Below are positions 1 to 64,000 of a stretch of DNA of 64,000 nt, piece after piece. Numbering within the stretch: position 1 is the first letter of the stretch; the number at the start of each line of letters is the position of its first letter. The stretch is taken from assembly GCF_900109145.1 (NCBI RefSeq), contig NZ_FNYY01000010.1, positions 124,001 through 188,000 of the forward strand, in the 5' to 3' direction. Source of the stretch: Marinovum algicola. GTDB lineage: Bacteria > Pseudomonadota > Alphaproteobacteria > Rhodobacterales > Rhodobacteraceae. The position numbers and the translations under genes were made by a program. The notes beneath the pieces were generated by a model. That model saw only the letters and a program-made list of their open reading frames with translations, did not search any database and was not told where the DNA came from.

Positions 1-893
1 TCTTCGGTCATGTCGCCCTGGCGGATCTTGTGGCTGGAGATCTCGGAGGCTTCGGCGAGAATACGGCCGGCCAGCTGCTCGGCGCTCATCTCGAGCGAGA
101 AGAAGCCCACCACGCCGCCGTCGATCGCGCCTTCGCTGCCATCGGGACGCAGGCCGCGCTTGTAGGCCTTGGCCACATTGAAGGCGATGTTGGTGGCCAG
201 CGAGGTCTTGCCCATCGAGGGCCGCCCGGCCAGGATCAGAAGATCCGAAGGGTGCAACCCGCCCAGCTTCTTGTCCATGTCGATCAGCCCGGTCGAGAGG
301 CCCGCCAGCCCGCCTTCGCGCTGATAGGCGGCATTGGCCACATTGACCGCATCGGTCACCGCCTTGAGAAAGGATTGAAAGCCGCCCTCGGTCTGGCCCT
401 GTTCGGCCAGCTTGTAGAGCTTCTGCTCGGCCTCGACGATCTGTTCGCGCGGCTCTGACGCCACATCGACCCGCGCTGCCTTGGCCGAGATGTCGCGGCC
501 CAGCCCGATCAGGTCGCGGCGCACCGCGAGGTCATAGATCATCTGCGCATAGTCGCGCACCGCAAAGGCGCTGACCGCCGCGCCCGCCAGCCGCACCAGA
601 TAGGCGGCGCCGCCCAGCTCCTGAAGGCCTTCGTCATCTTCCATGAAGGCCTTGAGCGTGACCGGCGAGGCCAGGTTGTTCTTGGCGATGCGGGCGGCGG
701 CGATGTCGAATATCCGCGCATGCACCGGTTCGTAGAAATGCCGCGCGCCGATGATCGAGGCGATGCGGTCGTAGACGTCGTTGTTGGTGAGAATTGCCCC
801 CAGAAGCTGCTGCTCGGCCTCGATCGAATGCGGCATTGTCTCTTCGGATTGAATCTCCACGCCTGTGGGATTGATCGTTGTGATCTCGTTCAT
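1..893 (-). CDS. dnaB: Replicative DNA helicase DnaB (partial, cut by window edge)
   Basis: This is the N-terminal 297 or so codons of the hexameric helicase that unwinds DNA at the replication fork. Reading the minus strand from ATG at 893 gives a start (MNEITTINPTG), the conserved N-terminal helical domain (IEAEQQLLGAIL near residue 24), a linker, and the start of the RecA-like domain with a Walker A, GRPSMGKTS, near residue 222, followed by FFSLEMSAEQL. The frame is open to base 1, so the C-terminal half lies outside the window. Its upstream region (894-1117) carries a strong palindrome and DnaA-box-like words. Family identity is certain. Confidence 0.95.
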   Translation of the reverse strand, partial: MNEITTINPTGVEIQSEETMPHSIEAEQQLLGAILTNNDVYDRIASIIGARHFYEPVHARIFDIAAARIAKNNLASPVTLKAFMEDDEGLQELGGAAYLVRLAGAAVSAFAVRDYAQMIYDLAVRRDLIGLGRDISAKAARVDVASEPREQIVEAEQKLYKLAEQGQTEGGFQSFLKAVTDAVNVANAAYQREGGLAGLSTGLIDMDKKLGGLHPSDLLILAGRPSMGKTSLATNIAFNVAKAYKRGLRPDGSEGAIDGGVVGFFSLEMSAEQLAGRILAEASEISSHKIRQGDMTE

Positions 894-956
894 TGTGCCC
901 GCTCTCGTCTTTGCCCCATGGTGCCCAGTTCTAGCCAAACCGGGGCCACCAATCCA

Positions 957-977
957 TCTGGATAACGCTGTGGATAC
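957..977 (+). promoter_or_regulatory. Two DnaA-box-like 9-mers upstream of dnaB
   Basis: TCTGGATAA (957-965) and TGTGGATAC (969-977) each differ by one base from TGTGGATAA, lie on the same strand and are 12 bases apart. They could bind DnaA and tie dnaB expression to replication status. Single-mismatch boxes are common by chance, so this is only suggestive. Confidence 0.25.
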
Positions 978-994
978 CCCGCAGGGATAACTTT

Positions 995-1011
995 TGTGAC
1001 CTTAGGTCACA
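995..1011. promoter_or_regulatory. Perfect inverted repeat, candidate operator of dnaB
   Basis: TGTGACC-TTA-GGTCACA is a perfect 7-bp inverted repeat around a 3-base centre, about 100 bases upstream of the dnaB start. It resembles a CRP/FNR-type half-site pair (TGTGA/TCACA), but the spacer is 7 rather than 6 bases, so the regulator is unclear. Confidence 0.4.
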
Positions 1012-1117
1012 TCGCTTTTGCCTCGGCTCATATGGTAGCCGATTACAGGCGTTCTGCCAAATGTTGAATGTACCGGTGAGTCGCGGCCGGGTTTTCCCCA
1101 GCCGTCCACAGGTGGAT

Positions 1118-1795
1118 TTATTTCTTGTTGGCTTCCTGCCACTTACGTGGATCGTTCAGGAAGGTCTCGACCTCCGTCAGCGTTTCGGCGGCGAATTTGC
1201 CCTGGCGCCTGGCCTCGGCCAGCACGTCCCACCAGGTGCAGAGATGGTGCAGCGCGACACCGTGATCGCCCAGCGTCTTCTCGGTCTCGGGGAAGATGTC
1301 GTAATAGAAGATCACCGCCGTATGGCCGCAGCTGGCGCCGGTCTCGCGGATCGCATCGACAAACGACAGCTTGGAGCCGCCGTCGGTTGTCAGGTCCTCG
1401 ACCAGCAGCACCCGCTCGCCTTCGGACATCGCACCTTCGATCCGGGCGTTGCGGCCGTAGCCCTTGGGCTTCTTGCGCACATAGGTCATCGGCAGCGCCA
1501 TGCGCTCGGCCACCAGCGCGGCAAAGGGGATGCCGGCCGTCTCGCCGCCGGCGATATTGTCGAAGGCCTCGAAACCGGCCTCGCGCATCACCGTGACGGC
1601 GAGGAAGTCCATCAGCGTCGACCGGATGCGCGGAAAGGAGATCAGCTTGCGGCAGTCGATGTAGCTCGGCGAGGGCAGGCCGGAAGCCAGGGTATAGGGC
1701 GCGTCGGTGTTGAAATTCACCGCGCCGATTTCCAGCAGCATGCGGGCGGTCAGGCGGGCGATTTCTTCCTTGGCGGGATAGGTCGAGGGGATCAT
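1118..1795 (-). CDS. pyrE: Orotate phosphoribosyltransferase
   Basis: Joins orotate to PRPP to make orotidine 5'-phosphate, the fifth step of de novo pyrimidine synthesis, in the cytoplasm. The 225-residue product has the PRPP-binding motif [14 protein letters not shown] at about 129-142, a [10 protein letters not shown] segment at about 105-114 and a [10 protein letters not shown] loop near 83. Length fits the longer alphaproteobacterial form of the enzyme. It lies 57 bases downstream of pyrC on the same strand, so the two pyrimidine genes are probably co-transcribed. Confidence 0.95.
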
Positions 1796-1852
1796 GGCGA
1801 GGGTCCGTTGCTGTGGCAGGCGGTGGATTGCGTATTTGGAAAGAGAAGAAGA

Positions 1853-2890
1853 TCAGGCGACATGCCAATGCACCGGAACGCCCGGGTCGAAGACGGTGAC
1901 GGGGCCGTCCTCGGTCTCGATCTTGTCGGGGAAGGTCACGGCGTCGCCCCTGGTGAGGGTGATCGTGGCGTCGTTGACCGGCAGGCCGTAGAAGCCGGGG
2001 CCGTTGAGCGAGGCAAAGCCTTCGAGCTTGTCGAGCGCGCTTTCCTCTTCGAAGACATGAGCGAGCAGGGCCATGGTGTTGGTGGCGGTGAAACAGCCGG
2101 CGCAGCCGCAGGCGCTTTCCTTGTTCGGGTCGGTATGCGGCGCGCTGTCGGTGCCGAGGAAGAAGCGCGCGTCTCCGCTTGTGGCGGCGGCGCGCAGAGC
2201 GAGGCGGTGTTCCTCGCGCTTGGCCACCGGCAGGCAGTAGTAATGCGGCTTGATGCCACCGACCAGGATGTGGTTGCGGTTGATGATCAGGTGATGGGTG
2301 GTGATCGTGGCCCCGAGGTCGCGGTCGTTCGCCTTGACGTAATCGACGCCGTTTTTTGTGGTGATATGCTCCATCACCACCCGCAGGCCGGGGGTGGCGC
2401 GGCGGATCGGGTCGAGCACCCGGTCGATGAACACCGCCTCGCGGTCGAAGATGTCGATATCGGCATCGACCACCTCGCCATGGACGCAGAGAGGGCAGCC
2501 GATCTCGGCCATCCGTTCGAGCACCGGACGCACCCTGTCGAAATCCTGAACGCCGCTGGCGGAATTCGTCGTCGCACCGGCCGGGTAGAGCTTGACCGCG
2601 GTGATCAGCCCGCTGGCATGGGCGGCGGCCAGGTCGTCCGGGTCGGTGTCCTCGGTCAGATAGAGCGTCATCAGCGGGGTGAAATCCGCGCCCTCGGGCA
2701 GCGCCGCCAGGATGCGGTCGCGATAGGCCGCGGCATCGGCGCCGGTGACCACCGGGGGCACCAGATTGGGCATGATGATGGCGCGGGCGAAATGGCGTGT
2801 GGTTTCGGGCAGGACGGCGCGCAGCATGGCGCCGTCGCGCAGATGCAGGTGCCAGTCGTCGGGGCGGCGGAGGGTCAGGCTCTGGGTCAT
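1853..2890 (-). CDS. pyrC: Dihydroorotase, PyrC type
   Basis: Cyclises carbamoyl-aspartate to dihydroorotate, the third pyrimidine step, as a zinc amidohydrolase. The 345-residue protein begins with [10 protein letters not shown], giving the HxH metal pair at residues 14 and 16. It continues with [12 protein letters not shown] (the lysine expected to be carboxylated), HGEV, HITT, PHYYCLP and LGTDSAPHT (catalytic Asp near 249). Length and motifs match the class II bacterial enzyme. It is followed by pyrE, so two pathway steps sit together. Confidence 0.96.
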
Positions 2891-2933
2891 GCGCCAGCAG
2901 TTACACCAGCCGCGTGAGGGGTGCCAGAGGGCT

Positions 2934-3869
2934 TTAGCCGGCCTTTTTCTTGTCGGCCACGATCTCGTCGAGCCGGCGCTGGAACTTGGGCGCGCTCTGA
3001 CGCGAGACCACGAAGCGGCAGAGCCGTTCGGCCAGCGCGGTGCGCCGGTCGCGATCCAGCGCGCCGAGCAGGTTGCGCAGATAGGGCGGATGGCTGCGCC
3101 GCGCTCGCATCAGCCGGTAGAAGCTTTGCGGGTCGAGCTTGCCGGTGCCGGCCTTGGCGAGAATGCGGAACAGGACCGACATCTCGAGCAGGTCGCTCTG
3201 GATCGTGTCGCCGAGGCCCGGCACCGGCAGCAGCGTGGTCTGCGGCCCGTGAAAGAGCGCGGCATGCATCGCGTCGAGCGGCTCGCGCGGGTCATAGATC
3301 ACATACAGCTGATCGGCGCCCTGCGACATGTCGGGGGCATAGCCGTACCGCGAGGTGAAATCCATCGCGCGCAGATCGGTGAACCGGTCGTCCCAGCCGG
3401 CAAGCCGCGGATTGAGCGTCGCCTGCGGCTGGATCGCCACCACCGTCGCGCCCGGTGCCGCCACTGAAAAGGCCGTTGCCGCATAACCGCAGGGCCCGGC
3501 GCCATAGAAGATCACCCGGTCGAATTCGTCGAAGAAGCCATCGTCGGTCAGCTCGTCGAAGAATTCATAGACCTCGCCGGTGCGGAACCATGTCTCGCCG
3601 TCGCAGACCACGCCGAGATGCGACCAGCCCATCGCGCGCACCAGATCGAAGCCCAGCGGCTGGCCGGTCTCCGACAGGGCCTGGATGCCCTGAAAGCTTT
3701 CGAAGGTCACCAGCAGCGTATCGCCTTCCTCGATGAAGGCGGCGGCGTGTTTCGGGCCGAGCGGGGCATAGAATCCCTCTTCCTCGGCGATGTCCTTGAG
3801 CGCGCCGAACCACTTTGCCTTGGGCAAGGAAGTCATCGGCGCGTCAAATGTGTTCAGCGTGTCCTGCAT
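2934..3869 (-). CDS. Conserved hypothetical protein with Rossmann-like segment
   Basis: Unrecognised function. I chose ATG at 3869, which is preceded by GAGGA at good distance; a GTG at 3890 would add seven residues. The 311-residue product is soluble. A central stretch ([16 protein letters not shown], about residues 120-135, then [12 protein letters not shown]) looks like a nucleotide- or cofactor-binding strand-loop-helix. The C-terminus is basic and ends in lysines. Homologues may carry names such as phosphoadenosine phosphosulfate reductase in some annotations, but none of the CysH motifs are present. It sits 43 bases upstream of pyrC on the same strand, with no clear functional link. Confidence 0.7.
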
Positions 3870-3990
3870 CGTCAATTCCTCGGAGCGCACGCGGCTTTTG
3901 CGCGATTACCTCAGGGTTAAACGACAATTTAGGCGAAAGTTGGAAGAATTCCCCGAGGAACAAGGCGAATTCCTGACGAATTCTGCCTAT

Positions 3991-5031
3991 TCAGGGGCTT
4001 AGTCGCTGGCTTCGCCGGGCATGGGCAATCAGCTTGCGAGCGGCGTCGCGCGGGAGGGGATGCGACGGCGGGGTCATCATCAGGCGGCCGAAGAGCGCGC
4101 GGTAGTCCTCGGTCTGCATCAGCTCGGCAAATCGTGCATGACGCCAGGCCACCGCCGCGGCATGCAGGCGGGCCAGCTCGGGGTCGGCGGCCAGCCGGGC
4201 GCGCTCCGCGGCCACCTCGGCGCCAAGCCGCAGGATGCTGCGATCTTCCTCGGTGTTGAAATTGCGGTCGGTCCAATAGTCCATGCCGAGCCGGTCGTCG
4301 GAATGCACCGCCCGGCCGCGGGCGGATTTCAGGACGAAGCTTTCCATCGCCCCCAGCGCGTAGTGATTGAGCTGGGCGAGGCGGCAATGGCGTTGCCCCA
4401 GCGGCGAGAACACCCGCCGGTCATGCGCCTGCAAATCGAGCGTGCGGCCCGCGCCATCGCGCCACTGCACCGCGCGGCCGTCGCGCAGCCCGCGCGGGCG
4501 GTGCACCCCCAACTGCCGGAAGCTTCCGTCGTTGCGATAGAGCGTCTTGAACATCTGCGCCCGCCACGGCCAATGCATCACCTCGGGGGCCGCGCGGGTA
4601 AAGACCTCGGGCACCGGGGCGTCGCGCCAGGCGATTTCGCCGGCATTGCCGAACAGCCGCCAGGTCAGGGTGATGGCGCTGGCTCCGGGCAGGGCGGCGA
4701 TCAGATCGGGCAGCTGGTGGCCGCCGGTGTGAATGTTGACAAATTCGTCGATGTCGAGCGCCATCAGCCAGTCGGCCTGGCGCACCGGCTTGACCTTGCC
4801 CGCCAGCTTCAGCCCGGTGAACTGGATACCGGCCTGATGATAGGGCCCGTCGTTGCGGATGTGGGTGACGCCCCCCAGCGCCGCCAGCCGGTCGGCGATC
4901 AGATCGGTGCCGTCGGCGCAATCATTGGTGCAGATCACCACATGGGAAAAGCCCACCGTCCGGTGATGCGCCAGCCAGTCGAGCACAAAGGCGCCTTCGT
5001 CGCGCAGGCACAGGACGGCGGTGGCCTGCAT
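3991..5031 (-). CDS. Glycosyltransferase family 2-like protein (DIDEF type)
   Basis: Probably transfers a sugar onto a surface glycan. The 346-residue protein starts with VLCLRDEGAFVLDWLAHHR and has NDCADGTD near residue 36 and the acidic metal/nucleotide-sugar motif DIDEF near 92. These mark the Glyco_tranf_2_4-like family, common in Rhodobacteraceae surface loci. The C-terminus holds LNHYALGAMESFVLK, a signature shared with the two related proteins encoded upstream at 5760-8087 and 8725-9765. It is the last gene of the operon, 28 bases after the FkbM methyltransferase, with GGAG before its ATG. The acceptor is unknown. Confidence 0.85.
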   Translation of the reverse strand: MQATAVLCLRDEGAFVLDWLAHHRTVGFSHVVICTNDCADGTDLIADRLAALGGVTHIRNDGPYHQAGIQFTGLKLAGKVKPVRQADWLMALDIDEFVNIHTGGHQLPDLIAALPGASAITLTWRLFGNAGEIAWRDAPVPEVFTRAAPEVMHWPWRAQMFKTLYRNDGSFRQLGVHRPRGLRDGRAVQWRDGAGRTLDLQAHDRRVFSPLGQRHCRLAQLNHYALGAMESFVLKSARGRAVHSDDRLGMDYWTDRNFNTEEDRSILRLGAEVAAERARLAADPELARLHAAAVAWRHARFAELMQTEDYRALFGRLMMTPPSHPLPRDAARKLIAHARRSQRLSP

Positions 5032-5059
5032 CAGCGGGCTCCGGCGGGGGACATGCGGC

Positions 5060-5758
5060 TCACCATCCCCGGCGGAAGGTCACGACCTTGCCATGTGAGG
5101 CGCGCGGGAAATAGCTCAGCCCCGCGCCGTGCATGGCGTCAAACACCGCCTGAACACCGGACTGGCCGATCCATTGCGGATGCAGCTCGATCACCGCCGC
5201 ACGCAGCGACGACCAGTCGCCGGCCGGCAAAAGCTCGGCCTCGCCGCCCTCGATGTCGCAGATCAGCACCTCTGGCCGCACCTCCTCGAGCACCGGGCCG
5301 ATGGCCTGGCGCGCGACCTCGACGGTACCGGTGATGGCGCCAGGATCGACGGTGCCATCGAGCGACGAGCTGAGGATATTCTTGCGCAGGTAAAACGGCA
5401 GAGGGGCGCCACCCTCGGGGGTGAGCAGCGCATTGCGCAGCTCGATCCGCTCGGCACCATTGGCGGCGTGCATCCGGCGGATATGCGGGATCAGTGCCGG
5501 GTTGGCCTCGTAGCACACCAGCCGCCGGGCCTGTCGCTGGGTGGCGATCAGCGTCGAGACATAGCCGATGCCGCCGCCCAGTTCGAGCACCCGGTCGCCT
5601 TTCTGCACAACCCGCATCACGGCCTCGCATTCCTTGCGCTCAAAGGTCTCGGCCCGAAGCGCGGCACGGATCCGGCCTGTGGTGATGCCAGGATGGCGCG
5701 GCACCCGCATCCCGCGCGAGCGGATAAAGCCCCGGGCGGGCGGCGTCTCGACGTTCAT
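5060..5758 (-). CDS. FkbM family SAM-dependent methyltransferase
   Basis: Likely O-methylates a sugar of the glycan built by its neighbours. From ATG at 5758 the protein has 232 residues; an earlier ATG at 5788 lies inside the preceding gene. The SAM-binding glycine motif VLELGGGIGY is at about 57-66, an acidic E after VCYEANP is near 88, and ICDIEGGEAELL near 150 is the FkbM hallmark (DIEG). The start is one base after the stop of the upstream fused glycosyltransferase, with GGAG just before it, so translation is probably coupled. Family assignment is firm; the substrate is inferred from context. Confidence 0.88.
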   Translation of the reverse strand: MNVETPPARGFIRSRGMRVPRHPGITTGRIRAALRAETFERKECEAVMRVVQKGDRVLELGGGIGYVSTLIATQRQARRLVCYEANPALIPHIRRMHAANGAERIELRNALLTPEGGAPLPFYLRKNILSSSLDGTVDPGAITGTVEVARQAIGPVLEEVRPEVLICDIEGGEAELLPAGDWSSLRAAVIELHPQWIGQSGVQAVFDAMHGAGLSYFPRASHGKVVTFRRGW

Positions 5759-5759
5759 C

Positions 5760-8087
5760 TCAGGTCTCCATGTCGAGCGCCAGCGCATAGGCCGCGCGTT
5801 CGGTTTCGGTCAGGCGCAGGGCCATGGCCTGGTCGTATAGCTCGGCGAATTCCGGCACCTGCCGCAGCTCGGCGGCCTTGGCCCGGTGCCAGGCCAGCCC
5901 CCTGGCGTGCCACTCGGACAGCACCGGATCGGCCAGCAGCCGGTCGTATTCCGCCCGCACCCGCGGCAGGTTGCGCTTGATGGTGATGTCGCGGTGATCG
6001 TTCCAGTCCATGCGAATCCAGTAGTTCAGACCGATGGTCCGGTCGACATGCAGCGCCCGGCCGCGCTGGCGCTTGATCAGGAAGCTCTCGGCCGAACGCA
6101 GGGCGTAGTGGTTGAGCTGCAAGAGGTCATAGCCGATCGAGCGCTTGGAATTGCGCCAGCCGTTCTTCTTGACCTCGTCGCCCATCGGCAGGCCCGAGCC
6201 GTTGACCCAATGCACCCGCTCGGCCATGTCCGGCACAAGCTTGTTGGGCCGGTGGCAGGAGAGTTTCTCGTAGGCGCCGATATTGCGCACCATGGTCTTG
6301 AACCCCCAAGCGGTGTGCGGCTTGGGGCAGAACTTCGGCGCGCAGCTGTCGAATTGGTCGATGACAAAGTTGTCGTCGAGACTGGTGACACCGTTGTGGC
6401 CGAACAGCCGCCAGGTCATGGCGACATTGGTGGCCTCGGGCACCCGGTCGAGGAAATCCTGAAGCGTGCCATTGCCGCAGCGAATGTTCATGAATTCATC
6501 GACGTCGATATGAATGATCCACTCGGCCTGGCGGATCACCGGCTCTTTCAGCGACTGGTTGAGCGCATATTGCTGCGGCGACTTGCCCGACCAATTCTCG
6601 TTGTCGCGGTGCTCGATCACGCCAAGGGTTTGCAGGCGATCGAGGATCTCGTCGGTGCCGTCGGCGCAGCCGTTGGTGTAGATCAGGAAACTGTCGATGC
6701 CGATGACGCGGTGATAGGCGATCCATTCCAGGATGTAGGGCGCTTCGTTCTTCATGCAGCCGACAATGACATTGCCGCTCGAGCCCGGCGGCAGGCGGCG
6801 CGCCGGAGCCAGGGCAAAGGCCTGGGCCAGCTCTTCCTCGTTGACCCGCCCGAGCCGGTTGTGCGGCGCGAATGGCCCGCCCCGCAGTTGCGCGAATTTC
6901 TCTTTCGCCAGCTGCGGCATCAGCGCGGCAGCCTGGCGCGACAGCCCCGCGACATCGGCCCCGTTCGCGGCGCGGTCGGCGGCGCGCGCCTCGCGGGTGG
7001 ATTTTTCGATCCGGGGGAGGGCCGCCAGCAGGTGTTGCGAGGCGCGGTAGCCCTCCGTCGTCTCGGCCTCCTGCCAGCGCGCGAGCGGTCGGTCGGCGGC
7101 AAAGGCGGCGGCCAGGGCCGGCGTCTCCTGCGCAAGCGCCGCCAGGTCGCCGGCAAACCGCGCGGCAATCGACGCCAGCGTTCCGGCCTGCATCGCCGAG
7201 CCGGGCCACCGCAGATCGCCCAGCATCCGTTTCCAGATCTGCCGCGATACCCGGTGATCGCCCTGTGCCAGAAGCCGGGTGAGGACATCGTTGAACTGCC
7301 GCGCGCGCGCCATCCATTCCGCCGACGGCATGGCGGGCGCGGTGATCGCCTCATGCTTGCCGATCTGCGCGTCGAGGCCAAGGCAGGTGCGCAGCTCTTC
7401 GGTCACATCCTCGCGGCAGAGTGCCGCCACCTCCAGCGGCCGAAACCGCACCGATCCGGCGCCAAAGACTGCCTCCCAATGGCGCCGCAGGGCGGGGTAG
7501 TCGAGCCAGGCCGGCGCCATCTGCACCTCGGGGAATATCCCCTGGTCGGGGCGCGCCCGGGGCCGGTCGGCCAGCGCCGCCGCCCACCAGTCGGGGCAAT
7601 CGGCCAGCCGCAGTTCGAGCTCGAGCGGCCGCATCCGCCCATCCAGAACCTGCACGATATACTGCCGCAACAGCATCCGCGCCGGGCAGTCCAGATGGGC
7701 AATCACCTCGACCCGATCGGAAATCGGCGCCAGCACGGCCTTCAGCCGCTCCAGCTCGGAGCCGGTCAGCAGGCTGCTGCCGAACTGATGCGCCGAGAGG
7801 ATCAGATGCCCGGCGCCGCTGGCCTCGACCTCGCGTGCCAGCGCCTCGGTCACATCGGCACGCAGCTGCGCCTGCCGCTCGGGCGCGGCAAAGCCCCGGT
7901 TGTGGCGCAGGGTGTCCACCGCGCCGGGATCGCTCACCGCCATGAACAGCCGCGTGTGGTTGCGCGCGCCCGGCGTGCGGGCAAACAGCACGCCATTGCG
8001 CAAGAGCTGCCGCCGCTTGGCGTCCAGCACCTGCTGAAGCCGTGTCGTGGCCCAGAGGTCGGGCCCGATATGCAGGCTGATTTTCAT
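5760..8087 (-). CDS. Fusion: degenerate sulfotransferase-like N-terminus + DIDEF-type glycosyltransferase
   Basis: A 775-residue two-part enzyme. The C-terminal part (about 435-740) is a glycosyltransferase of the same family as its neighbours: NVIVGCMKNEAPYILEW, NGCADGTDEI, HIDVDEFMNIR and LNHYALRSAESFLIK. The N-terminus (LHIGPDLWATTRLQ at 3-16, then LRNGVLFARTPG) follows the pattern of Rhodobacteraceae sulfotransferase-like proteins (LHIG.HKTGTT..LQ), but the PAPS-binding lysine and glycine are replaced, so it is probably not an active sulfotransferase. A helical linker lies between. Start and stop overlap or abut both neighbours (ATGA with 8084-8728), showing tight coupling. No signal peptide or membrane segment is visible. 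Confidence 0.85.
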   Translation of the reverse strand: MKISLHIGPDLWATTRLQQVLDAKRRQLLRNGVLFARTPGARNHTRLFMAVSDPGAVDTLRHNRGFAAPERQAQLRADVTEALAREVEASGAGHLILSAHQFGSSLLTGSELERLKAVLAPISDRVEVIAHLDCPARMLLRQYIVQVLDGRMRPLELELRLADCPDWWAAALADRPRARPDQGIFPEVQMAPAWLDYPALRRHWEAVFGAGSVRFRPLEVAALCREDVTEELRTCLGLDAQIGKHEAITAPAMPSAEWMARARQFNDVLTRLLAQGDHRVSRQIWKRMLGDLRWPGSAMQAGTLASIAARFAGDLAALAQETPALAAAFAADRPLARWQEAETTEGYRASQHLLAALPRIEKSTREARAADRAANGADVAGLSRQAAALMPQLAKEKFAQLRGGPFAPHNRLGRVNEEELAQAFALAPARRLPPGSSGNVIVGCMKNEAPYILEWIAYHRVIGIDSFLIYTNGCADGTDEILDRLQTLGVIEHRDNENWSGKSPQQYALNQSLKEPVIRQAEWIIHIDVDEFMNIRCGNGTLQDFLDRVPEATNVAMTWRLFGHNGVTSLDDNFVIDQFDSCAPKFCPKPHTAWGFKTMVRNIGAYEKLSCHRPNKLVPDMAERVHWVNGSGLPMGDEVKKNGWRNSKRSIGYDLLQLNHYALRSAESFLIKRQRGRALHVDRTIGLNYWIRMDWNDHRDITIKRNLPRVRAEYDRLLADPVLSEWHARGLAWHRAKAAELRQVPEFAELYDQAMALRLTETERAAYALALDMET

Positions 8088-8728
8088 GCGCTGTCATCCT
8101 CTTGCGCGGCGCGCACCGGGTTCACGTTGGTTTTGCCCCACCATGGCAGGTCGCGGCCCAGGAACGCGCCGATCCGCGCCGGCGCCGCCCCATCGGCCAC
8201 GTCGATCCGCAGGAACTCGTCACAGCCGGCGAAATACCGGTCGAGCGCGGCGTAATGCCCGGCGATCCAGGTCTCGCGTTCGCGGGTCGTCACGCCATAG
8301 CCGGCGGGCAGGCCAGGAATATCCGCGGCCGGGAGCCGCTCTGTCCCGAGGTTCGACCAGCGCAGCATGGAATCCGCGATCTCCTCGGGCCGCCGCCAGG
8401 TCGCCAGAAACCGCGTGCCCGGGTGACAGGCGCGAATGGCGGCCAGCAACCCGAAATCGAACTGCGGCCAGATCGAGCGCGGCGGGCGCAGGGCGTTGAT
8501 CTCGGCAAAGCCGTCAAAGACGTCGAGCCCGTGCAGCGGATCGCCACGCAGGAAATAGCCGTCATACATCATCTCGCCGACGAACCGTCCGTGCAGCGCG
8601 GCGTCGTCGGTCTGCACCGGCTTGATCCGGTGATCGGCCACATGCAGACCGGCCTTGCGCAGCGCGCGGGCCAGCGTGGTGGTGCCCGATTTCGGCAGCC
8701 CGAGGTTGATGACCCGCAACCGGCTCAT
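8084..8728 (-). CDS. Sulfotransferase family protein
   Basis: Probably transfers sulfate from PAPS to a sugar. From ATG at 8728 (ATGA overlap with the upstream gene's stop) the protein has 214 residues. INLGLPKSGTTTLARAL at 7-23 is the classic 5'-phosphosulfate-binding loop with Lys13. TRFLATWRRPEEIADSML around residue 111 matches the 3'-phosphate-binding region (R.P...). A longer open frame from 8881 exists but would overlap the upstream gene by 157 bases. It overlaps the fused glycosyltransferase by ATGA. Sulfation of the glycan made by this operon is the obvious inference. Confidence 0.88.
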   Translation of the reverse strand: MSRLRVINLGLPKSGTTTLARALRKAGLHVADHRIKPVQTDDAALHGRFVGEMMYDGYFLRGDPLHGLDVFDGFAEINALRPPRSIWPQFDFGLLAAIRACHPGTRFLATWRRPEEIADSMLRWSNLGTERLPAADIPGLPAGYGVTTRERETWIAGHYAALDRYFAGCDEFLRIDVADGAAPARIGAFLGRDLPWWGKTNVNPVRAAQEDDSA

Positions 8729-9765
8729 GGCAGGGCCAGAACCGGCGCGGCGCCGATCCGCGCCAAGAGCTCGTCTTCGCCCGGCGGCAGGGTCGACGCC
8801 GTGCGCAGCTGCGCCTGCATCGCCTGATAGCGCGCCTGCTGCACCAGCGCATCGCGCCGCGCCCGGTGCAGGCGCACGCATTCCGCATGCAGTTCCGCCA
8901 CGCCGGGCAGCGCCTTCAGGGCCGCGATCTGCGCCTCGAGCTTCGGCAGCATCCGCAGGATCGAGCGTTCTTCGCAGGCGCCATCGTTGCGCTCGCGCCA
9001 GTAGCTGTCGTCGAATTCCCGGTTCTCGCGGTTGACGTCGCCGCGGTCGTTCTTGACCAGGTAACTGTCGAGCGAGCGCAGCGCGTAATGGTTCAGCGTG
9101 GCGAAACTGCGCGCGCCCTTGGCCGGGAACTTGCGGATCCGTCGCTTGTTGGCGGCCCGCAAAAAGGCCTCGGGCACATCGCGCCCTGCACCGTCCTTCC
9201 AGACCGGCGCCGCCGCTTTGTTTGGCTTGTGAAACGGCCGATGCGCGCCGTAATATTGCAGCGGAAAATCACCCCGCACCAGTGTCTTGACCTCGATCGC
9301 GCTCTCGCCGCACCAGAGGTCGGGGGCGTGGCAGCGGGTGAACTGGCCGATCACCGGTCGGTCTTCGAAACGCGTGACCCCGGCATTGGCAAAGAACCGG
9401 AAACTCACCGAGATGGCCTGCGGATCGCCACAGGCCGCGATCAGCGCCGGGATGCTGTGATCGCCGACGTGGATGTTGAGGAACTCGTCGACATCCGCCA
9501 CCCAGAGCCAATCGGCGGCGTGCACCATCTCCTGCCCGCGGGCGTGTTTGAGCGCCTCCATCTGGTAATTGCGGCCTTCGGCCGGATTGGCCAGATGGGC
9601 CACCACGCCATGCGCCGCCAACCGATCCAGCAACCTGTCGGTGCCATCGGAGCAATCGTTGGAATAGAACAGGTGATCGCGCACGCCGATCACCCGGTTG
9701 TAGGCAATCCATTCCAGCAGGAACGGGCCTTCGTTCTTGACACATGTCACGGCGGCTATGCGCAT
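8725..9765 (-). CDS. Glycosyltransferase family 2-like protein (DVDEF type), first gene of operon
   Basis: A 346-residue relative of the products of 3991-5031 and 5760-8087: VTCVKNEGPFLLEWIAYNR, NDCSDGTDRLLDRL, VADVDEFLNIH near residue 92, and LNHYALRSLDSYLVK. It is the promoter-proximal gene of the five-gene glycan operon. Upstream lies a 230-base divergent region with an 18-bp inverted repeat. Each of these three proteins has the same order (KNE, then NDC/NGC-DGTD, then D.DEF, then LNHYAL), so they are paralogues that probably add different sugars. No membrane anchor is visible. Confidence 0.87.
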   Translation of the reverse strand: MRIAAVTCVKNEGPFLLEWIAYNRVIGVRDHLFYSNDCSDGTDRLLDRLAAHGVVAHLANPAEGRNYQMEALKHARGQEMVHAADWLWVADVDEFLNIHVGDHSIPALIAACGDPQAISVSFRFFANAGVTRFEDRPVIGQFTRCHAPDLWCGESAIEVKTLVRGDFPLQYYGAHRPFHKPNKAAAPVWKDGAGRDVPEAFLRAANKRRIRKFPAKGARSFATLNHYALRSLDSYLVKNDRGDVNRENREFDDSYWRERNDGACEERSILRMLPKLEAQIAALKALPGVAELHAECVRLHRARRDALVQQARYQAMQAQLRTASTLPPGEDELLARIGAAPVLALP

Positions 9766-9815
9766 GAAACCGCACCCTTACCGTCGTGTTTGACGCTCTG
9801 CATTGCCGCCCCGTG

Positions 9816-9833
9816 ATCGCGGATCGCCGCGAT
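9816..9833. promoter_or_regulatory. 18-bp inverted repeat between divergent operons
   Basis: ATCGCGG-ATCG-CCGCGAT is a perfect 7-bp inverted repeat, 50 bases upstream of the glycosyltransferase start at 9765 and about 160 bases upstream of the MoxR gene. It could be an operator for the glycan operon or a small hairpin. No T-tract follows, so a terminator is unlikely. Confidence 0.3.
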
Positions 9834-9995
9834 ACTGCCGCCTCTTGGTTATCTTTTTGCAAAAACTCGCATGTTGCCGGCCCTGCGTCAATTGCGCTGC
9901 CGCCGGGACGGGCGAACCGGAGGCAACGCGACTTTTGTCGTCTTGACCCCAAAGACGGCGCGTGTAGCCCTTGCTGCACAAGGGAGAGGGCTTGA

Positions 9996-10907
9996 ATGAC
10001 ACAGACACCGGCAAGCATCGACGCGGTTCAGACCATGCTGGGCGCTCAGGATTACGTCTGCGACCGGGCGCTCGGCACGGTGACCTTTCTGGCGCTCACC
10101 CTGGGCAAGCCGCTGTTTCTCGAGGGCGAGCCGGGCACCGGCAAGACCGAGATCGCCAAGGCCATCGCCCGGGGCCTCGGCCGCCGGCTGATCCGCCTGC
10201 AATGCTACGAGGGGCTCGACGCCGGCTCGGCGGTCTATGAATGGAATTTTCCGGCCCAGATGGTGGCGATCCGCACCGCCGAGGCCGAGGGCGTCGCCGA
10301 CCGCAACCTGCTGAAATCCGAGCTCTTCGGCCCCGACTACCTGATCGAACGCCCGCTGCTCGAGGCGATGCGGCCCGACGAGGCTGGCGCCCCGGTGCTG
10401 CTGATCGACGAACTCGACCGCACCGACGAGCCCTTCGAGGCCTTCCTGCTCGAGGCGCTGTCGGATTACCAGGTCACCATCCCCGAGCTCGGCACCATCA
10501 AGGCGCCGGAACCGCCGATCGTCATCCTGACCTCGAACCGCACCCGCGAGGTGCACGACGCGCTGAAACGCCGCTGCCTTTACCATTGGGTCGATTACCC
10601 CGATTTCGGCCGCGAGATGGAGATCCTGCACGCCCGCGTGCCCGAGGCCGCCGAGACCCTCTCGCGCGAGATCGTGGCCTTCGTGCAGCGCCTGCGCACC
10701 GAGGACATCTTCAAGCGCCCCGGTGTCGCCGAAACCATCGACTGGGCGAAATGCCTGCTCGCCCTCGATGTCATCGCGCTGTCGCCGCAGGTGATTTCCG
10801 ACACCCTCGGCGCGATCCTGAAATACCAGGACGACATCGCCCGCCTGCAAGGCTCCGAGGCCAAGCGCATCCTCGACGAGGCCCGCGCCTCCCTCGAACC
10901 CGCCTGA
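9996..10907 (+). CDS. MoxR-family AAA+ ATPase (CoxD-like)
   Basis: A MoxR-type ATPase that remodels or helps load metal centres into partner enzymes; the CoxD members act in maturation of CO-dehydrogenase-type molybdenum hydroxylases. The 303-residue protein has Walker A GEPGTGKTE at 44-52, Walker B VLLIDELDRTDEPFE near 134, and ILTSNRTREVHDALKRRCLYHW (sensor and arginine finger region). An AAGGGAGAG box precedes the ATG. The VWA protein gene follows after 96 bases, the usual MoxR-VWA pairing. coxG-coxSLM lies 25 kb away in this window and is the likely client, by inference. Confidence 0.9.
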   Translation: MTQTPASIDAVQTMLGAQDYVCDRALGTVTFLALTLGKPLFLEGEPGTGKTEIAKAIARGLGRRLIRLQCYEGLDAGSAVYEWNFPAQMVAIRTAEAEGVADRNLLKSELFGPDYLIERPLLEAMRPDEAGAPVLLIDELDRTDEPFEAFLLEALSDYQVTIPELGTIKAPEPPIVILTSNRTREVHDALKRRCLYHWVDYPDFGREMEILHARVPEAAETLSREIVAFVQRLRTEDIFKRPGVAETIDWAKCLLALDVIALSPQVISDTLGAILKYQDDIARLQGSEAKRILDEARASLEPA

Positions 10908-10975
10908 ACCAGAACGCCGAAACCGCCAGATCCACAGACTGATCCTTCTTCTGGCCCAAAATATTCCCGGGGGTC

Positions 10976-10992
10976 CGGGGGCAGCGCCCCCG
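10976..10992. repeat. GC-rich extragenic hairpin unit
   Basis: CGGGGGC-AGC-GCCCCCG forms a 7-bp stem with a 3-base loop in the 96-base gap between the MoxR and CoxE-like genes. The flank at 10951-10970 (TGGCCCAAAATATTCCCGGG on this strand) has a counterpart near the hairpins at 48055 and 48295, where TATTTT and GGCAAGAGGAAA follow a GC hairpin in the opposite orientation. It is a dispersed repeat rather than a classic terminator, since no T-run follows. Confidence 0.5.
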
Positions 10993-11003
10993 AAAATCAA
11001 CAG

Positions 11004-12263
11004 ATGCCAGAATACGCCCCGCTCGAGCTGCCGGAAAACCCGGCCCTCACCGCCAACATCACCCATTTCGCCCGCGCGCTGCGCAAGGCCGGGCTGCCGA
11101 TCGGCCCCGGACGGGTGATCGAGGCGATCCGCGCGGTCGAGGCGGCGGGCTTCACCGAGAAACGCGACTTCTACTGGACGCTGCATTCGGTCTTCGTCAA
11201 CAAGCCCGAGCAGCGCACCGTCTTTGCCCAGGTCTTCCGCCTCTACTGGCGCGATCCGCGTTACATGGAGCACATGATGTCGCTCATGCTGCCCGCCATC
11301 CGCGGTGTGCAGGAAGAGCGCAGCGCCAAGGCGGCCGAGAAGCGCGCCGCCGAGGCGCTGCTCGACGGCGCCGAACTGCCCGAGCCCGAGACGCCGCCCG
11401 AGAGCGACGAAGAGGAGCCGCTGATCGAGGTCGATGCGGCGCGCACCATGTCCTCGGAGGAAAAGCTGCGCAGCCTCGATTTCGAGCAGATGAGCACCGA
11501 GGAGATGGCCCGCGCCCGCCGCATGCTGGCCCGGCTCACCCTGCCGGTGCCGCCGATCAAGTCGCGCCGCTCCCGCGCCAGCCATCAGGGCCACCGGGTC
11601 GATTTCGGCAGGACCCTGCGGCTCTCGATGCGCCGCGGCGGCCAGCTGCGCGAGCTGGCGCTCAAGGAGCCGCGGCTGCGCTGGCCCAACCTGGTGGTGC
11701 TTTGCGACATCTCAGGCTCGATGAGCACCTATTCCCGCATCATCCTGCATTTCCTGCACGCGGTCTCGAACGAGAAGGGCGCGGGCTGGGCCCGGGTGCA
11801 TGCCTTCACCTTCGGCACAAGGCTGACCAATATCACCCGCCATCTGGCGACCCGCGATGTCGATGCGGCGCTGGCCGCCGCCGGGGCCGAGGCGCAGGAC
11901 TGGGAGGGCGGCACCCGGATCGGCGACTGCCTGCACGATTTCAATCGCGACTGGTCGCGCCGGGTGATGGGGCAGGGGGCGGTGGTGCTGCTGATCACCG
12001 ACGGGCTCGACCGCGGCGATCCGGATGCGCTCGACAAGACCATGGAACGCCTGCACCTGTCCGCGCGCCATCTCATCTGGATCAACCCGCTGCTGCGCTG
12101 GGACGGATTCGCCGCCCGCGCCACCGGCATCCGCACCATGCTGCCGCATGTCGACACCTTCCGCGCCGGCCACAACATCGACAGCCTCGAAGCGCTGGCC
12201 GAGGCGATCTCGAAACCCAACGACCCCGGTGAGAAGGCGCGGCTCATGGCCGATCCGGGCTGA
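11004..12263 (+). CDS. VWA domain protein, CoxE-like
   Basis: Partner of the MoxR ATPase. The 419-residue protein has an N-terminal helical region, an acidic middle (about residues 125-150, PEPETPPESDEEEP), and a C-terminal VWA domain with the MIDAS motif CDISGSMSTYS near 233 and a following VVLLITDGLDRGD near 329. CoxE proteins of this kind accompany CoxD in maturation of aerobic CO dehydrogenase and related molybdenum enzymes. It shares strand and spacing with the ATPase, so one transcription unit is likely, interrupted only by the extragenic hairpin. Confidence 0.88.
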   Translation: MPEYAPLELPENPALTANITHFARALRKAGLPIGPGRVIEAIRAVEAAGFTEKRDFYWTLHSVFVNKPEQRTVFAQVFRLYWRDPRYMEHMMSLMLPAIRGVQEERSAKAAEKRAAEALLDGAELPEPETPPESDEEEPLIEVDAARTMSSEEKLRSLDFEQMSTEEMARARRMLARLTLPVPPIKSRRSRASHQGHRVDFGRTLRLSMRRGGQLRELALKEPRLRWPNLVVLCDISGSMSTYSRIILHFLHAVSNEKGAGWARVHAFTFGTRLTNITRHLATRDVDAALAAAGAEAQDWEGGTRIGDCLHDFNRDWSRRVMGQGAVVLLITDGLDRGDPDALDKTMERLHLSARHLIWINPLLRWDGFAARATGIRTMLPHVDTFRAGHNIDSLEALAEAISKPNDPGEKARLMADPG

Positions 12264-12313
12264 TCCGATCCGTCAACAGACCGGCACCGATCCAGGGATG
12301 GATCGGCCGCCGC

Positions 12314-12772
12314 TCACAACGCCAGCGCCGTCGTCGACTTGATCTCCTCCATCGACAGCAGCGCGGTGACATTGTGTACCTTCACCTCTGATATCAGCGC
12401 CTGGTAAAACGTGTCATAGGCCCGCGCGTTCGACACCCGCACCTTGAGGATATAGTCGATATCGCCGGCCAGCCGATGCGCCTCCTGCACCTCGGGGCGT
12501 TCCTTCAGCGCCTTCAGAAAGGCCTTCTGCCAGGTGGCATCATGTTCCGAGGTGCGGATCAGCACGAAGAAACAAGCCTCGAAGCCCAGCTTCTCGGCAT
12601 CGAGCTGCACGGTCTGCGCGCCAATGATCCCCGCCTCGCGCATCTTGCGGATTCGGTTCCATACCGGCGTCTTGGAAGAGCCCACAACCTTGGCAATCTC
12701 GTCCAGCGAGCGGCTGGCGTCCTCTTGCAGCGCCTTGAGGATTTTCCGATCGGTGTCGTCGATACGTGCCAT
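12314..12772 (-). CDS. Lrp/AsnC family transcriptional regulator next to cys genes
   Basis: A 152-residue feast/famine regulator: N-terminal winged HTH (DDTDRKILKALQEDASRSLDEIAKVVGSSKTPVWNRI; I cite it as residues 4-39) followed by the RAM ligand-binding domain (GDIDYILKVRV near 104). The start ATG is at 12772; a much longer open frame upstream is the antisense of cysG. It is transcribed divergently from cysG, 141 bases apart, which suggests control of the sulfate/sulfite assimilation genes, perhaps in response to cysteine or methionine. The effector is not readable from sequence. Confidence 0.9.
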   Translation of the reverse strand: MARIDDTDRKILKALQEDASRSLDEIAKVVGSSKTPVWNRIRKMREAGIIGAQTVQLDAEKLGFEACFFVLIRTSEHDATWQKAFLKALKERPEVQEAHRLAGDIDYILKVRVSNARAYDTFYQALISEVKVHNVTALLSMEEIKSTTALAL

Positions 12773-12796
12773 CTGTCCGGCCTTTCCCGCGTTTTT

Positions 12797-12841
12797 GAAA
12801 CAAGCGTTCCTTCTCTGCGCCCCATTAGAACGAGCATCCTT
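12797..12841. promoter_or_regulatory. Imperfect direct repeats in the lrp/cysG divergent promoter
   Basis: GAAACAAGCGTTCCTT (12797-12812) and GAACGAGCATCCTT (12828-12841) resemble each other and sit between the two divergent starts, the position expected of binding sites for the Lrp-family regulator. Similarity is short; low confidence. Confidence 0.3.
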
Positions 12842-12913
12842 AAATCCGCAACCCACTAGCGCCAAAACGGGAAGATTTCCTATATATCCTTCTAGGACAG
12901 GCAGGAGAGTCAG

Positions 12914-14329
12914 ATGCAGCATTTTCCGATCTTCGTGAACCTCGCCGGGCAGCGCGTCGTTGTCTCCGGTGGTGGTGAGGCGGCGCTGGCCAAGCTGCGG
13001 CTGCTGTTCAAGACCGAGGCCGCGCTCGTGGTTTATGCCGCCGATCCCGCCGGGGAGATCGTGCAATGGGCCGAGGCCGGGCGCCTGACCCTGGTGCGGC
13101 GCCCGCTGGCCGAAGGCGATGTCGCCGGCGCGCGGCTGTTCTATGCCGCCGACGAGGACGCGGACGAAGATGCCCGCACCTCGGCCGTGGCCCGCGCCGA
13201 AGGCGCGCTGGCCAATATCGTCGACAACCTGCATGACAGCGAATTCATCACCCCCGCCATCGTCGACCGGGATCCGGTGACCGTGGCGATCGGCACCGAG
13301 GGCGCGGCCCCGGTGCTGGCCCGCGCCATCAAGGCCGATCTCGAAGCCCGGCTGCCGGTGCGTCTCGGCCCGCTGGCGCGGATCGGCAAGGCCTTTCGCA
13401 AGATGGCCGATGCCCTGCCAATGGGCCGGCCGCGCCGCGACTTCTGGGCCGATTACTATTTCAACGCCGGCCCCCGCGCCTTTGACGAAAAGGGCGCCGA
13501 GGGTGCCGATGCGGCGCTGAAGGGCCTGCTGACCGATCACCTCTCGCGCCAGTCGCGCAAGGGCCACGTGGCCTTTGTCGGCGCCGGCCCGGGGGATCCC
13601 GAGCTGCTGACGCTCAAGGCCCGCCGCGCGCTCGACGAGGCCGATGTGGTGATCCACGACCGGCTGATCAGCCCCGAAATTCTCGAGCTGGCGCGCCGCG
13701 AGGCCCTGTTGCTCGACGTCGGCAAGGAGGGCTTCGGCCCTTCGACGAAACAGGAAGACATCGATGCGCTGATCGTCGAACATGCCCGTCAGGGCGCCCA
13801 GGTGGTGCGGCTGAAATCCGGCGACAGCACCGTCTTCGGCCGGCTCGACGAAGAGATCGACGCGGTCGAGGCCGCCGGTGTGAGCTGGCATATCGTGCCC
13901 GGCATCACCTCGGCCTCGGCCGCCGTCGCCGCCATCGGCCAGAGCCTGACCAAGCGCGGCCGCAATTCCTCGGTCCGCTTCCTCACCGGTCACGACACCA
14001 AGGGCTTTGCCGATCACGACTGGCGCACCCTGGCACGCGAGGGCGAGGTCGCGGCGATTTACATGGGCAAGAAATCCGCCCGTTTCATCCAGGGCCGGCT
14101 GCTGATGCACGGCGCCGATCCCGCCACCCCGGTGACACTCATCGAGAATGCCTCGCGCGCCGAACAACGCATCCTCGAGACCTGTCTCGCCGATCTTCCC
14201 ACCGATCTCGCCGCGGCTTCGGTCGATGGCCCCGCGCTCACCTTCTATGGCCTCGCCCCGCGCGAAGCGGCCCTTGCCCGGCAGGGGATGGCCCACAAAG
14301 ACCTCACACTGACACAGGAGCTTGCCTGA
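12914..14329 (+). CDS. cysG: Siroheme synthase CysG (dehydrogenase/ferrochelatase + uroporphyrinogen III methyltransferase)
   Basis: Makes siroheme, the cofactor of sulfite reductase. The 471-residue protein has the N-terminal precorrin-2 dehydrogenase/ferrochelatase module (VVVSGGGEAALAKLRLL at 15-31, Rossmann-like) and a C-terminal SAM-dependent uroporphyrinogen III methyltransferase (VAFVGAGPGDPELLTLKA from about 219, then VVRLKSGDSTVFGR and VPGITSASAA). This is the full three-activity arrangement. The stop overlaps the next ATG (TGATG), so it is coupled to the DUF2849 gene and cysI. Confidence 0.95.
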   Translation: MQHFPIFVNLAGQRVVVSGGGEAALAKLRLLFKTEAALVVYAADPAGEIVQWAEAGRLTLVRRPLAEGDVAGARLFYAADEDADEDARTSAVARAEGALANIVDNLHDSEFITPAIVDRDPVTVAIGTEGAAPVLARAIKADLEARLPVRLGPLARIGKAFRKMADALPMGRPRRDFWADYYFNAGPRAFDEKGAEGADAALKGLLTDHLSRQSRKGHVAFVGAGPGDPELLTLKARRALDEADVVIHDRLISPEILELARREALLLDVGKEGFGPSTKQEDIDALIVEHARQGAQVVRLKSGDSTVFGRLDEEIDAVEAAGVSWHIVPGITSASAAVAAIGQSLTKRGRNSSVRFLTGHDTKGFADHDWRTLAREGEVAAIYMGKKSARFIQGRLLMHGADPATPVTLIENASRAEQRILETCLADLPTDLAAASVDGPALTFYGLAPREAALARQGMAHKDLTLTQELA

Positions 14330-14628
14330 TGCCCCGTCCCTTTACTCCCAAGGTGATCACCGCCAATGCCCTGATCGAGGGCGATGTGGTCTATCTCACC
14401 GAAGACGACCGCTGGAGCCGCGCGCTGAAAGAGGCCGAGGTCATCACCGACGAGGCCCATGCCGAGGTGCGCCTGCTCGACGCCTCGTCGCGCCATGCCG
14501 AGGCGGTGGGCGTCTATCTCGCCGATGTGGCGGTGAAGGACGGCACGCCGGAACCCACCCATTTCCGCGAAGAGTTCCGCCGCACCGGCCCCTCGAATTA
14601 TTTCCACGGCAAACAGGCCGAAGGCTGA
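14329..14628 (+). CDS. DUF2849 family protein of the cys operon
   Basis: A 99-residue acidic protein (PKVITANALIEGDVVYL, then DDRWSRALKEAEVI) of a family found between cysG and cysI in alphaproteobacteria. Its biochemical role is not established. It overlaps cysG by one base and lies 42 bases before cysI, so it is clearly part of the operon. No metal or cofactor motif is evident; a small partner or assembly factor for sulfite reduction is possible. Confidence 0.85.
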   Translation: MPRPFTPKVITANALIEGDVVYLTEDDRWSRALKEAEVITDEAHAEVRLLDASSRHAEAVGVYLADVAVKDGTPEPTHFREEFRRTGPSNYFHGKQAEG

Positions 14629-14670
14629 GGTCCACCCCGATCTCGCCCCAGCCCAACGCAAGGATACGAC

Positions 14671-16335
14671 ATGTACAGCTATACCGACTTCGACCGCGCC
14701 TTCCTCGCCGAGCGCAACCGCCAGTTCCGCGCACAAGTGGAACGCCGCATCGACGGCTCGCTGACCGAAGATGAATTCAAGCCGCTGCGCCTGATGAACG
14801 GCGTCTACCTGCAACTGCATGCCTACATGCTGCGGGTCGCCATCCCCTATGGCACGCTGAATTCGGCCCAGATGCGCCAGCTGGCGCTCTTGGCCGAGAA
14901 ATGGGACAAGGGCTACGGCCATTTCACCACCCGCCAGAACATCCAGTACAACTGGCCGAAACTGTCGGATATCCCCGACATGCTCGACGCGCTGGCCGAG
15001 GTGAATCTGCACGCCATCCAGACCTCGGGCAACACCATCCGCAACGTGACTTCGGATCATTTCGCCGGCGCCGCCGCCGACGAGGTCGAAGACCCGCGCC
15101 CCACCGCCGAGCTGATCCGCCAGTGGTCCACCGACCACCCGGAATTCCAGTTCCTGCCGCGCAAGTTCAAGATCGCGGTGATCGGCGCGCCCAACGACCG
15201 CGCCGTCATCAAGTCGCATGACATCGGCGTCGAGATCACCGAACAGGACGGCCAGCGCGGCTATCGCATTCACGTCGGCGGCGGCCTCGGCCGGACCCCG
15301 ATGCTGGGCAAGGTGGTCCGCGAGTTCCTGCCCAAGGCCGACCTGCTGCCCTATCTCGAGGCCATCGTCAGCGTCTACAACCTGCTTGGTCGGCGCGACA
15401 ACAAGTACAAGGCGCGGATCAAGATCACCGTGCATGAAAACGGGCTCGAGAAGATCCGCGATCTGGTCGAAGAGCGCTTCGACCTGCTGAAATCGCAGTT
15501 CGGCGGCGTCGATCAGGAGATGCTGGCCGCGATCGAGCCGCAGTTCGCCGCGCCCGACTTCCGCGATGCCGCCACCGGCGCCTTCGAGGCGGCCTACAGC
15601 AACGACCCGACTTTCCGCTCCTGGGTCGACACCAATATCGCGGCCCACCGCCGCGCCGATCATGCCATCGTCTCGATCTCGCTCAAGGCGCATGGCAAGA
15701 CCCCGGGCGATGCCACCGGCGCACAGATGCGGGTGATGGCCGACCTGGCCGAAGAACATGCCTATGACGAGCTGCGCATCAGCCACGAGCAGAACGTGAT
15801 CCTGCCGCATGTGCCCAAGGACGCGCTGCCGCAGCTCTACCGGGCGCTCAAGGCCGAAGGCCTCGGCACCGCCAACATCGGGCTGGTGTCGGACATCATC
15901 GCCTGCCCGGGCATGGATTACTGCGCCCTGGCCACCGCCCGCTCGATCCCGATCGCGCAGGAGATCGCCACCCGTTTCGACGAGCTCAAGCTGGAGCATG
16001 AGATCGGCGACCTGAAGATCAAGATCTCGGGCTGCATCAACGCCTGCGGCCATCACCACGTGGGCCATATCGGCATTCTCGGGCTCGACCGGGCGGGGGT
16101 GGAGAACTACCAGATCACCCTTGGGGGCGACGGCACCGAAACCGCGAGCATCGGCACCCGTGCCGGGCCGGGCTTTTCGGCGGATGAGATCGTGCCCGCC
16201 ATCGAACGGCTGGTGGTGGGTTATCTCGACCTGCGCAACGACGCCGACGAGACCTTTCTGCAAGCCTATCGCCGGCTCGGGGCCGAGCCGTTCAAGGCGC
16301 TGCTCTATCCGGAAGCCCGCGAGAAGGCCGCCTGA
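14671..16335 (+). CDS. cysI: Assimilatory sulfite reductase hemoprotein
   Basis: Reduces sulfite to sulfide with a siroheme-[4Fe-4S] centre. The 554-residue protein has GHFTTRQNIQYNW near residue 90 (siroheme-binding arginine region), LGRTPMLGKVVREF, and the four cluster cysteines in ACPGMDYCALATARS (from about 411) and GCINACGHHHVGHIG (from about 454). The two-repeat nitrite/sulfite reductase fold is complete. No CysJ flavoprotein is present; the ferredoxin-NADP reductase at 17631 suggests a ferredoxin route for electrons, which is an inference. Confidence 0.93.
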   Translation: MYSYTDFDRAFLAERNRQFRAQVERRIDGSLTEDEFKPLRLMNGVYLQLHAYMLRVAIPYGTLNSAQMRQLALLAEKWDKGYGHFTTRQNIQYNWPKLSDIPDMLDALAEVNLHAIQTSGNTIRNVTSDHFAGAAADEVEDPRPTAELIRQWSTDHPEFQFLPRKFKIAVIGAPNDRAVIKSHDIGVEITEQDGQRGYRIHVGGGLGRTPMLGKVVREFLPKADLLPYLEAIVSVYNLLGRRDNKYKARIKITVHENGLEKIRDLVEERFDLLKSQFGGVDQEMLAAIEPQFAAPDFRDAATGAFEAAYSNDPTFRSWVDTNIAAHRRADHAIVSISLKAHGKTPGDATGAQMRVMADLAEEHAYDELRISHEQNVILPHVPKDALPQLYRALKAEGLGTANIGLVSDIIACPGMDYCALATARSIPIAQEIATRFDELKLEHEIGDLKIKISGCINACGHHHVGHIGILGLDRAGVENYQITLGGDGTETASIGTRAGPGFSADEIVPAIERLVVGYLDLRNDADETFLQAYRRLGAEPFKALLYPEAREKAA

Positions 16336-16380
16336 GACAGCCGGGCCGTCCACCCTTTCAAGCTACGCAAAGGCGATACA

Positions 16381-17127
16381 GTGACCCATGTCACCGACAT
16401 AAAAGACCTGCGCGACACCATCGCCAGCCTCAACACCGAGTTCCGCCACCACGGCGCGACCTCGGTGCTCGAGGCGGCGCTTTCGCGGCCCGAGTTCGGC
16501 AAGATCGCCATGGTCTCCAGCTTCGGCGCGGAATCCGTGGCGCTGCTGCATCTCGTGGCGATGGTCGACCGCACCACCCCGGTGCTCTTCATCGACACCC
16601 AGATGCTCTTTGCCGAAACCCTGGTCTATCAGACCGAGGTCGCCGAGCGGCTGGGTCTGAAAAACGTCCGCGCCATCCATGCGGACCCGGCCGAACTGGC
16701 GCGCCGCGACCCGGACGGGCGGTTGCACAAGACCGATACCGACGCCTGCTGCACCCTGCGCAAGACCGAAGCGCTCGACGGGGCGCTGGCCGGATATGAC
16801 GGCTGGATCACCGGCCGCAAACGCTTTCAGTCGGGCACGCGGGCGCAGATGGAGTTCTTCGAGATCGAAGCGGCCACCGGCCGGATCAAGGTCAACCCGC
16901 TGGCTTTCTGGGCGCCGGGCGACGTGGCTGCCTATATGGAAGAAAACCGCCTGCCGCGCCACCCGCTGGTGGCCCAAGGCTATCCCAGCATCGGCTGCGC
17001 CCCCTGCACGTCCAAGGTGAAACCGGGCGAAGACCCCCGCGCCGGGCGCTGGCGCGGCGAGGAAAAAGAGGAATGCGGCATCCATTTTGTCAACGGCAGG
17101 ATGGTGCGAAAAGGAGAGACAGCATGA
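16381..17127 (+). CDS. cysH: Adenylyl-sulfate (APS) reductase
   Basis: Reduces activated sulfate to sulfite. The 248-residue protein begins at GTG and has the PP-loop segment SFGAESVALLHL (residues 40-51), the cysteine pairs DACCTLRKTEAL (near 122) and GCAPCTSK (near 205), and the catalytic EECGIHF near 231. The CC...CxxC set binds a [4Fe-4S] cluster and marks the APS-using type rather than the PAPS-using E. coli type. Its stop overlaps the DUF934 start (ATGA). Confidence 0.93.
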   Translation: MTHVTDIKDLRDTIASLNTEFRHHGATSVLEAALSRPEFGKIAMVSSFGAESVALLHLVAMVDRTTPVLFIDTQMLFAETLVYQTEVAERLGLKNVRAIHADPAELARRDPDGRLHKTDTDACCTLRKTEALDGALAGYDGWITGRKRFQSGTRAQMEFFEIEAATGRIKVNPLAFWAPGDVAAYMEENRLPRHPLVAQGYPSIGCAPCTSKVKPGEDPRAGRWRGEEKEECGIHFVNGRMVRKGETA

Positions 17128-17522
17128 CGGATACGGTGATCGTGCGCGACACGGGCTTTGCGCCCGAAGATTTTTTCGATGCCTTCGACGGCGAAACGGC
17201 GCTTGATCTGGCCTCGGACGCCGATGTCGAGGCGGTGGCAGACACATTTTCCGGGCTCCGGATGATCCGGGTGGATTTCCCCAGCTTCGCCGATGGCCGG
17301 GGCTTTACCATCGCCCGGCTGCTGCGTCTCAAGGGGTATACCGGACGCCTGCGCGCCCGCGGCCATGTGCTGGCCGACCAATATGCCATGGCGCGGCGCG
17401 CGGGTTTCGACGAGGTGGAGATCTCCGCCGATCTCGCCGCCCGGCAACCCGAGGACCAATGGGTCTTTCGCGCCGACTGGCAGGGCCATGACTATCAGTC
17501 GCGGCTGCGCGCCGGCGTCTGA
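17124..17522 (+). CDS. DUF934 family protein (sulfur assimilation associated)
   Basis: A 132-residue protein of the family usually encoded after cysH or cysI. Start ATG at 17124 overlaps the cysH stop (ATGA) with AGGAGAG before it. Conserved segments visible are FPSFADGRGFTIARLLRLKG (about 52-71) and RARGHVLADQYAMARRAGFDEVEI. Its molecular function is not established; genetic association suggests support of sulfite reduction. A good hairpin terminator follows at 17544. Confidence 0.88.
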   Translation: MTDTVIVRDTGFAPEDFFDAFDGETALDLASDADVEAVADTFSGLRMIRVDFPSFADGRGFTIARLLRLKGYTGRLRARGHVLADQYAMARRAGFDEVEISADLAARQPEDQWVFRADWQGHDYQSRLRAGV

Positions 17523-17543
17523 CGGGCCAGAACCGGAGGGCAG

Positions 17544-17575
17544 GGGACGCGCCCGCGACAGCGCGTCCCTTTCTC
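17544..17575 (+). terminator. Rho-independent terminator after the cys operon
   Basis: GGGACGCGC (17544-17552) and GCGCGTCCC (17561-17569) form a 9-bp stem with an 8-base loop, directly followed by TTTCTCT. It lies 22 bases after the DUF934 stop. Confidence 0.8.
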
Positions 17576-17603
17576 TGCCTTGCAGCAACGTTTAAAGTGA
17601 GGT

Positions 17604-17622
17604 GCCGGCCAAGCGTGCCGGC
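17604..17622 (+). promoter_or_regulatory. Small hairpin just upstream of the fpr ribosome binding site
   Basis: GCCGGC-N7-GCCGGC forms a 6-bp GC stem ending three bases before AGGATGAAATG. It could affect translation of the ferredoxin-NADP reductase; weak evidence. Confidence 0.25.
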
Positions 17623-17630
17623 AGGATGAA

Positions 17631-18479
17631 ATGACAGAGTTGACCAACGTGACCGAAGCCAAAGCCATCAAAGTGCCCACCCTGCCGGACGCCCAGACCG
17701 TGACGTCGGTCACCCATTGGACTGACCGGCTGTTCTCCTTCCGGGTGACGCGGCCCGCCAGCCTGCGCTTCCGCTCGGGCGAGTTCGTGATGATCGGTCT
17801 GATGGGCGACCCGCACCCCGAGACCGGCAAGGTCAAGCCGCTGCTGCGCGCCTATTCCATCGCCTCGCCCTCCTGGGACGAGGAGCTGGAGTTCTATTCG
17901 ATCAAGGTGCAGGACGGCCCGCTCACCTCGAAGCTGCAACACATCCGGCCCGGCGACGAGATCATCCTGCGCCCCAAGCCCGTCGGCACCCTGGTGCATG
18001 ACGCGCTGCTGCCCGGCAAGCGGCTATGGTTCTTTGCCACCGGCACCGGCTTTGCGCCCTTCGCCTCGCTGCTGCGCGAGCCGCAGACCTACGAGGATTA
18101 CGACGAGATCGTCATCACCCACACCTGCCGCGAGGCCGGCGAGCTGACCTATGGGGCTGAGCTGATCGAGAGCTTGAAGGCCGACGAACTGCTGAACGAG
18201 GTGATCGGCGACGGGTTCTGGAAGAAGATCAAGTATTACCCCACCACCACCCGGGAAGAGAGCGCCAAGAAAGGCCGGATCACCGACCTGATGCGGTCTG
18301 GCGAGGCCTTTGCCGATCTCGAGGTGCCGGCGCTCAGCCCCGACACCGATCGCGCGATGATCTGCGGCAACCTGGCGTTCAATCTCGAGCTCAAGGAAAT
18401 GCTTGAAGGCTACGGCCTGGTCGAGGGCGCGAACTCGAACCCGCAGCATTACGTGGTCGAAAAGGCCTTCCTGGACTGA
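17631..18479 (+). CDS. fpr: Ferredoxin--NADP+ reductase
   Basis: FAD enzyme exchanging electrons between NADPH and ferredoxin or flavodoxin, used in sulfite reduction, Fe-S metabolism and oxidative stress. The 282-residue protein has the FAD-binding LRAYSIASPSWDEELEFYSIK (cited as residues 66-86), the NADP-binding WFFATGTGFAPFASLLRE near 138, and a C-terminal HYVVEKAFLD of the bacterial subclass. AGGATGAA precedes the ATG. It has its own leader after the cys terminator, but its position suggests it serves CysI. Confidence 0.93.
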   Translation: MTELTNVTEAKAIKVPTLPDAQTVTSVTHWTDRLFSFRVTRPASLRFRSGEFVMIGLMGDPHPETGKVKPLLRAYSIASPSWDEELEFYSIKVQDGPLTSKLQHIRPGDEIILRPKPVGTLVHDALLPGKRLWFFATGTGFAPFASLLREPQTYEDYDEIVITHTCREAGELTYGAELIESLKADELLNEVIGDGFWKKIKYYPTTTREESAKKGRITDLMRSGEAFADLEVPALSPDTDRAMICGNLAFNLELKEMLEGYGLVEGANSNPQHYVVEKAFLD

Positions 18480-18507
18480 CCCCCCCCCCGAGGGCATTGC
18501 CAAACAG

Positions 18508-18541
18508 AAGAGGCAGGGGATGCGTCGTCCTGCTTCCTCTT
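18508..18541 (+). terminator. Imperfect hairpin downstream of fpr
   Basis: AAGAGGCAGG (18508-18517) pairs imperfectly with CCTGCTTCCTCTT (18529-18541). It begins 29 bases after the fpr stop, past a run of nine C. No clear T-tract; possible terminator or mRNA end. Confidence 0.4.
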
Positions 18542-18574
18542 GCTCCAAATCCCTCGGGGTGAGGCCGCAGGCCG

Positions 18575-18589
18575 AGGGGCAGAGCCCCT
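18575..18589. repeat. GC-rich extragenic hairpin (AGGGGC-AGA-GCCCCT)
   Basis: Perfect 6-bp stem with the loop AGA, the same GGGGC-AGN-GCCCC core seen at 10976-10992. Lies between the convergent fpr and infC genes. Confidence 0.4.
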
Positions 18590-18613
18590 GTTACGCCACA
18601 GCCGCCAAACGCG

Positions 18614-18641
18614 AAACGCCGGAGCAAATGCCCCGGCGTTT
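18614..18641. terminator. Bidirectional terminator between fpr and infC
   Basis: AAACGCCGG (18614-18622) and CCGGCGTTT (18633-18641) form a 9-bp stem. The A-run and T-run at its ends give U-tract character on both strands. It is 24 bases past the infC stop and serves that gene best. Confidence 0.75.
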
Positions 18642-18664
18642 GTCGTTTCGGTGCCGAAACGCGT

Positions 18665-19213
18665 CTATTTCTGTGGCAGCGGACCGATCATCATGATCAT
18701 CTGACGGCCTTCCATCTTCGGCATATTCTCGATCTTGCCGATTTCCTTGACGTCTTCCGCCACCCGTTCCAGCAGTTCGCGGCCCAGGTTCTGGTGCGCC
18801 ATCTCGCGGCCGCGGAACCGCAGGGTGACCTTCACCTTGTCGCCGTTCTCGAGGAACTTGAAGACATTGCGCATCTTGACGTCATAGTCGTGGGTGTCCG
18901 TGTTGGGACGGAACTTCACCTCTTTGACTTCGATGATCTTCTGCTTCTTGCGCGCTTCGGATTCCCGCTTTTGCTGTTCGTATTTGAACTTGCCGAAATC
19001 CATGATCTTGCAGACCGGTGGGTTGGCATTGGGCGAAATCTCGACGAGATCGAGCCCCGCGTCTGCGGCCATTTCCATCGCGCGGGCCGGCGATACGACG
19101 CCGACATTTTCGCCTTCGGCGCCGATCAGGCGAATCTCGGGGGCTCGGATACGTTCATTCACGCGCGGGCCGGTGTCTCTTGTCGGGGGCGCGTTGTGAG
19201 GTCTGCGGGCTAT
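18665..19213 (-). CDS. infC: Translation initiation factor IF-3, probable ATA start
   Basis: Binds the 30S subunit and proofreads initiation. The body is clear: [23 protein letters not shown], then [22 protein letters not shown] and the C-terminal [20 protein letters not shown] at 19162 would give 165 residues. However, the frame continues upstream in conserved-looking sequence ([17 protein letters not shown]) to ATA at 19213, with an in-frame TGA 21 bases before that codon and no ATG or GTG between. AAGGA sits at good distance from the ATA. A 182-residue protein starting at ATA is therefore favoured. E. coli infC uses the rare AUU start for autoregulation, an established precedent. Confidence 0.85.
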
Positions 19214-19242
19214 GACGTTGTTCCTTTGACAGTTTCAGACAT
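19210..19242 (-). other. Possible 10-codon leader ORF overlapping the infC start
   Basis: ATG at 19242 opens a 10-residue frame ([10 protein letters not shown]) whose TAG stop overlaps the proposed infC ATA start by two bases. Such overlap would allow translational coupling. No clear ribosome binding site precedes the ATG, so it may be chance. Confidence 0.25.
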
Positions 19243-19420
19243 GAAATCAGGGCTGCAAGGTAGTGGGGGGCGGACGGTCTTTCAAGCGTATAATCGGCGC
19301 AAGGGGGGCGCCCCGGGCGCTTTTCCCCTTGCCTATGCTGCAAGTGCAGCGCAGGTCTTGGGGCGAGAGGGTCGCGGATCGTCGCCGGCCCCGAAAACCT
19401 AGTCTGAGGGATTTCACGAG

Positions 19421-20584
19421 ATGAAGAACAGCACCTGGGTAGTGGTTGCCGTTGTCGCCGCCGTCGCGGTGGGCGCGGGCGTGTATCTCAACCGGACGCC
19501 GGAGGTCAGTGCACCTCCGGTCGCCGATGTCGGCACGCCGGTTGAAGAAGACACGCCGGTTGAAGAAGAGGTGGCGGTGCCGGAAGAAGAGGGCGCCGAA
19601 GAGCTGGACCCTGCCGCCGAAGAGGCGGAAGAGCCGGCCGATGCGATGCAGGACGCGGCCGACGAGATGATCGAGACCGTCGAACAGGCGACCGTTGAGG
19701 TCGCAGGGGCGATGGAAGAGGCCGTCGATCAGCTTGAAGAGGCGATCGAAGCCGCCGGCGCGCCGGAGACCGCTGAACCCGAGGCGGACGGGACGTCCGA
19801 GGCTGAGATGGCCGGCGAGGCTGAAGCAGACATGGCGGCGGGTGACGCGGCCGAGGCCGACGCGGCGGCTGACGCGGATATGGTCGCCGAGGATGCGGCC
19901 GCGGCGGATGCGGGCAGCGACGCGGACATGGCGGCGGGTGACGCGGCCGAGACCGATCCTGCGGCGGACACCGATGCGGCGACAGATGACGCGTCCGGCG
20001 CGGACACAGGGGCCGATGCGGACATGGCGGCGAACGAGGGCGCCGGGGCCGAATCGGAGGGGGCCGCCACGGAGGCTGGTGCCGGGGCCGATGCGGCGGC
20101 CGAGGTGGCGGTTGATGACGCCAGGGCCGCGGATCTGGCAGAGGCCATGGAAGACGCGGCGGACAGCATCGCGGCAGCGGTGGACCCCGCGCCCGAGCCT
20201 GAGGCAGAGGCCACGGATCCCGCCGCCGACATGGCCGATGCCCCGGCCGAGGAGGGCAGTGCAGTGGCCACTGATGACGCGGAAGCGACCACCGACGAGA
20301 TCGGCACGGCGATCACCGAGGCCATCGAGCCCGCGACAGAGCCCACCGAAGGCGCGGAAGAGACCGCCGCGCCGGCGTCTCCGCAAGAGCTTTTGACCGT
20401 CGAAGGCTTTGACTACGACGCGGTGATCGCGCTGATCGACGACTCCGAAGAGGTGAGCCCGCTGCTCAAGACGCCGCTGAAACAGGCGCTTGAGCAGGCC
20501 CGCGACAATCCCGATTTGCTCGCGGCCGCGCTCGAACGGGTGCGTGATGCGCTGGGCATCGAAGCGCCGGCCGCCGCCGAATAA
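19421..20584 (+). CDS. Acidic Ala/Glu/Asp-rich membrane-anchored protein with short C-terminal domain
   Basis: Unknown function. The 387-residue product has an N-terminal membrane segment (VVVAVVAAVAVGAGVYL, residues 7-23) without an evident cleavage site, then about 290 residues of low-complexity acidic sequence. The latter includes near-repeats such as ADMAAGDAAEADAAADAD and DADMAAGDAAETDPAADTD (about 143-210). It ends with a folded-looking 65-residue region (LLTVEGFDYDAVIALIDDSE, then PLLKTPLKQALEQARDNPDLL). It may be an envelope protein with an extended periplasmic spacer. The C-terminal part is the only section likely to have homologues. A strong terminator follows. Confidence 0.75.
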   Translation: MKNSTWVVVAVVAAVAVGAGVYLNRTPEVSAPPVADVGTPVEEDTPVEEEVAVPEEEGAEELDPAAEEAEEPADAMQDAADEMIETVEQATVEVAGAMEEAVDQLEEAIEAAGAPETAEPEADGTSEAEMAGEAEADMAAGDAAEADAAADADMVAEDAAAADAGSDADMAAGDAAETDPAADTDAATDDASGADTGADADMAANEGAGAESEGAATEAGAGADAAAEVAVDDARAADLAEAMEDAADSIAAAVDPAPEPEAEATDPAADMADAPAEEGSAVATDDAEATTDEIGTAITEAIEPATEPTEGAEETAAPASPQELLTVEGFDYDAVIALIDDSEEVSPLLKTPLKQALEQARDNPDLLAAALERVRDALGIEAPAAAE

Positions 20585-20601
20585 GGCAGCGCCAACAGGA
20601 C

Positions 20602-20633
20602 AAGCCGCGCCCGGCCTCGAACGGGCGCGGCTT
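20602..20633. terminator. Strong bidirectional hairpin terminator
   Basis: AAGCCGCGCCCG (20602-20613) and CGGGCGCGGCTT (20622-20633) make a perfect 12-bp stem with an 8-base loop in the 58-base gap between convergent genes ending at 20584 and 20643. Confidence 0.8.
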
Positions 20634-20642
20634 CTCGGGGTG

Positions 20643-21628
20643 TCAGCCGCGCCGCGGCTGCGGCCGCGTCGGGATCTCCTTGAGCAGCCCGCCGACTCCC
20701 ATGGCGGCGATGTCGGCATGGCTGACCGCGATCCCGCAGGCCACTCGCGCCAGCACCCAATCGGCGCCATTGAGCGCCGGTGCCCGGGCGCACCCCGGCA
20801 GGCCGATCACCGGACGCCCCGAAAGCGCACCCAGAAACAACAGGTTGCCCGGATCGACCGGCATGCCGAAACGCTCCACCGTTCCACCGGCCTGGCGCAG
20901 TGCCTCGGGGGCCACGTCATGCGGGTCTGAGGTGGCCGATCCGGTGAGGACAAGCGCCAGATCGCTGCCGACGCGGCCCAGCGCCTCGGCAATCTCCGGC
21001 ATCCTGTGCGGCACCATGACCACCTGGTCGAGCGTCATACCCAACGCGGCGAGCCGCCCGCGGATGGCCGGCACGCCCTTTTCGCCGGCGCCGCCGGGAA
21101 TTTCCGTCACGATCAGCGTCGCGGTGGCCAGCACCGGGCGGGCCAGCCGCACCGCGCCCCGGGCGATCTCGCAGGCGGCGGCCAGGTCGGCGCCGGGAAC
21201 GGCGTAAGAGATGATCTTGACCGTTCCGACCATGCCGCCCTCGGCCATCTGCCGGCAGGCGGGTACGGTGGCCAGGGTGATCATCGGGTTGATCAGGTTG
21301 AGCCGGCTCAGCCGCGCCACATCGAGCACCGCCACGCCGGGGCCCTCGGCCAGCAGGTTGACCCGGCCGGTAAACGCCTTGGTCAGTCGCAGCCCGGCGG
21401 CCTGCGGATCGGGCACCAGGGCGGCGGCAAGCCGGGCGGCGGCCTGGTTTTCATGCACGTCACCGGGGTCGAGCCGGGCCGCGATGACCTCGGTCTCGCC
21501 GGCCCGGGCGAGATCGGCCAGATGCGCCGGCGTCAGCGTCACCCCCTTGCGCAGCCGCTGGCCGTTGAGCCGCACCGAATGGGCCAGCACCGCGCCTTCG
21601 GCTTCGGCCAGCGGGAGGGGGCCGAATT

Positions 21629-21632
<4 letters not shown>
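20643..21632 (-). CDS. Molybdopterin-binding (MoeA/Mog-like) protein
   Basis: Probably handles molybdenum cofactor for a xanthine-dehydrogenase-type enzyme. The 329-residue protein starts KFGPLPLAEAEGAVLAHSV, similar to the MoeA N-terminus. Its C-terminal half has the MoCF-type pattern (VVMVPHRMPEIAEALGRVG, LALVLTGSATSDPHDVAP, then GRPVIGLPGCAR). It overlaps XdhC by ATGA. The pair recalls CoxF/XdhC-type maturation modules that normally lie beside coxSLM; here the nearest such enzyme is at 36997-40783. Exact reaction unknown. Confidence 0.82.
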
Positions 21633-22588
<956 letters not shown>

Positions 22589-22660
22589 CTCAGGTCCTCC
22601 CGCGCCGCAGTCTATCAGCTTTGGCGGGGGTGTCTCGCCCCATCGGCCCGGACTTTGGTC

Positions 22661-22677
22661 GCAGGGGTCGCCCCTGC
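22661..22677. repeat. GC-rich hairpin in the xdhC/ligC gap
   Basis: GCAGGGG-TCG-CCCCTGC is a perfect 7-bp stem within the 210-base gap upstream of xdhC. The rest of this gap is extremely GC-rich (PyPu repeats such as CCCCGGGCC). It resembles the other extragenic hairpins at 10976 and 18575. Confidence 0.4.
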
Positions 22678-22798
22678 AAGACACCCCGCCCCGGGCCCGA
22701 CCCGGGGCCTCCTGGCAGAACCGGATGGCAGCCGCCGGAGCGGCTCCGCGACGGGGCGCCTGTCTCGGCGCGGTCTTGCCGGAGACGTGAAACGGCGG

Positions 22799-23740
22799 TC
22801 AGAAGCTCTGTTCGATCCGGTCCAAGGTCTTCATCGCCGCCAGCACGTCATGCACCGAGCCATTGGGTTCGCGGCCCTCCTCGATCGCCGAGATGAACTC
22901 GCGGTCGATCAACTCGATGCCGTTCGACGACACCGCCACATCGCTCAGGTCGATGGGGTTTTCGTTGCCGTCAAACAGATCGTCGTACCGCGCGATATAG
23001 GTGCCGTTGTCACAGATATAGCGGAAGAAGGTGCCCAGCGGCCCGTCGTTGTTGAACGACAGCGACAGGGTGCAGAGCGCGCCCGACGGGGTCTTCATGC
23101 CGATCGACATGTCCATGGCAATGCCCAGCTCGGGGTGGTGCGGGCCTTCGAGACCGTAGGCCTGGCTCACCTCTTCGCCGGTCTGGTACTGAAACAGATC
23201 GACGGTGTGGCAGGCATGGTGCCAGAGCAGGTGATCGGTCCAGCTCCGCGGCTCGCCCTTGGCGTTCATGTTGGAGCGGCGGAAGAAGTAGGTCTGCACA
23301 TCCATTTGCTGTATCTTCAGCGCGCCGGCGGCGATCTTGTTCTGGATCCACTGGTGCGAGGGGTTGAAGCGGCGCACCTGTCCGGCCATCGCCAGCACGC
23401 CGGTCTCTTTTTGCACTTTGCAGATCGCCTCGCTGTCGGCCAGCGAATCCGCCATCGGAATTTCGATCAGCACCGGCTTGCCGGCTTTCATGCAGGCAAT
23501 CGCCTGCTCGGCATGGAGCTGTGTCGGCGTGGCCAGGATCACCGCGTCGACGTCGTCGCGGGCGAGACATTCCTCAAGCGTGGTGGCGGCGTGGCCGATG
23601 CCACGCTCCTGCGCCAGCGCGTCGATCTTGGCTTGGGTCGGGCCCATGACCGAGGTGACATCGACCCCGTCGATGGCGGCCAGGGCGTCGAGATGTTTGA
23701 TGCCGAATGCGCCATAGGCGCCGGCGACACAAATCCGCAT
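22799..23740 (-). CDS. ligC: 4-carboxy-2-hydroxymuconate-6-semialdehyde dehydrogenase
   Basis: Oxidises the ring-cleavage product of protocatechuate (as its cyclic hemiacetal) to 2-pyrone-4,6-dicarboxylate with NAD(P)+. The 313-residue Gfo/Idh/MocA protein has an N-terminal Rossmann segment (ICVAGAYGAFGIKHLDAL) and the catalytic-region TQLHAEQAIACMKAGKPVLIEIP. Its long stretches FNPSHQW, MDVQTYFFRRSNMNA and SWTDHLLWHHACHTVDLFQYQ closely match LigC as I know it from Sphingobium and Comamonas. It follows ligB by 15 bases. Confidence 0.93.
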   Translation of the reverse strand: MRICVAGAYGAFGIKHLDALAAIDGVDVTSVMGPTQAKIDALAQERGIGHAATTLEECLARDDVDAVILATPTQLHAEQAIACMKAGKPVLIEIPMADSLADSEAICKVQKETGVLAMAGQVRRFNPSHQWIQNKIAAGALKIQQMDVQTYFFRRSNMNAKGEPRSWTDHLLWHHACHTVDLFQYQTGEEVSQAYGLEGPHHPELGIAMDMSIGMKTPSGALCTLSLSFNNDGPLGTFFRYICDNGTYIARYDDLFDGNENPIDLSDVAVSSNGIELIDREFISAIEEGREPNGSVHDVLAAMKTLDRIEQSF

Positions 23741-23755
23741 GTCGGTGTCCTTTCG

Positions 23756-25038
<1,283 letters not shown>

Positions 25039-25172
25039 GGCGTGTCCTCCTCTTCCTCCGCACCGGTCCGCCCGGTGCCCCGGCCGCCCTTATCCCGGGC
25101 CCGCCAGGGCAGGCGGCAAAGGCGACCGGTTGCGCAAGAGCCTAGCATCCGGGCCCGGCAGCGGCCAATTGG

Positions 25173-25190
25173 AATGCGAGGCGTAGCATT
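25173..25190. promoter_or_regulatory. Candidate operator upstream of ligA
   Basis: AATGC-N8-GCATT (25173-25190) lies about 135 bases upstream of the ligA start, in the gap after the LysR gene. A second weaker dyad, TATAGAACCCGAAATA (25200-25215), abuts the LysR stop codon. Position suits a LysR-type activator site. Confidence 0.35.
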
Positions 25191-25215
25191 GGAAAAAGCT
25201 ATAGAACCCGAAATA

Positions 25216-26442
25216 TCAGGGGGTATTTTCCGGCTCGGGGCGGCTGTGCTGGCGCAGGAAACCGATGAAGCTCTCCTGCGTCCGGGTCGGCCGCCAGTCG
25301 CGGCGATGGGTCAGGCCGATGGCGCGGCCGCTGCCGGCAAGCGGGATGTCCAGCGCAGTCAGCAGGCCGGCGCCGATCTCGACCGAGACCTGATGGCGCG
25401 AGACGATCGAGACATAATCGCCCTGGGCCAGGATGCCGCGCAGCATGATCAGCGAGGAAGAGACCACCCGTACCGGCGTTCGGTCGCGTTCGTGGATGCG
25501 CAGGGTTTCAAAGACATATTGCCCCGCAGGGGTATCCTTGGGCGAGGCGACCCAGGGGTAGGCCAGCGCCTCATCCAGTGTCACGCGCGTCCGTCCGGAC
25601 AGGGGGTGGCCGGGCCGCGCCACCACGGCAAGCCGGTCCTGGAACAGCTCTTCCTGCACCACGTCATCGGCCGGCAACGGATGGCGCAGGGCGCCGATCA
25701 GGCAATCGAGATCGCCTTCGCGCAGCGAGCGCAGCAGCTCGTGATAGCGACCGTCGATCACCCGCACCTGCACCCCGGCAAAGCGCGACACCATCGCATG
25801 GGTGGCTCTTGGTACGATGGCGGTGCGCGCAAGCGGCAGGCTGCCCAGCAGAAAGATGCCCCGGTCTTCCCCCAGCTCGCGGCCGATTTCCTCCATGCCC
25901 TGCCGGATTTCCGCCTGCGCCAGCTTGGCCCCCAGGGTAAAGGCCTGGGCGGCGGCGGTCAGCTCGACCCCGGCCACGGTGGATTTGAAAAACGGCACCC
26001 CCGCCACCTGTTCCAACGCCCGCGCGGCGCGGTGGACGGTGGGTTGCGACAGGCCCAGCCGCCGGGCGGCGACGGTAAAGCTGCCGCTGCCGGCGATGGC
26101 GATCAGGGCGCGGATCTGCGCCGGGGTGACGTTGCGTTCAAAGCCGGCGGTATCGCGCGCCCGCGAGGCGGTGCCGCGCCGCGCCTCGCGCGCCCCGCGT
26201 TGCAGGTGATCGAGCGCCGCCTCGGCCCGGCGCACGAAGAGCGCACCGCAGGGGGTGGCGCCGAAGGCCTGCGGCTGGCGGAGCACCAGCGGCGCGCCCA
26301 TGCTGGCCTCGAACTTGGCAATCGCCTGGGTGGCCGCCGGTTGCGACATGTGACAGCGCTGCGCGGCAACCGAAACCGAGCCGCTGCGCAGGCATTCCAG
26401 AAACACCCGCATGTGTCGCAGGTTGGGCAGGGTGAATTCCAT
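25216..26442 (-). CDS. LysR-type regulator with two N-terminal HTH domains
   Basis: Probable activator of the protocatechuate genes on both sides. At 408 residues it is about 100 longer than a normal LysR protein. The extra length is a second winged HTH: residues about 4-63 (FLECLRSGSVSVAAQRCHMSQPAATQAI, cited as 14-41) and about 109-170 (FTVAARRLGLSQPTVHRAARAL). Between them is an Arg/Ala-rich linker. A standard LysR effector domain follows (IFLLGSLPLARTAIVP, then YPWVASPKDTP). Both HTHs keep the AA..C/LG/M-SQP core, so neither looks decayed. It is divergent from galB and upstream of ligA. Confidence 0.9.
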   Translation of the reverse strand: MEFTLPNLRHMRVFLECLRSGSVSVAAQRCHMSQPAATQAIAKFEASMGAPLVLRQPQAFGATPCGALFVRRAEAALDHLQRGAREARRGTASRARDTAGFERNVTPAQIRALIAIAGSGSFTVAARRLGLSQPTVHRAARALEQVAGVPFFKSTVAGVELTAAAQAFTLGAKLAQAEIRQGMEEIGRELGEDRGIFLLGSLPLARTAIVPRATHAMVSRFAGVQVRVIDGRYHELLRSLREGDLDCLIGALRHPLPADDVVQEELFQDRLAVVARPGHPLSGRTRVTLDEALAYPWVASPKDTPAGQYVFETLRIHERDRTPVRVVSSSLIMLRGILAQGDYVSIVSRHQVSVEIGAGLLTALDIPLAGSGRAIGLTHRRDWRPTRTQESFIGFLRQHSRPEPENTP

Positions 26443-26456
26443 TTTCGGCGCGCCTC

Positions 26457-26471
26457 ATAGCAAAAACTTAT
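26457..26471. promoter_or_regulatory. LysR-box-like dyad between LysR gene and galB
   Basis: ATAGCAAAAACTTAT has palindromic ends (ATA/TAT) and the T-N11-A spacing typical of LysR binding sites. It lies 15 bases from the LysR start and 80 bases from galB, in an AT-rich stretch (26457-26500) unlike the surroundings. GAATATTATTC at 26478-26488 is a second short dyad. Confidence 0.45.
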
Positions 26472-26549
26472 ATTAGGAATATTATTCGAAATAGGCAAAT
26501 CCCGCGACCTGCGCCATGATGCGGCCAAGGTGAAACGAGGGAGGGCTTT

Positions 26550-27290
26550 ATGATGTCCGACAAGAAAACGGCACTGGTGATCAGCGCGCATTCCGCCGAT
26601 TTCGTCTGGCGCGGGGGCGGGGCCATCGCGTTGCATCAGGCAAAGGGCTACGAAGTGACCGTGGTCTGCCTGTCCTACGGCGAACGCGGCGAAAGCGCCA
26701 AGCTCTGGAAACAGGAGGGCATGACCCTCGACAAGGTCAAGACCGAACGCCGCAAGGAGGCCGAGAGCGCCGCCGCCGCGCTGGGCGTGACCGACATCCG
26801 CTTTTTCGACGTGGGCGACTATCCGCTCGACCTTGGCCGCGAGACCCGGGATCGCATGGTCGACGTGATCCGCCAGGTGCAGCCAAATTGGATGATGTCG
26901 CATTCGAAGTGGGATCCCTACAACACCGACCACATGAACACGACGCAATTCGCGCTGGAATGCCGGATGGTGGCGCAGGCTTGGGGCCATAACCCGGGGC
27001 AAAAGGTGCTGGGCGCGCCGCAGCTCTATCTGTTCGAGCCGCACCAGACCGAGCAGATGGAATGGAAACCTTCGGTCTTTCTCGACATCACCGATGTCTG
27101 GGACAAGAAATGGGCTGCCATCCAGTGCATGCAGGGCCAGGAGCACCTGTGGAATTTCTACAAGAACGTCGCCGAAAACCGCGCCAACCACTTCCGCCGC
27201 AACTCCGGCGGCATGGCCGGGGGCCGGGCGGCGAAATACGCCGAAGGGTTCCAGACGATCTTTCCCCGCACTGTGGATGAACTGGAATGA
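26550..27290 (+). CDS. galB: 4-oxalomesaconate hydratase, GalB (PIG-L/LmbE family)
   Basis: Hydrates 4-oxalomesaconate to 4-carboxy-4-hydroxy-2-oxoadipate. The 246-residue protein belongs to the zinc PIG-L family and carries the GalB-type signature [18 protein letters not shown] (in place of the deacetylase AHPDDE), then [15 protein letters not shown] and [15 protein letters not shown] with histidines for zinc. The route's other known hydratase, LigJ, is an unrelated amidohydrolase and is absent here. ATGATG gives two possible starts three bases apart. The stop overlaps the aldolase gene (ATGA). Confidence 0.9.
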
Positions 27291-27979
27291 CCGGTGCAGT
27301 GGGACAAAGGGGCGTGGTCGTGCAAGAGATCGACCGCGCCGATCCGAAGGTGGTCGATGCCCTGGGCGCCTGTGGCGTCGCCACGGTGCACGAGGCGCAG
27401 GGCCGCAAGGGCCTGCTGGCCAGCTACATGCGGCCGATCTATCGCGGCACCCGGCTTGCCGCCTCGGCGGTGACGATCAGTGCCGCACCGGGCGACAACT
27501 GGATGGTGCATGTCTGCATCGAACAGTGCCGTGCCGGCGACATCATGGTTCTGGCGCCGACAAGCCCTTGCGAAGACGGCTATTTCGGCGATCTTCTGGC
27601 GACTTCGGCGCAGGCGCGCGGGGTGCGCGGGCTGGTGATCGATGCCGGTGTGCGCGACGTCATGGATCTTGAACAGATGGGCTTTCCGGTCTGGTCCAAG
27701 GCGATCTACGCTCAGGGCACGGTGAAAGAAACGGTGGGCTCGGTCAATGTGCCGCTGCTCTGTGCCGGCCAGCTGGCGAACGCCGGCGATGTGATCGTGG
27801 CCGATGACGACGGCGTCTGTGTGGTGCGCCGCGAAGAGGCCGAGGACGTGCTCGTCAAGGCGCAGAAGCGCGAGGCGGCGGAACAGGACAAGCGCCGACG
27901 TCTGGCGGCCGGCGAACTGGGGCTCGACATCTATGACATGCGCGGGCGGCTGGCCGAGAAGGGCCTGAAATATATCTGA
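27287..27979 (+). CDS. galC: 4-carboxy-4-hydroxy-2-oxoadipate aldolase (LigK/GalC)
   Basis: Splits 4-carboxy-4-hydroxy-2-oxoadipate into pyruvate and oxaloacetate, the last step of the pathway. The 230-residue protein belongs to the RraA-like/HMG aldolase family: [21 protein letters not shown] near 28-48, [25 protein letters not shown] near 83, [11 protein letters not shown] near 116 (the R/D of the metal-binding site), and [14 protein letters not shown] near 167. It is translationally coupled to galB and followed by galD after 60 bases. Confidence 0.92.
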
Positions 27980-28039
27980 AATCCGCGCCGGCGGCGCCCG
28001 GATGCGGTGCCGGCAAGAGAACGCAGGAACGGAGCTGAC

Positions 28040-29083
28040 ATGGACGCTGTGCGCTGTATGTGGATGCGGGGCGGCACCTCGAAAGGCGGGTATTTCCTGG
28101 CCGACGATCTGCCGCAGGACCGGGACGGGTTTCTGCTGCGGGCCATGGGCTCGCCCGATCCGCGCCAGATCGACGGCATGGGCGGGGCGGATCCGCTGAC
28201 TTCCAAGGTGGCCGTTGTGCGGCCGTCCGAGCGCGCGGGCGTCGATGTGGATTACCTGTTTCTCCAGGTGTTCGTGGATCAGCCGATCGTTACCGATGCG
28301 CAGAACTGCGGCAATATCCTGGCCGGTGTCGGCCCTTTCGCCATCGAGCGCGGGCTGGTCGCGGCACAGGACGGCGAGACGCCGGTGACGATCTTCATGG
28401 AAAACACCGGCCAGGTGGCGGTGGCGCGGGTGGCGACGCCGGGCGGCAGGGTGTCGTATGCCGGAGAGGCGCGGATCGATGGCGCGCCCGGCGGTTCTGC
28501 GCCGGTGCCGATTGCCTTTCGCGATACCGCCGGCTCGTCCTGCGGTGCGCTTCTGCCCAGCGGCGCGGTGGTGGACGAGGTCGAGGGCGTCGCGGTGACG
28601 ATGATCGACAACGGCATGCCCTGCGTGGTGATGCGGGCCGCGGACATGGGGATCACCGGCGATGAGCCACCGGAAGAGCTCGAGGCCAACACGGCGCTGC
28701 GCGACAAGCTCGAGGCGATCCGGCTGGCCTGCGGGCCGGTGATGAACCTTGGCGATGTGCGCAAGAAATCGGTGCCCAAGATGACCATGGTCTCGGCGCC
28801 GCGGGCGGGTGGGGCGATATCCACGCGCACCTTCATTCCGCACCGCTGCCACAAGACCATCGGCGTGCTGGGTGCGGTCTCTGTTGCCACCGCCTGTCTG
28901 CTCGAAGGATCGCCGGCCTACGAACTGGCCTCGCGCGGCGCGGGGCGCGAGCGGGTGCTTTCGGTCGAACATCCCACCGGCGAGATGACGGTGGTGGCGA
29001 CCCTCGGTGACGATGGCATGGTGGCCGAGGCGGCAATCCTGCGCACGGCGCGCAAACTGATGGACGGAGAGATTTTCGGATGA
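28040..29083 (+). CDS. galD: 4-oxalomesaconate tautomerase (GalD/LigU, PrpF family)
   Basis: Isomerises the keto/enol or allylic forms of 4-oxalomesaconate so that GalB can hydrate it. From ATG at 28040 (GGAG upstream) the protein has 347 residues of the PrpF/diaminopimelate-epimerase-like fold. Signature segments are MWMRGGTSKGGYF near 8-20, DGMGGADPLTSKVAVV, VTDAQNCGNILAGVGPFAIE with a key Cys, PKMTMVSAP, and HKTIGVLGAVSVATACL. The stop overlaps the ligI start (ATGA). Confidence 0.9.
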   Translation: MDAVRCMWMRGGTSKGGYFLADDLPQDRDGFLLRAMGSPDPRQIDGMGGADPLTSKVAVVRPSERAGVDVDYLFLQVFVDQPIVTDAQNCGNILAGVGPFAIERGLVAAQDGETPVTIFMENTGQVAVARVATPGGRVSYAGEARIDGAPGGSAPVPIAFRDTAGSSCGALLPSGAVVDEVEGVAVTMIDNGMPCVVMRAADMGITGDEPPEELEANTALRDKLEAIRLACGPVMNLGDVRKKSVPKMTMVSAPRAGGAISTRTFIPHRCHKTIGVLGAVSVATACLLEGSPAYELASRGAGRERVLSVEHPTGEMTVVATLGDDGMVAEAAILRTARKLMDGEIFG

Positions 29084-29970
29084 GCGAACAACAGATCATG
29101 GATGCCGATTGGCTGGTCTTTCACCCCAATCCGAAGCGGCCCGACTTTCGACTGCCCGAGGGGGCGGTGGATGCGCATTGCCATGTCTTCGGGCCGTCAC
29201 CGGAGTTTCCCTTTGCGCCTGAGCGCAAATACACGCCCTGCAACGCCGGCAAGGACGAGCTTTACAAGCTGCGGGATTTCCTCGGGTTTTCGCGCAATGT
29301 GATCGTCCAGGCGACCTGTCACGGCAAGGACAACCGCGCCATGGTCGATGCCTGCCGCAGCGCCGGCGATCTGGCGCGTGGGATTGCCAGCGTCGGGCCC
29401 GACATCACCCTGGACGAGCTGCAAGAGATGGACGCCGCCGGGGTGCGCGGGGTGCGGTTCAACTTCGTCAAGCGGCTGGTGGATGCGACCCCCAGAGAGG
29501 TCTTTCTCGGGATTGCCGAGAAGGTGGCGCAGCTTGGCTGGCACATCGTGGTTTATTTCGAGGCTGCTGATCTGGAAGAGCTGGAGCCCTTCCTGAAGCA
29601 GCTGCCGACCACTATCGTGGTCGATCATATGGGGCGGCCCGATGTGTCCAAGGGCGTGGATCATCCCGATTTTCAGCGCTTTATCCGGCTGATGGACGAG
29701 GTGCCGACGATCTGGTCCAAAGTGACCTGCCCGGAGCGGCTGACTGCGGCCGGGCCGCCCTATGACGACGTGGTGCCGTTCTACCGGGCGATCGTCGAGC
29801 GCTTTCCCGACCGGGTGCTCTGGGGCACCGACTGGCCGCATCCGAACATGAAATCGCATATGCCCGACGATGGCGCGCTGGTTGATTACATCCCCCGTAT
29901 CGCGGTGACCGAAGCGCAGCAGCGCAAGCTTCTGGTCGACAATCCCATGCGGCTGTACTGGGCGCGCTGA
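29080..29970 (+). CDS. ligI: 2-pyrone-4,6-dicarboxylate hydrolase
   Basis: Opens the lactone 2-pyrone-4,6-dicarboxylate to 4-oxalomesaconate. The 296-residue amidohydrolase-family protein has VDAHCHVFGPSPEFPFAPERK-type N-terminal HxH (AHCHVFGP near 28-35). It also has FNFVKRLVD, HIVVYFEAADLE, VVDHMGRPDVSKG near 183, and WGTDWPHPNMKSHMPDD near 248 with the catalytic Asp. These are hallmark LigI segments. It is the last gene of the plus-strand gal/lig operon, so all steps from protocatechuate to central metabolites are present in this island. Confidence 0.93.
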   Translation: MSEQQIMDADWLVFHPNPKRPDFRLPEGAVDAHCHVFGPSPEFPFAPERKYTPCNAGKDELYKLRDFLGFSRNVIVQATCHGKDNRAMVDACRSAGDLARGIASVGPDITLDELQEMDAAGVRGVRFNFVKRLVDATPREVFLGIAEKVAQLGWHIVVYFEAADLEELEPFLKQLPTTIVVDHMGRPDVSKGVDHPDFQRFIRLMDEVPTIWSKVTCPERLTAAGPPYDDVVPFYRAIVERFPDRVLWGTDWPHPNMKSHMPDDGALVDYIPRIAVTEAQQRKLLVDNPMRLYWAR

Positions 29971-30016
29971 GGCGGCAGCGGCCGCAGGCGATCTGTGGCC
30001 GGTCCGCTCGGGCGGT

Positions 30017-32127
<2,111 letters not shown>

Positions 32128-32138
32128 GCCGTCAAGTC

Positions 32139-34334
32139 TCAGGCCAGTTCCGACAGGAAATGCTCCAGGTCGCGGCCGTCGAGCGGCTTTGACAGCAGTG
32201 GCACGCCGAGGCTCTTGCAGCGTTTGCCCAGGCCCGCCGCACGGTGGGCCGAGATGATGCGGGCCGGGATCGGACCATAGCGTTCGGTGATCTCGCGCAA
32301 CAGCTCGGTGCCGGTCATGCCGGGGCCGAGATCCTCGTCGAACATCAGCGCGTCGGGGGTGATCTCGAGCTCGTCGAGCAGGTCGAGCGCGTCGCGGGCA
32401 TTGGCCACATCGATCACATCCGCCCCCAGCCCTTCGAGCGAGAGGGTCAGCGCGCGGCGCAGGTCGGCGTCGTTTTCCACCAGGAAGACCACACGGCCCG
32501 GCACTGGCGCGCCCGGCGGCGAAAGGCGACTGCCGCGCGATGCGGGGTTGCGCGGCGCCTGCGCGGCCAGTGGCACGGTGACGGAAAAGACAGTGCCGCG
32601 CCCCGGTTCCGACCGAAGATCGAGCGGCAGACCGAGACCGGCGCAGGCGCGGTCGACAATGGCCAGGCCCAGCCCGAGGCCTTCGGAGGCCGAAGCCGGG
32701 GCGTCGACTCGGCTGAACTCGCGAAAGATCATGTCGCGGTGCTCATGCGCGATGCCGGGCCCGGTGTCCCAGACCTCGATCCTGACGCTGTCGCCCTGGC
32801 GGCGCGCGCCCATCAGCACCCGGCCGTGCCGGGTGTAGCGCACCGCGTTTCCCAGCAGGTTTTGCAGGATGCGGCGCAGATAGGAGGGATCGGTTTCCAC
32901 TCTGGCCGAGGTCGGGCGCACCCGGAGGCCAAGGCCTTTCTGCGCCGCCAGCGGCTCGAGCTGGGTGTCGAGCGCGGTGAAGATCTGGCCGAGATCGATC
33001 GGCCGGATGTCAAAGGCCGCACGGCCGCTGTCGAGCTTGGACATGTCGAGCAGCGCCTCGATGATATGTTCGAGCGAGCCCAGCGCCGAAGAGATCTTGC
33101 CCAGCGTTTCTCGGCCTGTCGGCGAGAGGGTTTCGCCGGAGAAGGTGCCGACAAACAGTTTTGCCGCTGACAGCGGTTGCAGCAGGTCATGGCTGGCGGC
33201 GGCGACAAAGCGGCTCTTGGAGGCATTGGCGCGCTCGGCCTCGGCCAGCGCCGACGCCAGCTCGGTGGTGCGTTCGGCGACCCGCGCCTCGAGCCGCTCG
33301 TTCATCTCGCGCAGGGCGCGGGCGGCGTTGCGCTCGGCGGTGACATCGGTAAAGGAGATCACGAAGCCGCCGTCGGGCAGCCCCTGGGCAAAGGCATCGA
33401 GGGTCAGCGCCGCGCCCTGGGTCGCCTCGAACCGCAGCGCGCCGCGCCGCGCCGGACGGTCCGCCCAATCCAGCAACCGCTTGCGTGACATGCCGTGCGA
33501 CAGGCCGAAATCCTCCGGCAACTGGGCGATCAGGCCGCCAAAGCTCGCGCCGCGCTGGACCCGGGTCAGCGGCAGCCTCAAGAGCTCGGCCACCCGCGCG
33601 TTCCAGCCGATCAGCCGGGCAGCATCGTCAAAGATGCAGACCCCCTGGTTGAGATGTTCGAGCGTCGCGGCGATCAGCCTTGCCTGCTTGTTCTGCAATC
33701 GCGCGCGTTCCTTGCGCTCGAGCCGGATCAGATCGGTCACGTCGGTTTGCAGCACCACGGTGCCGTTGCTGGCGGTGCGCCGTTCCGAGACCTGAAGCCA
33801 GAGATCCTGGGTCAGGCGCACGTTGAACATGGCGTCGTTCTCGCGGTGGCGCGCCTTGCGTTTCAGGGCCCAGGCCAGCCCGGTTTCGCCCTGCGGCAGG
33901 GCGAGATAGGCGGACCGGCTGACAAGATCGACATAATCGTCGAACCGCAGCCCCGGGGTGAGTTGATCGGCGATGTCGCGCATGTCCTGGCAGAACCGGC
34001 TGTTGGTCAGCACCAGCCGGTCCTGGCTGTCGAAGAGCGCAAAGCCCTCGTGGACCGCCTCGATCGCGTCGGCAAGGTTGGCCCGGGCCGCCTCGGTCTC
34101 GGCACTGGCCTGTTCCAGTTGCAGGTTGCTGTCGTGCAGGAGGTCGAGCGCACGCTCCAGATCGCGGGTGCGCGAGCGCACCTGATCCTCGAGCAGGGCG
34201 GCGCGCTCGAACTGGGCATAGGCCAGCCCCGAGGGATCCTGCTGCTGCTCCACCCGGCGCATCAGCGACCGGGTGATCCGCAGGAGCTTTTCGTTCTGGC
34301 GCTCGACACTGTCGGCGGGGTTGATCAGCGTCAT
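32139..34334 (-). CDS. PAS hybrid histidine kinase with C-terminal receiver
   Basis: Soluble sensor kinase of 731 residues; start ATG at 34334 overlaps the FIST gene stop (ATGA). Order: coiled coil (about 40-90), PAS (about 92-205), second PAS (about 222-335), coiled coil, HisKA with SHDLLQPLSAAKLF (His382), HATPase with QNLLGNAVRY (491-500) and WDTGPGIA (522-529), and a receiver with Asp666 in LMFDEDLG. No membrane segment is present. The architecture resembles NahK/ErcS'-type kinases that pair with FIST or NO sensors. The FIST protein next door is the probable input and the LuxR-type regulator the probable output. Confidence 0.9.
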   Translation of the reverse strand: MTLINPADSVERQNEKLLRITRSLMRRVEQQQDPSGLAYAQFERAALLEDQVRSRTRDLERALDLLHDSNLQLEQASAETEAARANLADAIEAVHEGFALFDSQDRLVLTNSRFCQDMRDIADQLTPGLRFDDYVDLVSRSAYLALPQGETGLAWALKRKARHRENDAMFNVRLTQDLWLQVSERRTASNGTVVLQTDVTDLIRLERKERARLQNKQARLIAATLEHLNQGVCIFDDAARLIGWNARVAELLRLPLTRVQRGASFGGLIAQLPEDFGLSHGMSRKRLLDWADRPARRGALRFEATQGAALTLDAFAQGLPDGGFVISFTDVTAERNAARALREMNERLEARVAERTTELASALAEAERANASKSRFVAAASHDLLQPLSAAKLFVGTFSGETLSPTGRETLGKISSALGSLEHIIEALLDMSKLDSGRAAFDIRPIDLGQIFTALDTQLEPLAAQKGLGLRVRPTSARVETDPSYLRRILQNLLGNAVRYTRHGRVLMGARRQGDSVRIEVWDTGPGIAHEHRDMIFREFSRVDAPASASEGLGLGLAIVDRACAGLGLPLDLRSEPGRGTVFSVTVPLAAQAPRNPASRGSRLSPPGAPVPGRVVFLVENDADLRRALTLSLEGLGADVIDVANARDALDLLDELEITPDALMFDEDLGPGMTGTELLREITERYGPIPARIISAHRAAGLGKRCKSLGVPLLSKPLDGRDLEHFLSELA

Positions 34335-35503
34335 TCGGCATCGTCCGGCGGAAAAAAGGCCACGCCGGTCATCGTGTGGTTCACATGCAGCGCGCCGAGC
34401 TGTTCGCCATAGGTCGAAAAGCCGCGCACATTGTGCCGGCGCAGCACGTCCGAGACCGCCCGGCTCTGTTGGTTCTGGCCGGCTTCCAGCCGCCGCAGGA
34501 TGCAGTCGCAGCCAAGGATCATCGCCGGGTCGCGGTCGCGCGACAGGCCGGCAAGTTCGGTTTCGAGATGGCCTGCCATATCCTCGGTTGTGGCCAGCGT
34601 CAGCACCATGCCTTCGTCGATGGCGGAAAAGAACACCAGCTCGCCTGCGGCATTGACCCGCTGGATGGCGCGGACGTGGTGGCGATGGCCGAGCTGGACC
34701 ACAACCGGATGGGCGGCAAAGGTGAACTGGTCGAGCTGATCGGGCAGCTTGCCGACGATGCGGGCATATTCCCGCGCTGCCGGTTCGGCATTGATCTGGC
34801 GGACGATGCGGCGTTCGGGGTCGGCATCGGTCACCACCATCTTGATATCGGTCGGGGTCAGGTGATCGAGGCTGAACACCCGGATCGGGCAGATCGAGCG
34901 CACCATCGACACCACGGCGGCATTGCCCCGGGTCTCGCCGTCGAGCGCTAGCAGCGTGCGGCGGAAGGTTTCGCCATCGCCGGCCGAGCCGCCAAACAGC
35001 GGCACCCCGCCCAGCCCGGCCGAGAGGACGGCGGTCAGCTCGTCTTCGCGCAGCGACAGGCCGTCGATGGCAAGAAAGGCGAATTCCGAGGTGAAATCCG
35101 GCGCGCAATCGGCCAGCGCCACCCGGTGGCGGATCAGCTTGTCGATCTCGGATTGCGGGTCGAGCCGGTCCAGCCCGTCGACCAGGTAACAGACGGCGCG
35201 GAAATGCGAGGGCAGCAGGCCCAGCGCCACGATCTGGTCTTCCTCATAGCCCTCGGCCCCGATCTCTCCGGCTGTGGTACAGGCGGTGACATGGCGCGCA
35301 TCGAGCCGTTCATGCGCCTCGACGGACAGCGCGGCGAAATCGCCGCGATTGCTGACAAACAACAACACGAGTTCGAACGGGCCGGGGCCAAGCCCCGCCG
35401 CGATGGCCCCCACCGGATCGGCTTCGTGCACCGACACCTGCGCATTGCGCAGCCCCGCTGCCTGTCCTCCCACGGCGGACGGTTCTGGTGTCTGGCCGTC
35501 CAA
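34331..35503 (-). CDS. FIST domain sensory protein
   Basis: FIST proteins sense small ligands (amino acids or NO-linked haem in studied cases) and sit beside kinases. The FIST_N part (FELVLLFVSNRGDFAALS, then VTACTTAGEIGAEGYEEDQIVALGL) is followed by a FIST_C part ending TMTGVAFFPPDDAE. The frame is open to 35695 but that overlaps the upstream response regulator. No ATG lies after its stop, so I place the start at TTG 35503 (about 390 residues); GTG at 35473 or 35437 are alternatives. The gene lies between the regulator and the kinase genes. Confidence 0.82.
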   Translation of the reverse strand: MDGQTPEPSAVGGQAAGLRNAQVSVHEADPVGAIAAGLGPGPFELVLLFVSNRGDFAALSVEAHERLDARHVTACTTAGEIGAEGYEEDQIVALGLLPSHFRAVCYLVDGLDRLDPQSEIDKLIRHRVALADCAPDFTSEFAFLAIDGLSLREDELTAVLSAGLGGVPLFGGSAGDGETFRRTLLALDGETRGNAAVVSMVRSICPIRVFSLDHLTPTDIKMVVTDADPERRIVRQINAEPAAREYARIVGKLPDQLDQFTFAAHPVVVQLGHRHHVRAIQRVNAAGELVFFSAIDEGMVLTLATTEDMAGHLETELAGLSRDRDPAMILGCDCILRRLEAGQNQQSRAVSDVLRRHNVRGFSTYGEQLGALHVNHTMTGVAFFPPDDAE

Positions 35504-35546
35504 AATTTCGGATGTCCCGGATTGTTCCTGTCTTGCGCGCCGGATC

Positions 35547-36245
35547 TTATGCGTGTTGGGAATGGTCTGGCAAGCCGCCACCAAGCCGCGCGTCCTGCGC
35601 CACCAGCACCGCCTGGGTCCGGCTCTGCACCCCGAGCTTGCGCATGATCGCGGTGACATGCGCCTTGACGGTGGTTTCGGCGATCGACAGGTCATAGGCG
35701 ATCTGCTTGTTCAGCTTGCCCTCGCAGATCAGTTGCAGGATGCGCGATTGCTGGTTGGTCAGCGTGGACAGCCGCTCCATCGCGTCGTTTTCCTGCGGCT
35801 GTTCATCGGCGTCGGGCAGGTAATCCTCGGGCGTATAGACCTGGCCCTTGCGCACCGCGCTCAGCGCCTTGTGAAAGGCCGGCTTCTGGCTGTGCTTCGG
35901 CACGAAGGCCGCCGCACCGGCCGCGAGCGCCTTGGAAATCGTCCGGTTGTCGGCCATCGAAGAGACCACGATCACCGGGCTGTTCTGACCCAGCGCCGCG
36001 CGCAACCGCAACAGCCCGTCAAGCCCGTTCACATCCGGCAGGTTGAGGTCGAGCAGCACGATGTCGGGCGATCCGGTCTCGGCCACGCGGGTCAGCCCCT
36101 CGTCCAGACTGGCGGCGGTTTCCACCCTGGCCCCGACACAGAGCGCGCGCAGGGTAAGCACCAAGGCGTCGCAGAACAGCGGATGATCGTCGATCACAAG
36201 GGCGCGGGAAATGCCATTTATCGGCGTCTGGGGGGCTTTGGTCAT
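35547..36245 (-). CDS. LuxR/NarL-family response regulator
   Basis: A 232-residue two-domain regulator: receiver with ALVIDDHPLFCDALVL (15-30) and phospho-acceptor Asp66 in IVLLDLNLPDVNG, VIVVSSM near 92, Lys near 116, and a C-terminal LuxR-type HTH (LTNQQSRILQLICEGKLNKQ, then IAETTVKAHVTAIMRKLGV). It is first in a three-gene unit with the FIST protein and hybrid kinase and so is probably their output. Start ATG at 36245; an upstream GTG/ATG extension is unsupported. Targets unknown; the divergent coxG operon begins 168 bases away and could be one. Confidence 0.9.
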   Translation of the reverse strand: MTKAPQTPINGISRALVIDDHPLFCDALVLTLRALCVGARVETAASLDEGLTRVAETGSPDIVLLDLNLPDVNGLDGLLRLRAALGQNSPVIVVSSMADNRTISKALAAGAAAFVPKHSQKPAFHKALSAVRKGQVYTPEDYLPDADEQPQENDAMERLSTLTNQQSRILQLICEGKLNKQIAYDLSIAETTVKAHVTAIMRKLGVQSRTQAVLVAQDARLGGGLPDHSQHA

Positions 36246-36412
36246 TGTGCACTGTCCGTTCTGCGTTAGGCTCAGCCTAGCGGCGATGGCGGGGCCGGTC
36301 TTTTGTCCAATAGTCGCATGGGTGCGGCCGCGCCAGCGGCCACCCGGCACCTTTGTATAATAGCCGGTTACGCCGATCCACGCCTAGGTTCGGACCCGAG
36401 GAGACCAACACC

Positions 36413-36949
36413 ATGCAACTAACCGATTCCCGAGAGATTGCCGCGACGCCCGAGATCGTCTGGGCGGCCATCCTCGATCCTGAAGTGCTCAAGCAATGCG
36501 TGCCCGGTTGCCAGGAAATGACCGGCAGCCCGGAAGAGGGCTTCGAGGCCAAGGTCGTCCAGAAGGTCGGGCCGGTGAAAGCCACCTTCAAGGGCACCGT
36601 TACCCTGTCGGACATGCAGCCGCCCGAGAGCCTGACCCTGACCGGCGAAGGCAAGGGCGGGGCGGCGGGCTTTGCCAAGGGCGGCGCCGACGTGCGGCTC
36701 GAGCCCAAGGGCGAGGGCACCTTGCTGAGCTATGATGTCGAGGCCAAGGTCGGCGGCAAGCTGGCCCAGCTGGGCAGCCGGATCATCGACGGTTTTGCCA
36801 AGAAGATGGCCGACCAGTTCTTCGACAACTTCAAGGCCGCGGTCGAAGGGCCGGGCGAAGACGCGGCCGACGACGCCCCCGAGGCAGCGGCTTCCGACGG
36901 GGACGAAGCGGCACCGAAAAAGGGCTGGTTCAAGCGGGCGGTGACCTGA
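36413..36949 (+). CDS. coxG: CoxG-like carbon monoxide dehydrogenase subunit G family (SRPBCC)
   Basis: A 178-residue SRPBCC-fold protein that in CO-oxidisers helps anchor or assemble the dehydrogenase at the membrane. It starts MQLTDSREIAATPEIVWAAI after GAGGAGACC and has CVPGCQEMTG near residue 26 and the family's GKGGAAGFAKGGADV segment near 82. A C-terminal acidic tail (EDAADDAPEAAASDGDEA) ends in a basic patch. First gene of the coxG-S-L-M operon, 47 bases before coxS. Confidence 0.9.
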   Translation: MQLTDSREIAATPEIVWAAILDPEVLKQCVPGCQEMTGSPEEGFEAKVVQKVGPVKATFKGTVTLSDMQPPESLTLTGEGKGGAAGFAKGGADVRLEPKGEGTLLSYDVEAKVGGKLAQLGSRIIDGFAKKMADQFFDNFKAAVEGPGEDAADDAPEAAASDGDEAAPKKGWFKRAVT

Positions 36950-36996
36950 GATACCGTCCGATTCATTCATTTGAGACATAACCAAGGGAGGACTTC

Positions 36997-37482
36997 ATGA
37001 CCAAGGTAACGATGACCGTAAACGGCAAGTCCGTGAGCGGCGACGTGGCGGGCAACACGTTGCTTGTCGAGTTCCTGCGCAGTGATCTGCATCTGACCGG
37101 AACCCATGTCGGCTGCGACACCAGCCAATGCGGCGCCTGCGTGGTGCATGTCAACGGCGCGGCGGTCAAGAGCTGCACCATGTTCGCCGCCGAGGCCGAG
37201 GGCGCAGAAGTGGCCACCATCGAGGGCCAGGCCAATGCCGATGGATCGCTCAACACCATCCAGCAGGCGTTTCAGGATTATCACGGGCTGCAATGCGGCT
37301 TTTGCACGCCGGGCATGGTGATGTCGGCGGCGGCGTTGCTCAAGGACAATCCCAAGCCGTCCGAACAGGAGGTCAGGGCCTATCTCCAAGGCAATATCTG
37401 CCGTTGCACCGGCTATCACAACATCGTTCGCGCGATCATGGCCGCATCGGGTCAGGAGGTCCCGGCGGTCGCCGCCGAGTGA
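36997..37482 (+). CDS. coxS: Aerobic-type CO dehydrogenase family, small [2Fe-2S] subunit
   Basis: Electron-transfer subunit with two [2Fe-2S] clusters. The 161-residue protein has the plant-ferredoxin-type [15 protein letters not shown] (near 40-54) and the C-terminal helical-domain cysteines [13 protein letters not shown] (near 98) and [13 protein letters not shown] (near 134). All eight cysteines are in place. AAGGGAGGAC precedes the ATG. It feeds electrons from the molybdenum site in CoxL to the FAD in CoxM. Confidence 0.94.
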
Positions 37483-37533
37483 TGTGACGCCGCGGGGCGC
37501 AAAGAAGGCGCACCCGACAGCAACACCCCGTAG

Positions 37534-37581
37534 GGTGCGCATTCACTGCGCACCGTCCGTAGGGTGGGCTTGCAGCCCACC
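37534..37581. repeat. Pair of REP-like palindromes between coxS and coxL
   Basis: GGTGCGCA-TTCAC-TGCGCACC (37534-37554) and GGTGGGCT-TGC-AGCCCACC (37563-37581) are two perfect 8-bp stems, each preceded by CCGTA. The second is a common bacterial extragenic palindrome form. They fill much of the 120-base gap inside the operon and could lower or protect the mRNA between subunits. Confidence 0.7.
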
Positions 37582-37602
37582 GATCCCATGGGAGGAACGA
37601 AA

Positions 37603-39981
37603 ATGCCGAAAGATCATGGCATAGGAGCCAGCACCAAGCGCCGCGAGGACGTGCGCTTTCTGACCGGCGCCGGAAATTACACCGATGACATCAACGTCCA
37701 TGGCCAGGCCTATGTGCATTTCCTGCGCTCCGACGTGGCGCATGGCCGGATCACCAATATCGATACCGCCGCCGCTGCCGCCATGCCCGGCGTGGTGCGC
37801 ATCTTCACCGGGGCCGATTTCGAAGGCGTCGGCGGGCTGCCCTGCGGCTGGCAGGTCACCGACAAGCACGGCGAGGTGATGAAGGAGCCGCCGCACCCGG
37901 TGCTGGCCCAGGGCAAGGTGCGCCATGTGGGCGAGCCGATCGCCGCCGTCGTCGCCGACACGCTGCAACAGGCGCGGGACGCCGCCGATGCGATCGATCT
38001 CGACATCGAGGAGCTGCCCGCCGTCGTCAACATGAAGGCGGCGCTGGAGGAGGGCGCCACCAAGGTGCATGACGACCTTTCCGACAACCTCTGCTACGAC
38101 TGGGGCTTCGTCGAGGAGAACAAGGGCGCGGTGGAAGAGGCGATTGCCAATGCCGCCCATGTCACCACGCTCGAGCTGGTCAACAACCGGCTGGTCGCCA
38201 ACCCGATGGAGCCGCGCGTCGCAGTGGGCGATTTCAACCGCGCCACCGGCGATTCGACGCTCTACACCACCAGCCAGAACCCGCATGTGATCCGGTTGCT
38301 GATGGGCGCCTTCGTGCTGGGCATCCCCGAGCACAAGCTGCGTGTGGTGGCGCCGGATGTGGGCGGCGGCTTCGGCACCAAGATCTTCCATTATGCCGAG
38401 GAAGCCTTCTGCACCTTTGCCGCCAAGGCCTGCAACCGTGCGGTGAAATGGACCTCGACCCGGTCCGAGGCCTTCATGTCCGACGCCCATGGCCGCGACC
38501 ATGTAACCAAGATCGAACTGGCGCTGGATGCCGACAACAACTTTACCGCCGTGCGCACCGAGACCTATGCCAACATGGGGGCCTATCTGTCGACCTTCGC
38601 GCCCTCGGTGCCGACCTGGCTGCATGGCACGTTGATGGCGGGCAACTACAAGACGCCGAACATCTACGTGAACGTCAAGGCCGTCTTCACCAATACCGTG
38701 CCCGTCGATGCCTACCGTGGCGCCGGCCGGCCGGAGGCGACCTATCAGCTCGAACGCGTCATCGACAAGGCGGCCCGCGAGCTGGGGGTCGACCCGGTGG
38801 AGCTGCGGCGGCAGAACTTCATCACCGAGTTCCCTTATGCCACCCCGGTGGCGGTGGAATATGACACCGGTGATTACCATGCCACCATGGACAAGATGCT
38901 CGAACTGATCGACCGCGACGGCTTTGCCGCGCGCCGCGCCGAGAGCGAGAAGAAGGGCAAGCTGCGCGGTCTGGGCATCAACTGCTTCATCGAGGCCTGC
39001 GGCATCGCGCCGTCGAACCTGGTGGGGCAGCTGGGCGCGCGTGCGGGGCTCTACGAATCCGCCACGGTGCGGGTCAATGCCACCGGCGGCCTGGTCGTCA
39101 TGACCGGCTCGCACAGCCACGGGCAGGGGCATGAGACCGCCTTTCCGCAGGTGATCTCCGAGATGATCGGCATCCCCGAGGACCAGGTCGAGATCGTGCA
39201 TGGCGACACCGCCAATACGCCGATGGGCATGGGCACCTACGGCTCGCGCTCGATCGCGGTCGGCGGCTCGGCCATGGTGCGCGCGGCCGAGAAGATCATC
39301 GCCAAGACCAAGAAGATCGCCGCCCACCTGCTCGAGGCCGCCGAGGCGGATATCGAGCTCAAGGACGGTCAGTTCTCGGTCGCGGGCACCGACAAATCGG
39401 TGGCCTGGGGCGATGTCTGCCTGGCGGCTTACGTGCCGCACAACTACCCGCTCGAGGATATCGAGCCGGGGCTGGAGGAAACCGCCTTCTACGACCCGTC
39501 GAACTTCACCTATCCGGCGGGGGCCTATGCCTGCGAAGTCGAGGTCGACCCCGAAACCGGCGTCACCACGATCGAAAAGTTCGTTTCGGCGGATGACTTC
39601 GGCAATGTGGTCAACCCGATGATCGTCGAGGGCCAGGTACATGGCGGAATCGCCCAGGGCATCGGCCAGGCGCTGCTGGAGAACTGCGTCTATGACGAGA
39701 ACGGCCAGCTGCTCTCGGCGTCTTACATGGATTACGCCATGCCGCGGGCAGATGACCTTCCCGAGATGGCGGCCTATACGGTCGATCATTCCTGCCAGAC
39801 GCCCTGCACCCACAATCCGTTGGGGGTCAAAGGCTGTGGCGAGGCCGGGGCCATCGGCTCGCCGCCGACGGTGATCAACGCGATCCTCGACGCGCTGAAT
39901 TCCGGTGGGCATAAAGTGGATCACATCGACATGCCGGCCTCGCCTTCGCGGGTCTGGGCGGCGATCAACAACGCGTCTTAA
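37603..39981 (+). CDS. coxL: Molybdenum hydroxylase large subunit, CoxL form II (AYRGAGR)
   Basis: Catalytic subunit with molybdopterin cytosine dinucleotide. From ATG 37603 (GGAGGAACG upstream) the protein has 792 residues. It opens SIGAS-like [21 protein letters not shown] and has [26 protein letters not shown] near 265, the active-site loop [19 protein letters not shown] near 368, and [13 protein letters not shown]. The C-terminal [12 protein letters not shown] carries the catalytic Glu. AYRGAGR marks form II, as opposed to the AYxCSFR with its Mo-Cu cysteine in true CO dehydrogenases. The true substrate is likely another small molecule or N-heterocycle. Confidence 0.92.
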
Positions 39982-39994
39982 GGGAGGGCTGAAT

Positions 39995-40783
39995 ATGTAC
40001 AGCTTTGACATCGAACGGCCAACCACCCTGGCCGATGCTCTGGCGGCGCTGGCCGACGACGAGGCGCAGGCGCTGGGCGGCGGGCAGACCCTGATCCCGA
40101 CGCTCAAGCAGCGTCTGGCAAGCCCGTCGAAACTGGTCTGCCTGTCGGGCATCGAAGAGCTCAAGGGTATCAGCCGCGACGGCGACACGCTGACCATTGG
40201 CGGCGGCACCACGCATGGCACCATCGCGCGCGAGACGGCGGAGGGCTTTCCCGGTCTTGCGGGGCTGGCTTCGAAGATCGGCGATCCGGCGGTGCGCAAT
40301 CGCGGCACCATCGGCGGCTCGCTGGCCAACAACGACCCGTCGGCCTGTTACCCGGCGGCGGCCATGGCCTGCGGCGCGACCATCGTGACCAACTCTCGCG
40401 AGATCGCGGCGGACGACTATTTCCAGGGCATGTTCGCCACCGCGCTGGAGGAAGGCGAGATTATCACCGCGGTGAAATTCCCGGTGCCCGAGAGCTCGGC
40501 CTATATCAAGTTCGAGCAACCGGCCTCGCGCTTTCCGCTGGTGGGGGTCTTTGTGGCCAAATACGCCGACCGGGTCGGCGTCGGCGTCACCGGCGCCTCG
40601 GAAGAGGGCGTGTTCCGCTGGACCGAGGCGGAAGCGGCGTTGGGCGGCAATTTCGCCGAAAGCGCACTTGAGGGGCTGTCGGTCTCTGGTGACGGCATGA
40701 TCGGAGATCTGCATGGCACCGGCGCATATCGCGCGCATCTGGTGGGCGTGATGACCCGGCGGGCGGTGGCTGCGGCCCGGTGA
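39995..40783 (+). CDS. coxM: Molybdenum hydroxylase FAD subunit (CoxM)
   Basis: FAD-binding medium subunit of the coxSLM enzyme. Start ATG at 39995 (AGGGAGGGCTGAAT upstream), 262 residues. Motifs are ALGGGQTLIPTLKQRLA (residues 29-45, the AGGQSL-type FAD loop) and GGGTTHGTIA. NRGTIGGSLANNDPSACYPAA near 102 (TIGG) is the second FAD motif of this family. A C-terminal CO_deh_flav_C domain follows. It ends the operon; a strong hairpin lies 24 bases downstream. Confidence 0.93.
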   Translation: MYSFDIERPTTLADALAALADDEAQALGGGQTLIPTLKQRLASPSKLVCLSGIEELKGISRDGDTLTIGGGTTHGTIARETAEGFPGLAGLASKIGDPAVRNRGTIGGSLANNDPSACYPAAAMACGATIVTNSREIAADDYFQGMFATALEEGEIITAVKFPVPESSAYIKFEQPASRFPLVGVFVAKYADRVGVGVTGASEEGVFRWTEAEAALGGNFAESALEGLSVSGDGMIGDLHGTGAYRAHLVGVMTRRAVAAAR

Positions 40784-40806
40784 CCGCCAGGTGCATGAAT
40801 TGAGAG

Positions 40807-40833
40807 AGGGGCGGCCCTGACGGGCCACCCCTT
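40807..40833 (+). terminator. Hairpin terminator after coxM
   Basis: AGGGG-CGGCCC (40807-40817) pairs with GGGCC-ACCCCTT (40822-40833) with a 4-base loop and one bulge. It is 24 bases after the coxM stop. The remaining bases to 40974 show only GC-rich spacer with no recognisable gene. Confidence 0.6.
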
Positions 40834-40974
40834 GCCGTTGGTTGGAGGTGGCGGGCGGGCGCCTCTGACATGGCCGAGGCTGCGGGGGTGGCGCAATGCG
40901 CCATGATCAGAGGCCAATCGGCGACGGCCCGACTGCGCGCCATTGCCGTCCGCGCTGCGCGTATATGGCTCGGA

Positions 40975-41373
40975 TCAGGCCGCTTTCTGGTCCGGACGGC
41001 TGAAATTCACCTCGCGGACCACCTGCCAGCGGCCGTCTTCAAAGACGAAATCGATGCTCAGATCGATCATCATGTTCGGGCCACCAACCGGAATCCTGCG
41101 CGAGATAAGCACATGGCCACGGTCCCCTGTGACCGTCAGGCTGTGGATTTTCGACCACATATGATCTTCCGGGGTCTTGTCCCTGAAGGTCTCCTTCAGC
41201 AGCGCCATGAAGTCGTTTTTCTCCAGCGTCATCAGGCGGCCGTCGATGCTCAGATCCATGACGACGATGTTGTCATGGTAAATCTTGTCCAGCGTCTCCA
41301 TGTCAGCGCTGACCCCGGCTTTCATCAGCTCGTCGATCCTTGCGCGCAGAGCGGTTTCAGTTTTTTCGGTCAT
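40975..41373 (-). CDS. NTF2-like/SnoaL-fold protein (DUF4440-type)
   Basis: A 132-residue small alpha+beta cone protein. From ATG 41373 (AAGGAAACATC upstream; an earlier GTG/ATG at 41397 overlaps the next gene) it reads ALRARIDELMKAGVSADMETLDKIYHDNIVVMDLSIDGR (cited as parts), then DFVFEDGRWQVVREVNFSR. This is typical of the ketosteroid-isomerase-like fold used for ligand binding or small reactions. It lies 16 bases downstream of the peroxiredoxin-like gene, so both are probably under the divergent TetR regulator. Substrate unknown. Base composition is lower in GC than neighbours. Confidence 0.8.
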   Translation of the reverse strand: MTEKTETALRARIDELMKAGVSADMETLDKIYHDNIVVMDLSIDGRLMTLEKNDFMALLKETFRDKTPEDHMWSKIHSLTVTGDRGHVLISRRIPVGGPNMMIDLSIDFVFEDGRWQVVREVNFSRPDQKAA

Positions 41374-41389
41374 GATGTTTCCTTCTGGT

Positions 41390-41923
41390 TCAGGCATATG
41401 TGCCGTTGATGGGGGCCTCTTTCATGGGCCCGCGCCGGAAGCTGATGCCCTTGGCAATCCACTCCAGGTTGGGCCGGGAAAACGGAACGTTCGAGATATC
41501 GACGATTTGCAGAGCCCCGGTCTCATCGAGGACAAACAGTCCCGGCTCGGCGAAAGGGGCCTCGACATCCATCCCGTTGCGGGGATCCGAGATATAGAGC
41601 CCCAGCCTCGCCATCTGCGGGATCGTCAGGCCATAGGCGACGTCGAACCTGGGCGAGACTTTCGCCATCTGCGCGGTCGCCCGGGCTTCGCTGTCGGCCG
41701 ATACCGCGATCACGTCGACGCCCTGAGCGTTCAGCTCGGGCAAGGCGGCGTTGAGCTCTTGCAAATAGGTCGTGCAAAGCGGGCAGTGCTTGCCGCGATA
41801 GACGACAACAAGCATCCATTCAAAGCCCTCGGCGGGCTTGGCAATTTCGCGACGGCGACCGCCGAGCACAGGAAGGTCGATCGCCGGAAATACCGATCCG
41901 GCGGCAAGTTTTCCACTGGTCAA
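41390..41923 (-). CDS. AhpC/TSA peroxiredoxin-like thioredoxin-fold protein
   Basis: A thioredoxin-fold redox protein of about 177 residues from TTG 41923, which has GAGG about 10 bases upstream; no ATG is available. It has PAIDLPVLGGRRREIAKP at the N-terminus and the active-site strand LVVVYRGKHCPLCTTYLQEL with a CPLC pair. DVIAVSADSEARATAQM and YISDPRNG follow. The CxxC position fits a peroxidase/disulfide reductase of the AhpC/TSA family. It pairs with the NTF2-like protein in a two-gene unit controlled from a shared region with the TetR gene. Confidence 0.82.
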   Translation of the reverse strand: MTSGKLAAGSVFPAIDLPVLGGRRREIAKPAEGFEWMLVVVYRGKHCPLCTTYLQELNAALPELNAQGVDVIAVSADSEARATAQMAKVSPRFDVAYGLTIPQMARLGLYISDPRNGMDVEAPFAEPGLFVLDETGALQIVDISNVPFSRPNLEWIAKGISFRRGPMKEAPINGTYA

Positions 41924-41941
41924 TTTGGGTGATCCTCTATA

Positions 41942-42005
41942 TGTAACGATCAACACATAAATCGCAGAGCCCGTGAGGGTCAAGGATTATATATTGTCCG
42001 TTACA
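41942..42005. promoter_or_regulatory. Inverted heptamers in the divergent tetR promoter
   Basis: TGTAACG (41942-41948) and CGTTACA (41999-42005) form an inverted pair about 50 bases apart, flanking the AT-rich region between the divergent starts at 41923 and 41994. They could be half-sites for the TetR protein. The spacing is wide; tentative. Confidence 0.3.
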
Positions 42006-42602
42006 AAAAAATTAGGGCGCCCGCGAACCTTCGATTATGACACGGCCTTGCTGCAAGCGATGGCCGTGTTCTGGGAGAAGGGCTACGATGGGGCGTCGAT
42101 GCGCGACCTGACCGGCGCGATGGGGATCACGGGGCCGAGCCTCTATGCCGCCTTCGGCGACAAACGTGGGCTCTACCTGAAAACGATCGATCACTATTGC
42201 TCGGCCGATGCCTGCACGCCGCTTGTCGTCCTGGAGGGCGAAGAGAACATCGAGCCGGCGCTGCATGGCTTTCTGGTCGAGGTGATCCGGTCGGCGACCG
42301 AGCATGAAAGCGGGGCAAAGGGGTGTTTTCTCGCGTCCAGCGTCGTGGCCTCTGTCGGCCAGGTGGACGGGGTGGCCGAACGTGTCGAGGATGCCATTGC
42401 CGACACCGAACGCAGATTGACGGCCCGCTTTGAACGAGAGATCGACAAGGGCACCTTGCCGGCAACCTTTCCCGCCCGGGAACGGGCGGCCCTGCTCTTT
42501 GACATCAGGCAGGGCTACATGTTTCGCGGGCGCGCGGGGTTGTCGCGCGAGTGTATGTTGAAGGACGTGCCCGAGCGGGTTGCCATGCTGCTTTCGAACT
42601 GA
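41994..42602 (+). CDS. TetR-family transcriptional regulator
   Basis: A 202-residue repressor. TTG at 41994 has AAGGA eight bases upstream and gives SVTKKLGRPRTFDYDTALLQ; GTG at 41973 is the alternative. The HTH is GYDGASMRDLTGAMGITGPSLYAAFGDK (about residues 31-58). The GRPR.FD...AL..AM..FW start and the FGDKRGLYLKTIDHY continuation are typical of the YcdC/AcrR-like group. It probably represses the divergent peroxiredoxin/NTF2-like pair; the ligand is unknown. Confidence 0.9.
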   Translation: MSVTKKLGRPRTFDYDTALLQAMAVFWEKGYDGASMRDLTGAMGITGPSLYAAFGDKRGLYLKTIDHYCSADACTPLVVLEGEENIEPALHGFLVEVIRSATEHESGAKGCFLASSVVASVGQVDGVAERVEDAIADTERRLTARFEREIDKGTLPATFPARERAALLFDIRQGYMFRGRAGLSRECMLKDVPERVAMLLSN

Positions 42603-42681
42603 TCTTCACCCTGGCAGATCTGGGCAGCGCAATCCGGCCGAACGACCCCGTGGCGCCCGCAGCCGTCCGGCCCATGCCACG

Positions 42682-43656
42682 TCAGGCCATCCGGCGTGCC
42701 ATATCGAGCATCCGCGCCGAAAAGCCCCATTCGTTGTCATACCAGCCGAAGATCCGCAGCACGCCGCCTAGCGAAACAGAGGTTTCGCGGCCCGCCACCA
42801 CCAGCGATTCCGGCCGGCCGCGCAGGTCGGTCGAGACAAGCGGCAGGTCGGTATAGCCGAAGAGCGCGGGATCGGCGGCGCGGATCAGCCCGTTCAGCCG
42901 CTCGGCCGTGATCGCCGCGCGGGTCTGCACGGTGAGGTCGATGGCCGAGACGCTGGCGGTGGGCACCCGGATGGCGCGGGCCTCGATCCGGCCGGCCAGA
43001 TGCGGCAGCACCACGCCGATCAGCCGGCCGGCCGAGGTGGTGGTGGGCACCATCGACAGCGCCGCCGCGCGCGAGCGCACCAGATCGCCGCGCGGCGCAT
43101 CGACGGTGGGCTGCGAACCGGTGTAGCAATGCACTGTCGTCATGTGGCCGCTCTCCACCCCCGCCGCCTCGTCGAGCAGGCGCAGCAGCGGTGCCAGCGC
43201 ATTGGTGGTGCAGGAGGCGTTGGAGATCACAATCTGATCGCCCAACAGCTCGGTGTTGGCGCCAAGCACGATGGTATCGTCGGTCGCCGGTGAGGGCCCC
43301 GAGATCAGGATACGGCGCGCCCCGGCGGTGCGGCCACGCAGCGCCACCTCGCGGGTCTGGGCCTTGCCGGTGCACTCCATCACGATGTCCACGCCCGTGA
43401 GGTCCAGCGCCGAGATATCCGGCGCATGGGTCATCGGCAGGGCGCGGCCGGCCGCATGCAGCGTGCCGTCGCGGCCCTCGGCACCGCCGGGGAAGGGGCC
43501 GAAGACGCTGTCGTAGCCGAACAGATAGGCGCAGGTCTCGAGCGGCGCGATGTCGTTGATTCCAACGATCTCGATATCGGGGTGATCGGTCAGGATCATG
43601 CGGGTGATGGTGCGGCCGATGCGGCCGAACCCGTTGATGAAGATGCGAAGGGACAT
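42682..43656 (-). CDS. gap: Glyceraldehyde-3-phosphate dehydrogenase
   Basis: Oxidises glyceraldehyde 3-phosphate with NAD(P)+ and phosphate. The 324-residue protein has the N-terminal FINGFGRIGRTITRMIL (5-21), NDIAPLETCAYLFGYDSVFG, the catalytic Cys in ISNASCTTNALAPLL near 147, HCYTGSQPTVDAP (catalytic His), and WYDNEWGFSARMLDMA. It is slightly shorter than usual, and the Rossmann Asp after VGIND is present. It stands alone, convergent with the tetR gene, so it may be a second GAPDH beside a main one elsewhere. Confidence 0.93.
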   Translation of the reverse strand: MSLRIFINGFGRIGRTITRMILTDHPDIEIVGINDIAPLETCAYLFGYDSVFGPFPGGAEGRDGTLHAAGRALPMTHAPDISALDLTGVDIVMECTGKAQTREVALRGRTAGARRILISGPSPATDDTIVLGANTELLGDQIVISNASCTTNALAPLLRLLDEAAGVESGHMTTVHCYTGSQPTVDAPRGDLVRSRAAALSMVPTTTSAGRLIGVVLPHLAGRIEARAIRVPTASVSAIDLTVQTRAAITAERLNGLIRAADPALFGYTDLPLVSTDLRGRPESLVVAGRETSVSLGGVLRIFGWYDNEWGFSARMLDMARRMA

Positions 43657-43857
43657 GGGCGATCCTGCGGCTTTGGGAGGTCACCGGAAGTGACCTCATT
43701 GCGGCGCCAGAGGCAATGGCCCGCGGCGGAAACTTTTGGCCGCGACGCCCGGGCTGCGACCAAATGATACGTAAAACAACGAAATGGTGACTTAATTTTT
43801 CACCTCTCAGCGGCTAGGACTGTCGCAATGATCTGACAGCCCATGGGGAGTGGTGCC

Positions 43858-45849
43858 ATGATCCCGGAACTCGGACAATTCGGCCTGGCCCTGGCGCTCG
43901 CGCTGGCGGTGGTGCAATCGGTGGTGCCGATGGCAGGTGCGGCCCGCGGCAACCTGGTGTGGATGCGCTCGGCGCAATCGACGGCGCTGGGGCAATTGGT
44001 GTTTCTCGCCCTGGCCTTCGGGGCGCTGATGTGGGCCTTCGTGGTCAGCGATTTCACCGTGCGCAACGTGGTCGAGAATTCCAACTCGCTGAAACCCATG
44101 TTGTTCAAGGTGGCCGCCACCTGGGGCAGCCACGAGGGTTCGCTGCTGCTCTGGACGCTGATCCTGGCGCTGTTCGGCGCGGGGGTGGCGGTCTTTGGCA
44201 CCAATATTCCCCATGCCCTGCGGGCGCGGACACTGTCGGTGCAGGCGTGGATTTCGGTCGGCTTCCTGACCTTCATGCTCTTCACCTCGAACCCTTTCGA
44301 GCGCATGTTGCCGCCGCCGGTCGACGGCAATGACCTCAATCCGCTGTTGCAGGACATCGGCCTCGCGATGCATCCGCCGCTGCTCTACGTCGGCTACGTG
44401 GGCTTTTCCATCGTCTTCAGCTTTGCCGTCGCCGCGCTGATCGAAGGCCGGGTCGATGCCGCCTGGGCGCGCTGGGTGCGGCCCTGGACGCTGGCGGCCT
44501 GGATGTCGCTTACCGCCGGCATCGCGCTCGGCTCCTGGTGGGCCTATTACGAGCTTGGCTGGGGTGGCTGGTGGTTCTGGGATCCGGTCGAGAACGTCTC
44601 GTTCATGCCCTGGCTGCTGGGCACCGCGCTGTTGCATTCCGCCATCGTCACCGAGAAGCGCGGCGCTTTCAAGTCCTGGACCATCCTTCTGGCAATCCTC
44701 ACCTTTTCGCTGTCGCTGCTGGGCACCTTCATCGTCCGCTCTGGGCTGCTGACAAGCGTGCACGCCTTTGCCGTCGATCCCGAACGCGGGATCTATATCC
44801 TCGGGCTGCTGGGCATCTCGATCGGCGGTTCTCTGACCCTCTATGCGGTGCGCGCACCGGCGATGGAGGGCGGCGGGCTGTTTGCGCCGGTCAGCCGCGA
44901 GGGCGGTCTTTTGATCAACAACCTGCTGCTGGCGGTGGCCACCGGCACGGTGCTCTTCGGAACGCTCTATCCGCTGTTTCTCGAGGCGATCACCGGCGAC
45001 AAGATCTCGGTTGGCCCGCCGTTCTACAATGCCTCCTTCGTGCCGATCATGCTGCCGCTGGTGTTCGTGATGGGGCTGGGGCCGTTCCTGACCTGGAAGC
45101 GGGCCGACCTGAAGGGCGTGCTGCAACGGCTCTGGCTGGCGCTGGCGCTGGCGGCGGTCGCGGCCTTGGTGCTCTGGTATCTGGTGACCGAGGGGCCGGT
45201 GCTGGCCGTGCTGGCCTTCGGCCTCGGCATCTGGCTCTTTGTGGCGACGGCGCAGGAATGGGCGTCGCGGATCAAGCTGTTCCGCGCGCCGTTTTCCGAA
45301 AGCCTGCGGCGCGCCCGCAATCTGCCACGCGCCAGCCATGGCATGACGCTGGCGCATCTCGGGTTGGCGGTCTGCATCTTCGGCTTTGTCGGCTCCTCGG
45401 CCTGGAAGGAAGACCTGATCGTCTTTGCCGAACCGGGTACAGAGGTTCAGGTGGCGGGCTTTGACCTGCGCCTCGAGGGCGTCGAAGAGGTGCCCGGGCC
45501 GAATTACACCGCCTTTCGCGCCACCCTGGTGGTAAGCCGCGATGGTGAATTCCTGCAAAACCTCTATCCCGAGCGGCGCAACTACCCGGTGGCGCGCAGC
45601 CAGACCACCGAGAGCGCCATTCGCCATTCGCTGGCCGGCGACCTCTATGCCTCGATCGCCGAGCCGGCCTCGCAGACCGCGGGCGAGGCCTGGACGCTTC
45701 GGGTGCTGTACGAGCCGCTGGTGAATTTCATCTGGCTCGGCTCTTTCATGCTGGTCCTCGGTGGCGCGCTTTCGCTCAGCGACCGGCGGCTGCGCGTCGG
45801 CGCGCCACGCCGGGCCAAGGCGCCCGAGATGGCGCAACCTGCGGAGTAA
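43858..45849 (+). CDS. ccmF: Cytochrome c-type biogenesis protein CcmF
   Basis: Core of the System I haem lyase in the inner membrane, joining haem b from CcmE to apocytochrome c with CcmH/I. The 663-residue polytopic protein has the tryptophan-rich WWD signature LGWGGWWFWDPVENVSFMPW near 233, TWGSHEGSLLLW near 86, conserved HPPLLYVGYVGFS, and many membrane helices. Start ATG 43858 is preceded by GGGGAG. It opens a ccmF-G-H-I operon with gaps of 5, -4 and 3 bases. Confidence 0.96.
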   Translation: MIPELGQFGLALALALAVVQSVVPMAGAARGNLVWMRSAQSTALGQLVFLALAFGALMWAFVVSDFTVRNVVENSNSLKPMLFKVAATWGSHEGSLLLWTLILALFGAGVAVFGTNIPHALRARTLSVQAWISVGFLTFMLFTSNPFERMLPPPVDGNDLNPLLQDIGLAMHPPLLYVGYVGFSIVFSFAVAALIEGRVDAAWARWVRPWTLAAWMSLTAGIALGSWWAYYELGWGGWWFWDPVENVSFMPWLLGTALLHSAIVTEKRGAFKSWTILLAILTFSLSLLGTFIVRSGLLTSVHAFAVDPERGIYILGLLGISIGGSLTLYAVRAPAMEGGGLFAPVSREGGLLINNLLLAVATGTVLFGTLYPLFLEAITGDKISVGPPFYNASFVPIMLPLVFVMGLGPFLTWKRADLKGVLQRLWLALALAAVAALVLWYLVTEGPVLAVLAFGLGIWLFVATAQEWASRIKLFRAPFSESLRRARNLPRASHGMTLAHLGLAVCIFGFVGSSAWKEDLIVFAEPGTEVQVAGFDLRLEGVEEVPGPNYTAFRATLVVSRDGEFLQNLYPERRNYPVARSQTTESAIRHSLAGDLYASIAEPASQTAGEAWTLRVLYEPLVNFIWLGSFMLVLGGALSLSDRRLRVGAPRRAKAPEMAQPAE

Positions 45850-45854
45850 ACGAC

Positions 45855-46409
45855 ATGCAACGTATCCTTGTCCTGCTGCCCATCGCGGTGGTTCTGGTGA
45901 TCGGTGGCTTCTTTGTCTGGGGGCTGAACCCCGAGCGCGACCCCAACGCCATTCCCTCGGTGCTGATCTCGAAACCGGTGCCGGTGTTTGACCTGGCGCC
46001 GATCGCCGGGGTCGATGTGCCGGGGCTGGCCAGCGGCGATCTGGCGGCGGGCGAACCGGTGCTGGTCAATGTCTTTGCCTCCTGGTGCGTGCCCTGCCGG
46101 GCCGAGCACAAGGTGCTGACACGCCTGGCTGCGCAGGAAGGCTTTCCGCTTTTTGGCATCAATTACAAGGACAAGCCCGAGGATGCGAAGGCATGGCTTG
46201 AAGAGTTGGGCAATCCCTATCTGCGCATCGGATCGGATGAGAGCGGCCGTTCCGGGCTGGAATGGGGCATCTCCGGCGTGCCCGAGAGCTTTCTGATCGA
46301 CGGCACCGGCACCGTGATCTGGCGCTATGTCGGACCGATTGTCACCGAGCAGGCGCAGGACGATCTGCGCCGCGCGCTGGCCGCGACGCGGGAAAGGGCG
46401 GCGTCGTGA
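45855..46409 (+). CDS. ccmG: Thiol:disulfide interchange protein CcmG (DsbE)
   Basis: Periplasmic thioredoxin that keeps apocytochrome cysteines reduced for haem attachment. The 184-residue protein has an N-terminal anchor (ILVLLPIAVVLVIGGFFVWG, residues 4-23), NVFASWCVPCRAEH with the CVPC active site near 78-81, YKDKPEDAKAWL (the family's acidic insert) and GVPESFLIDGTGTV with cis-Pro. Five bases after ccmF; its stop overlaps the ccmH GTG start. Confidence 0.95.
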   Translation: MQRILVLLPIAVVLVIGGFFVWGLNPERDPNAIPSVLISKPVPVFDLAPIAGVDVPGLASGDLAAGEPVLVNVFASWCVPCRAEHKVLTRLAAQEGFPLFGINYKDKPEDAKAWLEELGNPYLRIGSDESGRSGLEWGISGVPESFLIDGTGTVIWRYVGPIVTEQAQDDLRRALAATRERAAS

Positions 46410-46885
46410 GGGGGTTGCTTGCCGCGCTGCTGATCGCGCTGGCCGGAATGGCGGCGGCGGTCGAGCCGGATGAGATCCTCGACGACCCGGCACTCGAGGC
46501 GCGGGCGCGGGAAATCTCCAAGGATATCCGCTGCGTGGTGTGTCAGAACGAACCGATCGACAGTTCGAACGCCGGGGTGGCGCGCGACCTGCGGCTGCTG
46601 ATCCGCGAACGGCTGGTGGCCGGCGACAGCGATGACGAGGTGCGGCAGTACCTGGTCGACCGCTACGGCGATTACGTGCTGTTCAAACCGCCTTTCAAGC
46701 CGTCGACCTATGCGCTCTGGCTGGCGCCCTTCGTACTTCTGGGGCTGGGCAGCGTGGCGGCCGGGGTGGCGCTGCGGCGACGCAGCATGCGCGCCGGCGC
46801 CGAGGCGCTCAACGCCGAGGACGAGGCGCGCGTGGCCGAGTTGATGGCGCGCTATGACGGCGATCAGAGCAGGAAAGACGACTGA
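46406..46885 (+). CDS. ccmH: Cytochrome c-type biogenesis protein CcmH
   Basis: Haem lyase component with the redox pair that receives apocytochrome. The GTG start at 46406 overlaps the ccmG stop (GTGA), giving 159 residues: signal peptide (LLAALLIALAGMAAAV), IRCVVCQNEPIDSSNAGVARDLR with the CVVC pair near 43-46, YGDYVLFKPPFKPSTYALWLAPF with a C-terminal membrane helix, and a cytoplasmic tail. This matches CcmH of the short split type, with CcmI encoded separately next. Confidence 0.94.
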   Translation: MRGLLAALLIALAGMAAAVEPDEILDDPALEARAREISKDIRCVVCQNEPIDSSNAGVARDLRLLIRERLVAGDSDDEVRQYLVDRYGDYVLFKPPFKPSTYALWLAPFVLLGLGSVAAGVALRRRSMRAGAEALNAEDEARVAELMARYDGDQSRKDD

Positions 46886-46888
46886 GTG

Positions 46889-48034
46889 ATGACATTCTGG
46901 ATACCCGCCGCGGCGATGGCGCTTCTGGCCGTTCTGATGATTCTGTTGCCGCTCTGGCGCCGCGATGGCGCTGCGGTGGATCACCGCGAGGGCGCGCTGG
47001 CGATCTTTGTCGATCAGCTCAAGGAGATCGACGCCGAACGTGCCCGTGGGCTGATTTCACCGGCCGAGGCCGAGGCCGCGCAGCTCGAGATCAAGCGCCG
47101 GATGCTGGCGGTCGGTCGCCTGAAGGGGCGCGGACCGGCACGAACCGGCGGCGCGGCGATGCTGATGGCGCTGGCGGTGCTGGTGCCGCTGCTGGCCGGC
47201 GGGGTCTATGTGATGACCGGCGCGCCGGGGGCCGAGAGCCTGCCGTTTGCCGAACGCGCCGAGGAGCGCGCCGACACTCGCGAGATCGTGGAGCTGACCG
47301 AACGGCTGCGTGAGCGGCTGACGAGCGACGAGAATGGCGGGCCGACCGAGGGCTGGGAGCTTCTGGCCCAGACCTACATGAGGATGGGCCGATTCGACGC
47401 CGCCGCCGAGGCGCTGGGCCGGATCGTCGACCGCGAGGACGCCCATTCCGGCCATCTGACGCAATGGGCCGAGGCGCTGATCGCCGCCAATGACGGCATC
47501 ATCACCGCCCAGGCCGGAGCAGCGATCGACCGGGCGCTGGACATGGATGTGCTGAACCCGGCTGCGAGCTATTACAAGGCGCAATGGCTGGAGCAGGAAG
47601 GCCGCTCCGGCGAGGCGCGCGAGCTGCTGGTGCTGCGGCTGCGGCAGGCAGACGAGGCGCAGCCCTGGATGGAGGTCTTTCTGCGCCAGATCAACCGCCT
47701 CGGCAGCGAGACCGGCGCGGCACCCGTGGCGCTCGACGATTTCGTGGTGACCCGCGGCCCCAGCGCCGAGGACGTGGAGGCGGCCCAGGCCATGACCGCA
47801 GAAGAACGCGGCGATTTCATCCGCTCGATGGTCAACCGACTGGCCGAGCGGCTGGAGGACGAACCCGACGATCTCGACGGCTGGCTGCAACTCGGCCGCG
47901 CCTATGGCGTTCTGGGCGAGCAGGCGCGGGCCTTGCAGGCCTATCAGGCGGCCGAGGGGCTGCTGGAAGGGCTGGCTGCCAACGATCCGCGGCGGGAGGT
48001 CGTGGCCGCCGGACTGGCGGAACACGGCGGATAA
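46889..48034 (+). CDS. ccmI: Cytochrome c-type biogenesis protein CcmI
   Basis: Membrane-anchored TPR chaperone that presents apocytochrome c to the haem lyase. The 381-residue protein (ATG at 46889, or GTG at 46886) has an N-terminal helix, a cytoplasmic acidic/coiled loop (VDQLKEIDAERARGLISPAEAEAAQLEIKRRM region), a second membrane helix near 90-108, and TPR repeats such as GWELLAQTYMRMGRFDAAAEAL and GWLQLGRAYGVLGEQARALQAY. Its last codons (GLAEHGG) overlap the duplicated sequence at 48007-48138. Confidence 0.93.
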   Translation: MTFWIPAAAMALLAVLMILLPLWRRDGAAVDHREGALAIFVDQLKEIDAERARGLISPAEAEAAQLEIKRRMLAVGRLKGRGPARTGGAAMLMALAVLVPLLAGGVYVMTGAPGAESLPFAERAEERADTREIVELTERLRERLTSDENGGPTEGWELLAQTYMRMGRFDAAAEALGRIVDREDAHSGHLTQWAEALIAANDGIITAQAGAAIDRALDMDVLNPAASYYKAQWLEQEGRSGEARELLVLRLRQADEAQPWMEVFLRQINRLGSETGAAPVALDDFVVTRGPSAEDVEAAQAMTAEERGDFIRSMVNRLAERLEDEPDDLDGWLQLGRAYGVLGEQARALQAYQAAEGLLEGLAANDPRREVVAAGLAEHGG

Positions 48035-48138
48035 GCGGCGCGGCCGGGGTCGGAGCGAGGGGCCAGCCCCTCGCGCTCCCCGCGGTATTTTCGGCAAGAG
48101 GAAAGCCCGGGCGGGGGATCACCCGCCGGCCTGTTCGA
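48007..48138. repeat. Diverged direct repeat, copy 1 (period 240 bp)
   Basis: Aligns without gaps to 48247-48378: by eye 117 of 132 positions agree (about 89%). It spans the last codons of ccmI, the GC hairpin at 48055-48074, TATTTTCGGCAAGAGGAA and CCGCCGGCCTGTTCGA. The 48035-48358 intergenic stretch consists of these two copies plus a 108-bp unmatched segment. Confidence 0.85.
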
Positions 48139-48358
48139 CACTATTCCGTTTGCGAACGAGCTGAGGACGCCGGGCCCATGAGGTTTCGGCCGCGCAGGCG
48201 TGGTCTTGCAGGTCCATCGGGCGGTCGAGGAGGCTCTGGTGGGGGGCGCCGGGCCGGCAGAAACCGGCGGACAAGCGGCGCGGCCGGCGTCGGAGCGCGG
48301 GGCCAGCCCCGCGCGCTCCCCGTGGTATTTTCGGCAAGAGGAAGGCCCGGGCCGGGCG
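48035..48358. other. 324-base gene-free gap between ccmI and dsbD
   Basis: Holds two copies of a diverged repeat and a 108-bp segment (48139-48246) without similarity that I could find. On the minus strand the first copy ends a frame with VEQAGG (stop 48119), resembling the last residues of the DsbD-type protein (IEQAGG, stop 48359). Part of that gene's 3' end may thus have been duplicated. No convincing gene is present. Confidence 0.6.
48055..48074. repeat. Hairpin in repeat copy 1 (pair altered in copy 2)
   Basis: GCGAGGGGC-CA-GCCCCTCGC. In copy 2 the matching bases read GCGCGGGGC-CA-GCCCCGCGC (48295-48314): the A-T pair 48058/48071 is C-G there, a compensatory double change that keeps the stem. 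Confidence 0.7.
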
Positions 48359-48378
48359 TCAGCCGCCGGCCTGTTCGA
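48247..48378. repeat. Diverged direct repeat, copy 2
   Basis: Second copy of the repeat described at 48007-48138. It covers the 3' terminal codons of the dsbD-type gene on minus (stop 48359-48361). Confidence 0.85.
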
Positions 48379-50386
48379 TCGCCTCGAAGATCGCTGCTTC
48401 GCTGAGGATCTCGGGCAGCGGGATGCCGTTGGGCGCGGCCGGGCCGTAGACTGCGTTGAACGGGATGCCGAAGCGGCCGAAGCTTTCCAGATAGGCCGAG
48501 ATCGCCGGGTCAGGGCGGGTCCAGTCGGCCTGCATCGGCAGGATGTCTTCGGTCGCAAGTGCCTGCGACACCGGGCCCCGGTCGAGCACCAGCGCTTTGT
48601 TGGCCTTGCAGGTCAGGCACCAGTCGGCGGTGACATCGACAAAGACGATCTTGCCGGCGTCCACATGTTCGGCCAGGCGCGTGGCGTCGAAGCTGACCCA
48701 GTTGGTGGCGCTCTGGGCGGCCGCGGCCGGGGCGGGATCGCGCAGGGCGGGCAGGGCGACGGTGAGCGCCGCTAGCGCCGCCACGGTGAGCACGCGGCCG
48801 GGCAGGCGGCGGAAGGCAAGCGCCACGAGGATCAGCGCCATCAGCGTCGCGGTCAGCGCCGCGGCGGTGAGCCCGGCGACGCCGGTCAGGACAAAGAAAA
48901 GCCAGGCGGCGGTCAGTGCCAGAAGGCCCCCCATCACCAGCTTGAGCGCCAGCATCCAGCGGCCGGGCTTCGGCAGCAGCGCCACCACGCCCGGAAACGC
49001 CGCGACAGCGAGATAGGGCAGCGCGAGACCGAAGCCCAGCGCGGTGAAGATCACCGCAATCTCGCGGCCGCCGCCGGACATGGCATAGGCCACCGCGGTG
49101 CCGAGAAAGGGCGCCGAGCAGGGCGTGGCCAGGACCGCGGCAAAGGCGCCGGTGGTGAAATCGCCCAGCCGCCCGCTGCCGCCGGCGACCGAGAGCCGGG
49201 TTTGCAGCGCGGCGGGCAGGGACAGTTCGAACAGGCCGAAGAGGTTGGCGGCGAAGAGCACCAGGATCACGATCATCGTCGAGAGGAACACCGGGCTCTG
49301 GAATTGCAGGCCCCAGCCCACCGCGTGGCCCATGGTTTGCAGCCCCCAGGTGACCGCCGCCAGCGCCCAGAAGAAGGTCAGGACGCCCGCCGCCGAGAGC
49401 AGGAAGCCGGCCCGCACCCGGGCGCGGCCCTGGTCGGATTTGCGCACCGCCGCGGCGAGCTTGATCGACAGCACCGGCAGCACGCAGGGCATGACATTGA
49501 GGATCAGCCCGCCGAGGACCGCGATCAGCGCCATGGCCACCAGGCCCCGCCCGGGCGACGGCGCCGGCGGTGTGCTGCCGCCCAGCTCTGCCGAAATGGT
49601 GCCGGCATAGCTGCCGTCGGTCACCGTCAGGCGCAGCGCTTCGGGTGCGCCGTCCAGCGGATAGAGCAGCGGCACCTCGGCCCAGAGCCGGGTGCGGTCG
49701 CTGTCGAGGCGCAGATCGGGCTTGCCGAAGATCGCCTCGTCCAGTTCGGGAAAGACATCGGGCGTGCGAAAGCCGTTTGCATGGCGCACCGCGAAGGTCA
49801 GCGCCGTGTCGGAGAGATGTGCGGCTTCGATCTCGAGGCCCGAGGCCGCCTCTTCTTCCGGCACCCGCGCCAGGGCGTCGGCTAGGGTTTCGGCGGCGGC
49901 GGTGTCGATGCCGGTGCCCTGCGGCAGATCGAGCGTGAGGGTGAAATCCTCGGGGATGCAGATGTCCTTGCAGACCAGAAGCCGCACCTGGGTGGCCAGG
50001 CGGGCCGGCTGGCCCGGGGTCTCGAGCGCCACCTGGATCGGAAAGGTCACCGCATCGCCATAGCCGAAGTTCTCGATGTCGAAGGCGGTGAAGCGGGTCG
50101 GCGCCGGAAACAGCAGCTCGGTCGAAGCGAGATTGTCGGAAGCGCCCCAGTCGAGCTCCGGCGGCAGTCCGACTTCGCCGGGGCTGCGCCAATAGGTCTT
50201 CCAGCCGTCCGCCATTTCGAGCACCAGCCCGGCCGAGAGCGTGCCGGCCTCGGGCGCGACGCCATCTTCGGCGGTGATCAGCCGGGCGGTGAGGGCGGTC
50301 GAGCTGTAGGTGTCTGACGTGGCTGCCGCAGCCGCCGTGGGCAAGGCGAGGCTCAGCATTGTCCAGAGGACGGGGGCGAGGCGCAT
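48359..50386 (-). CDS. Thiol:disulfide reductase, DsbD/ScsB type
   Basis: Carries electrons from cytoplasmic thioredoxin across the membrane to periplasmic partners such as CcmG. The 675-residue protein has a signal peptide and a long N-terminal periplasmic domain with LLVCKDICIPEDFTL (CxxxC near 137). A DsbD membrane domain of about eight helices follows (LNVMPCVLPVLSIKL near 298, FLGTAVAYAMSG). It ends in a thioredoxin domain with VDVTADWCLTCKANKALV near 589. The N-terminus is the ScsB-like form rather than E. coli DsbDα. It converges on the ccm genes, which fits a role in cytochrome c maturation. Confidence 0.9.
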   Translation of the reverse strand: MRLAPVLWTMLSLALPTAAAAATSDTYSSTALTARLITAEDGVAPEAGTLSAGLVLEMADGWKTYWRSPGEVGLPPELDWGASDNLASTELLFPAPTRFTAFDIENFGYGDAVTFPIQVALETPGQPARLATQVRLLVCKDICIPEDFTLTLDLPQGTGIDTAAAETLADALARVPEEEAASGLEIEAAHLSDTALTFAVRHANGFRTPDVFPELDEAIFGKPDLRLDSDRTRLWAEVPLLYPLDGAPEALRLTVTDGSYAGTISAELGGSTPPAPSPGRGLVAMALIAVLGGLILNVMPCVLPVLSIKLAAAVRKSDQGRARVRAGFLLSAAGVLTFFWALAAVTWGLQTMGHAVGWGLQFQSPVFLSTMIVILVLFAANLFGLFELSLPAALQTRLSVAGGSGRLGDFTTGAFAAVLATPCSAPFLGTAVAYAMSGGGREIAVIFTALGFGLALPYLAVAAFPGVVALLPKPGRWMLALKLVMGGLLALTAAWLFFVLTGVAGLTAAALTATLMALILVALAFRRLPGRVLTVAALAALTVALPALRDPAPAAAAQSATNWVSFDATRLAEHVDAGKIVFVDVTADWCLTCKANKALVLDRGPVSQALATEDILPMQADWTRPDPAISAYLESFGRFGIPFNAVYGPAAPNGIPLPEILSEAAIFEAIEQAGG

Positions 50387-50486
50387 GGGATCTCCTTTGA
50401 TGAGAGATGTTAGCCGATCTCGCGCCGGTATGCGCCATCCGCCCGATCACGTCGAGGGGGGCAGAAGGTCACTTTGGCGCGAGGCT

Positions 50487-53400
50487 TCAGCCCCGCGGCA
50501 TGCGCAGGACGATGTTGCGGCCGCTCTTGACGTAGCTGAGCTGGCCATCGCCGATCGCCGAGACCCGGCCGCCATCGATCCGGTCGCCGACCTTGACCTT
50601 CTGGTAGCGGCCATTGGCAAGACGCACCAGCGCCCGGCGGCTGGCCGGTTTGCCATAGACACCGATCAGGTTGACCTTGTGCAGGTTGATGGCGTTCTTT
50701 TCGGTCGCAGCCGAGGTCACCGAGGCGCGCGAGGGAATGCTGGGCTGGACGGTGCGCGGCTGAACGGCGGCGGCCTGTTGCACCTCCTCCGCCTCGGTCG
50801 AGCGCTGCGCGCGGGTGACCAGGGCGGCGATGTTCGACGGCCGGCGCTGTGGCTGCGGCGAAGCGGCTACCGCCAGGGCGCTGGCCTCGATGTCCTCTTC
50901 GGCCGCGATCTTCTCGGCTTCCTGCTCGGGCCGGGGGCGCGGGCGCTTCTGGCGCAGCTCTTCCAGGCTGACGCCGCCCAGGTTGGCGCGCTCGTTCTGT
51001 TCGATCAGATCGCCGGGGCGGCCGCGTGGTTTGAGGCCGGAGAGCGTTTCATCCACCGCGGCCGCGACGTTGAGCCGCGGCGCTGATTCAGGTGCGTCCG
51101 CCTCGGGATCGGCCTCGGTTGTGGCGGTCTCTGCGTCGGGCTCTGCGCCGGTGGCGGCCTCGGGGCTGGCCGGCAGGGCGGTCTCGACCGGGGTGCCGGT
51201 GCCGGGGCGCTGCGGCGGCTTCAGCGGCGGCGGGCCCTGTACCAGAAGGAAGCCGGCCGGGTGGCGCACCCCTTCGGGGGTGGGCCGGATCAGCCCGTTG
51301 TCATCGAAGGTCAGCCCGGCATCGGCGGGATAGGGGTTCACCTGCGAGGGCGGCAGGACGTCGGTCTGCGCCTCGCGGCTGGTGGGGATGGCCACGGCGT
51401 CGCCCACCGCGACCGAGGGGTCGATCGAGGCGACATAGACATCGCCCAGAAGGCTCTGGGCGGGCTCATCCGGGGGCAGGGGCGCGCGCTGCCAGATGCC
51501 GGTCGCCGCATAGCGCGCTTCGGCCTGCTCCGGGCTCAGCGCTTCGGCTTCGAAAGGCACCGAGAGCCCGTCGACCTGATCCTCGACCAGATCGCGGCTC
51601 AGCGCCGGCAGGCCGGCATTCAGAGCTGCGACATTGATGGCGGCCGGATCTTCCGGGTTGATCCGATCGCCGGTTTCGGGCAGGGCAAGCGCGGTTTCGG
51701 GCACCGGCTCGACTCGGATCGCGGCCGGCGCATCCGGCGGCGTTGCGGCCTGGGCCGCCGCGCTGTCTTGCGGCAGGTTTTCGGGGGCGGCGGCCGCGGC
51801 GACCTGGGTGTCGGGGCTGCGGCGGAAAAAGCCGGCGAGCCCCTCGTCGAGGAAGATCGAGGCCATGGCGGCCACGGCGAGCATGACAAGCAGCAGCGCG
51901 GCGGTCAGGAACAGCCCGAGGAACCGCGGCTTGCCGCCCACCTTTTGCTGGCCGCGCGCGCCAAAGACGGTCATCCGCTCGCTCTCGTCCATCACAGCGC
52001 TGCCTGGGCCGGCGGCGGCGGGCCGCTTGCCCTTGCCAAAGGCCGGCTTGCGGATATCGGCCGCCGGGTCGACGGGTTTCAGCGGCTTGCGGCGGCTGGC
52101 AAAGCCGACGGATGGTCCGGAAGCCTCGGGCGCGGCCGTGCTTGCGGCGACGGCCAGGGCGGCGGTGGAGCTGGCGGGTTTGCCCTTGTCCGGGCCGGCT
52201 GGGTCGGGCTGGGCCTTGGGCCGCATCGAGAACGAGGCGCGGGCCTTGGCGGCAAGTTCCTCGGTTGCATCCTGCGGCTTGGGCGCCGTGCTGGGGCCGG
52301 TCGGGGCGGCGGACCGGGCGCTGATCTGTTTCGCCGGGCGCGGGGCCGGGGCATCGCGATGGGCGCGGATGCTGGCAAAACTGGGCGCGGCGGCGCTGTC
52401 GCTGGCAGCAGGCGCCTTGGGGGCGGCCGGTTTCGCCTTGGGCGGGGCGGATTTCGGCTTGGCGGTCGGCGCGGGGCGGGGCGCCGGGGCCGGCTTCGCT
52501 GCGGCGGGAGCTTCGGGCGGGACCGCCGGTGCCGGTTTCGGTGCGGCCGGTTTCGCCTTTGGCTTGGTGGCCTTGGGTTTCGGCTTGTCTGCTTCCGGTT
52601 TCGCCTTCGGCTTCTCGACGACAGGTTTCGCCTTTGGCGCGGCCGCCTCCGGTTTCGGCTCGGTGACCGGGGCAGGGGCTTTCGCGGAAGTTGTTGCCGG
52701 CGTTTTCGCCGAGTTCGGCTTGGGCGTGGCCACCGCATCCGCAGCGGGCGTCGGCGCGGCCATCGGCTCCGGTGCGGGCTCGACTTTGGCCGCGGGCTTG
52801 GCGCCCGGTTCGGCTTTTGCCGCAGGCGCGGGCTTGTCTTGCGGTGCGGAGCCTTTCGCGACGGCCGGTTCCGGTTCGGCGGCGGATTTGGCCTCCGGTT
52901 CGGCCAAGGGCTCCGGTTTCGGCGGCGTCGGGCGGGCAATCACGGTGATCGGCGCCGCGTCGCCTTCGACCGTCACGCCCGGGGCGAGCGAGGTCAGCGC
53001 GGTTTCGGTCGGGCCAAAGAACGGCTCGCGGCCAAAGCCGGCGCCGCTGGCCACCGCCGATACAAATCCCAGCGGGTGAAACCCGTGCGAGGTGGCAAAG
53101 CTCTCGGCCTCTTCCAGCGTTTCGCGGGCCACGGCGGCAATATGCAGCTTTCCGTCGCCGGCCTCGTAATCATAAACCAGATCGTCGATCGCATAGGGCG
53201 TGGCGCCATCCAGGGCCGATTCGACCGAGGCCACCGGCGAAGTCCCCACTGCGCGCGCCGGAATGTCGAGAAACCGCACCTGTTCGGTCGGCAGGACAAG
53301 CTTGACCTCCGCCGGATCGCCGCCCTCTGCCAAGGCGGAATTTCGCAGGTCTGCAAGGGCTTTGGGCAGGTTTTCCGTTTCGGGCGCCACATCGCCGAGC

Positions 53401-53489
53401 TTGTACCAACGGCCCTCGGTGTCGCCGTCTGCACGGCGCAGAAGGGCGATCCCGTCAAAGGACAGCAACAGTGCAAAATCTGGTTTCAT
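50487..53489 (-). CDS. Very large anchored protein: PilM/GspL-like N-terminus, Pro/Ala/Lys-rich linker, PilP/GspC-like C-terminus
   Basis: Function unknown. From ATG 53489 the protein has 1000 residues. Residues 1-150 (DFALLLSFDGIALLRR, FLDIPARAVGTSPVASVESAL, ATPYAIDDLVYDYE) follow the actin-like PilM/GspL pattern. About 190-500 is a low-complexity linker of KPKPKA/PAPK repeats. A membrane helix lies near 521-546 (FLGLFLTAALLLVMLAVAAM). Then comes a Pro/acidic-rich region, and residues about 930-1000 (LIGVYGKPASRRALVRLANG, then VKVGDRIDGGRVSAI) match PilP/GspC-type inner-membrane clamp domains. Automatic names mentioning IF-2 arise from low complexity. No pilus genes are near. Confidence 0.75.
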   Translation of the reverse strand: MKPDFALLLSFDGIALLRRADGDTEGRWYKLGDVAPETENLPKALADLRNSALAEGGDPAEVKLVLPTEQVRFLDIPARAVGTSPVASVESALDGATPYAIDDLVYDYEAGDGKLHIAAVARETLEEAESFATSHGFHPLGFVSAVASGAGFGREPFFGPTETALTSLAPGVTVEGDAAPITVIARPTPPKPEPLAEPEAKSAAEPEPAVAKGSAPQDKPAPAAKAEPGAKPAAKVEPAPEPMAAPTPAADAVATPKPNSAKTPATTSAKAPAPVTEPKPEAAAPKAKPVVEKPKAKPEADKPKPKATKPKAKPAAPKPAPAVPPEAPAAAKPAPAPRPAPTAKPKSAPPKAKPAAPKAPAASDSAAAPSFASIRAHRDAPAPRPAKQISARSAAPTGPSTAPKPQDATEELAAKARASFSMRPKAQPDPAGPDKGKPASSTAALAVAASTAAPEASGPSVGFASRRKPLKPVDPAADIRKPAFGKGKRPAAAGPGSAVMDESERMTVFGARGQQKVGGKPRFLGLFLTAALLLVMLAVAAMASIFLDEGLAGFFRRSPDTQVAAAAAPENLPQDSAAAQAATPPDAPAAIRVEPVPETALALPETGDRINPEDPAAINVAALNAGLPALSRDLVEDQVDGLSVPFEAEALSPEQAEARYAATGIWQRAPLPPDEPAQSLLGDVYVASIDPSVAVGDAVAIPTSREAQTDVLPPSQVNPYPADAGLTFDDNGLIRPTPEGVRHPAGFLLVQGPPPLKPPQRPGTGTPVETALPASPEAATGAEPDAETATTEADPEADAPESAPRLNVAAAVDETLSGLKPRGRPGDLIEQNERANLGGVSLEELRQKRPRPRPEQEAEKIAAEEDIEASALAVAASPQPQRRPSNIAALVTRAQRSTEAEEVQQAAAVQPRTVQPSIPSRASVTSAATEKNAINLHKVNLIGVYGKPASRRALVRLANGRYQKVKVGDRIDGGRVSAIGDGQLSYVKSGRNIVLRMPRG

Positions 53490-53664
53490 TCGTTCGGCTT
53501 TCGCACTCCTTCGCGGGTCGCACAAGTCACGACCGCCTCACCTCGAATTTAGGGCAGCTTCCCGCCGAGAAAACCCTTTGCGCCGCTCCGCCGCCGCTTC
53601 TAGATTGGCGGGCACAGGGCGGTCCGGCATCCGCCGTGATGAGTATAACACAAAGGTTCCGCCA

Positions 53665-54378
53665 ATGTTGAGACGTTTGATTGTAAACACTTTTGTTGCC
53701 CTGATCGCAACGATTCCCGTGGCCGCGCAAGAAACGCCTGTGGCGCGGCAGATCGTTGTCACCGGCGAAGGCCAGGTGCAGGCCGCGCCCGATATGGCGA
53801 CGTTGTCGATCGGCGTCGGCCACGAAGCGCCGACCGCGGCCGAGGCGATGGCAGAGGTAAGCGGCACGGTGCAGCAGATCTTCACCCGGCTGACCGAGCT
53901 GGGCGTTGCGCCGCGCGACGTGCAGACCGCCTCGCTGCGGATCGATCCGATCTGGCGCGACCGCAACCGCTCGACACCCGAAGAACCGCCGGAGATCGTG
54001 GGCTTTCGGGCGCAGAATGACATCACCGTCCGTCTGCGCGACATGGCGCGGCTCGGCGAGGTGATCGGCCTGCTGGTCGAAGACGGGGCCAATCGGCTCT
54101 CGGGCGTCAGCTTCGGCGCCCAGAGCCCCGATTTGCACATGACCGAGGCGCGCCGGCTGGCGGTTGTCGACGCGCAGGCCCGCGCGGCGCTTTATGCCAA
54201 GACCGCCGGGGTCGAGTTGGGCCCGGTGATCGAGATCGTCGAGCCGGGCAACTCGGGCGGTCCCGGCCCGATGTTTGCCCGCGCCGAGTCGATGTCGGTG
54301 GTCGGGGATGTGCCGGTGGCCGGCGGCGAACTGACCTTTTCCGCGCAGGTGCGGATGACCTTTGCGATCACCCGCTGA
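53665..54378 (+). CDS. SIMPL domain (DUF541) periplasmic protein
   Basis: A 237-residue secreted protein: signal peptide (LIVNTFVALIATIPVAAQ), then the SIMPL domain starting RQIVVTGEGQVQAAPDMATLSIGV near 27 and ending with VRMTFAI. Relatives have been linked to outer-membrane and oxidative-stress phenotypes, but the biochemical role is unclear. Start ATG at 53665, divergent from the large protein across 175 bases; convergent with the FkbM gene after 6 bases. Confidence 0.88.
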   Translation: MLRRLIVNTFVALIATIPVAAQETPVARQIVVTGEGQVQAAPDMATLSIGVGHEAPTAAEAMAEVSGTVQQIFTRLTELGVAPRDVQTASLRIDPIWRDRNRSTPEEPPEIVGFRAQNDITVRLRDMARLGEVIGLLVEDGANRLSGVSFGAQSPDLHMTEARRLAVVDAQARAALYAKTAGVELGPVIEIVEPGNSGGPGPMFARAESMSVVGDVPVAGGELTFSAQVRMTFAITR

Positions 54379-54384
54379 GGGCGA

Positions 54385-55098
54385 TCAGCGCGCGGCGTCG
54401 GGCAGGAAAAACGCATTGCGCTCCATCTGCCCGACCATGCGATAGCCGAGGCCGGGAAAGGCCTCGGTCAGACGGGCCTCGAAGCTGCGTTGCGCCCAGG
54501 CCTTTTCGGCCTCGAGCACGAGCAGCGGCCGGCAGGTCTCGATCACCCGCCGGGCGCCCAGAAGAGCCGGCCATTCGTGACCTTCGAGATCGAGATGCAG
54601 CACCGAGACGCGGCGCGAGGCATCGACCAGATCATCGATCGGCACCACCGGCACGGCAACCGTCTTGCCGGCGATCTCATCCTCCACCACTCGGGCGCGC
54701 GCGGCCATCGGCTGGCCGCTGTCCGAGACGGTCTGAAGATGCAGCGTGCCCGGCGTCTCGCCCACGGCGAGCGGATGCAGCGCGGCGTTGTCGATCCGGT
54801 TGAGCCGCAGGGTGATGCGAGCGGCGGCATGGCTGAGCGGCGCGGGCTCGAAGGAATGCACCGTCGCGCCCGGCACCATCACCTGTGACAGTGCGGGCAG
54901 GAAGTCGCCGACAAAGGCGCCGCCGGTGACGACATCGCCATCGCGCACCCAGCGCCGCATCAGTTTCAGCGTTTCGGGTTCATAGACGCCGCCAGCCAGC
55001 AGCACCCGCGGCACCTCGCGGCGGGCATAGGCATCGGGCAGGCAATAGAACCCGTATTCATTGACGGCGGTGGTATAGCCGAAGTCCGGATCGGCCAT
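54385..55098 (-). CDS. FkbM family methyltransferase
   Basis: A 237-residue SAM-dependent methyltransferase from ATG 55098 (alternatives at 55140 and 55176). Visible are VRDGDVVTGGAFVGDFLPALS near 51 (SAM loop, though GGAFVGD is less standard than the usual GAxxG), HSFEPAPLSHAAAR with the acidic Glu, and LHLDLEGHEWPAL near 171 (FkbM DxEG). The best-known relatives methylate sugars or polyketides. It is isolated from the glycan operon at 3991-9765 but is of the same family as the enzyme there. Confidence 0.85.
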   Translation of the reverse strand: MADPDFGYTTAVNEYGFYCLPDAYARREVPRVLLAGGVYEPETLKLMRRWVRDGDVVTGGAFVGDFLPALSQVMVPGATVHSFEPAPLSHAAARITLRLNRIDNAALHPLAVGETPGTLHLQTVSDSGQPMAARARVVEDEIAGKTVAVPVVPIDDLVDASRRVSVLHLDLEGHEWPALLGARRVIETCRPLLVLEAEKAWAQRSFEARLTEAFPGLGYRMVGQMERNAFFLPDAAR

Positions 55099-55261
55099 GG
55101 CGGTCTCGGATCCCTTGGCGGCAATTGTCCTGTGCTGCATCCTGCTTGGCCTCGCTCGGATTTTTGCCGCCAGCATAAGGCCATTGCGGCCCAGTCCAAG
55201 ACAAATCGCGCCCCGGGGTAAATCGGGGCGCGATCTGTGGCATGCGGTGGTCAGTCGCGGC

Positions 55262-56554
55262 TCAGGCCGAGGCGGCCTTGAGCGCCTGGTCGAGATCGGC
55301 GATAAGGTCGTCGGCGTCTTCGATCCCGATCGAGATGCGCACCACGTCGGGGCCGGCGCCCGCCGCCTCCTGCTGTGCCGGGGTGAGCTGGCGGTGGGTG
55401 GTCGAGGCCGAATGGATCACGAGGCTCCGGGTGTCGCCGAGATTGGCAACATGGCTGAACAGTTCCAGCGTATCGACGAATTTGACACAGGCGTCGTAGC
55501 CGGCCTTGAGCTTGATGGTGAAGAGGCCACCGGCGCCCTTGGGGCAGAACGCGTCCTTGCGCGCCTTGTAGGGCGAGCTGTCGAGGCCGGCATAGGTGAC
55601 ACCCGCCACGGCGTCGTGGCTTTCCAGCCATGCGGCGATCTTTTCGGCGTTCTGCACGTGGCGCTCCATGCGCAGCGACAGCGTCTCGATGCCCATCAGC
55701 GTGTAATGCGCCGCCTGGGGGTTCAACGTCATGCCGAGATCGCGCAGCCCGATGGCAATGCCGTGGAAGGTGAAGGCCAGCGGCCCGAAGGTCTCGTGGA
55801 ACTTGAGCCCGTGATAGGCCTCTTCCGGGGCACTGAGCGACGGGAACTTGTCCGAGGCCGACCAGTCGAACTTGCCGCTGTCGACCACCACGCCGCCGGT
55901 GACGGTGCCGTTGCCGGTCAGGTATTTGGTCATCGAATGCACCACCAGCGTCGCGCCATGTTCGATCGGCTTGCAGAGGTAGGGCGTGGCCGAGGTGTTG
56001 TCGACGATCAGCGGAATGCCGGCGGCATCGGCCAGTTTCGCGGCAGCGGCGATGTCGGTGATATAGCCGCCGGGGTTGGCGATGCTTTCGCAGAACACCG
56101 CGCGGGTGTCGTCATCGATGGCGGCTTCGACGGCGTCCATGTCGTCGAAATCGACGAATTTGGCCATCCAGCCGAAGCGCTTGATGGTCTGGCTGAACTG
56201 GGTGATCGAACCGCCGTAGAGCCGGGTCGAGACCACCACGTTCTTGCCGGGCGCCATCAGCGGAAAGAGTGCCATGATCTGTGCCGCGTGCCCCGAGGAA
56301 CAGCAGACTGCACCGACGCCGCCCTCGAGCGTGGCGACACGTTCCTGCAAGACCGCGACGGTGGGGTTGGTCAGGCGCGAATAGATATAGCCCACTTCCT
56401 GGAGGTTGAAGAGCGCGGCGGCATGTTCGGCATCGCGGAACACATAGGCCGTGGTTTGATAGATCGGCGTCTGCCGCGCGCCGGTCGCCGGATCGGGGCG
56501 GGCGCCGGCGTGGATTTGCAGGGTGTCGAAACCGTAGTTCGGGGCGTCGGTCAT
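55262..56554 (-). CDS. metY: O-acetylhomoserine sulfhydrylase (MetY type)
   Basis: PLP enzyme forming homocysteine from O-acetyl- or O-succinylhomoserine and sulfide, which the cys genes of this window supply. The 430-residue protein has GFDTLQIHAGARPDPATGAR, SRLTNPTVAVLQERVATLEGG, SSGHAAQIMALF near 83, the PLP lysine in HSMTKYLTGNG near 209, and a C-terminal RSLVIHSASTTH. Length exceeds MetB/MetC types and fits MetY. GGAGG precedes the ATG. Its 228-base leader holds no riboswitch I can recognise. Confidence 0.92.
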   Translation of the reverse strand: MTDAPNYGFDTLQIHAGARPDPATGARQTPIYQTTAYVFRDAEHAAALFNLQEVGYIYSRLTNPTVAVLQERVATLEGGVGAVCCSSGHAAQIMALFPLMAPGKNVVVSTRLYGGSITQFSQTIKRFGWMAKFVDFDDMDAVEAAIDDDTRAVFCESIANPGGYITDIAAAAKLADAAGIPLIVDNTSATPYLCKPIEHGATLVVHSMTKYLTGNGTVTGGVVVDSGKFDWSASDKFPSLSAPEEAYHGLKFHETFGPLAFTFHGIAIGLRDLGMTLNPQAAHYTLMGIETLSLRMERHVQNAEKIAAWLESHDAVAGVTYAGLDSSPYKARKDAFCPKGAGGLFTIKLKAGYDACVKFVDTLELFSHVANLGDTRSLVIHSASTTHRQLTPAQQEAAGAGPDVVRISIGIEDADDLIADLDQALKAASA

Positions 56555-56782
56555 GTGGTCCTCCGTTGAAATTGCGCGGAAGGTATGCAGTGCGGGGGCG
56601 GAAGGCCAGAGGGTATGTGGCGGGAGAATGTCGAGTGTCGGGTTTGCGGGACAGAGCGTCATTTCGTGGCGTGTGCTCCTGTGTCCGCTTTGGGCGTAAC
56701 GGATGAATGCACCGGTACGAACGAAACATGTTGAATTAATTGGCGCAGTCAGCCACGATTCTGGGCTATCAAGTTGAGATTT

Positions 56783-57700
56783 TTAGGTTGCAGCGACCCT
56801 TTCTGCAATCTTGCGGAGATGCCGCAGGTCCGTTCCACAGCAGCCGCCCAAAATGCGGACGCCAGAGTGTGACCCCTTGAGGTCGGCGAGCTGCCGACTC
56901 AACTCGTCAGGATCGCCATCATCAAGAACTTCCGCATTGTCCAACTCTTCGTGGCTTTGCCGAGATGCATTTGCGACGATGCCAGCAAGTTTGACTTCCC
57001 AGTTTCCGCCGTCAAACCCGTTTGCAATATGGTCTGGATGCGCGCAATTCACCATAATCGCCAGTGGATTCGCCGTGTCGGCAAGTTGCGTGACGGCGTC
57101 GGCCAAAGTCGTCCCATCGGCCAGCTTACCGTCTGTCTCAACAACAAAGGAGATGACAGCCGGTATGCCCAACTCTTGCGCCGCCAGCGAGATGCCGATC
57201 GCCTCTGCTGCTGACCCAAGTGTGTAGGCACTTATGACGTCAGCGCCAGCCTCCTTGGCGGCCGCAATCTGCGGGCGGTGATAGTCGGCGGCGAGCTTGG
57301 CCGATGCCATCCCCGGCGCGTAGCCATCGCCTTGAGGGCCAATCTGAACACTGACACAAATCGCTGCATCGGCGTGTTCATTCGAGACGCTGCGCACCAG
57401 AGCAACCGCATCGCGGGTCACACGCGGCAGGTCTTCGGCCGCATAGCCGACAGCTTTTGCGCGGTCAGGATTTGCCATCCAAGTTGGCGTGTCCAAAATT
57501 ACGCCTGCACCGGTGTCGCGGCCGATCTGGATCAAATCCTCATAATAGTCCCGAAGCCGCTGTCGTCCGTCAGAGTTGTCGATCAAGGGGAACGCCGCAA
57601 ATTCCGGCAACTCTACACCGTGATTGAAAATCAGATCGGTCTCCATGCCTGTCCACGACAGCCAAGTCCGATCACCACCTAGAATTTCCGTTTTCATCAT
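56783..57700 (-). CDS. Homocysteine S-methyltransferase (MmuM-like), compositionally atypical
   Basis: Transfers a methyl group to homocysteine to give methionine using a zinc site. From ATG 57700 (GGGGG upstream) the protein has 305 residues. It has the initial GGDRTWLSWTGMETDLIFN, VNCAHPDH near 211 and the paired zinc cysteines GGCCGTDLRHL near 285. Methyl donor (S-methylmethionine or similar) cannot be told. Base composition is clearly lower in GC than neighbours and codon use includes many A/T-ending codons, pointing to transfer. It lies upstream of metY on the same strand, a sensible pair for methionine synthesis. Confidence 0.88.
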   Translation of the reverse strand: MMKTEILGGDRTWLSWTGMETDLIFNHGVELPEFAAFPLIDNSDGRQRLRDYYEDLIQIGRDTGAGVILDTPTWMANPDRAKAVGYAAEDLPRVTRDAVALVRSVSNEHADAAICVSVQIGPQGDGYAPGMASAKLAADYHRPQIAAAKEAGADVISAYTLGSAAEAIGISLAAQELGIPAVISFVVETDGKLADGTTLADAVTQLADTANPLAIMVNCAHPDHIANGFDGGNWEVKLAGIVANASRQSHEELDNAEVLDDGDPDELSRQLADLKGSHSGVRILGGCCGTDLRHLRKIAERVAAT

Positions 57701-57879
57701 TTTTTTGACCCCCGTCCTCTTGCCGAAGACGGTCATGGCTTCAGCTTGGAATTGGACCTCACATTAGCAACCTTAACTTCGAAATAAAGTGAAAGCTGAC
57801 CTTCGTGCATTTTGCAGCATCGGTCAAAGTGGGCTCGAAGCAGTTATTGAACCCACGGCAATGCCGCACCATCCACCCC

Positions 57880-58881
57880 TCATCGCATCCAGAAACCTTC
57901 GCGCCTGATCTTGTTGCGGATCGCCTGTTCCTTGCGCGGCAGGTTATCGCGGTCGAACAGGTCGCGTACCTTGTGGCCGCGCCCCTGATAGATCATCCGC
58001 AGGGCGGGTTCGTATTCCTTGAGCCGTTTCTTCACCTTGTTCGGCGCGGCGACGATCTCGAGCGTGTCGACCACATGCTTGCCCTCGCGCGCAAAGAGCA
58101 GCGGCAGGAACCGGTAGTGACAGGAATGCGTGCCATCGAGCATGCCGGGGGGCAGGGTATCACGTCCGCCGCCGAGAGAATGGATCACCAACGGCAGCGC
58201 CACCTGGTCGAGCCAGGGGGTCATCGGCTGACAGACCAGCGCCGGCGGGGGATCGTCGCGGATCGCCAGGGCATAATCGAGGAACCGCGCGCCGAATTCA
58301 CGGGGGCAGCGGTAGAAGAAGAAGCCGGCGTTGAAATAGAGGTAACGCTGCCAGTATTCCTCGGGCTGCGTCGGATCGAGCGAGCTTTCGAAATCGAGGC
58401 CGAACTTGTCGTAGAGCGATTTCCAGATCTCGGTATACCCCGGCCCGTATAGCTCGATCCTGGGCCATGTGCCCTCGCGCCGCAGCGAGGCGGTGGGCCG
58501 GTCGAAATCGAAACGCACTTCGGACAAAGCGCCGGTGATCAGCGTGTCGGTGTCGAAGAACACGAAAGGCTCGCCCTCGGGCAGAGCCGCCAGCGCCTCG
58601 ATCTTGTTGCCATGTGGGTAGCTGTGGCCGAAATGGCGGTTCTCGAACGGCAGGAACTCGGCGCCCAGCTCGAGCAGGAAATTGCGCAGGTCGTCGTTCT
58701 TGATGCGGGGATCATGCGGCCAGAGCGGGCCGGGCTGCGGTTCGGCGATGAACAGCCGGCCGCGAAAGCCGCGGTTGGAATAGCGGAACGAGGCGGCGAA
58801 AAGCAGGGCCTCGTATTGCAGCCGTCCGGCCTGGGCCACGATCACGATATTGAACGGCCTGTCGCCTGTTGCCTGTCGCAC
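57880..58881 (-). CDS. Putative glycosyltransferase with DTDT motif
   Basis: A 333-residue protein with a GT-A-like layout: NIVIVAQAGRLQYEALLFAAS at the N-terminus, EPFVFFDTDTLITGAL near 104-119 (DxD type metal site), and YFNAGFFFYRC near 187. The C-terminus is basic (KNKIRREGFW). It likely uses a nucleotide sugar, but donor and acceptor are unknown. It stands alone between the methyltransferase and PhnM-like genes. It does not share the DIDEF pattern of the operon at 3991-9765. Confidence 0.72.
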   Translation of the reverse strand: MRQATGDRPFNIVIVAQAGRLQYEALLFAASFRYSNRGFRGRLFIAEPQPGPLWPHDPRIKNDDLRNFLLELGAEFLPFENRHFGHSYPHGNKIEALAALPEGEPFVFFDTDTLITGALSEVRFDFDRPTASLRREGTWPRIELYGPGYTEIWKSLYDKFGLDFESSLDPTQPEEYWQRYLYFNAGFFFYRCPREFGARFLDYALAIRDDPPPALVCQPMTPWLDQVALPLVIHSLGGGRDTLPPGMLDGTHSCHYRFLPLLFAREGKHVVDTLEIVAAPNKVKKRLKEYEPALRMIYQGRGHKVRDLFDRDNLPRKEQAIRNKIRREGFWMR

Positions 58882-58996
58882 CTGACTGCCCCCCGGAGTT
58901 GCCCATGGCTGTTTTGCCGGTGACTATAGGATGGAACCGGGCGCGCCAAAAGGCGTCATGACCGGTAAAATTCGCCGCCTTTCGGGGGCGGCCGGT

Positions 58997-60118
58997 TCAG
59001 CGCTCGCCGGCGGTTTCGGCCAAGGCCCGCGCGCCGATCTCGCGCCGGGCGGGCTGGGGCGCATGCAGCGGCGGGGCGAATTCGGGATTGCGATAGATCC
59101 AGCGGCCGGCCGACATGGTGGCGGCGACAGCGCCGCTGGCGCGGTGCAGCAGCACCAGGTCGGCACGCTGCCCGGGCGCCAGCCTGCCCCGGTCGCGCAG
59201 CCCCAGCACCTGCGCCGGGCGCGACGAGATCAGCGACCAGGCCCCGGCGATCGGCAGGGCACCGCTGCGGTCGAGATGCAGCGCCGCCTGCATCAGCATC
59301 TCGGGCGTGCCATCGGAAACCAGCGCATCGCACATCCCGGCGGAAATCAGGTCGCGCGGATCGGGCATGTCGGGGTGGAGGCCGGGCGATGTCACCCCGG
59401 CGGCCGGAAGCGCCACCGGATCGGACCAGGCCCGCGCCACCGAAGCCGCGCCGCTCGCCATCGGGGCGACGCAGATCTTGGCGCCCATCATCGCCAGCCG
59501 CTCGCGCGACTGGCCGTCGCGGTCGCCGTAGCTGCCCGAGCGGATGTTCATCACGTCGAAGGCATGTGCCAGGTTGCACAGGAACCGGTGCACCTCGTCG
59601 CCGCGCAGGCGCAGCGCCCCGGCGGTGGCACGCAGCCCGGGCGCCACCGGCACGGCGGCATCACTCAGGCTGTCGACAAACAGCACCGCGCTTACCCCGT
59701 AACGGTGCAACAGCTCGAGCAGCCGTGTCTCGACGTCCATCATGTGGGTGTCGCAATGCAGCAGTACCCGCAGATCGGTGCGCGACCGCAGCCGATGGCT
59801 GGCGTGGCGGTCGAGAAAGCCGGCGGCGGCATCGGGCGCGCAGGCGCCGCCCTGCCAGCCCCAGCCCTGTGCCACCCAGGCGGTCGTGATCCCCTGGGCC
59901 GCAAGCTGCCGGTCGAGCGCGGCAAGGCTGGTGGTGCCGCCGGGCCGGGCGTGGATGTCGACGATGCCGGGCAGGATGTCATAGCCGGGCAGCGCCACTT
60001 CCGGCGCCGGGCCTTCGGAAATCATGCCATCCGAAATGGTCAGCGCCCGGGCCTCGAAGCCGGTGGCACCAAGCACGCGCGCGCCGGTGATGCGCAGAGG
60101 CAAGGAAAGAACGGACAT
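58997..60118 (-). CDS. PhnM-like amidohydrolase with altered metal site
   Basis: Related to α-D-ribose 1-methylphosphonate 5-triphosphate diphosphatase. Start ATG 60118, 373 residues. The order of segments fits the family: ILPGIVDIHARPGG near 46, ITTAWVAQGWGWQGG near 73, LLHCDTHMMDVETRLLELL near 117, SDGTPEMLMQAALHL near 286, and GRLAPGQRADLVLL near 325. However, the usual HxDxxxxH/HxDH metal motif reads DIHARPGG, and the expected GGSHSGN is MASGAASVARA. Key histidines are thus missing, and PhnM activity is doubtful. Paired with a DUF1045 gene but no phnGHIJKL. Confidence 0.8.
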   Translation of the reverse strand: MSVLSLPLRITGARVLGATGFEARALTISDGMISEGPAPEVALPGYDILPGIVDIHARPGGTTSLAALDRQLAAQGITTAWVAQGWGWQGGACAPDAAAGFLDRHASHRLRSRTDLRVLLHCDTHMMDVETRLLELLHRYGVSAVLFVDSLSDAAVPVAPGLRATAGALRLRGDEVHRFLCNLAHAFDVMNIRSGSYGDRDGQSRERLAMMGAKICVAPMASGAASVARAWSDPVALPAAGVTSPGLHPDMPDPRDLISAGMCDALVSDGTPEMLMQAALHLDRSGALPIAGAWSLISSRPAQVLGLRDRGRLAPGQRADLVLLHRASGAVAATMSAGRWIYRNPEFAPPLHAPQPARREIGARALAETAGER

Positions 60119-60241
60119 GGGCCTGCTCGTGGTTCTCGATCTGAGACCTTGGTAGCGCAGCAATGTTGCGCCGACGTGACAAACCGCTCCCGGATGTCTC
60201 ACTTGGGCGTTATGTTTGTATCCATGTGTCGCGCGCGCGCC

Positions 60242-60928
60242 TCAGCCGGTCAGCGGCGCGCGGCGGATCAGGTGAAATCGCCCGGTCGCGACGTCGGCCC
60301 CCAGCAGCGAGAGCGCCTCGACGGCAAAGGGGGCCGGCACGAGCGGCGCAAGATGGCGGGTGAGCGCATCGGTCACCGGCGTGATCTCCTCCGGGCGCAG
60401 CGGGCCGGTCAGGGTAATGTGAAAGCGGAAATCCTCCATCACATGCGGATAGCCCCAGCGGATCAGGTTGGCCTCCTGCCGCGGGCTGAGCCGTGCCTTG
60501 CGGCGGCGGGCCAGCGCCTCGGCCGTGGGCGGGGCGCGGAAACGGTCGAATTGCTGCACGGTCGCGGCCGCCAGATCGGCAATCGCCCGGGTGTCGCCGC
60601 GCGGGACGAGCGCCAGGAAACGGCCGATCCGCGTCACCTCCAGCCCGTCGAGCCACACCGGCGCGCGGCCGGCGGCAAAGGCGTCCAGTGCACCCGTCAG
60701 TTCATCCGCCACGCAGCCGGGGGCGAGGTGAAACGGCGGTTTGAGCGTGCCATGCGCGCCGTATTTGCGGGGCCTGTCGGTGAGCGCGGCGGCCGGGCGG
60801 GGCAGCCCGGCCAGCACCGGCGGCTGACGATCCGCGCCGCGCGTCGCATCCCAGCCCAGCCAGTCGGCCAGCGCCTCGGCCAGCGCCCCTTCGGGCGGGG
60901 TGTAGTAGATCGCGTACCGGTCGAACAT
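60242..60928 (-). CDS. DUF1045 2H-phosphoesterase-type protein of phosphonate loci
   Basis: A 228-residue protein with the two HxT/S motifs of 2H phosphoesterases: KYGAHGTLKPPF near 58-69 and DFRFHITLTGPL near 165-176. This family is encoded in C-P lyase (phn) operons, where it may process cyclic ribose phosphates. Here it lies beside the PhnM-like gene only. The upstream LysR stop is 3 bases away on the same strand, so transcription may be shared. Confidence 0.87.
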   Translation of the reverse strand: MFDRYAIYYTPPEGALAEALADWLGWDATRGADRQPPVLAGLPRPAAALTDRPRKYGAHGTLKPPFHLAPGCVADELTGALDAFAAGRAPVWLDGLEVTRIGRFLALVPRGDTRAIADLAAATVQQFDRFRAPPTAEALARRRKARLSPRQEANLIRWGYPHVMEDFRFHITLTGPLRPEEITPVTDALTRHLAPLVPAPFAVEALSLLGADVATGRFHLIRRAPLTG

Positions 60929-60931
60929 CGC

Positions 60932-61855
60932 TCACTCTTCGGGTTTCGGGCGCAGCCGGGCGCGCAGGTGCCGCTCGATCCTGTCCCAGACCAGGCGGAT
61001 GCGGCGCGAGGATTTTACCTCGCGATGCGCCACCAGCCAGACCGGATAGCGGATCGGCCCGTGCCCCGGCAAGAGCCGCACCATGCCCGGGGTGGATCGG
61101 CCAAGGAAATCCGGCCCGATGCCGATCGCCACGCCTTGCCGGGCCAGCTCCCAATGCACCAGGTGGTTGTCGGCGCGGATGGCCAGCATCTCACGCGTCA
61201 GGGGGATGTCGAAATTCGCCAGCGCACCGATCATCTGTTCGGCGCTGTCCATGGCGACAAAGTCATGTCCGGCGAAATCTTCCAGCCCCTGCGGCGTGCC
61301 CCGGCGGGCCAGATAGGCCTCGGAGGCATAAAACCAGCCGGTGTCCTCGGCGATCCGCTTGGCGGTCAGCGCCGGATCTTTCGGCGCGGTGTTGCGGATC
61401 GCGATATCGGCCTCGCGGCGGCGCAGGTCGGTCACCGCATTGGTGGCGTTGATTTCGATCTCGAGCCCCGGCGCGTTCTGACGCAGTTCCGCCACCACGG
61501 CGGGCAGCAGATAGGCGGAATAGATCTCGGATGCGGTGATGCAGACCCGCCCGGCGATTTCCTGGCTCTGCCCCGAGGCGGCAAGCGAGATGCGGGTGGC
61601 GGCGGCGCCCATGGCGCGGACATGATCGACAAGCTCGATCCCGGTGGGCGTCAGCTCCAGCCCCCGACCGGTGCGTTCAAACAGCGCCACGCCCAATTCA
61701 TCCTCGAGGGCGCTGACCTGACGGCCAAGCGTGGGTTGCGCCATGCCCAACGCACGGGCGGCGGCCGAAAGCGAGCCCTCCTCGGCGGTCACCAGAAACG
61801 CGCGGGCGCGGTTCCAGTCGAAGGTTATGCTGCGCCAATCCATGCGAAAATGCAT
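60932..61855 (-). CDS. LysR-family transcriptional regulator
   Basis: A 307-residue LysR protein with HTH FLVTAEEGSLSAAARALGMAQPTLGRQVSALE (about 20-51) and a substrate-binding-like C-terminus (VCITASEIYSAYLLPAVV, IAIRNTAPKDP). AGGG five bases before ATG 61855 supports that start; ATG 61843 is an alternative. It diverges from the quinone-oxidoreductase-like gene across 92 bases and may regulate it; the downstream DUF1045/PhnM-like genes may be read through. Confidence 0.91.
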   Translation of the reverse strand: MHFRMDWRSITFDWNRARAFLVTAEEGSLSAAARALGMAQPTLGRQVSALEDELGVALFERTGRGLELTPTGIELVDHVRAMGAAATRISLAASGQSQEIAGRVCITASEIYSAYLLPAVVAELRQNAPGLEIEINATNAVTDLRRREADIAIRNTAPKDPALTAKRIAEDTGWFYASEAYLARRGTPQGLEDFAGHDFVAMDSAEQMIGALANFDIPLTREMLAIRADNHLVHWELARQGVAIGIGPDFLGRSTPGMVRLLPGHGPIRYPVWLVAHREVKSSRRIRLVWDRIERHLRARLRPKPEE

Positions 61856-61947
61856 ATCAGCCCTGCCGGATTGGTCAATTACCCAAAGGCTCGCGCATGG
61901 CTACCTTGGCGTCAATCAGAGGATCAACCCGAGGAAGGAGGCCGGTC

Positions 61948-62919
61948 ATGAAAGCGGCGATCTATCGGAAATATGGCGGGCCCGAGGTGGTTCGGATCGA
62001 AGACACCGCCCGGCCCGCGCCCGGGCCGGGCGAGATGCTGGTCAAGGTGGCGCATGGCAGCGTGACGACCGCCGACTGGCGGCTGCGCGCGGCGGCCTTT
62101 CCCGGCGTCCTGGCGGTTCCGGGGCGGCTGATGTTCGGGCTGCGCCGCCCGCGCCAGCCGGTGCTGGGCAGCGAGTTTTCCGGCGAGGTGGTGGCGCTGG
62201 GCGCGGGCGTGACCGAGTTCGCGCCGGGGCAGGCGGTCTTTGGCTTTGTGATGCAGGGCGCGCATGCCGAATACCTTGTGGTCAAGGCCGCTGGCGCGGT
62301 GCTGCCGGTGCCCGAGGGGCTCGATCCGGCCGAGGCGGCGGCGCTGCCGTTCGGCGGGCTCTCGGCGCTGGTGTTCCTGCGCGACTATGCAAAGCTCGCC
62401 CCGGGGCAGAAGGTGCTGGTGGTCGGGGCCTCCGGCGGGGTCGGTGCCTATGCGGTGCAGATCGCGCGGGCCCTGGGGGCAGAGGTGACCGGCGTCGCCT
62501 CCGGCGCGCATGAGGCCTTTGTGCGCGGCCTGGGGGCGGTGGGCTTCGTCGATTACCGCCGCCAGTCGCTGCGCGGGCTGGGCAGCCGGTTCGATGTGGT
62601 GATCGACACCGTGGGCGCGACGGATTTCGCCACCGCCCGGGCGGTGCTTGCGCCCAGGGGGGTCTTCGTGCCGCTGAATTTCGGGGTGCGCGAGATCGGG
62701 CAGGCGCTCTGGTCGCAGGTCTTCGGTCGGCGAAAGCTGCGCCTCGGGGTCAGCGGTGACACCAAGGCGGATCTGTGGGTACTCGCGCGCTGGGTCGAGG
62801 AGGGCCGCCTGCGCCCGGTGATCGACCGGCGGTTTCCGCTCACGGAAATCCGGGCCGCCTATGCGCTTGTCGAGGGGCGCCATCGCCAGGGCGCGATTCT
62901 GCTCGACATGGCGGCCTGA
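61948..62919 (+). CDS. Zinc-less MDR NAD(P)-dependent alcohol dehydrogenase/quinone oxidoreductase-like
   Basis: A 323-residue medium-chain dehydrogenase without the structural zinc cysteines. Motifs are MKAAIYRKYGGPEVVRI (start after GAGGAAGGAGG), GSEFSGEVVALGAGV near 70, ALPFGGLSALVFLRDYAKL, the NAD(P) loop VLVVGASGGVGAYAVQIARALGAEV near 154, and DVVIDTVGA. Likely reduces quinones or enones with NADPH. Divergent LysR control is plausible. Substrate unknown. Confidence 0.88.
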   Translation: MKAAIYRKYGGPEVVRIEDTARPAPGPGEMLVKVAHGSVTTADWRLRAAAFPGVLAVPGRLMFGLRRPRQPVLGSEFSGEVVALGAGVTEFAPGQAVFGFVMQGAHAEYLVVKAAGAVLPVPEGLDPAEAAALPFGGLSALVFLRDYAKLAPGQKVLVVGASGGVGAYAVQIARALGAEVTGVASGAHEAFVRGLGAVGFVDYRRQSLRGLGSRFDVVIDTVGATDFATARAVLAPRGVFVPLNFGVREIGQALWSQVFGRRKLRLGVSGDTKADLWVLARWVEEGRLRPVIDRRFPLTEIRAAYALVEGRHRQGAILLDMAA

Positions 62920-62970
62920 GGGCGGCCTGACTGCCGGCCTGAGGGCGGATTGCGGCTCCGGCGGGCGCTC

Positions 62971-63984
62971 TCAGGCGCTGTGCCGGGGCACCAGGCGACC
63001 GCCGAACTGGCACAGGCCGCTGCCGTCACTGCGGTTGAGCACCACCTCGACAAGCGCCTCGGCCATGGCGGTCATCGGCTGGCGATAGGTGGTCAGGTCA
63101 TAGACCCGGTTGGCCGCCAACGGCACATCGTCAAAGCCGGTGACGGCAATGTCGTCGGGCACCCGCAGCCCCAGCGCGTGGCGCAGCGCATCCATCGCGC
63201 CGATTGCCAGCGCATCGTTCTCGCAGACGATCACATCCGGGTAGGCGCGGCGCGACGTCAGATTGCGCTCGATGGTCTCGAAGGCGCGGCGCGGGTCATA
63301 GGATCCGACGCTCAGCACCTCTGGCGTGACGTCGAAACGGCTCTGCCAATGGGCGACAAAAGTCTCCTTGCGAAAGACATGCGCCGAACGGGTGTCGGGA
63401 CCGGCCAGAAACAGCGGCCGGCGATAGCCCTTGTCGATCACGTAGTCGGTGATCTCGCGCATCGCCGCGACGTCATCGACGCAGATCGAAATGGTCTCGG
63501 GATGGTCCGAGGCGCGGGCAAAGAGGATCAGTTTCTTCACCCGCCGCGCCCCCAGCGCCGCATGCAGGATCGAATCGTCGAAATTCACCCCGATCAGCAC
63601 CGCCGCATCGACCCGCCGCTGGGTGGCATTGCGCAGCGCGTGCTGCGCATCCTCCGACCCCAGGGTATTGACCAGCAAGGTGTCGAGCCCGGCACTGCGC
63701 ATCGCCGTGGTGAGCCGTTCGAGCATCACCAGCTTGTGCGGGTTGTTGAAATCGTCAACCAGAACCGCCACCAGGTTCGACCGCTCCGAGGCCAGGGAAG
63801 AGGCCAGCAGATCCGGCGCATAGCCCAGCTCCTCTGCCGCCGCCATCACCTTGGCGCGGGTCTTTTCCGAGATCGAGGCATTGTTCTTGAAGGCGCGGGT
63901 CACCGTCCAGCGCGACACGCCGGCGATCGCCGCCACGTCGTCTGCGGTGGGCAGGGGCCGGGAAGAAAGCTCGTCGTCCGTCAT
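62971..63984 (-). CDS. LacI-family transcriptional regulator
   Basis: A 337-residue repressor with N-terminal HTH (TADDVAAIAGVSRWTVTRAF at 13-32, then ISEKTRAKVMAAAEELGYAPD, hinge near 55) and a periplasmic-binding-protein-like effector domain (NLVAVLVDDFNNPHKLVMLE, CENDALAIGAMDAL, IAVTGFDDVPLA). It ends convergent with the MDR gene. Its ligand is likely a sugar or sugar acid, but the regulated operon would lie beyond the right window edge. Confidence 0.9.
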   Translation of the reverse strand: MTDDELSSRPLPTADDVAAIAGVSRWTVTRAFKNNASISEKTRAKVMAAAEELGYAPDLLASSLASERSNLVAVLVDDFNNPHKLVMLERLTTAMRSAGLDTLLVNTLGSEDAQHALRNATQRRVDAAVLIGVNFDDSILHAALGARRVKKLILFARASDHPETISICVDDVAAMREITDYVIDKGYRRPLFLAGPDTRSAHVFRKETFVAHWQSRFDVTPEVLSVGSYDPRRAFETIERNLTSRRAYPDVIVCENDALAIGAMDALRHALGLRVPDDIAVTGFDDVPLAANRVYDLTTYRQPMTAMAEALVEVVLNRSDGSGLCQFGGRLVPRHSA

Positions 63985-64000
63985 GCGTTGTGCTGGTCGC

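Follow-up and report, generated by a model that had tools for sequence, protein, structure and literature searches.

Five closely packed genes of Marinovum algicola raise the question of whether they constitute a single operon and, if so, what kind of molecule their products assemble. We analysed a window of 64,000 nucleotides (contig NZ_FNYY01000010.1), for which a first-pass annotation had suggested an operon building a sulfated, methylated glycan.

Organization of the locus

The five genes are located on the minus strand and are read from position 9765 to 3991 of the window in the order (5' to 3') GT1, ST, P3, FkbM and GT5. The following features were distinguished (window coordinates):

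9886..9891, minus strand: hexamer TTGACG, putative -35 element of a promoter, located 126 bases upstream of GT1 (hexamer recurrence across loci)
8725..9765, minus strand: GT1, first gene, predicted PF13704/GT92-like glycosyltransferase of 346 aa (PF13704 E 1.9e-19)
8084..8728, minus strand: ST, predicted PAPS sulfotransferase of 214 aa, 5'-loop GLPKSGTT, 3'-loop R112...S120 (predicted fold, loops)
5760..8087, minus strand: P3, whole gene, 775 aa, the middle gene of the five
7095..8087, minus strand: P3 residues 1-331, predicted pseudo-sulfotransferase domain, PAPS-binding Lys, Arg and Ser replaced (model, fold matches)
6768..7094, minus strand: P3 residues 332-440, helical region with a low-confidence linker at its end (pLDDT 51-80, last 70 residues of the model)
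5760..6767, minus strand: P3 residues 441-775, predicted PF13704/GT92-like glycosyltransferase domain (PF13704 E 8e-23)
5060..5758, minus strand: FkbM-family methyltransferase of 232 aa, optional gene (TIGR01444 above cut-off)
3991..5031, minus strand: GT5, last gene, predicted PF13704 glycosyltransferase of 346 aa (PF13704 E 1e-19)
2934..3866, minus strand: D310, conserved downstream neighbour (91 of 102 loci)

In the window, the GT1-ST and ST-P3 borders are ATGA overlaps, P3 and FkbM are separated by 1 base, and FkbM and GT5 by 28 bases; coordinates and borders match the earlier description of five genes coupled by ATGA overlaps or gaps of 1-28 bases. In 76 of 95 loci the hexamer TTGACG lies no more than 220 bases upstream of GT1 (median position -124), and it is likely to mark the promoter of the five-gene unit. 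No CtrA sites were found upstream of the operon, and a terminator scan inside it was uninformative (4 observed versus 3.5 expected).

Genes encoding MoxR and VWA proteins lie upstream in divergent orientation, and D310 and pyrC lie downstream. Since these surroundings are conserved too, the gene overlaps argue for coupling more strongly than synteny does. The gap between GT5 and D310 (median 121 bases, never below 80) suggests that D310, for which Pfam and PDB searches gave no match, has its own transcription and is probably a separate transcription unit. The gene arrangement thus supports GT1-ST-P3-FkbM-GT5 as a co-transcribed-looking glycan operon.

Distribution and conservation of the gene set

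P3 was searched for in 248 Rhodobacteraceae genomes, nearly all of different genera. Among the matches listed, both halves of the protein were present in at least 60 of the 248 genomes, about a quarter (hand count); in 52 of these carriers they formed one alignment, and in the rest two adjoining alignments. P3 is therefore present in roughly one quarter of the sampled genera, with named carriers including Salipiger, Tateyamaria, Primorskyibacter, Mameliella, Sagittula, Thalassovita, Pelagimonas, Pseudooceanicola, Ruegeria marina and Sulfitobacter. A profile of the P3 N-terminal domain gave no full-length match outside Rhodobacteraceae in a class-wide sample of 240 genomes; the two partial matches obtained there both have an intact P-loop. 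In the plasmid search only paralogues of the glycosyltransferase domain, and not full-length P3, were found.

Gene content was then compared in 102 distinct loci with sufficient flanking sequence, chosen by P3 alone (sampling by P3 similarity favours nearer relatives, and duplicates were removed by P3 sequence). P3 is accompanied by GT1 in all 102 loci, by GT5 in 99, by ST in 95 and by FkbM in 63. The order GT1-ST-P3-(FkbM)-GT5 is kept across about 100 distinct loci, with median gaps of -4 (GT1-ST), -1 (ST-P3), 4 (P3-FkbM) and 4 (FkbM-GT5) bases. Because this order and the 4-base median overlap of GT1 and ST recur so often, the arrangement is not a product of chance, and the possibility that the homologues are never conserved together, which the first-pass annotation had named as its refutation, is itself refuted. 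In loci missing FkbM the median P3-GT5 gap is 19 bases, so the place of this gene is unfilled in most of them. Judged by gene content, the three predicted glycosyltransferases are the constant core, predicted sulfation is nearly constant, and predicted methylation is optional.

The FkbM product scored 40.8 bits against TIGR01444 (cut-off 37.7), which bears out its original naming as an FkbM methyltransferase; its PF05050 score, 21.6 bits, is just under the cut-off of 22.7. On a tree of the P3 glycosyltransferase domain (a quick tree, giving minimum counts), FkbM was gained or lost at least 25 times and ST changed state 6 times. The closest relatives of the window on this tree (L103, L104 and L043) are without FkbM, so the gene is either a recent gain in the window lineage or has been lost by the sisters. 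Of the sulfation and methylation originally proposed, the former is supported by gene content (ST in 95 of 102 loci), but the latter falls outside the core.

The three glycosyltransferase domains

All three domains match PF13704 well above the curated cut-off of 27.5 bits (GT1 70.4, P3 81.2, GT5 71.3). For PF01697 (GT92; cut-off 23) the scores were 27.2, 41.5 and 12.1 bits, respectively, that of GT5 being below the cut-off. Over about 310 residues the domains share 35-40% pairwise identity, and their alignments score 434-546 versus approximately 36 ± 6 for shuffled sequences, in agreement with the three paralogous domains recognised earlier. The DxDEF motif is found in 101 of 102 GT1, 100 of 102 P3 and 92 of 99 GT5 orthologues. 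In P3, whose glycosyltransferase domain is better conserved than any other part of the operon, DVDE (528-531) and NHY (659-661) are invariant in 21 diverse orthologues. GT1, the C-terminal part of P3 and GT5 are thus predicted to be paralogous glycosyltransferases of the GT-A type with intact motifs.

ST is a predicted sulfotransferase

ST matches PF17784 over a short stretch at its P-loop. Its sequence is only weakly similar to solved structures (best E 0.07), and its fold was therefore predicted from a model (AlphaFold, 47 orthologues, pLDDT 91.6). The best fold matches are SgdX2 (8y9p, Z 15.0) and Cpz8 (9kf1, Z 14.4), with schistosome sulfotransferases also among the best; sulfotransferases fill the first 28 ranks, and unrelated P-loop kinases follow below, at Z about 10. 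Residues K13, R112 and S120, which we take to be the PAPS contacts expected for the sulfotransferase family, show no variation across the 47 aligned rows. The P-loop LGLPK[ST]GTT occurs in 94 of 95 orthologues, as does the pattern R.{7}S. The PAPS sulfotransferase with an intact GLPKSGTT loop that was read from the sequence at the outset is thereby upheld: by its modelled fold and intact PAPS loops, ST is a predicted sulfotransferase.

The genome contains one APS kinase ORF, so PAPS can be made. Since the best matches (SgdX2, Cpz8 and the schistosome enzymes) are not polysaccharide sulfotransferases, the acceptor of the sulfate might not be the glycan itself. As a separate observation, the 7 of 102 loci that retain P3 and are missing ST count against the function proposed below.

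P3 carries a conserved pseudo-sulfotransferase domain

P3 had originally been described as a glycosyltransferase; this is confirmed for its C-terminal part, but a PAPS-dead sulfotransferase-fold domain at its N-terminus had been overlooked. The first approximately 430 residues form a separate domain ahead of the glycosyltransferase domain, for which we found no Pfam match shared by 50 orthologues and no credible PDB match by sequence. In a search with residues 1-331 of the predicted model (pLDDT 92.5), the best fold matches were 3rnl (Z 14.6), NDST1 (Z 14.2) and 3-OST (Z 13.6). The best 21 solved entries are all sulfotransferases, GTPases and adenylate kinases appearing below Z 7.7.

The residues that bind PAPS have been replaced. 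The P-loop lysine is present in none of 130 orthologues, and the full motif in none of 129. The arginine of the 3'-phosphate site is changed to Asp or Glu in 118 of 132 orthologues and the serine to Arg in 104 of 132. The new residues are themselves conserved: R16 (122/130), H131 (110/132), D133 (106/132), R137 (110/132) and R141 (104/132). The profile of this domain also detected distant relatives in other Rhodobacteraceae proteins (E down to 6e-31), which carry HIGxxKTGTTxxQ or close variants; at the aligned positions they retain Lys in 19 of 19, Arg in 15 of 15 and Ser in 11 of 13 cases, the reference paralogues being few (12-19 per position). The P-loop is retained by distant relatives within Rhodobacteraceae as well as beyond it, so the PAPS-dead state is derived.

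According to the model, therefore, residues 1-331 of P3 are a PAPS-dead domain of sulfotransferase fold, in which other, conserved residues now occupy the former site. An ordinary second sulfotransferase is ruled out by the loss of the PAPS residues. The N-terminal domain evolves faster than the glycosyltransferase domain (identity mostly 40-50% versus mostly 70-80%), but simple decay was rejected: the replacement residues are conserved, so repurposing fits better, and the domain is probably a conserved, repurposed pseudo-sulfotransferase. Nor are ST and this domain recent duplicates, since they align with a score (31) that does not exceed that of shuffled sequences (35.9 ± 5.6); only the fold is common to both. 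Another Rhodobacteraceae genome (L088) encodes a direct fusion between a PF17784 sulfotransferase, apparently intact, and a PF13704 glycosyltransferase, which provides an independent link between the two activities.

Proposed function and alternative explanations

We give about an even chance to a cytoplasmic operon through which a lipid-linked acceptor receives as many as three sugars, together with sulfate and an optional methyl group, the dead domain serving in recognition or positioning. None of the products contains a hydrophobic segment (best 19-residue mean 1.27), which suggests that all five would act in the cytoplasm. The three glycosyltransferases would add their sugars stepwise to a pre-existing acceptor, in the simplest case LPS core or an oligosaccharide; such an acceptor is favoured because inspection by eye revealed neither a polymerase nor a flippase or exporter beside the operon or in its conserved neighbourhood (MoxR, VWA, D310, pyrC). 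ST would place sulfate on the sugars of this glycan and FkbM, where present, would add methyl groups to them. The dead domain of P3 would no longer transfer sulfate; most likely it would bind the acceptor, the growing (sulfated) glycan or ST, positioning it for the fused glycosyltransferase. The constant product of the operon is probably a glycan to which all three glycosyltransferases contribute; it would usually carry sulfate, but methyl groups in only some of the carriers.

The main rival reading is an operon for making or decorating a polysaccharide that is exported as capsule or EPS: the glycosyltransferases would make the repeat unit, ST and FkbM would modify it, and the export genes would be unlinked. 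It is encouraged by a report that the exopolysaccharide of Salipiger mucosus is sulfated (0.9% w/w sulfate; PMC2953402), other Salipiger species being carriers of the operon. Against it, we recognised no gene for a polymerase, flippase or exporter in the conserved neighbourhood, and we consider it rather unlikely. The remaining two proposals for the acceptor seem to us improbable. Modification of a protein (an adhesin or a flagellin glycoprotein) in place of a lipid-linked glycan would require no export genes when performed in the cytoplasm, and tyrosylprotein sulfotransferases do occur among the lower-ranking fold matches of ST (Z about 11); the best of these matches are, however, small-molecule enzymes, and beside the operon we saw no adhesin or flagellar gene that is conserved. 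A small sulfated glycoside or glycolipid, resembling a secondary metabolite and distinct from a surface glycan, is suggested by the nearest solved fold relatives of ST, SgdX2 and Cpz8, the latter from the caprazamycin pathway. Against it, the conserved unit includes no polyketide, peptide or scaffold gene, and its spread over approximately a quarter of the genera suggests a general envelope component.

A further alternative concerns the N-terminal domain of P3, which might not be dead but might bind a nucleotide or a sulfated ligand in a novel way, as an active enzyme of altered chemistry. Conservation of the replaced positions (e.g. R16, D133 and R141) beyond what drift alone would produce is consistent with this, but given the loss of the P-loop lysine in 130 of 130 orthologues, the loss of the 3'-phosphate arginine and the faster evolution of the domain, we think there is little probability of it. 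For the repurposed pseudo-sulfotransferase we propose a more specific role only tentatively, and with some doubt: the PAPS pocket may have been rebuilt into a recognition site that reads whether the growing glycan is sulfated, or that binds ST, and in this way gates the attached glycosyltransferase, thereby coupling sulfation and extension.

The new point of this study is the pseudo-sulfotransferase-glycosyltransferase fusion: P3 offers a clear case of a conserved, predicted dead sulfotransferase joined to a glycosyltransferase. Our search of the open-access literature, with most subscription journals outside its scope, found neither a description of such an operon nor, for any of the five proteins, a close relative that has been characterised. 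The only relevant papers on dead sulfotransferases that it returned deal with the sulfotransferase-like domain of an animal epimerase; published accounts of dead members of this enzyme class seem scarce. For an abundant family of marine bacteria, the locus also supplies a defined set of genes, ready for knock-out, behind what is probably a sulfated glycan of the envelope. If the dead domain does read sulfation, it would show how bacteria order sugar addition relative to sulfation.

Comparison with known systems

All three glycosyltransferase domains share the PF13704 match of PF13704/GT92-like enzymes, and GT1 and P3 the PF01697 match as well; P3 differs from these enzymes by its additional N-terminal domain of 430 residues. 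ST resembles SgdX2 and Cpz8 in fold and PAPS loops (identity 15-17%) but, unlike them, resides in a glycosyltransferase operon. A measured sulfated glycan from the same bacterial family is the exopolysaccharide of S. mucosus (PMC2953402). The N-terminal domain of P3 is alike in fold to the heparan sulfate sulfotransferases NDST1 and 3-OST and to 3rnl (Z 12.6-14.6 over about 223-237 residues); it differs from them in that the P-loop Lys, the 3'-phosphate Arg and the Ser are replaced and in its fusion to a glycosyltransferase. By analogy, P3 may be compared with DS-epi2 (DSEL; PMC4920151), an epimerase of dermatan sulfate that also bears a sulfotransferase-like domain: each appears to be a glycan enzyme with an additional domain of this kind, although DS-epi2 is a eukaryotic epimerase and not a glycosyltransferase.

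Downstream neighbour of the operon

The gene following GT5, the last glycosyltransferase gene of the operon, encodes a protein that we refer to as D310:

window 2934-3866, minus strand: D310, 310-aa protein without a Pfam or PDB match

Its position behind GT5 is kept in 91 of the 102 Rhodobacteraceae loci chosen by P3 alone. Paralogues of D310 (35-49%) also adjoin related PF13704 glycosyltransferases at six loci (L083, L084, L086, L087, L089 and L090) whose genomes lack the complete operon.

A split P3 and another fusion

Two further loci concern the sulfotransferase and glycosyltransferase domains:

L079 8314-9765 (genome G009): P3 as two ORFs, with frames of 485 and 467 aa
L088 6571-8421 (genome G055): fusion of a PF17784 sulfotransferase and a PF13704 glycosyltransferase, 616 aa

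The break in P3 of L079 lies at approximately residue 330, where the sulfotransferase fold has its border, and could reflect either a frameshift or the presence of two separate proteins. The P-loop of the L088 fusion (GFNKCGT) appears intact.

Other possibly glycan-related genes

Elsewhere in the window and its genome we noted (the window entries from translations, by eye):

window 54385-55176, minus strand: second FkbM-like protein
window 57880-58881, minus strand: glycosyltransferase-like protein, 333 aa
L200 2017-4778 (locus of the window's own genome, contig 41, approximately 27 kb before the window): two adjacent GT92-like proteins

The GT92-like pair has a DEAD-box helicase gene on one side and a prfC-like gene on the other.

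Related glycosyltransferases are also encoded by ORFs of 750-800 aa in genomes without this operon (L083, L085, L086, L087 and L090). Their N-terminal domain (approximately 390 residues, no Pfam match) differs from that of P3 and, judged by eye, resembles a degenerate glycosyltransferase.

Follow-up and report, generated by a model that had tools for sequence, protein, structure and literature searches.

Pilus and secretion machines normally make their inner-membrane platform protein and their periplasmic clamp as separate proteins. One gene in a stretch of the Marinovum algicola genome (64,000 nucleotides, hereafter the window) appears to encode both parts in a single chain, which raises the question of whether the two ends are what they resemble and what a protein of this kind could do.

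One gene encodes both ends

The open reading frame at 50487-53489 lies on the minus strand and runs from ATG to stop over 1000 codons. A sequence-only reading had placed a 1000-residue protein at exactly these coordinates and named no strand; the plus-strand reading of the interval is ruled out because the frame contains a stop. An upstream TTG start would give 1012 aa, and the ATG is the likely start because MKPxFAL opens the proteins of the relatives. Both ends of the protein are conserved, the N-end beginning MKPDFALLLSFDG and the C-end finishing VNLIGVYGKPASRRALVRLANGRYQKVKVGDRIDGGRVSAIGDGQLSYVKSGRNIVLRMPRG. The features are as follows:

50487-53489, minus strand: gene for the PilM/GspL-like to GspC/PilP-like transmembrane fusion, 1000 aa, stop codon included (open reading frame and translation)
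52986-53489, minus strand: N-terminal cytoplasmic domain, aa 1-168, predicted GspL/PilM-like actin-related fold without the nucleotide-binding half (AlphaFold, Foldseek, VIA)
51924-52985, minus strand: cytoplasmic Pro/Ala/Lys-rich linker, about aa 169-522 (composition)
51867-51923, minus strand: transmembrane helix, aa 523-541 (Kyte-Doolittle mean 2.65)
50733-51866, minus strand: periplasmic Pro-rich acidic linker, about aa 542-919 (13% Pro, net charge -30)
50688-50732, minus strand: conserved pre-domain motif SVxxxATxxNAI, aa 920-934 (V8 and T13 invariant in alignment A1)
50490-50687, minus strand: C-terminal domain, aa 935-1000, predicted GspC homology-region (HR) / PilP beta-sandwich (AlphaFold, VIA, profile)
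53200-54378, plus strand: SIMPL (DUF541) gene, divergent neighbour (Pfam SIMPL 8.5e-52; the true start is probably inside the ORF)

Alignment A1 holds 25 C-ends, with L053 and L057 omitted. A segment related to SVxxxATxxNAI was also seen in some solo HR paralogs.

The protein has a single strong membrane helix (aa 523-541) between two long Pro-rich linkers, the arrangement that had been read from the sequence. The N-side linker, 347 residues from domain to helix, is 21% Pro with a net charge of +27, and the periplasmic linker is 377 aa long. For topology, we compared the number of K/R in the 15 residues before the helix with that after it. By the positive-inside rule, 109 of 113 relatives are N-in/C-out (three have equal numbers and one has fewer before the helix), and this charge rule would place the N-end in the cytosol and the C-end in the periplasm. 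Linker length varies across the relatives, from 0 to 543 aa on the N-side and from 245 to 637 aa on the C-side, while the ends are conserved family-wide. With conserved ends and variable linkers, the two-ended architecture is far beyond chance.

Predicted folds of the two ends

Fold prediction, the check proposed with the sequence-only reading, returned the expected pair: GspL/PilM for the N-end and GspC/PilP for the C-end. The AlphaFold model of the N-end (72 sequences; residues 1-170) has a pLDDT of 94.7 and a pTM of 0.89. Compared with the PDB by Foldseek, it matched GspL (5tkw, 1.5e-8) and PilM (5eq6, 7.3e-7), and all 15 matches at E <= 0.001 were GspL, PilM (one pilus-machine model chain included) or FtsA. 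Structural re-alignment (VIA) ranked GspL best (4pht_Y; Z 11.2, rmsd 3.7, 149 aligned), with EpsL (1yf5) at Z 11.0 and PilM (5eou_B) at Z 10.2. FtsA came after GspL/PilM in both methods (3wt0_C, Z 8.7 by VIA; 3wqu_B, E 9.7e-4 by Foldseek). In several of the PilM alignments, the match is confined to the N-terminal half of PilM (chain residues about 10-176).

PilM-type actin folds carry phosphate-loop and DxG-type nucleotide motifs. The N-end of the fusion does not have the full two-lobed ATP-binding actin fold of PilM: it is about 170 aa long compared with 333-357, and the DxG-type motif is lost. The phosphate-loop glycine is replaced, with Ser in 17 of 26 rows of alignment A2 (26 of the 27 N-ends; L033 was omitted for its broken start) and in 72 of 72 rows of alignment A4. 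(A4 uses 71 of 76 genome-contig loci and A5 61 of 80, each plus the window.) Because of this replacement, nucleotide binding by the N-domain appears unlikely.

Sequence comparisons of the N-end were weak or failed. Pfam T2SSL matched 3 of 26 N-ends, weakly, and PilM_2 matched one; among the 72 N-ends, PilM_2 matched two and T2SSL none. The window protein did not match Pfam T2SSL (PF05134), whereas the true GspLs of the same genome do, and neither PF12693 (GspL_C) nor PF05137 (PilN-like) was found in it up to E 5, although those GspLs match PF12693. A sequence-only PDB search with the N-end gave no meaningful match, and hhalign of the N-end against the genome's own GspLs gave no support (0.2% and 1.1%). 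The assignment thus rests on the fold and on scattered weak matches. As modelled, the N-end is a cytosolic GspL/PilM-type actin-related domain, as in GspL, and the proposed likeness to the actin-like pilus platform protein is borne out by the predicted fold.

The C-end model (62 sequences) has a pLDDT of about 94 over the last 66 residues and is poor in the first 50. PilP and GspC head its ranked PDB matches. By VIA, it aligned with the GspC HR domain (3oss_C; Z 10.0, rmsd 1.5, 60 aligned), with PilP (2lc4, Z 8.7) and with a chain of the Dot/Icm type IV secretion system (7muc_Af, Z 7.5); unrelated rows followed from Z 3.8 down. The C-end profile matched a GspC-type alignment (97.5%, E 7e-12) and, among PDB sequences, GspC 7oio (E 0.0079). 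All 62 C-end rows matched NCBIfam pilP_fam (best E 1.1e-7), and all 25 rows of the smaller alignment matched Pfam PilP (best 2.4e-4). For the window protein itself, the C-terminal 120 aa scored 30.0 bits with pilP_fam, below the cut-off of 34.65, and the C-end scored 16.2 bits with PF04351, below the cut-off of 25.6. Sequence support for both ends is therefore real but under the curated cut-offs, and it is structure prediction that settles the folds. By predicted fold and profile, an HR domain follows a single membrane helix, as in GspC, and the suggested periplasmic clamp at the C-terminus is upheld.

A core protein of the Rhodobacteraceae and its possible origin

In a single-sequence search of 61 genomes, we found the fusion in 32, every one of Rhodobacteraceae, and in none of the 24 genomes of other families. 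A profile search of 198 Rhodobacteraceae genomes retrieved the N-end in 187, the C-end in 191 and either end in 195. The fusion architecture is a core feature of this family. Both ends occur in one ORF in 113 cases among 128 sources (the window and sets of 27, 80 and 20 loci), which are counts of loci and not of species because some genomes occur twice (e.g. L031/L083, L032/L095 and L033/L066). Scanning a collection of species genomes with the single protein gave 81 pattern stretches and no relatives. With an 8-row C-end alignment, the scan of this collection gave 511 relatives; the best 80 of the 511, which we kept, are labelled as Rhodobacteraceae/Roseobacter-group organisms except for one 'Alphaproteobacteria' and a 'Flavobacteriia' MAG of unverified identity. 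Three genomes (G017, G086 and G032) have a split or degenerate copy of the gene, and a plasmid search returned one record, an unannotated 1.58-Mb Pseudorhodobacter replicon.

No title or abstract opening in the open-access literature searched describes such a fusion. The protein is likewise not described in the available portions of PMC7643831, PMC6668835, PMC3441751 and PMC4471445, and the portion of the R. sphaeroides Tn-seq text at hand (PMC5513736) names no such gene.

Outside the family, the C-end profile matched GspC-sized ORFs (162-372 aa) in 16 genomes of a class sample (269 genomes had no match, part of them listed by name). A gspD relative was close by in 7 of the 9 such loci read. 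By sequence, the nearest C-end relatives outside the family are GspC-sized proteins. At one locus (L236), the C-end relative adjoins an ORF with a Pfam PilN match, the middle of which matches the N-end profile (hhalign 87%, E 4e-6). We infer that gspL/pilM-type and gspC-type genes of an alphaproteobacterial secretion locus may have fused, or their domains been co-recruited, before the family radiated.

Surroundings of the gene

The surroundings of the fusion gene are ordinary and conserved, with metZ nearby in 108 of 123 fusion loci. The genes retained in related loci are metZ, SIMPL, a glycosyltransferase, and KefB-like and CarD-like genes. None of the neighbours retained in the 123 loci is a pilus or secretion gene, and the earlier remark that no pilus genes are nearby holds both for the gene's neighbourhood in the window and for these retained genes. 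No T2SS gene such as an adjacent gspD accompanies the fusion as it would GspC, no tad gene is retained beside it, and, unlike a PilP lipoprotein of a pilMNOPQ operon, the protein starts with a cytosolic domain and has no retained pil genes. The ccm/dsbD neighbourhood of the window was considered as a clue and dropped, being kept in only 3 of 28 loci of a first set and 2 of 80 of a second. The SIMPL gene is divergent to the fusion in 73 of 123 loci. It is treated here as a neighbour; SIMPL as an obligate partner is unsupported, since metZ is kept more often.

Persistence without detectable filament machinery

The M. algicola genome encodes three secretins and, away from the fusion, a Tad locus (strong CpaB match) and two separate T2SS loci. 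Both T2SS loci have a separate GspL, one of them also a confirmed GspC and the other a confirmed GspM; the genome's own gspC adjoins gspD elsewhere, and a PDZ domain was seen in that GspC. Because these separate loci have their own GspL, the fusion is an extra in this genome.

We then compared the occurrence of the fusion with that of filament machinery, the phylogenetic profile suggested at the outset. CpaB was over the cut-off in 169 of the 198 Rhodobacteraceae genomes. Of the 29 CpaB-less genomes, 24 keep the N-end and 26 the C-end, so Tad is rejected as a strict partner. No Pfam secretin was found in 22 of the 29, of which 20 also gave no match to a T2SSF-type platform protein (the T2SSF search also covered three Tad-bearing genomes and matched in all three). 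Both ends of the fusion are kept in 15 of these 20 filament-less genomes, and in 12 of the 15 of good quality (at least 90% complete, at most 5% contaminated). Of the other three good-quality genomes, G117 and G190 (loci L196 and L197) carry a single ORF that joins the C-end to a weaker N-end, and in G033 the N-end lies in an ORF running off the contig end. The fusion thus persists without a detectable secretin or T2SSF-type platform. The STN domain, a candidate alternative partner for the C-domain, was found in none of the 18 genomes asked.

The filament-less genomes are scattered and not clustered on two trees (35 and 29 chosen rows), the forks of which are mostly weak. The label 'no Tad, no secretin' requires 9 changes on the family tree, where supported branches force at least 4, and 8 on the metZ tree, where they force at least 3.

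The fusion nevertheless changes faster where Tad is missing. The N-end diverges more in CpaB-less genomes (median E exponent 47.5 vs 62, p 8e-4) and is somewhat more commonly absent from them (Fisher p 0.012), both values being uncorrected for phylogeny. The C-domain of the Tad-less loci L186-L197 keeps the core motif, less strictly. Fusion branches are long in L192 and L194-L197, even though L195 and L196 show nothing unusual in metZ; branch lengths in these trees are biased because the Tad-bearing rows were picked up through their similarity to the window. In some lineages, part of the constraint on the fusion may have gone together with Tad. Such relaxation upon filament loss would fit a filament-linked role and count against full independence.

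A proposed envelope-spanning tether and its alternatives

We propose, with a probability of about 0.5, that the protein arose by fusion and exaptation of an inner-membrane platform of the type IV filament superfamily and most likely serves as a stand-alone envelope-spanning tether. Because it is kept where pilus and secretion machines were not found, it probably has its own job across the cell envelope, and for a flexible chain that carries both ends the simplest such job would be to couple the cytosolic side to the periplasm or outer membrane. The data behind this proposal are the predicted folds, the topology from the charge rule, the conservation of the ends and their retention without detectable filament machinery.

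As envisaged, the single-pass protein would present at its cytosolic end the docking part of GspL/PilM, without the nucleotide-binding half, and at its periplasmic end the GspC-HR/PilP clamp domain, the 377-aa linker being probably long enough for the C-domain to span the periplasm. In the accessible text of PMC3441751, HR/PilP domains bind secretin N0 domains by edge-on strand pairing, and PilM and GspL dock cytosolic and membrane partners (that text and the part of PMC4471445 consulted). By analogy, the C-domain could grip a periplasmic or outer-membrane partner through beta-strand edge pairing, and the N-domain could hold a cytosolic or membrane partner through its PilM/GspL-type surface. 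Tethering, mode of contact and reach are all argued from these known systems. Such a tether would need neither a secretin nor a pilus motor. In the filament-less genomes, where the searches found no secretin and no T2SSF platform, the tether should have some other partner. A more specific version, which we put forward tentatively and at slightly under even odds, is a secretin- and motor-independent trans-envelope coupler, made of a filament-platform dock fused to a clamp and now a core Rhodobacteraceae envelope protein with a non-pilus, non-secretion duty, beside a second, solo clamp copy that is apparently cytosolic.

The protein might instead assist the Tad pilus (or a T2SS) by giving the CpaC secretin the inner-to-outer-membrane alignment that PilMNOP gives type IVa pili, and linger after Tad loss with relaxed constraint or a second function. 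Tad has nearly the same spread in the family, and the HR fold of the relatives binds secretin N0 domains (PMC3441751, in part). PilMNOP homologues near Tad genes are lacking or very rare according to the portion of PMC6668835 available, which would leave the PilMNOP-type position there vacant. We consider this reading unlikely and retain it because of the faster change in Tad-less genomes; it has to accommodate the retention of each end in most CpaB-less genomes, 22 of 29 of which show no secretin, the absence of Tad genes from the retained neighbours and the core motif kept by the Tad-less C-domains. A cell-division or polarity scaffold, with an FtsA-like N-domain acting in the cytosol and the C-domain sensing or anchoring at the cell wall or outer membrane, would suit a core, syntenic gene and the rank of FtsA as the next-best structural relative. 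GspL and PilM outmatch FtsA, however, the C-domain is specifically GspC/PilP-like and the retained neighbours include no division gene, and we regard such a role as improbable.

Two further readings start from the periplasmic end. The C-domain could dock on a ring of the divergent SIMPL protein instead of a secretin ring; the SIMPL protein BP26 of Brucella forms a ring, and the divergent pair recurs in 73 of the 123 loci. General synteny explains this pairing, because the plain metabolic gene metZ is kept more often, and the divergent SIMPL gene was not found in the other 50 of the 123 loci, which makes the partnership very improbable. A single helix, a long Pro-rich periplasmic linker and a small C-terminal beta domain also give the outline of a TonB/TolA-like energy coupler. 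The GspC/PilP fold of the C-domain, the additional cytosolic domain and the lack of a motor-protein gene among the retained neighbours leave little room for this reading, which we find scarcely credible.

In the known systems, PilMNOP and GspCLM form the link between the cytosol and the secretin of the outer membrane, and it is debated whether they pass on force or serve as a connection alone (PMC4471445, in the part available). A single-chain version that persists without a detected motor platform or secretin would be a natural minimal system for dock and clamp function. It would also assign a core protein of this widespread and largely marine family, matched above cut-off by no curated family here, to a likely class of function.

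Comparison with known systems

In GspL (EpsL/PulL), as in the fusion, a cytosolic actin-related domain is followed by one membrane helix and a periplasmic part. The N-domain of the fusion is shorter (about 170 aa vs 224-238 in PDB chains), a long linker precedes its helix, no GspL_C domain was found, a GspC HR domain is present and the gene lies outside any T2SS locus. The N-domain also aligns with the PilN-paired PilM of the type IVa pilus (5eou_B, Z 10.2); unlike PilM, it is half the length, has its phosphate-loop glycine replaced and shares a chain with its membrane anchor.

At the other end, the C-domain is closest to the GspC HR domain (Z 10.0, rmsd 1.5; profile 97.5%). In GspC itself the cytosolic end is short and a PDZ domain is often present, whereas the fusion has a 170-aa docking domain, a periplasmic linker of roughly 380 aa and no gspD alongside. 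Its resemblance to PilP lies in the fold (2lc4, Z 8.7), a pilP_fam score near the cut-off and a Pro-rich stretch ahead of the domain, which PilP has too (PMC3441751, in the portion available). Unlike the PilP lipoprotein, it has no lipoprotein start, a single-pass helix and no pilM/N/O/Q neighbours. The same HR-like fold occurs in the Dot/Icm type IVB chain 7muc_Af (Z 7.5), which we take to be DotF, and is thus used outside secretin systems; DotF is part of a type IVB core complex, with no PilM-like domain shown. What sets the fusion apart from the pilus and T2SS platforms is that it joins, in a single chain, parts that are usually made separately.

Split and unfused arrangements

The N-terminal and C-terminal ends of the fusion lie on separate ORFs, or the C-terminal end is found alone, at one locus in each of three genomes (L053 in G017, L199 in G086 and L198 in G032). 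These split fusions may be pseudogenes, assembly errors or natural un-fusions. At L053, the ORF with the C-terminal end has a hydrophobic stretch close to its start. The secretins of G017, G032, G086 and G135, all genomes without a CpaB match over the cut-off, are encoded by ORFs of 517-597 aa and match weakly in the Pfam secretin search (E-values of 1e-10 to 1e-17).

A genome of another family (G241) holds a gene pair, with a gspD relative close by, that is possibly an unfused, ancestor-like arrangement:

L236:7649-10243, minus strand, GspC-like gene and adjoining PilN-domain ORF resembling the N-terminal end of the fusion

Solo copies of the C-terminal domain

The genome containing the window also carries the HR-like domain on its own, about 9 kb beyond the window start:

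C41:114681-114902 (L230:7679-7972), minus strand, solo HR-like C-terminal domain of about 90 aa

No signal peptide or membrane helix is visible in this copy; a cytosolic GspC/PilP-type fold, if true, would be odd. Five other genomes (G094, G174, G105, G207 and G143; loci L181-L185) have the solo domain, there with purF, a short-chain dehydrogenase gene, surE, pcm and a LysM/peptidase-like gene as neighbours (names assigned by eye). The C-terminal profile search returned at least two matches per genome in 54 of 198 Rhodobacteraceae genomes, as counted by eye.

Genomic neighbours of the fusion

Cytochrome-c maturation genes and a DsbD-like protein adjoin the fusion in the window and at few other loci:

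43843-50386, beside the fusion, ccmF-, thioredoxin- and ccmH/I-like genes (named by eye) and DsbD-like protein

In two locus sets, dsbD was near the fusion at 3 of 28 and 2 of 80 loci.

Weak resemblance to a type III secretion protein

Among 62 aligned C-terminal ends of the fusion, 43 weakly matched the NCBIfam model of SctD, the type III secretion inner ring protein (TIGR02500; best E-value 2.4e-5), and the match spans the same HR/PilP-like domain.
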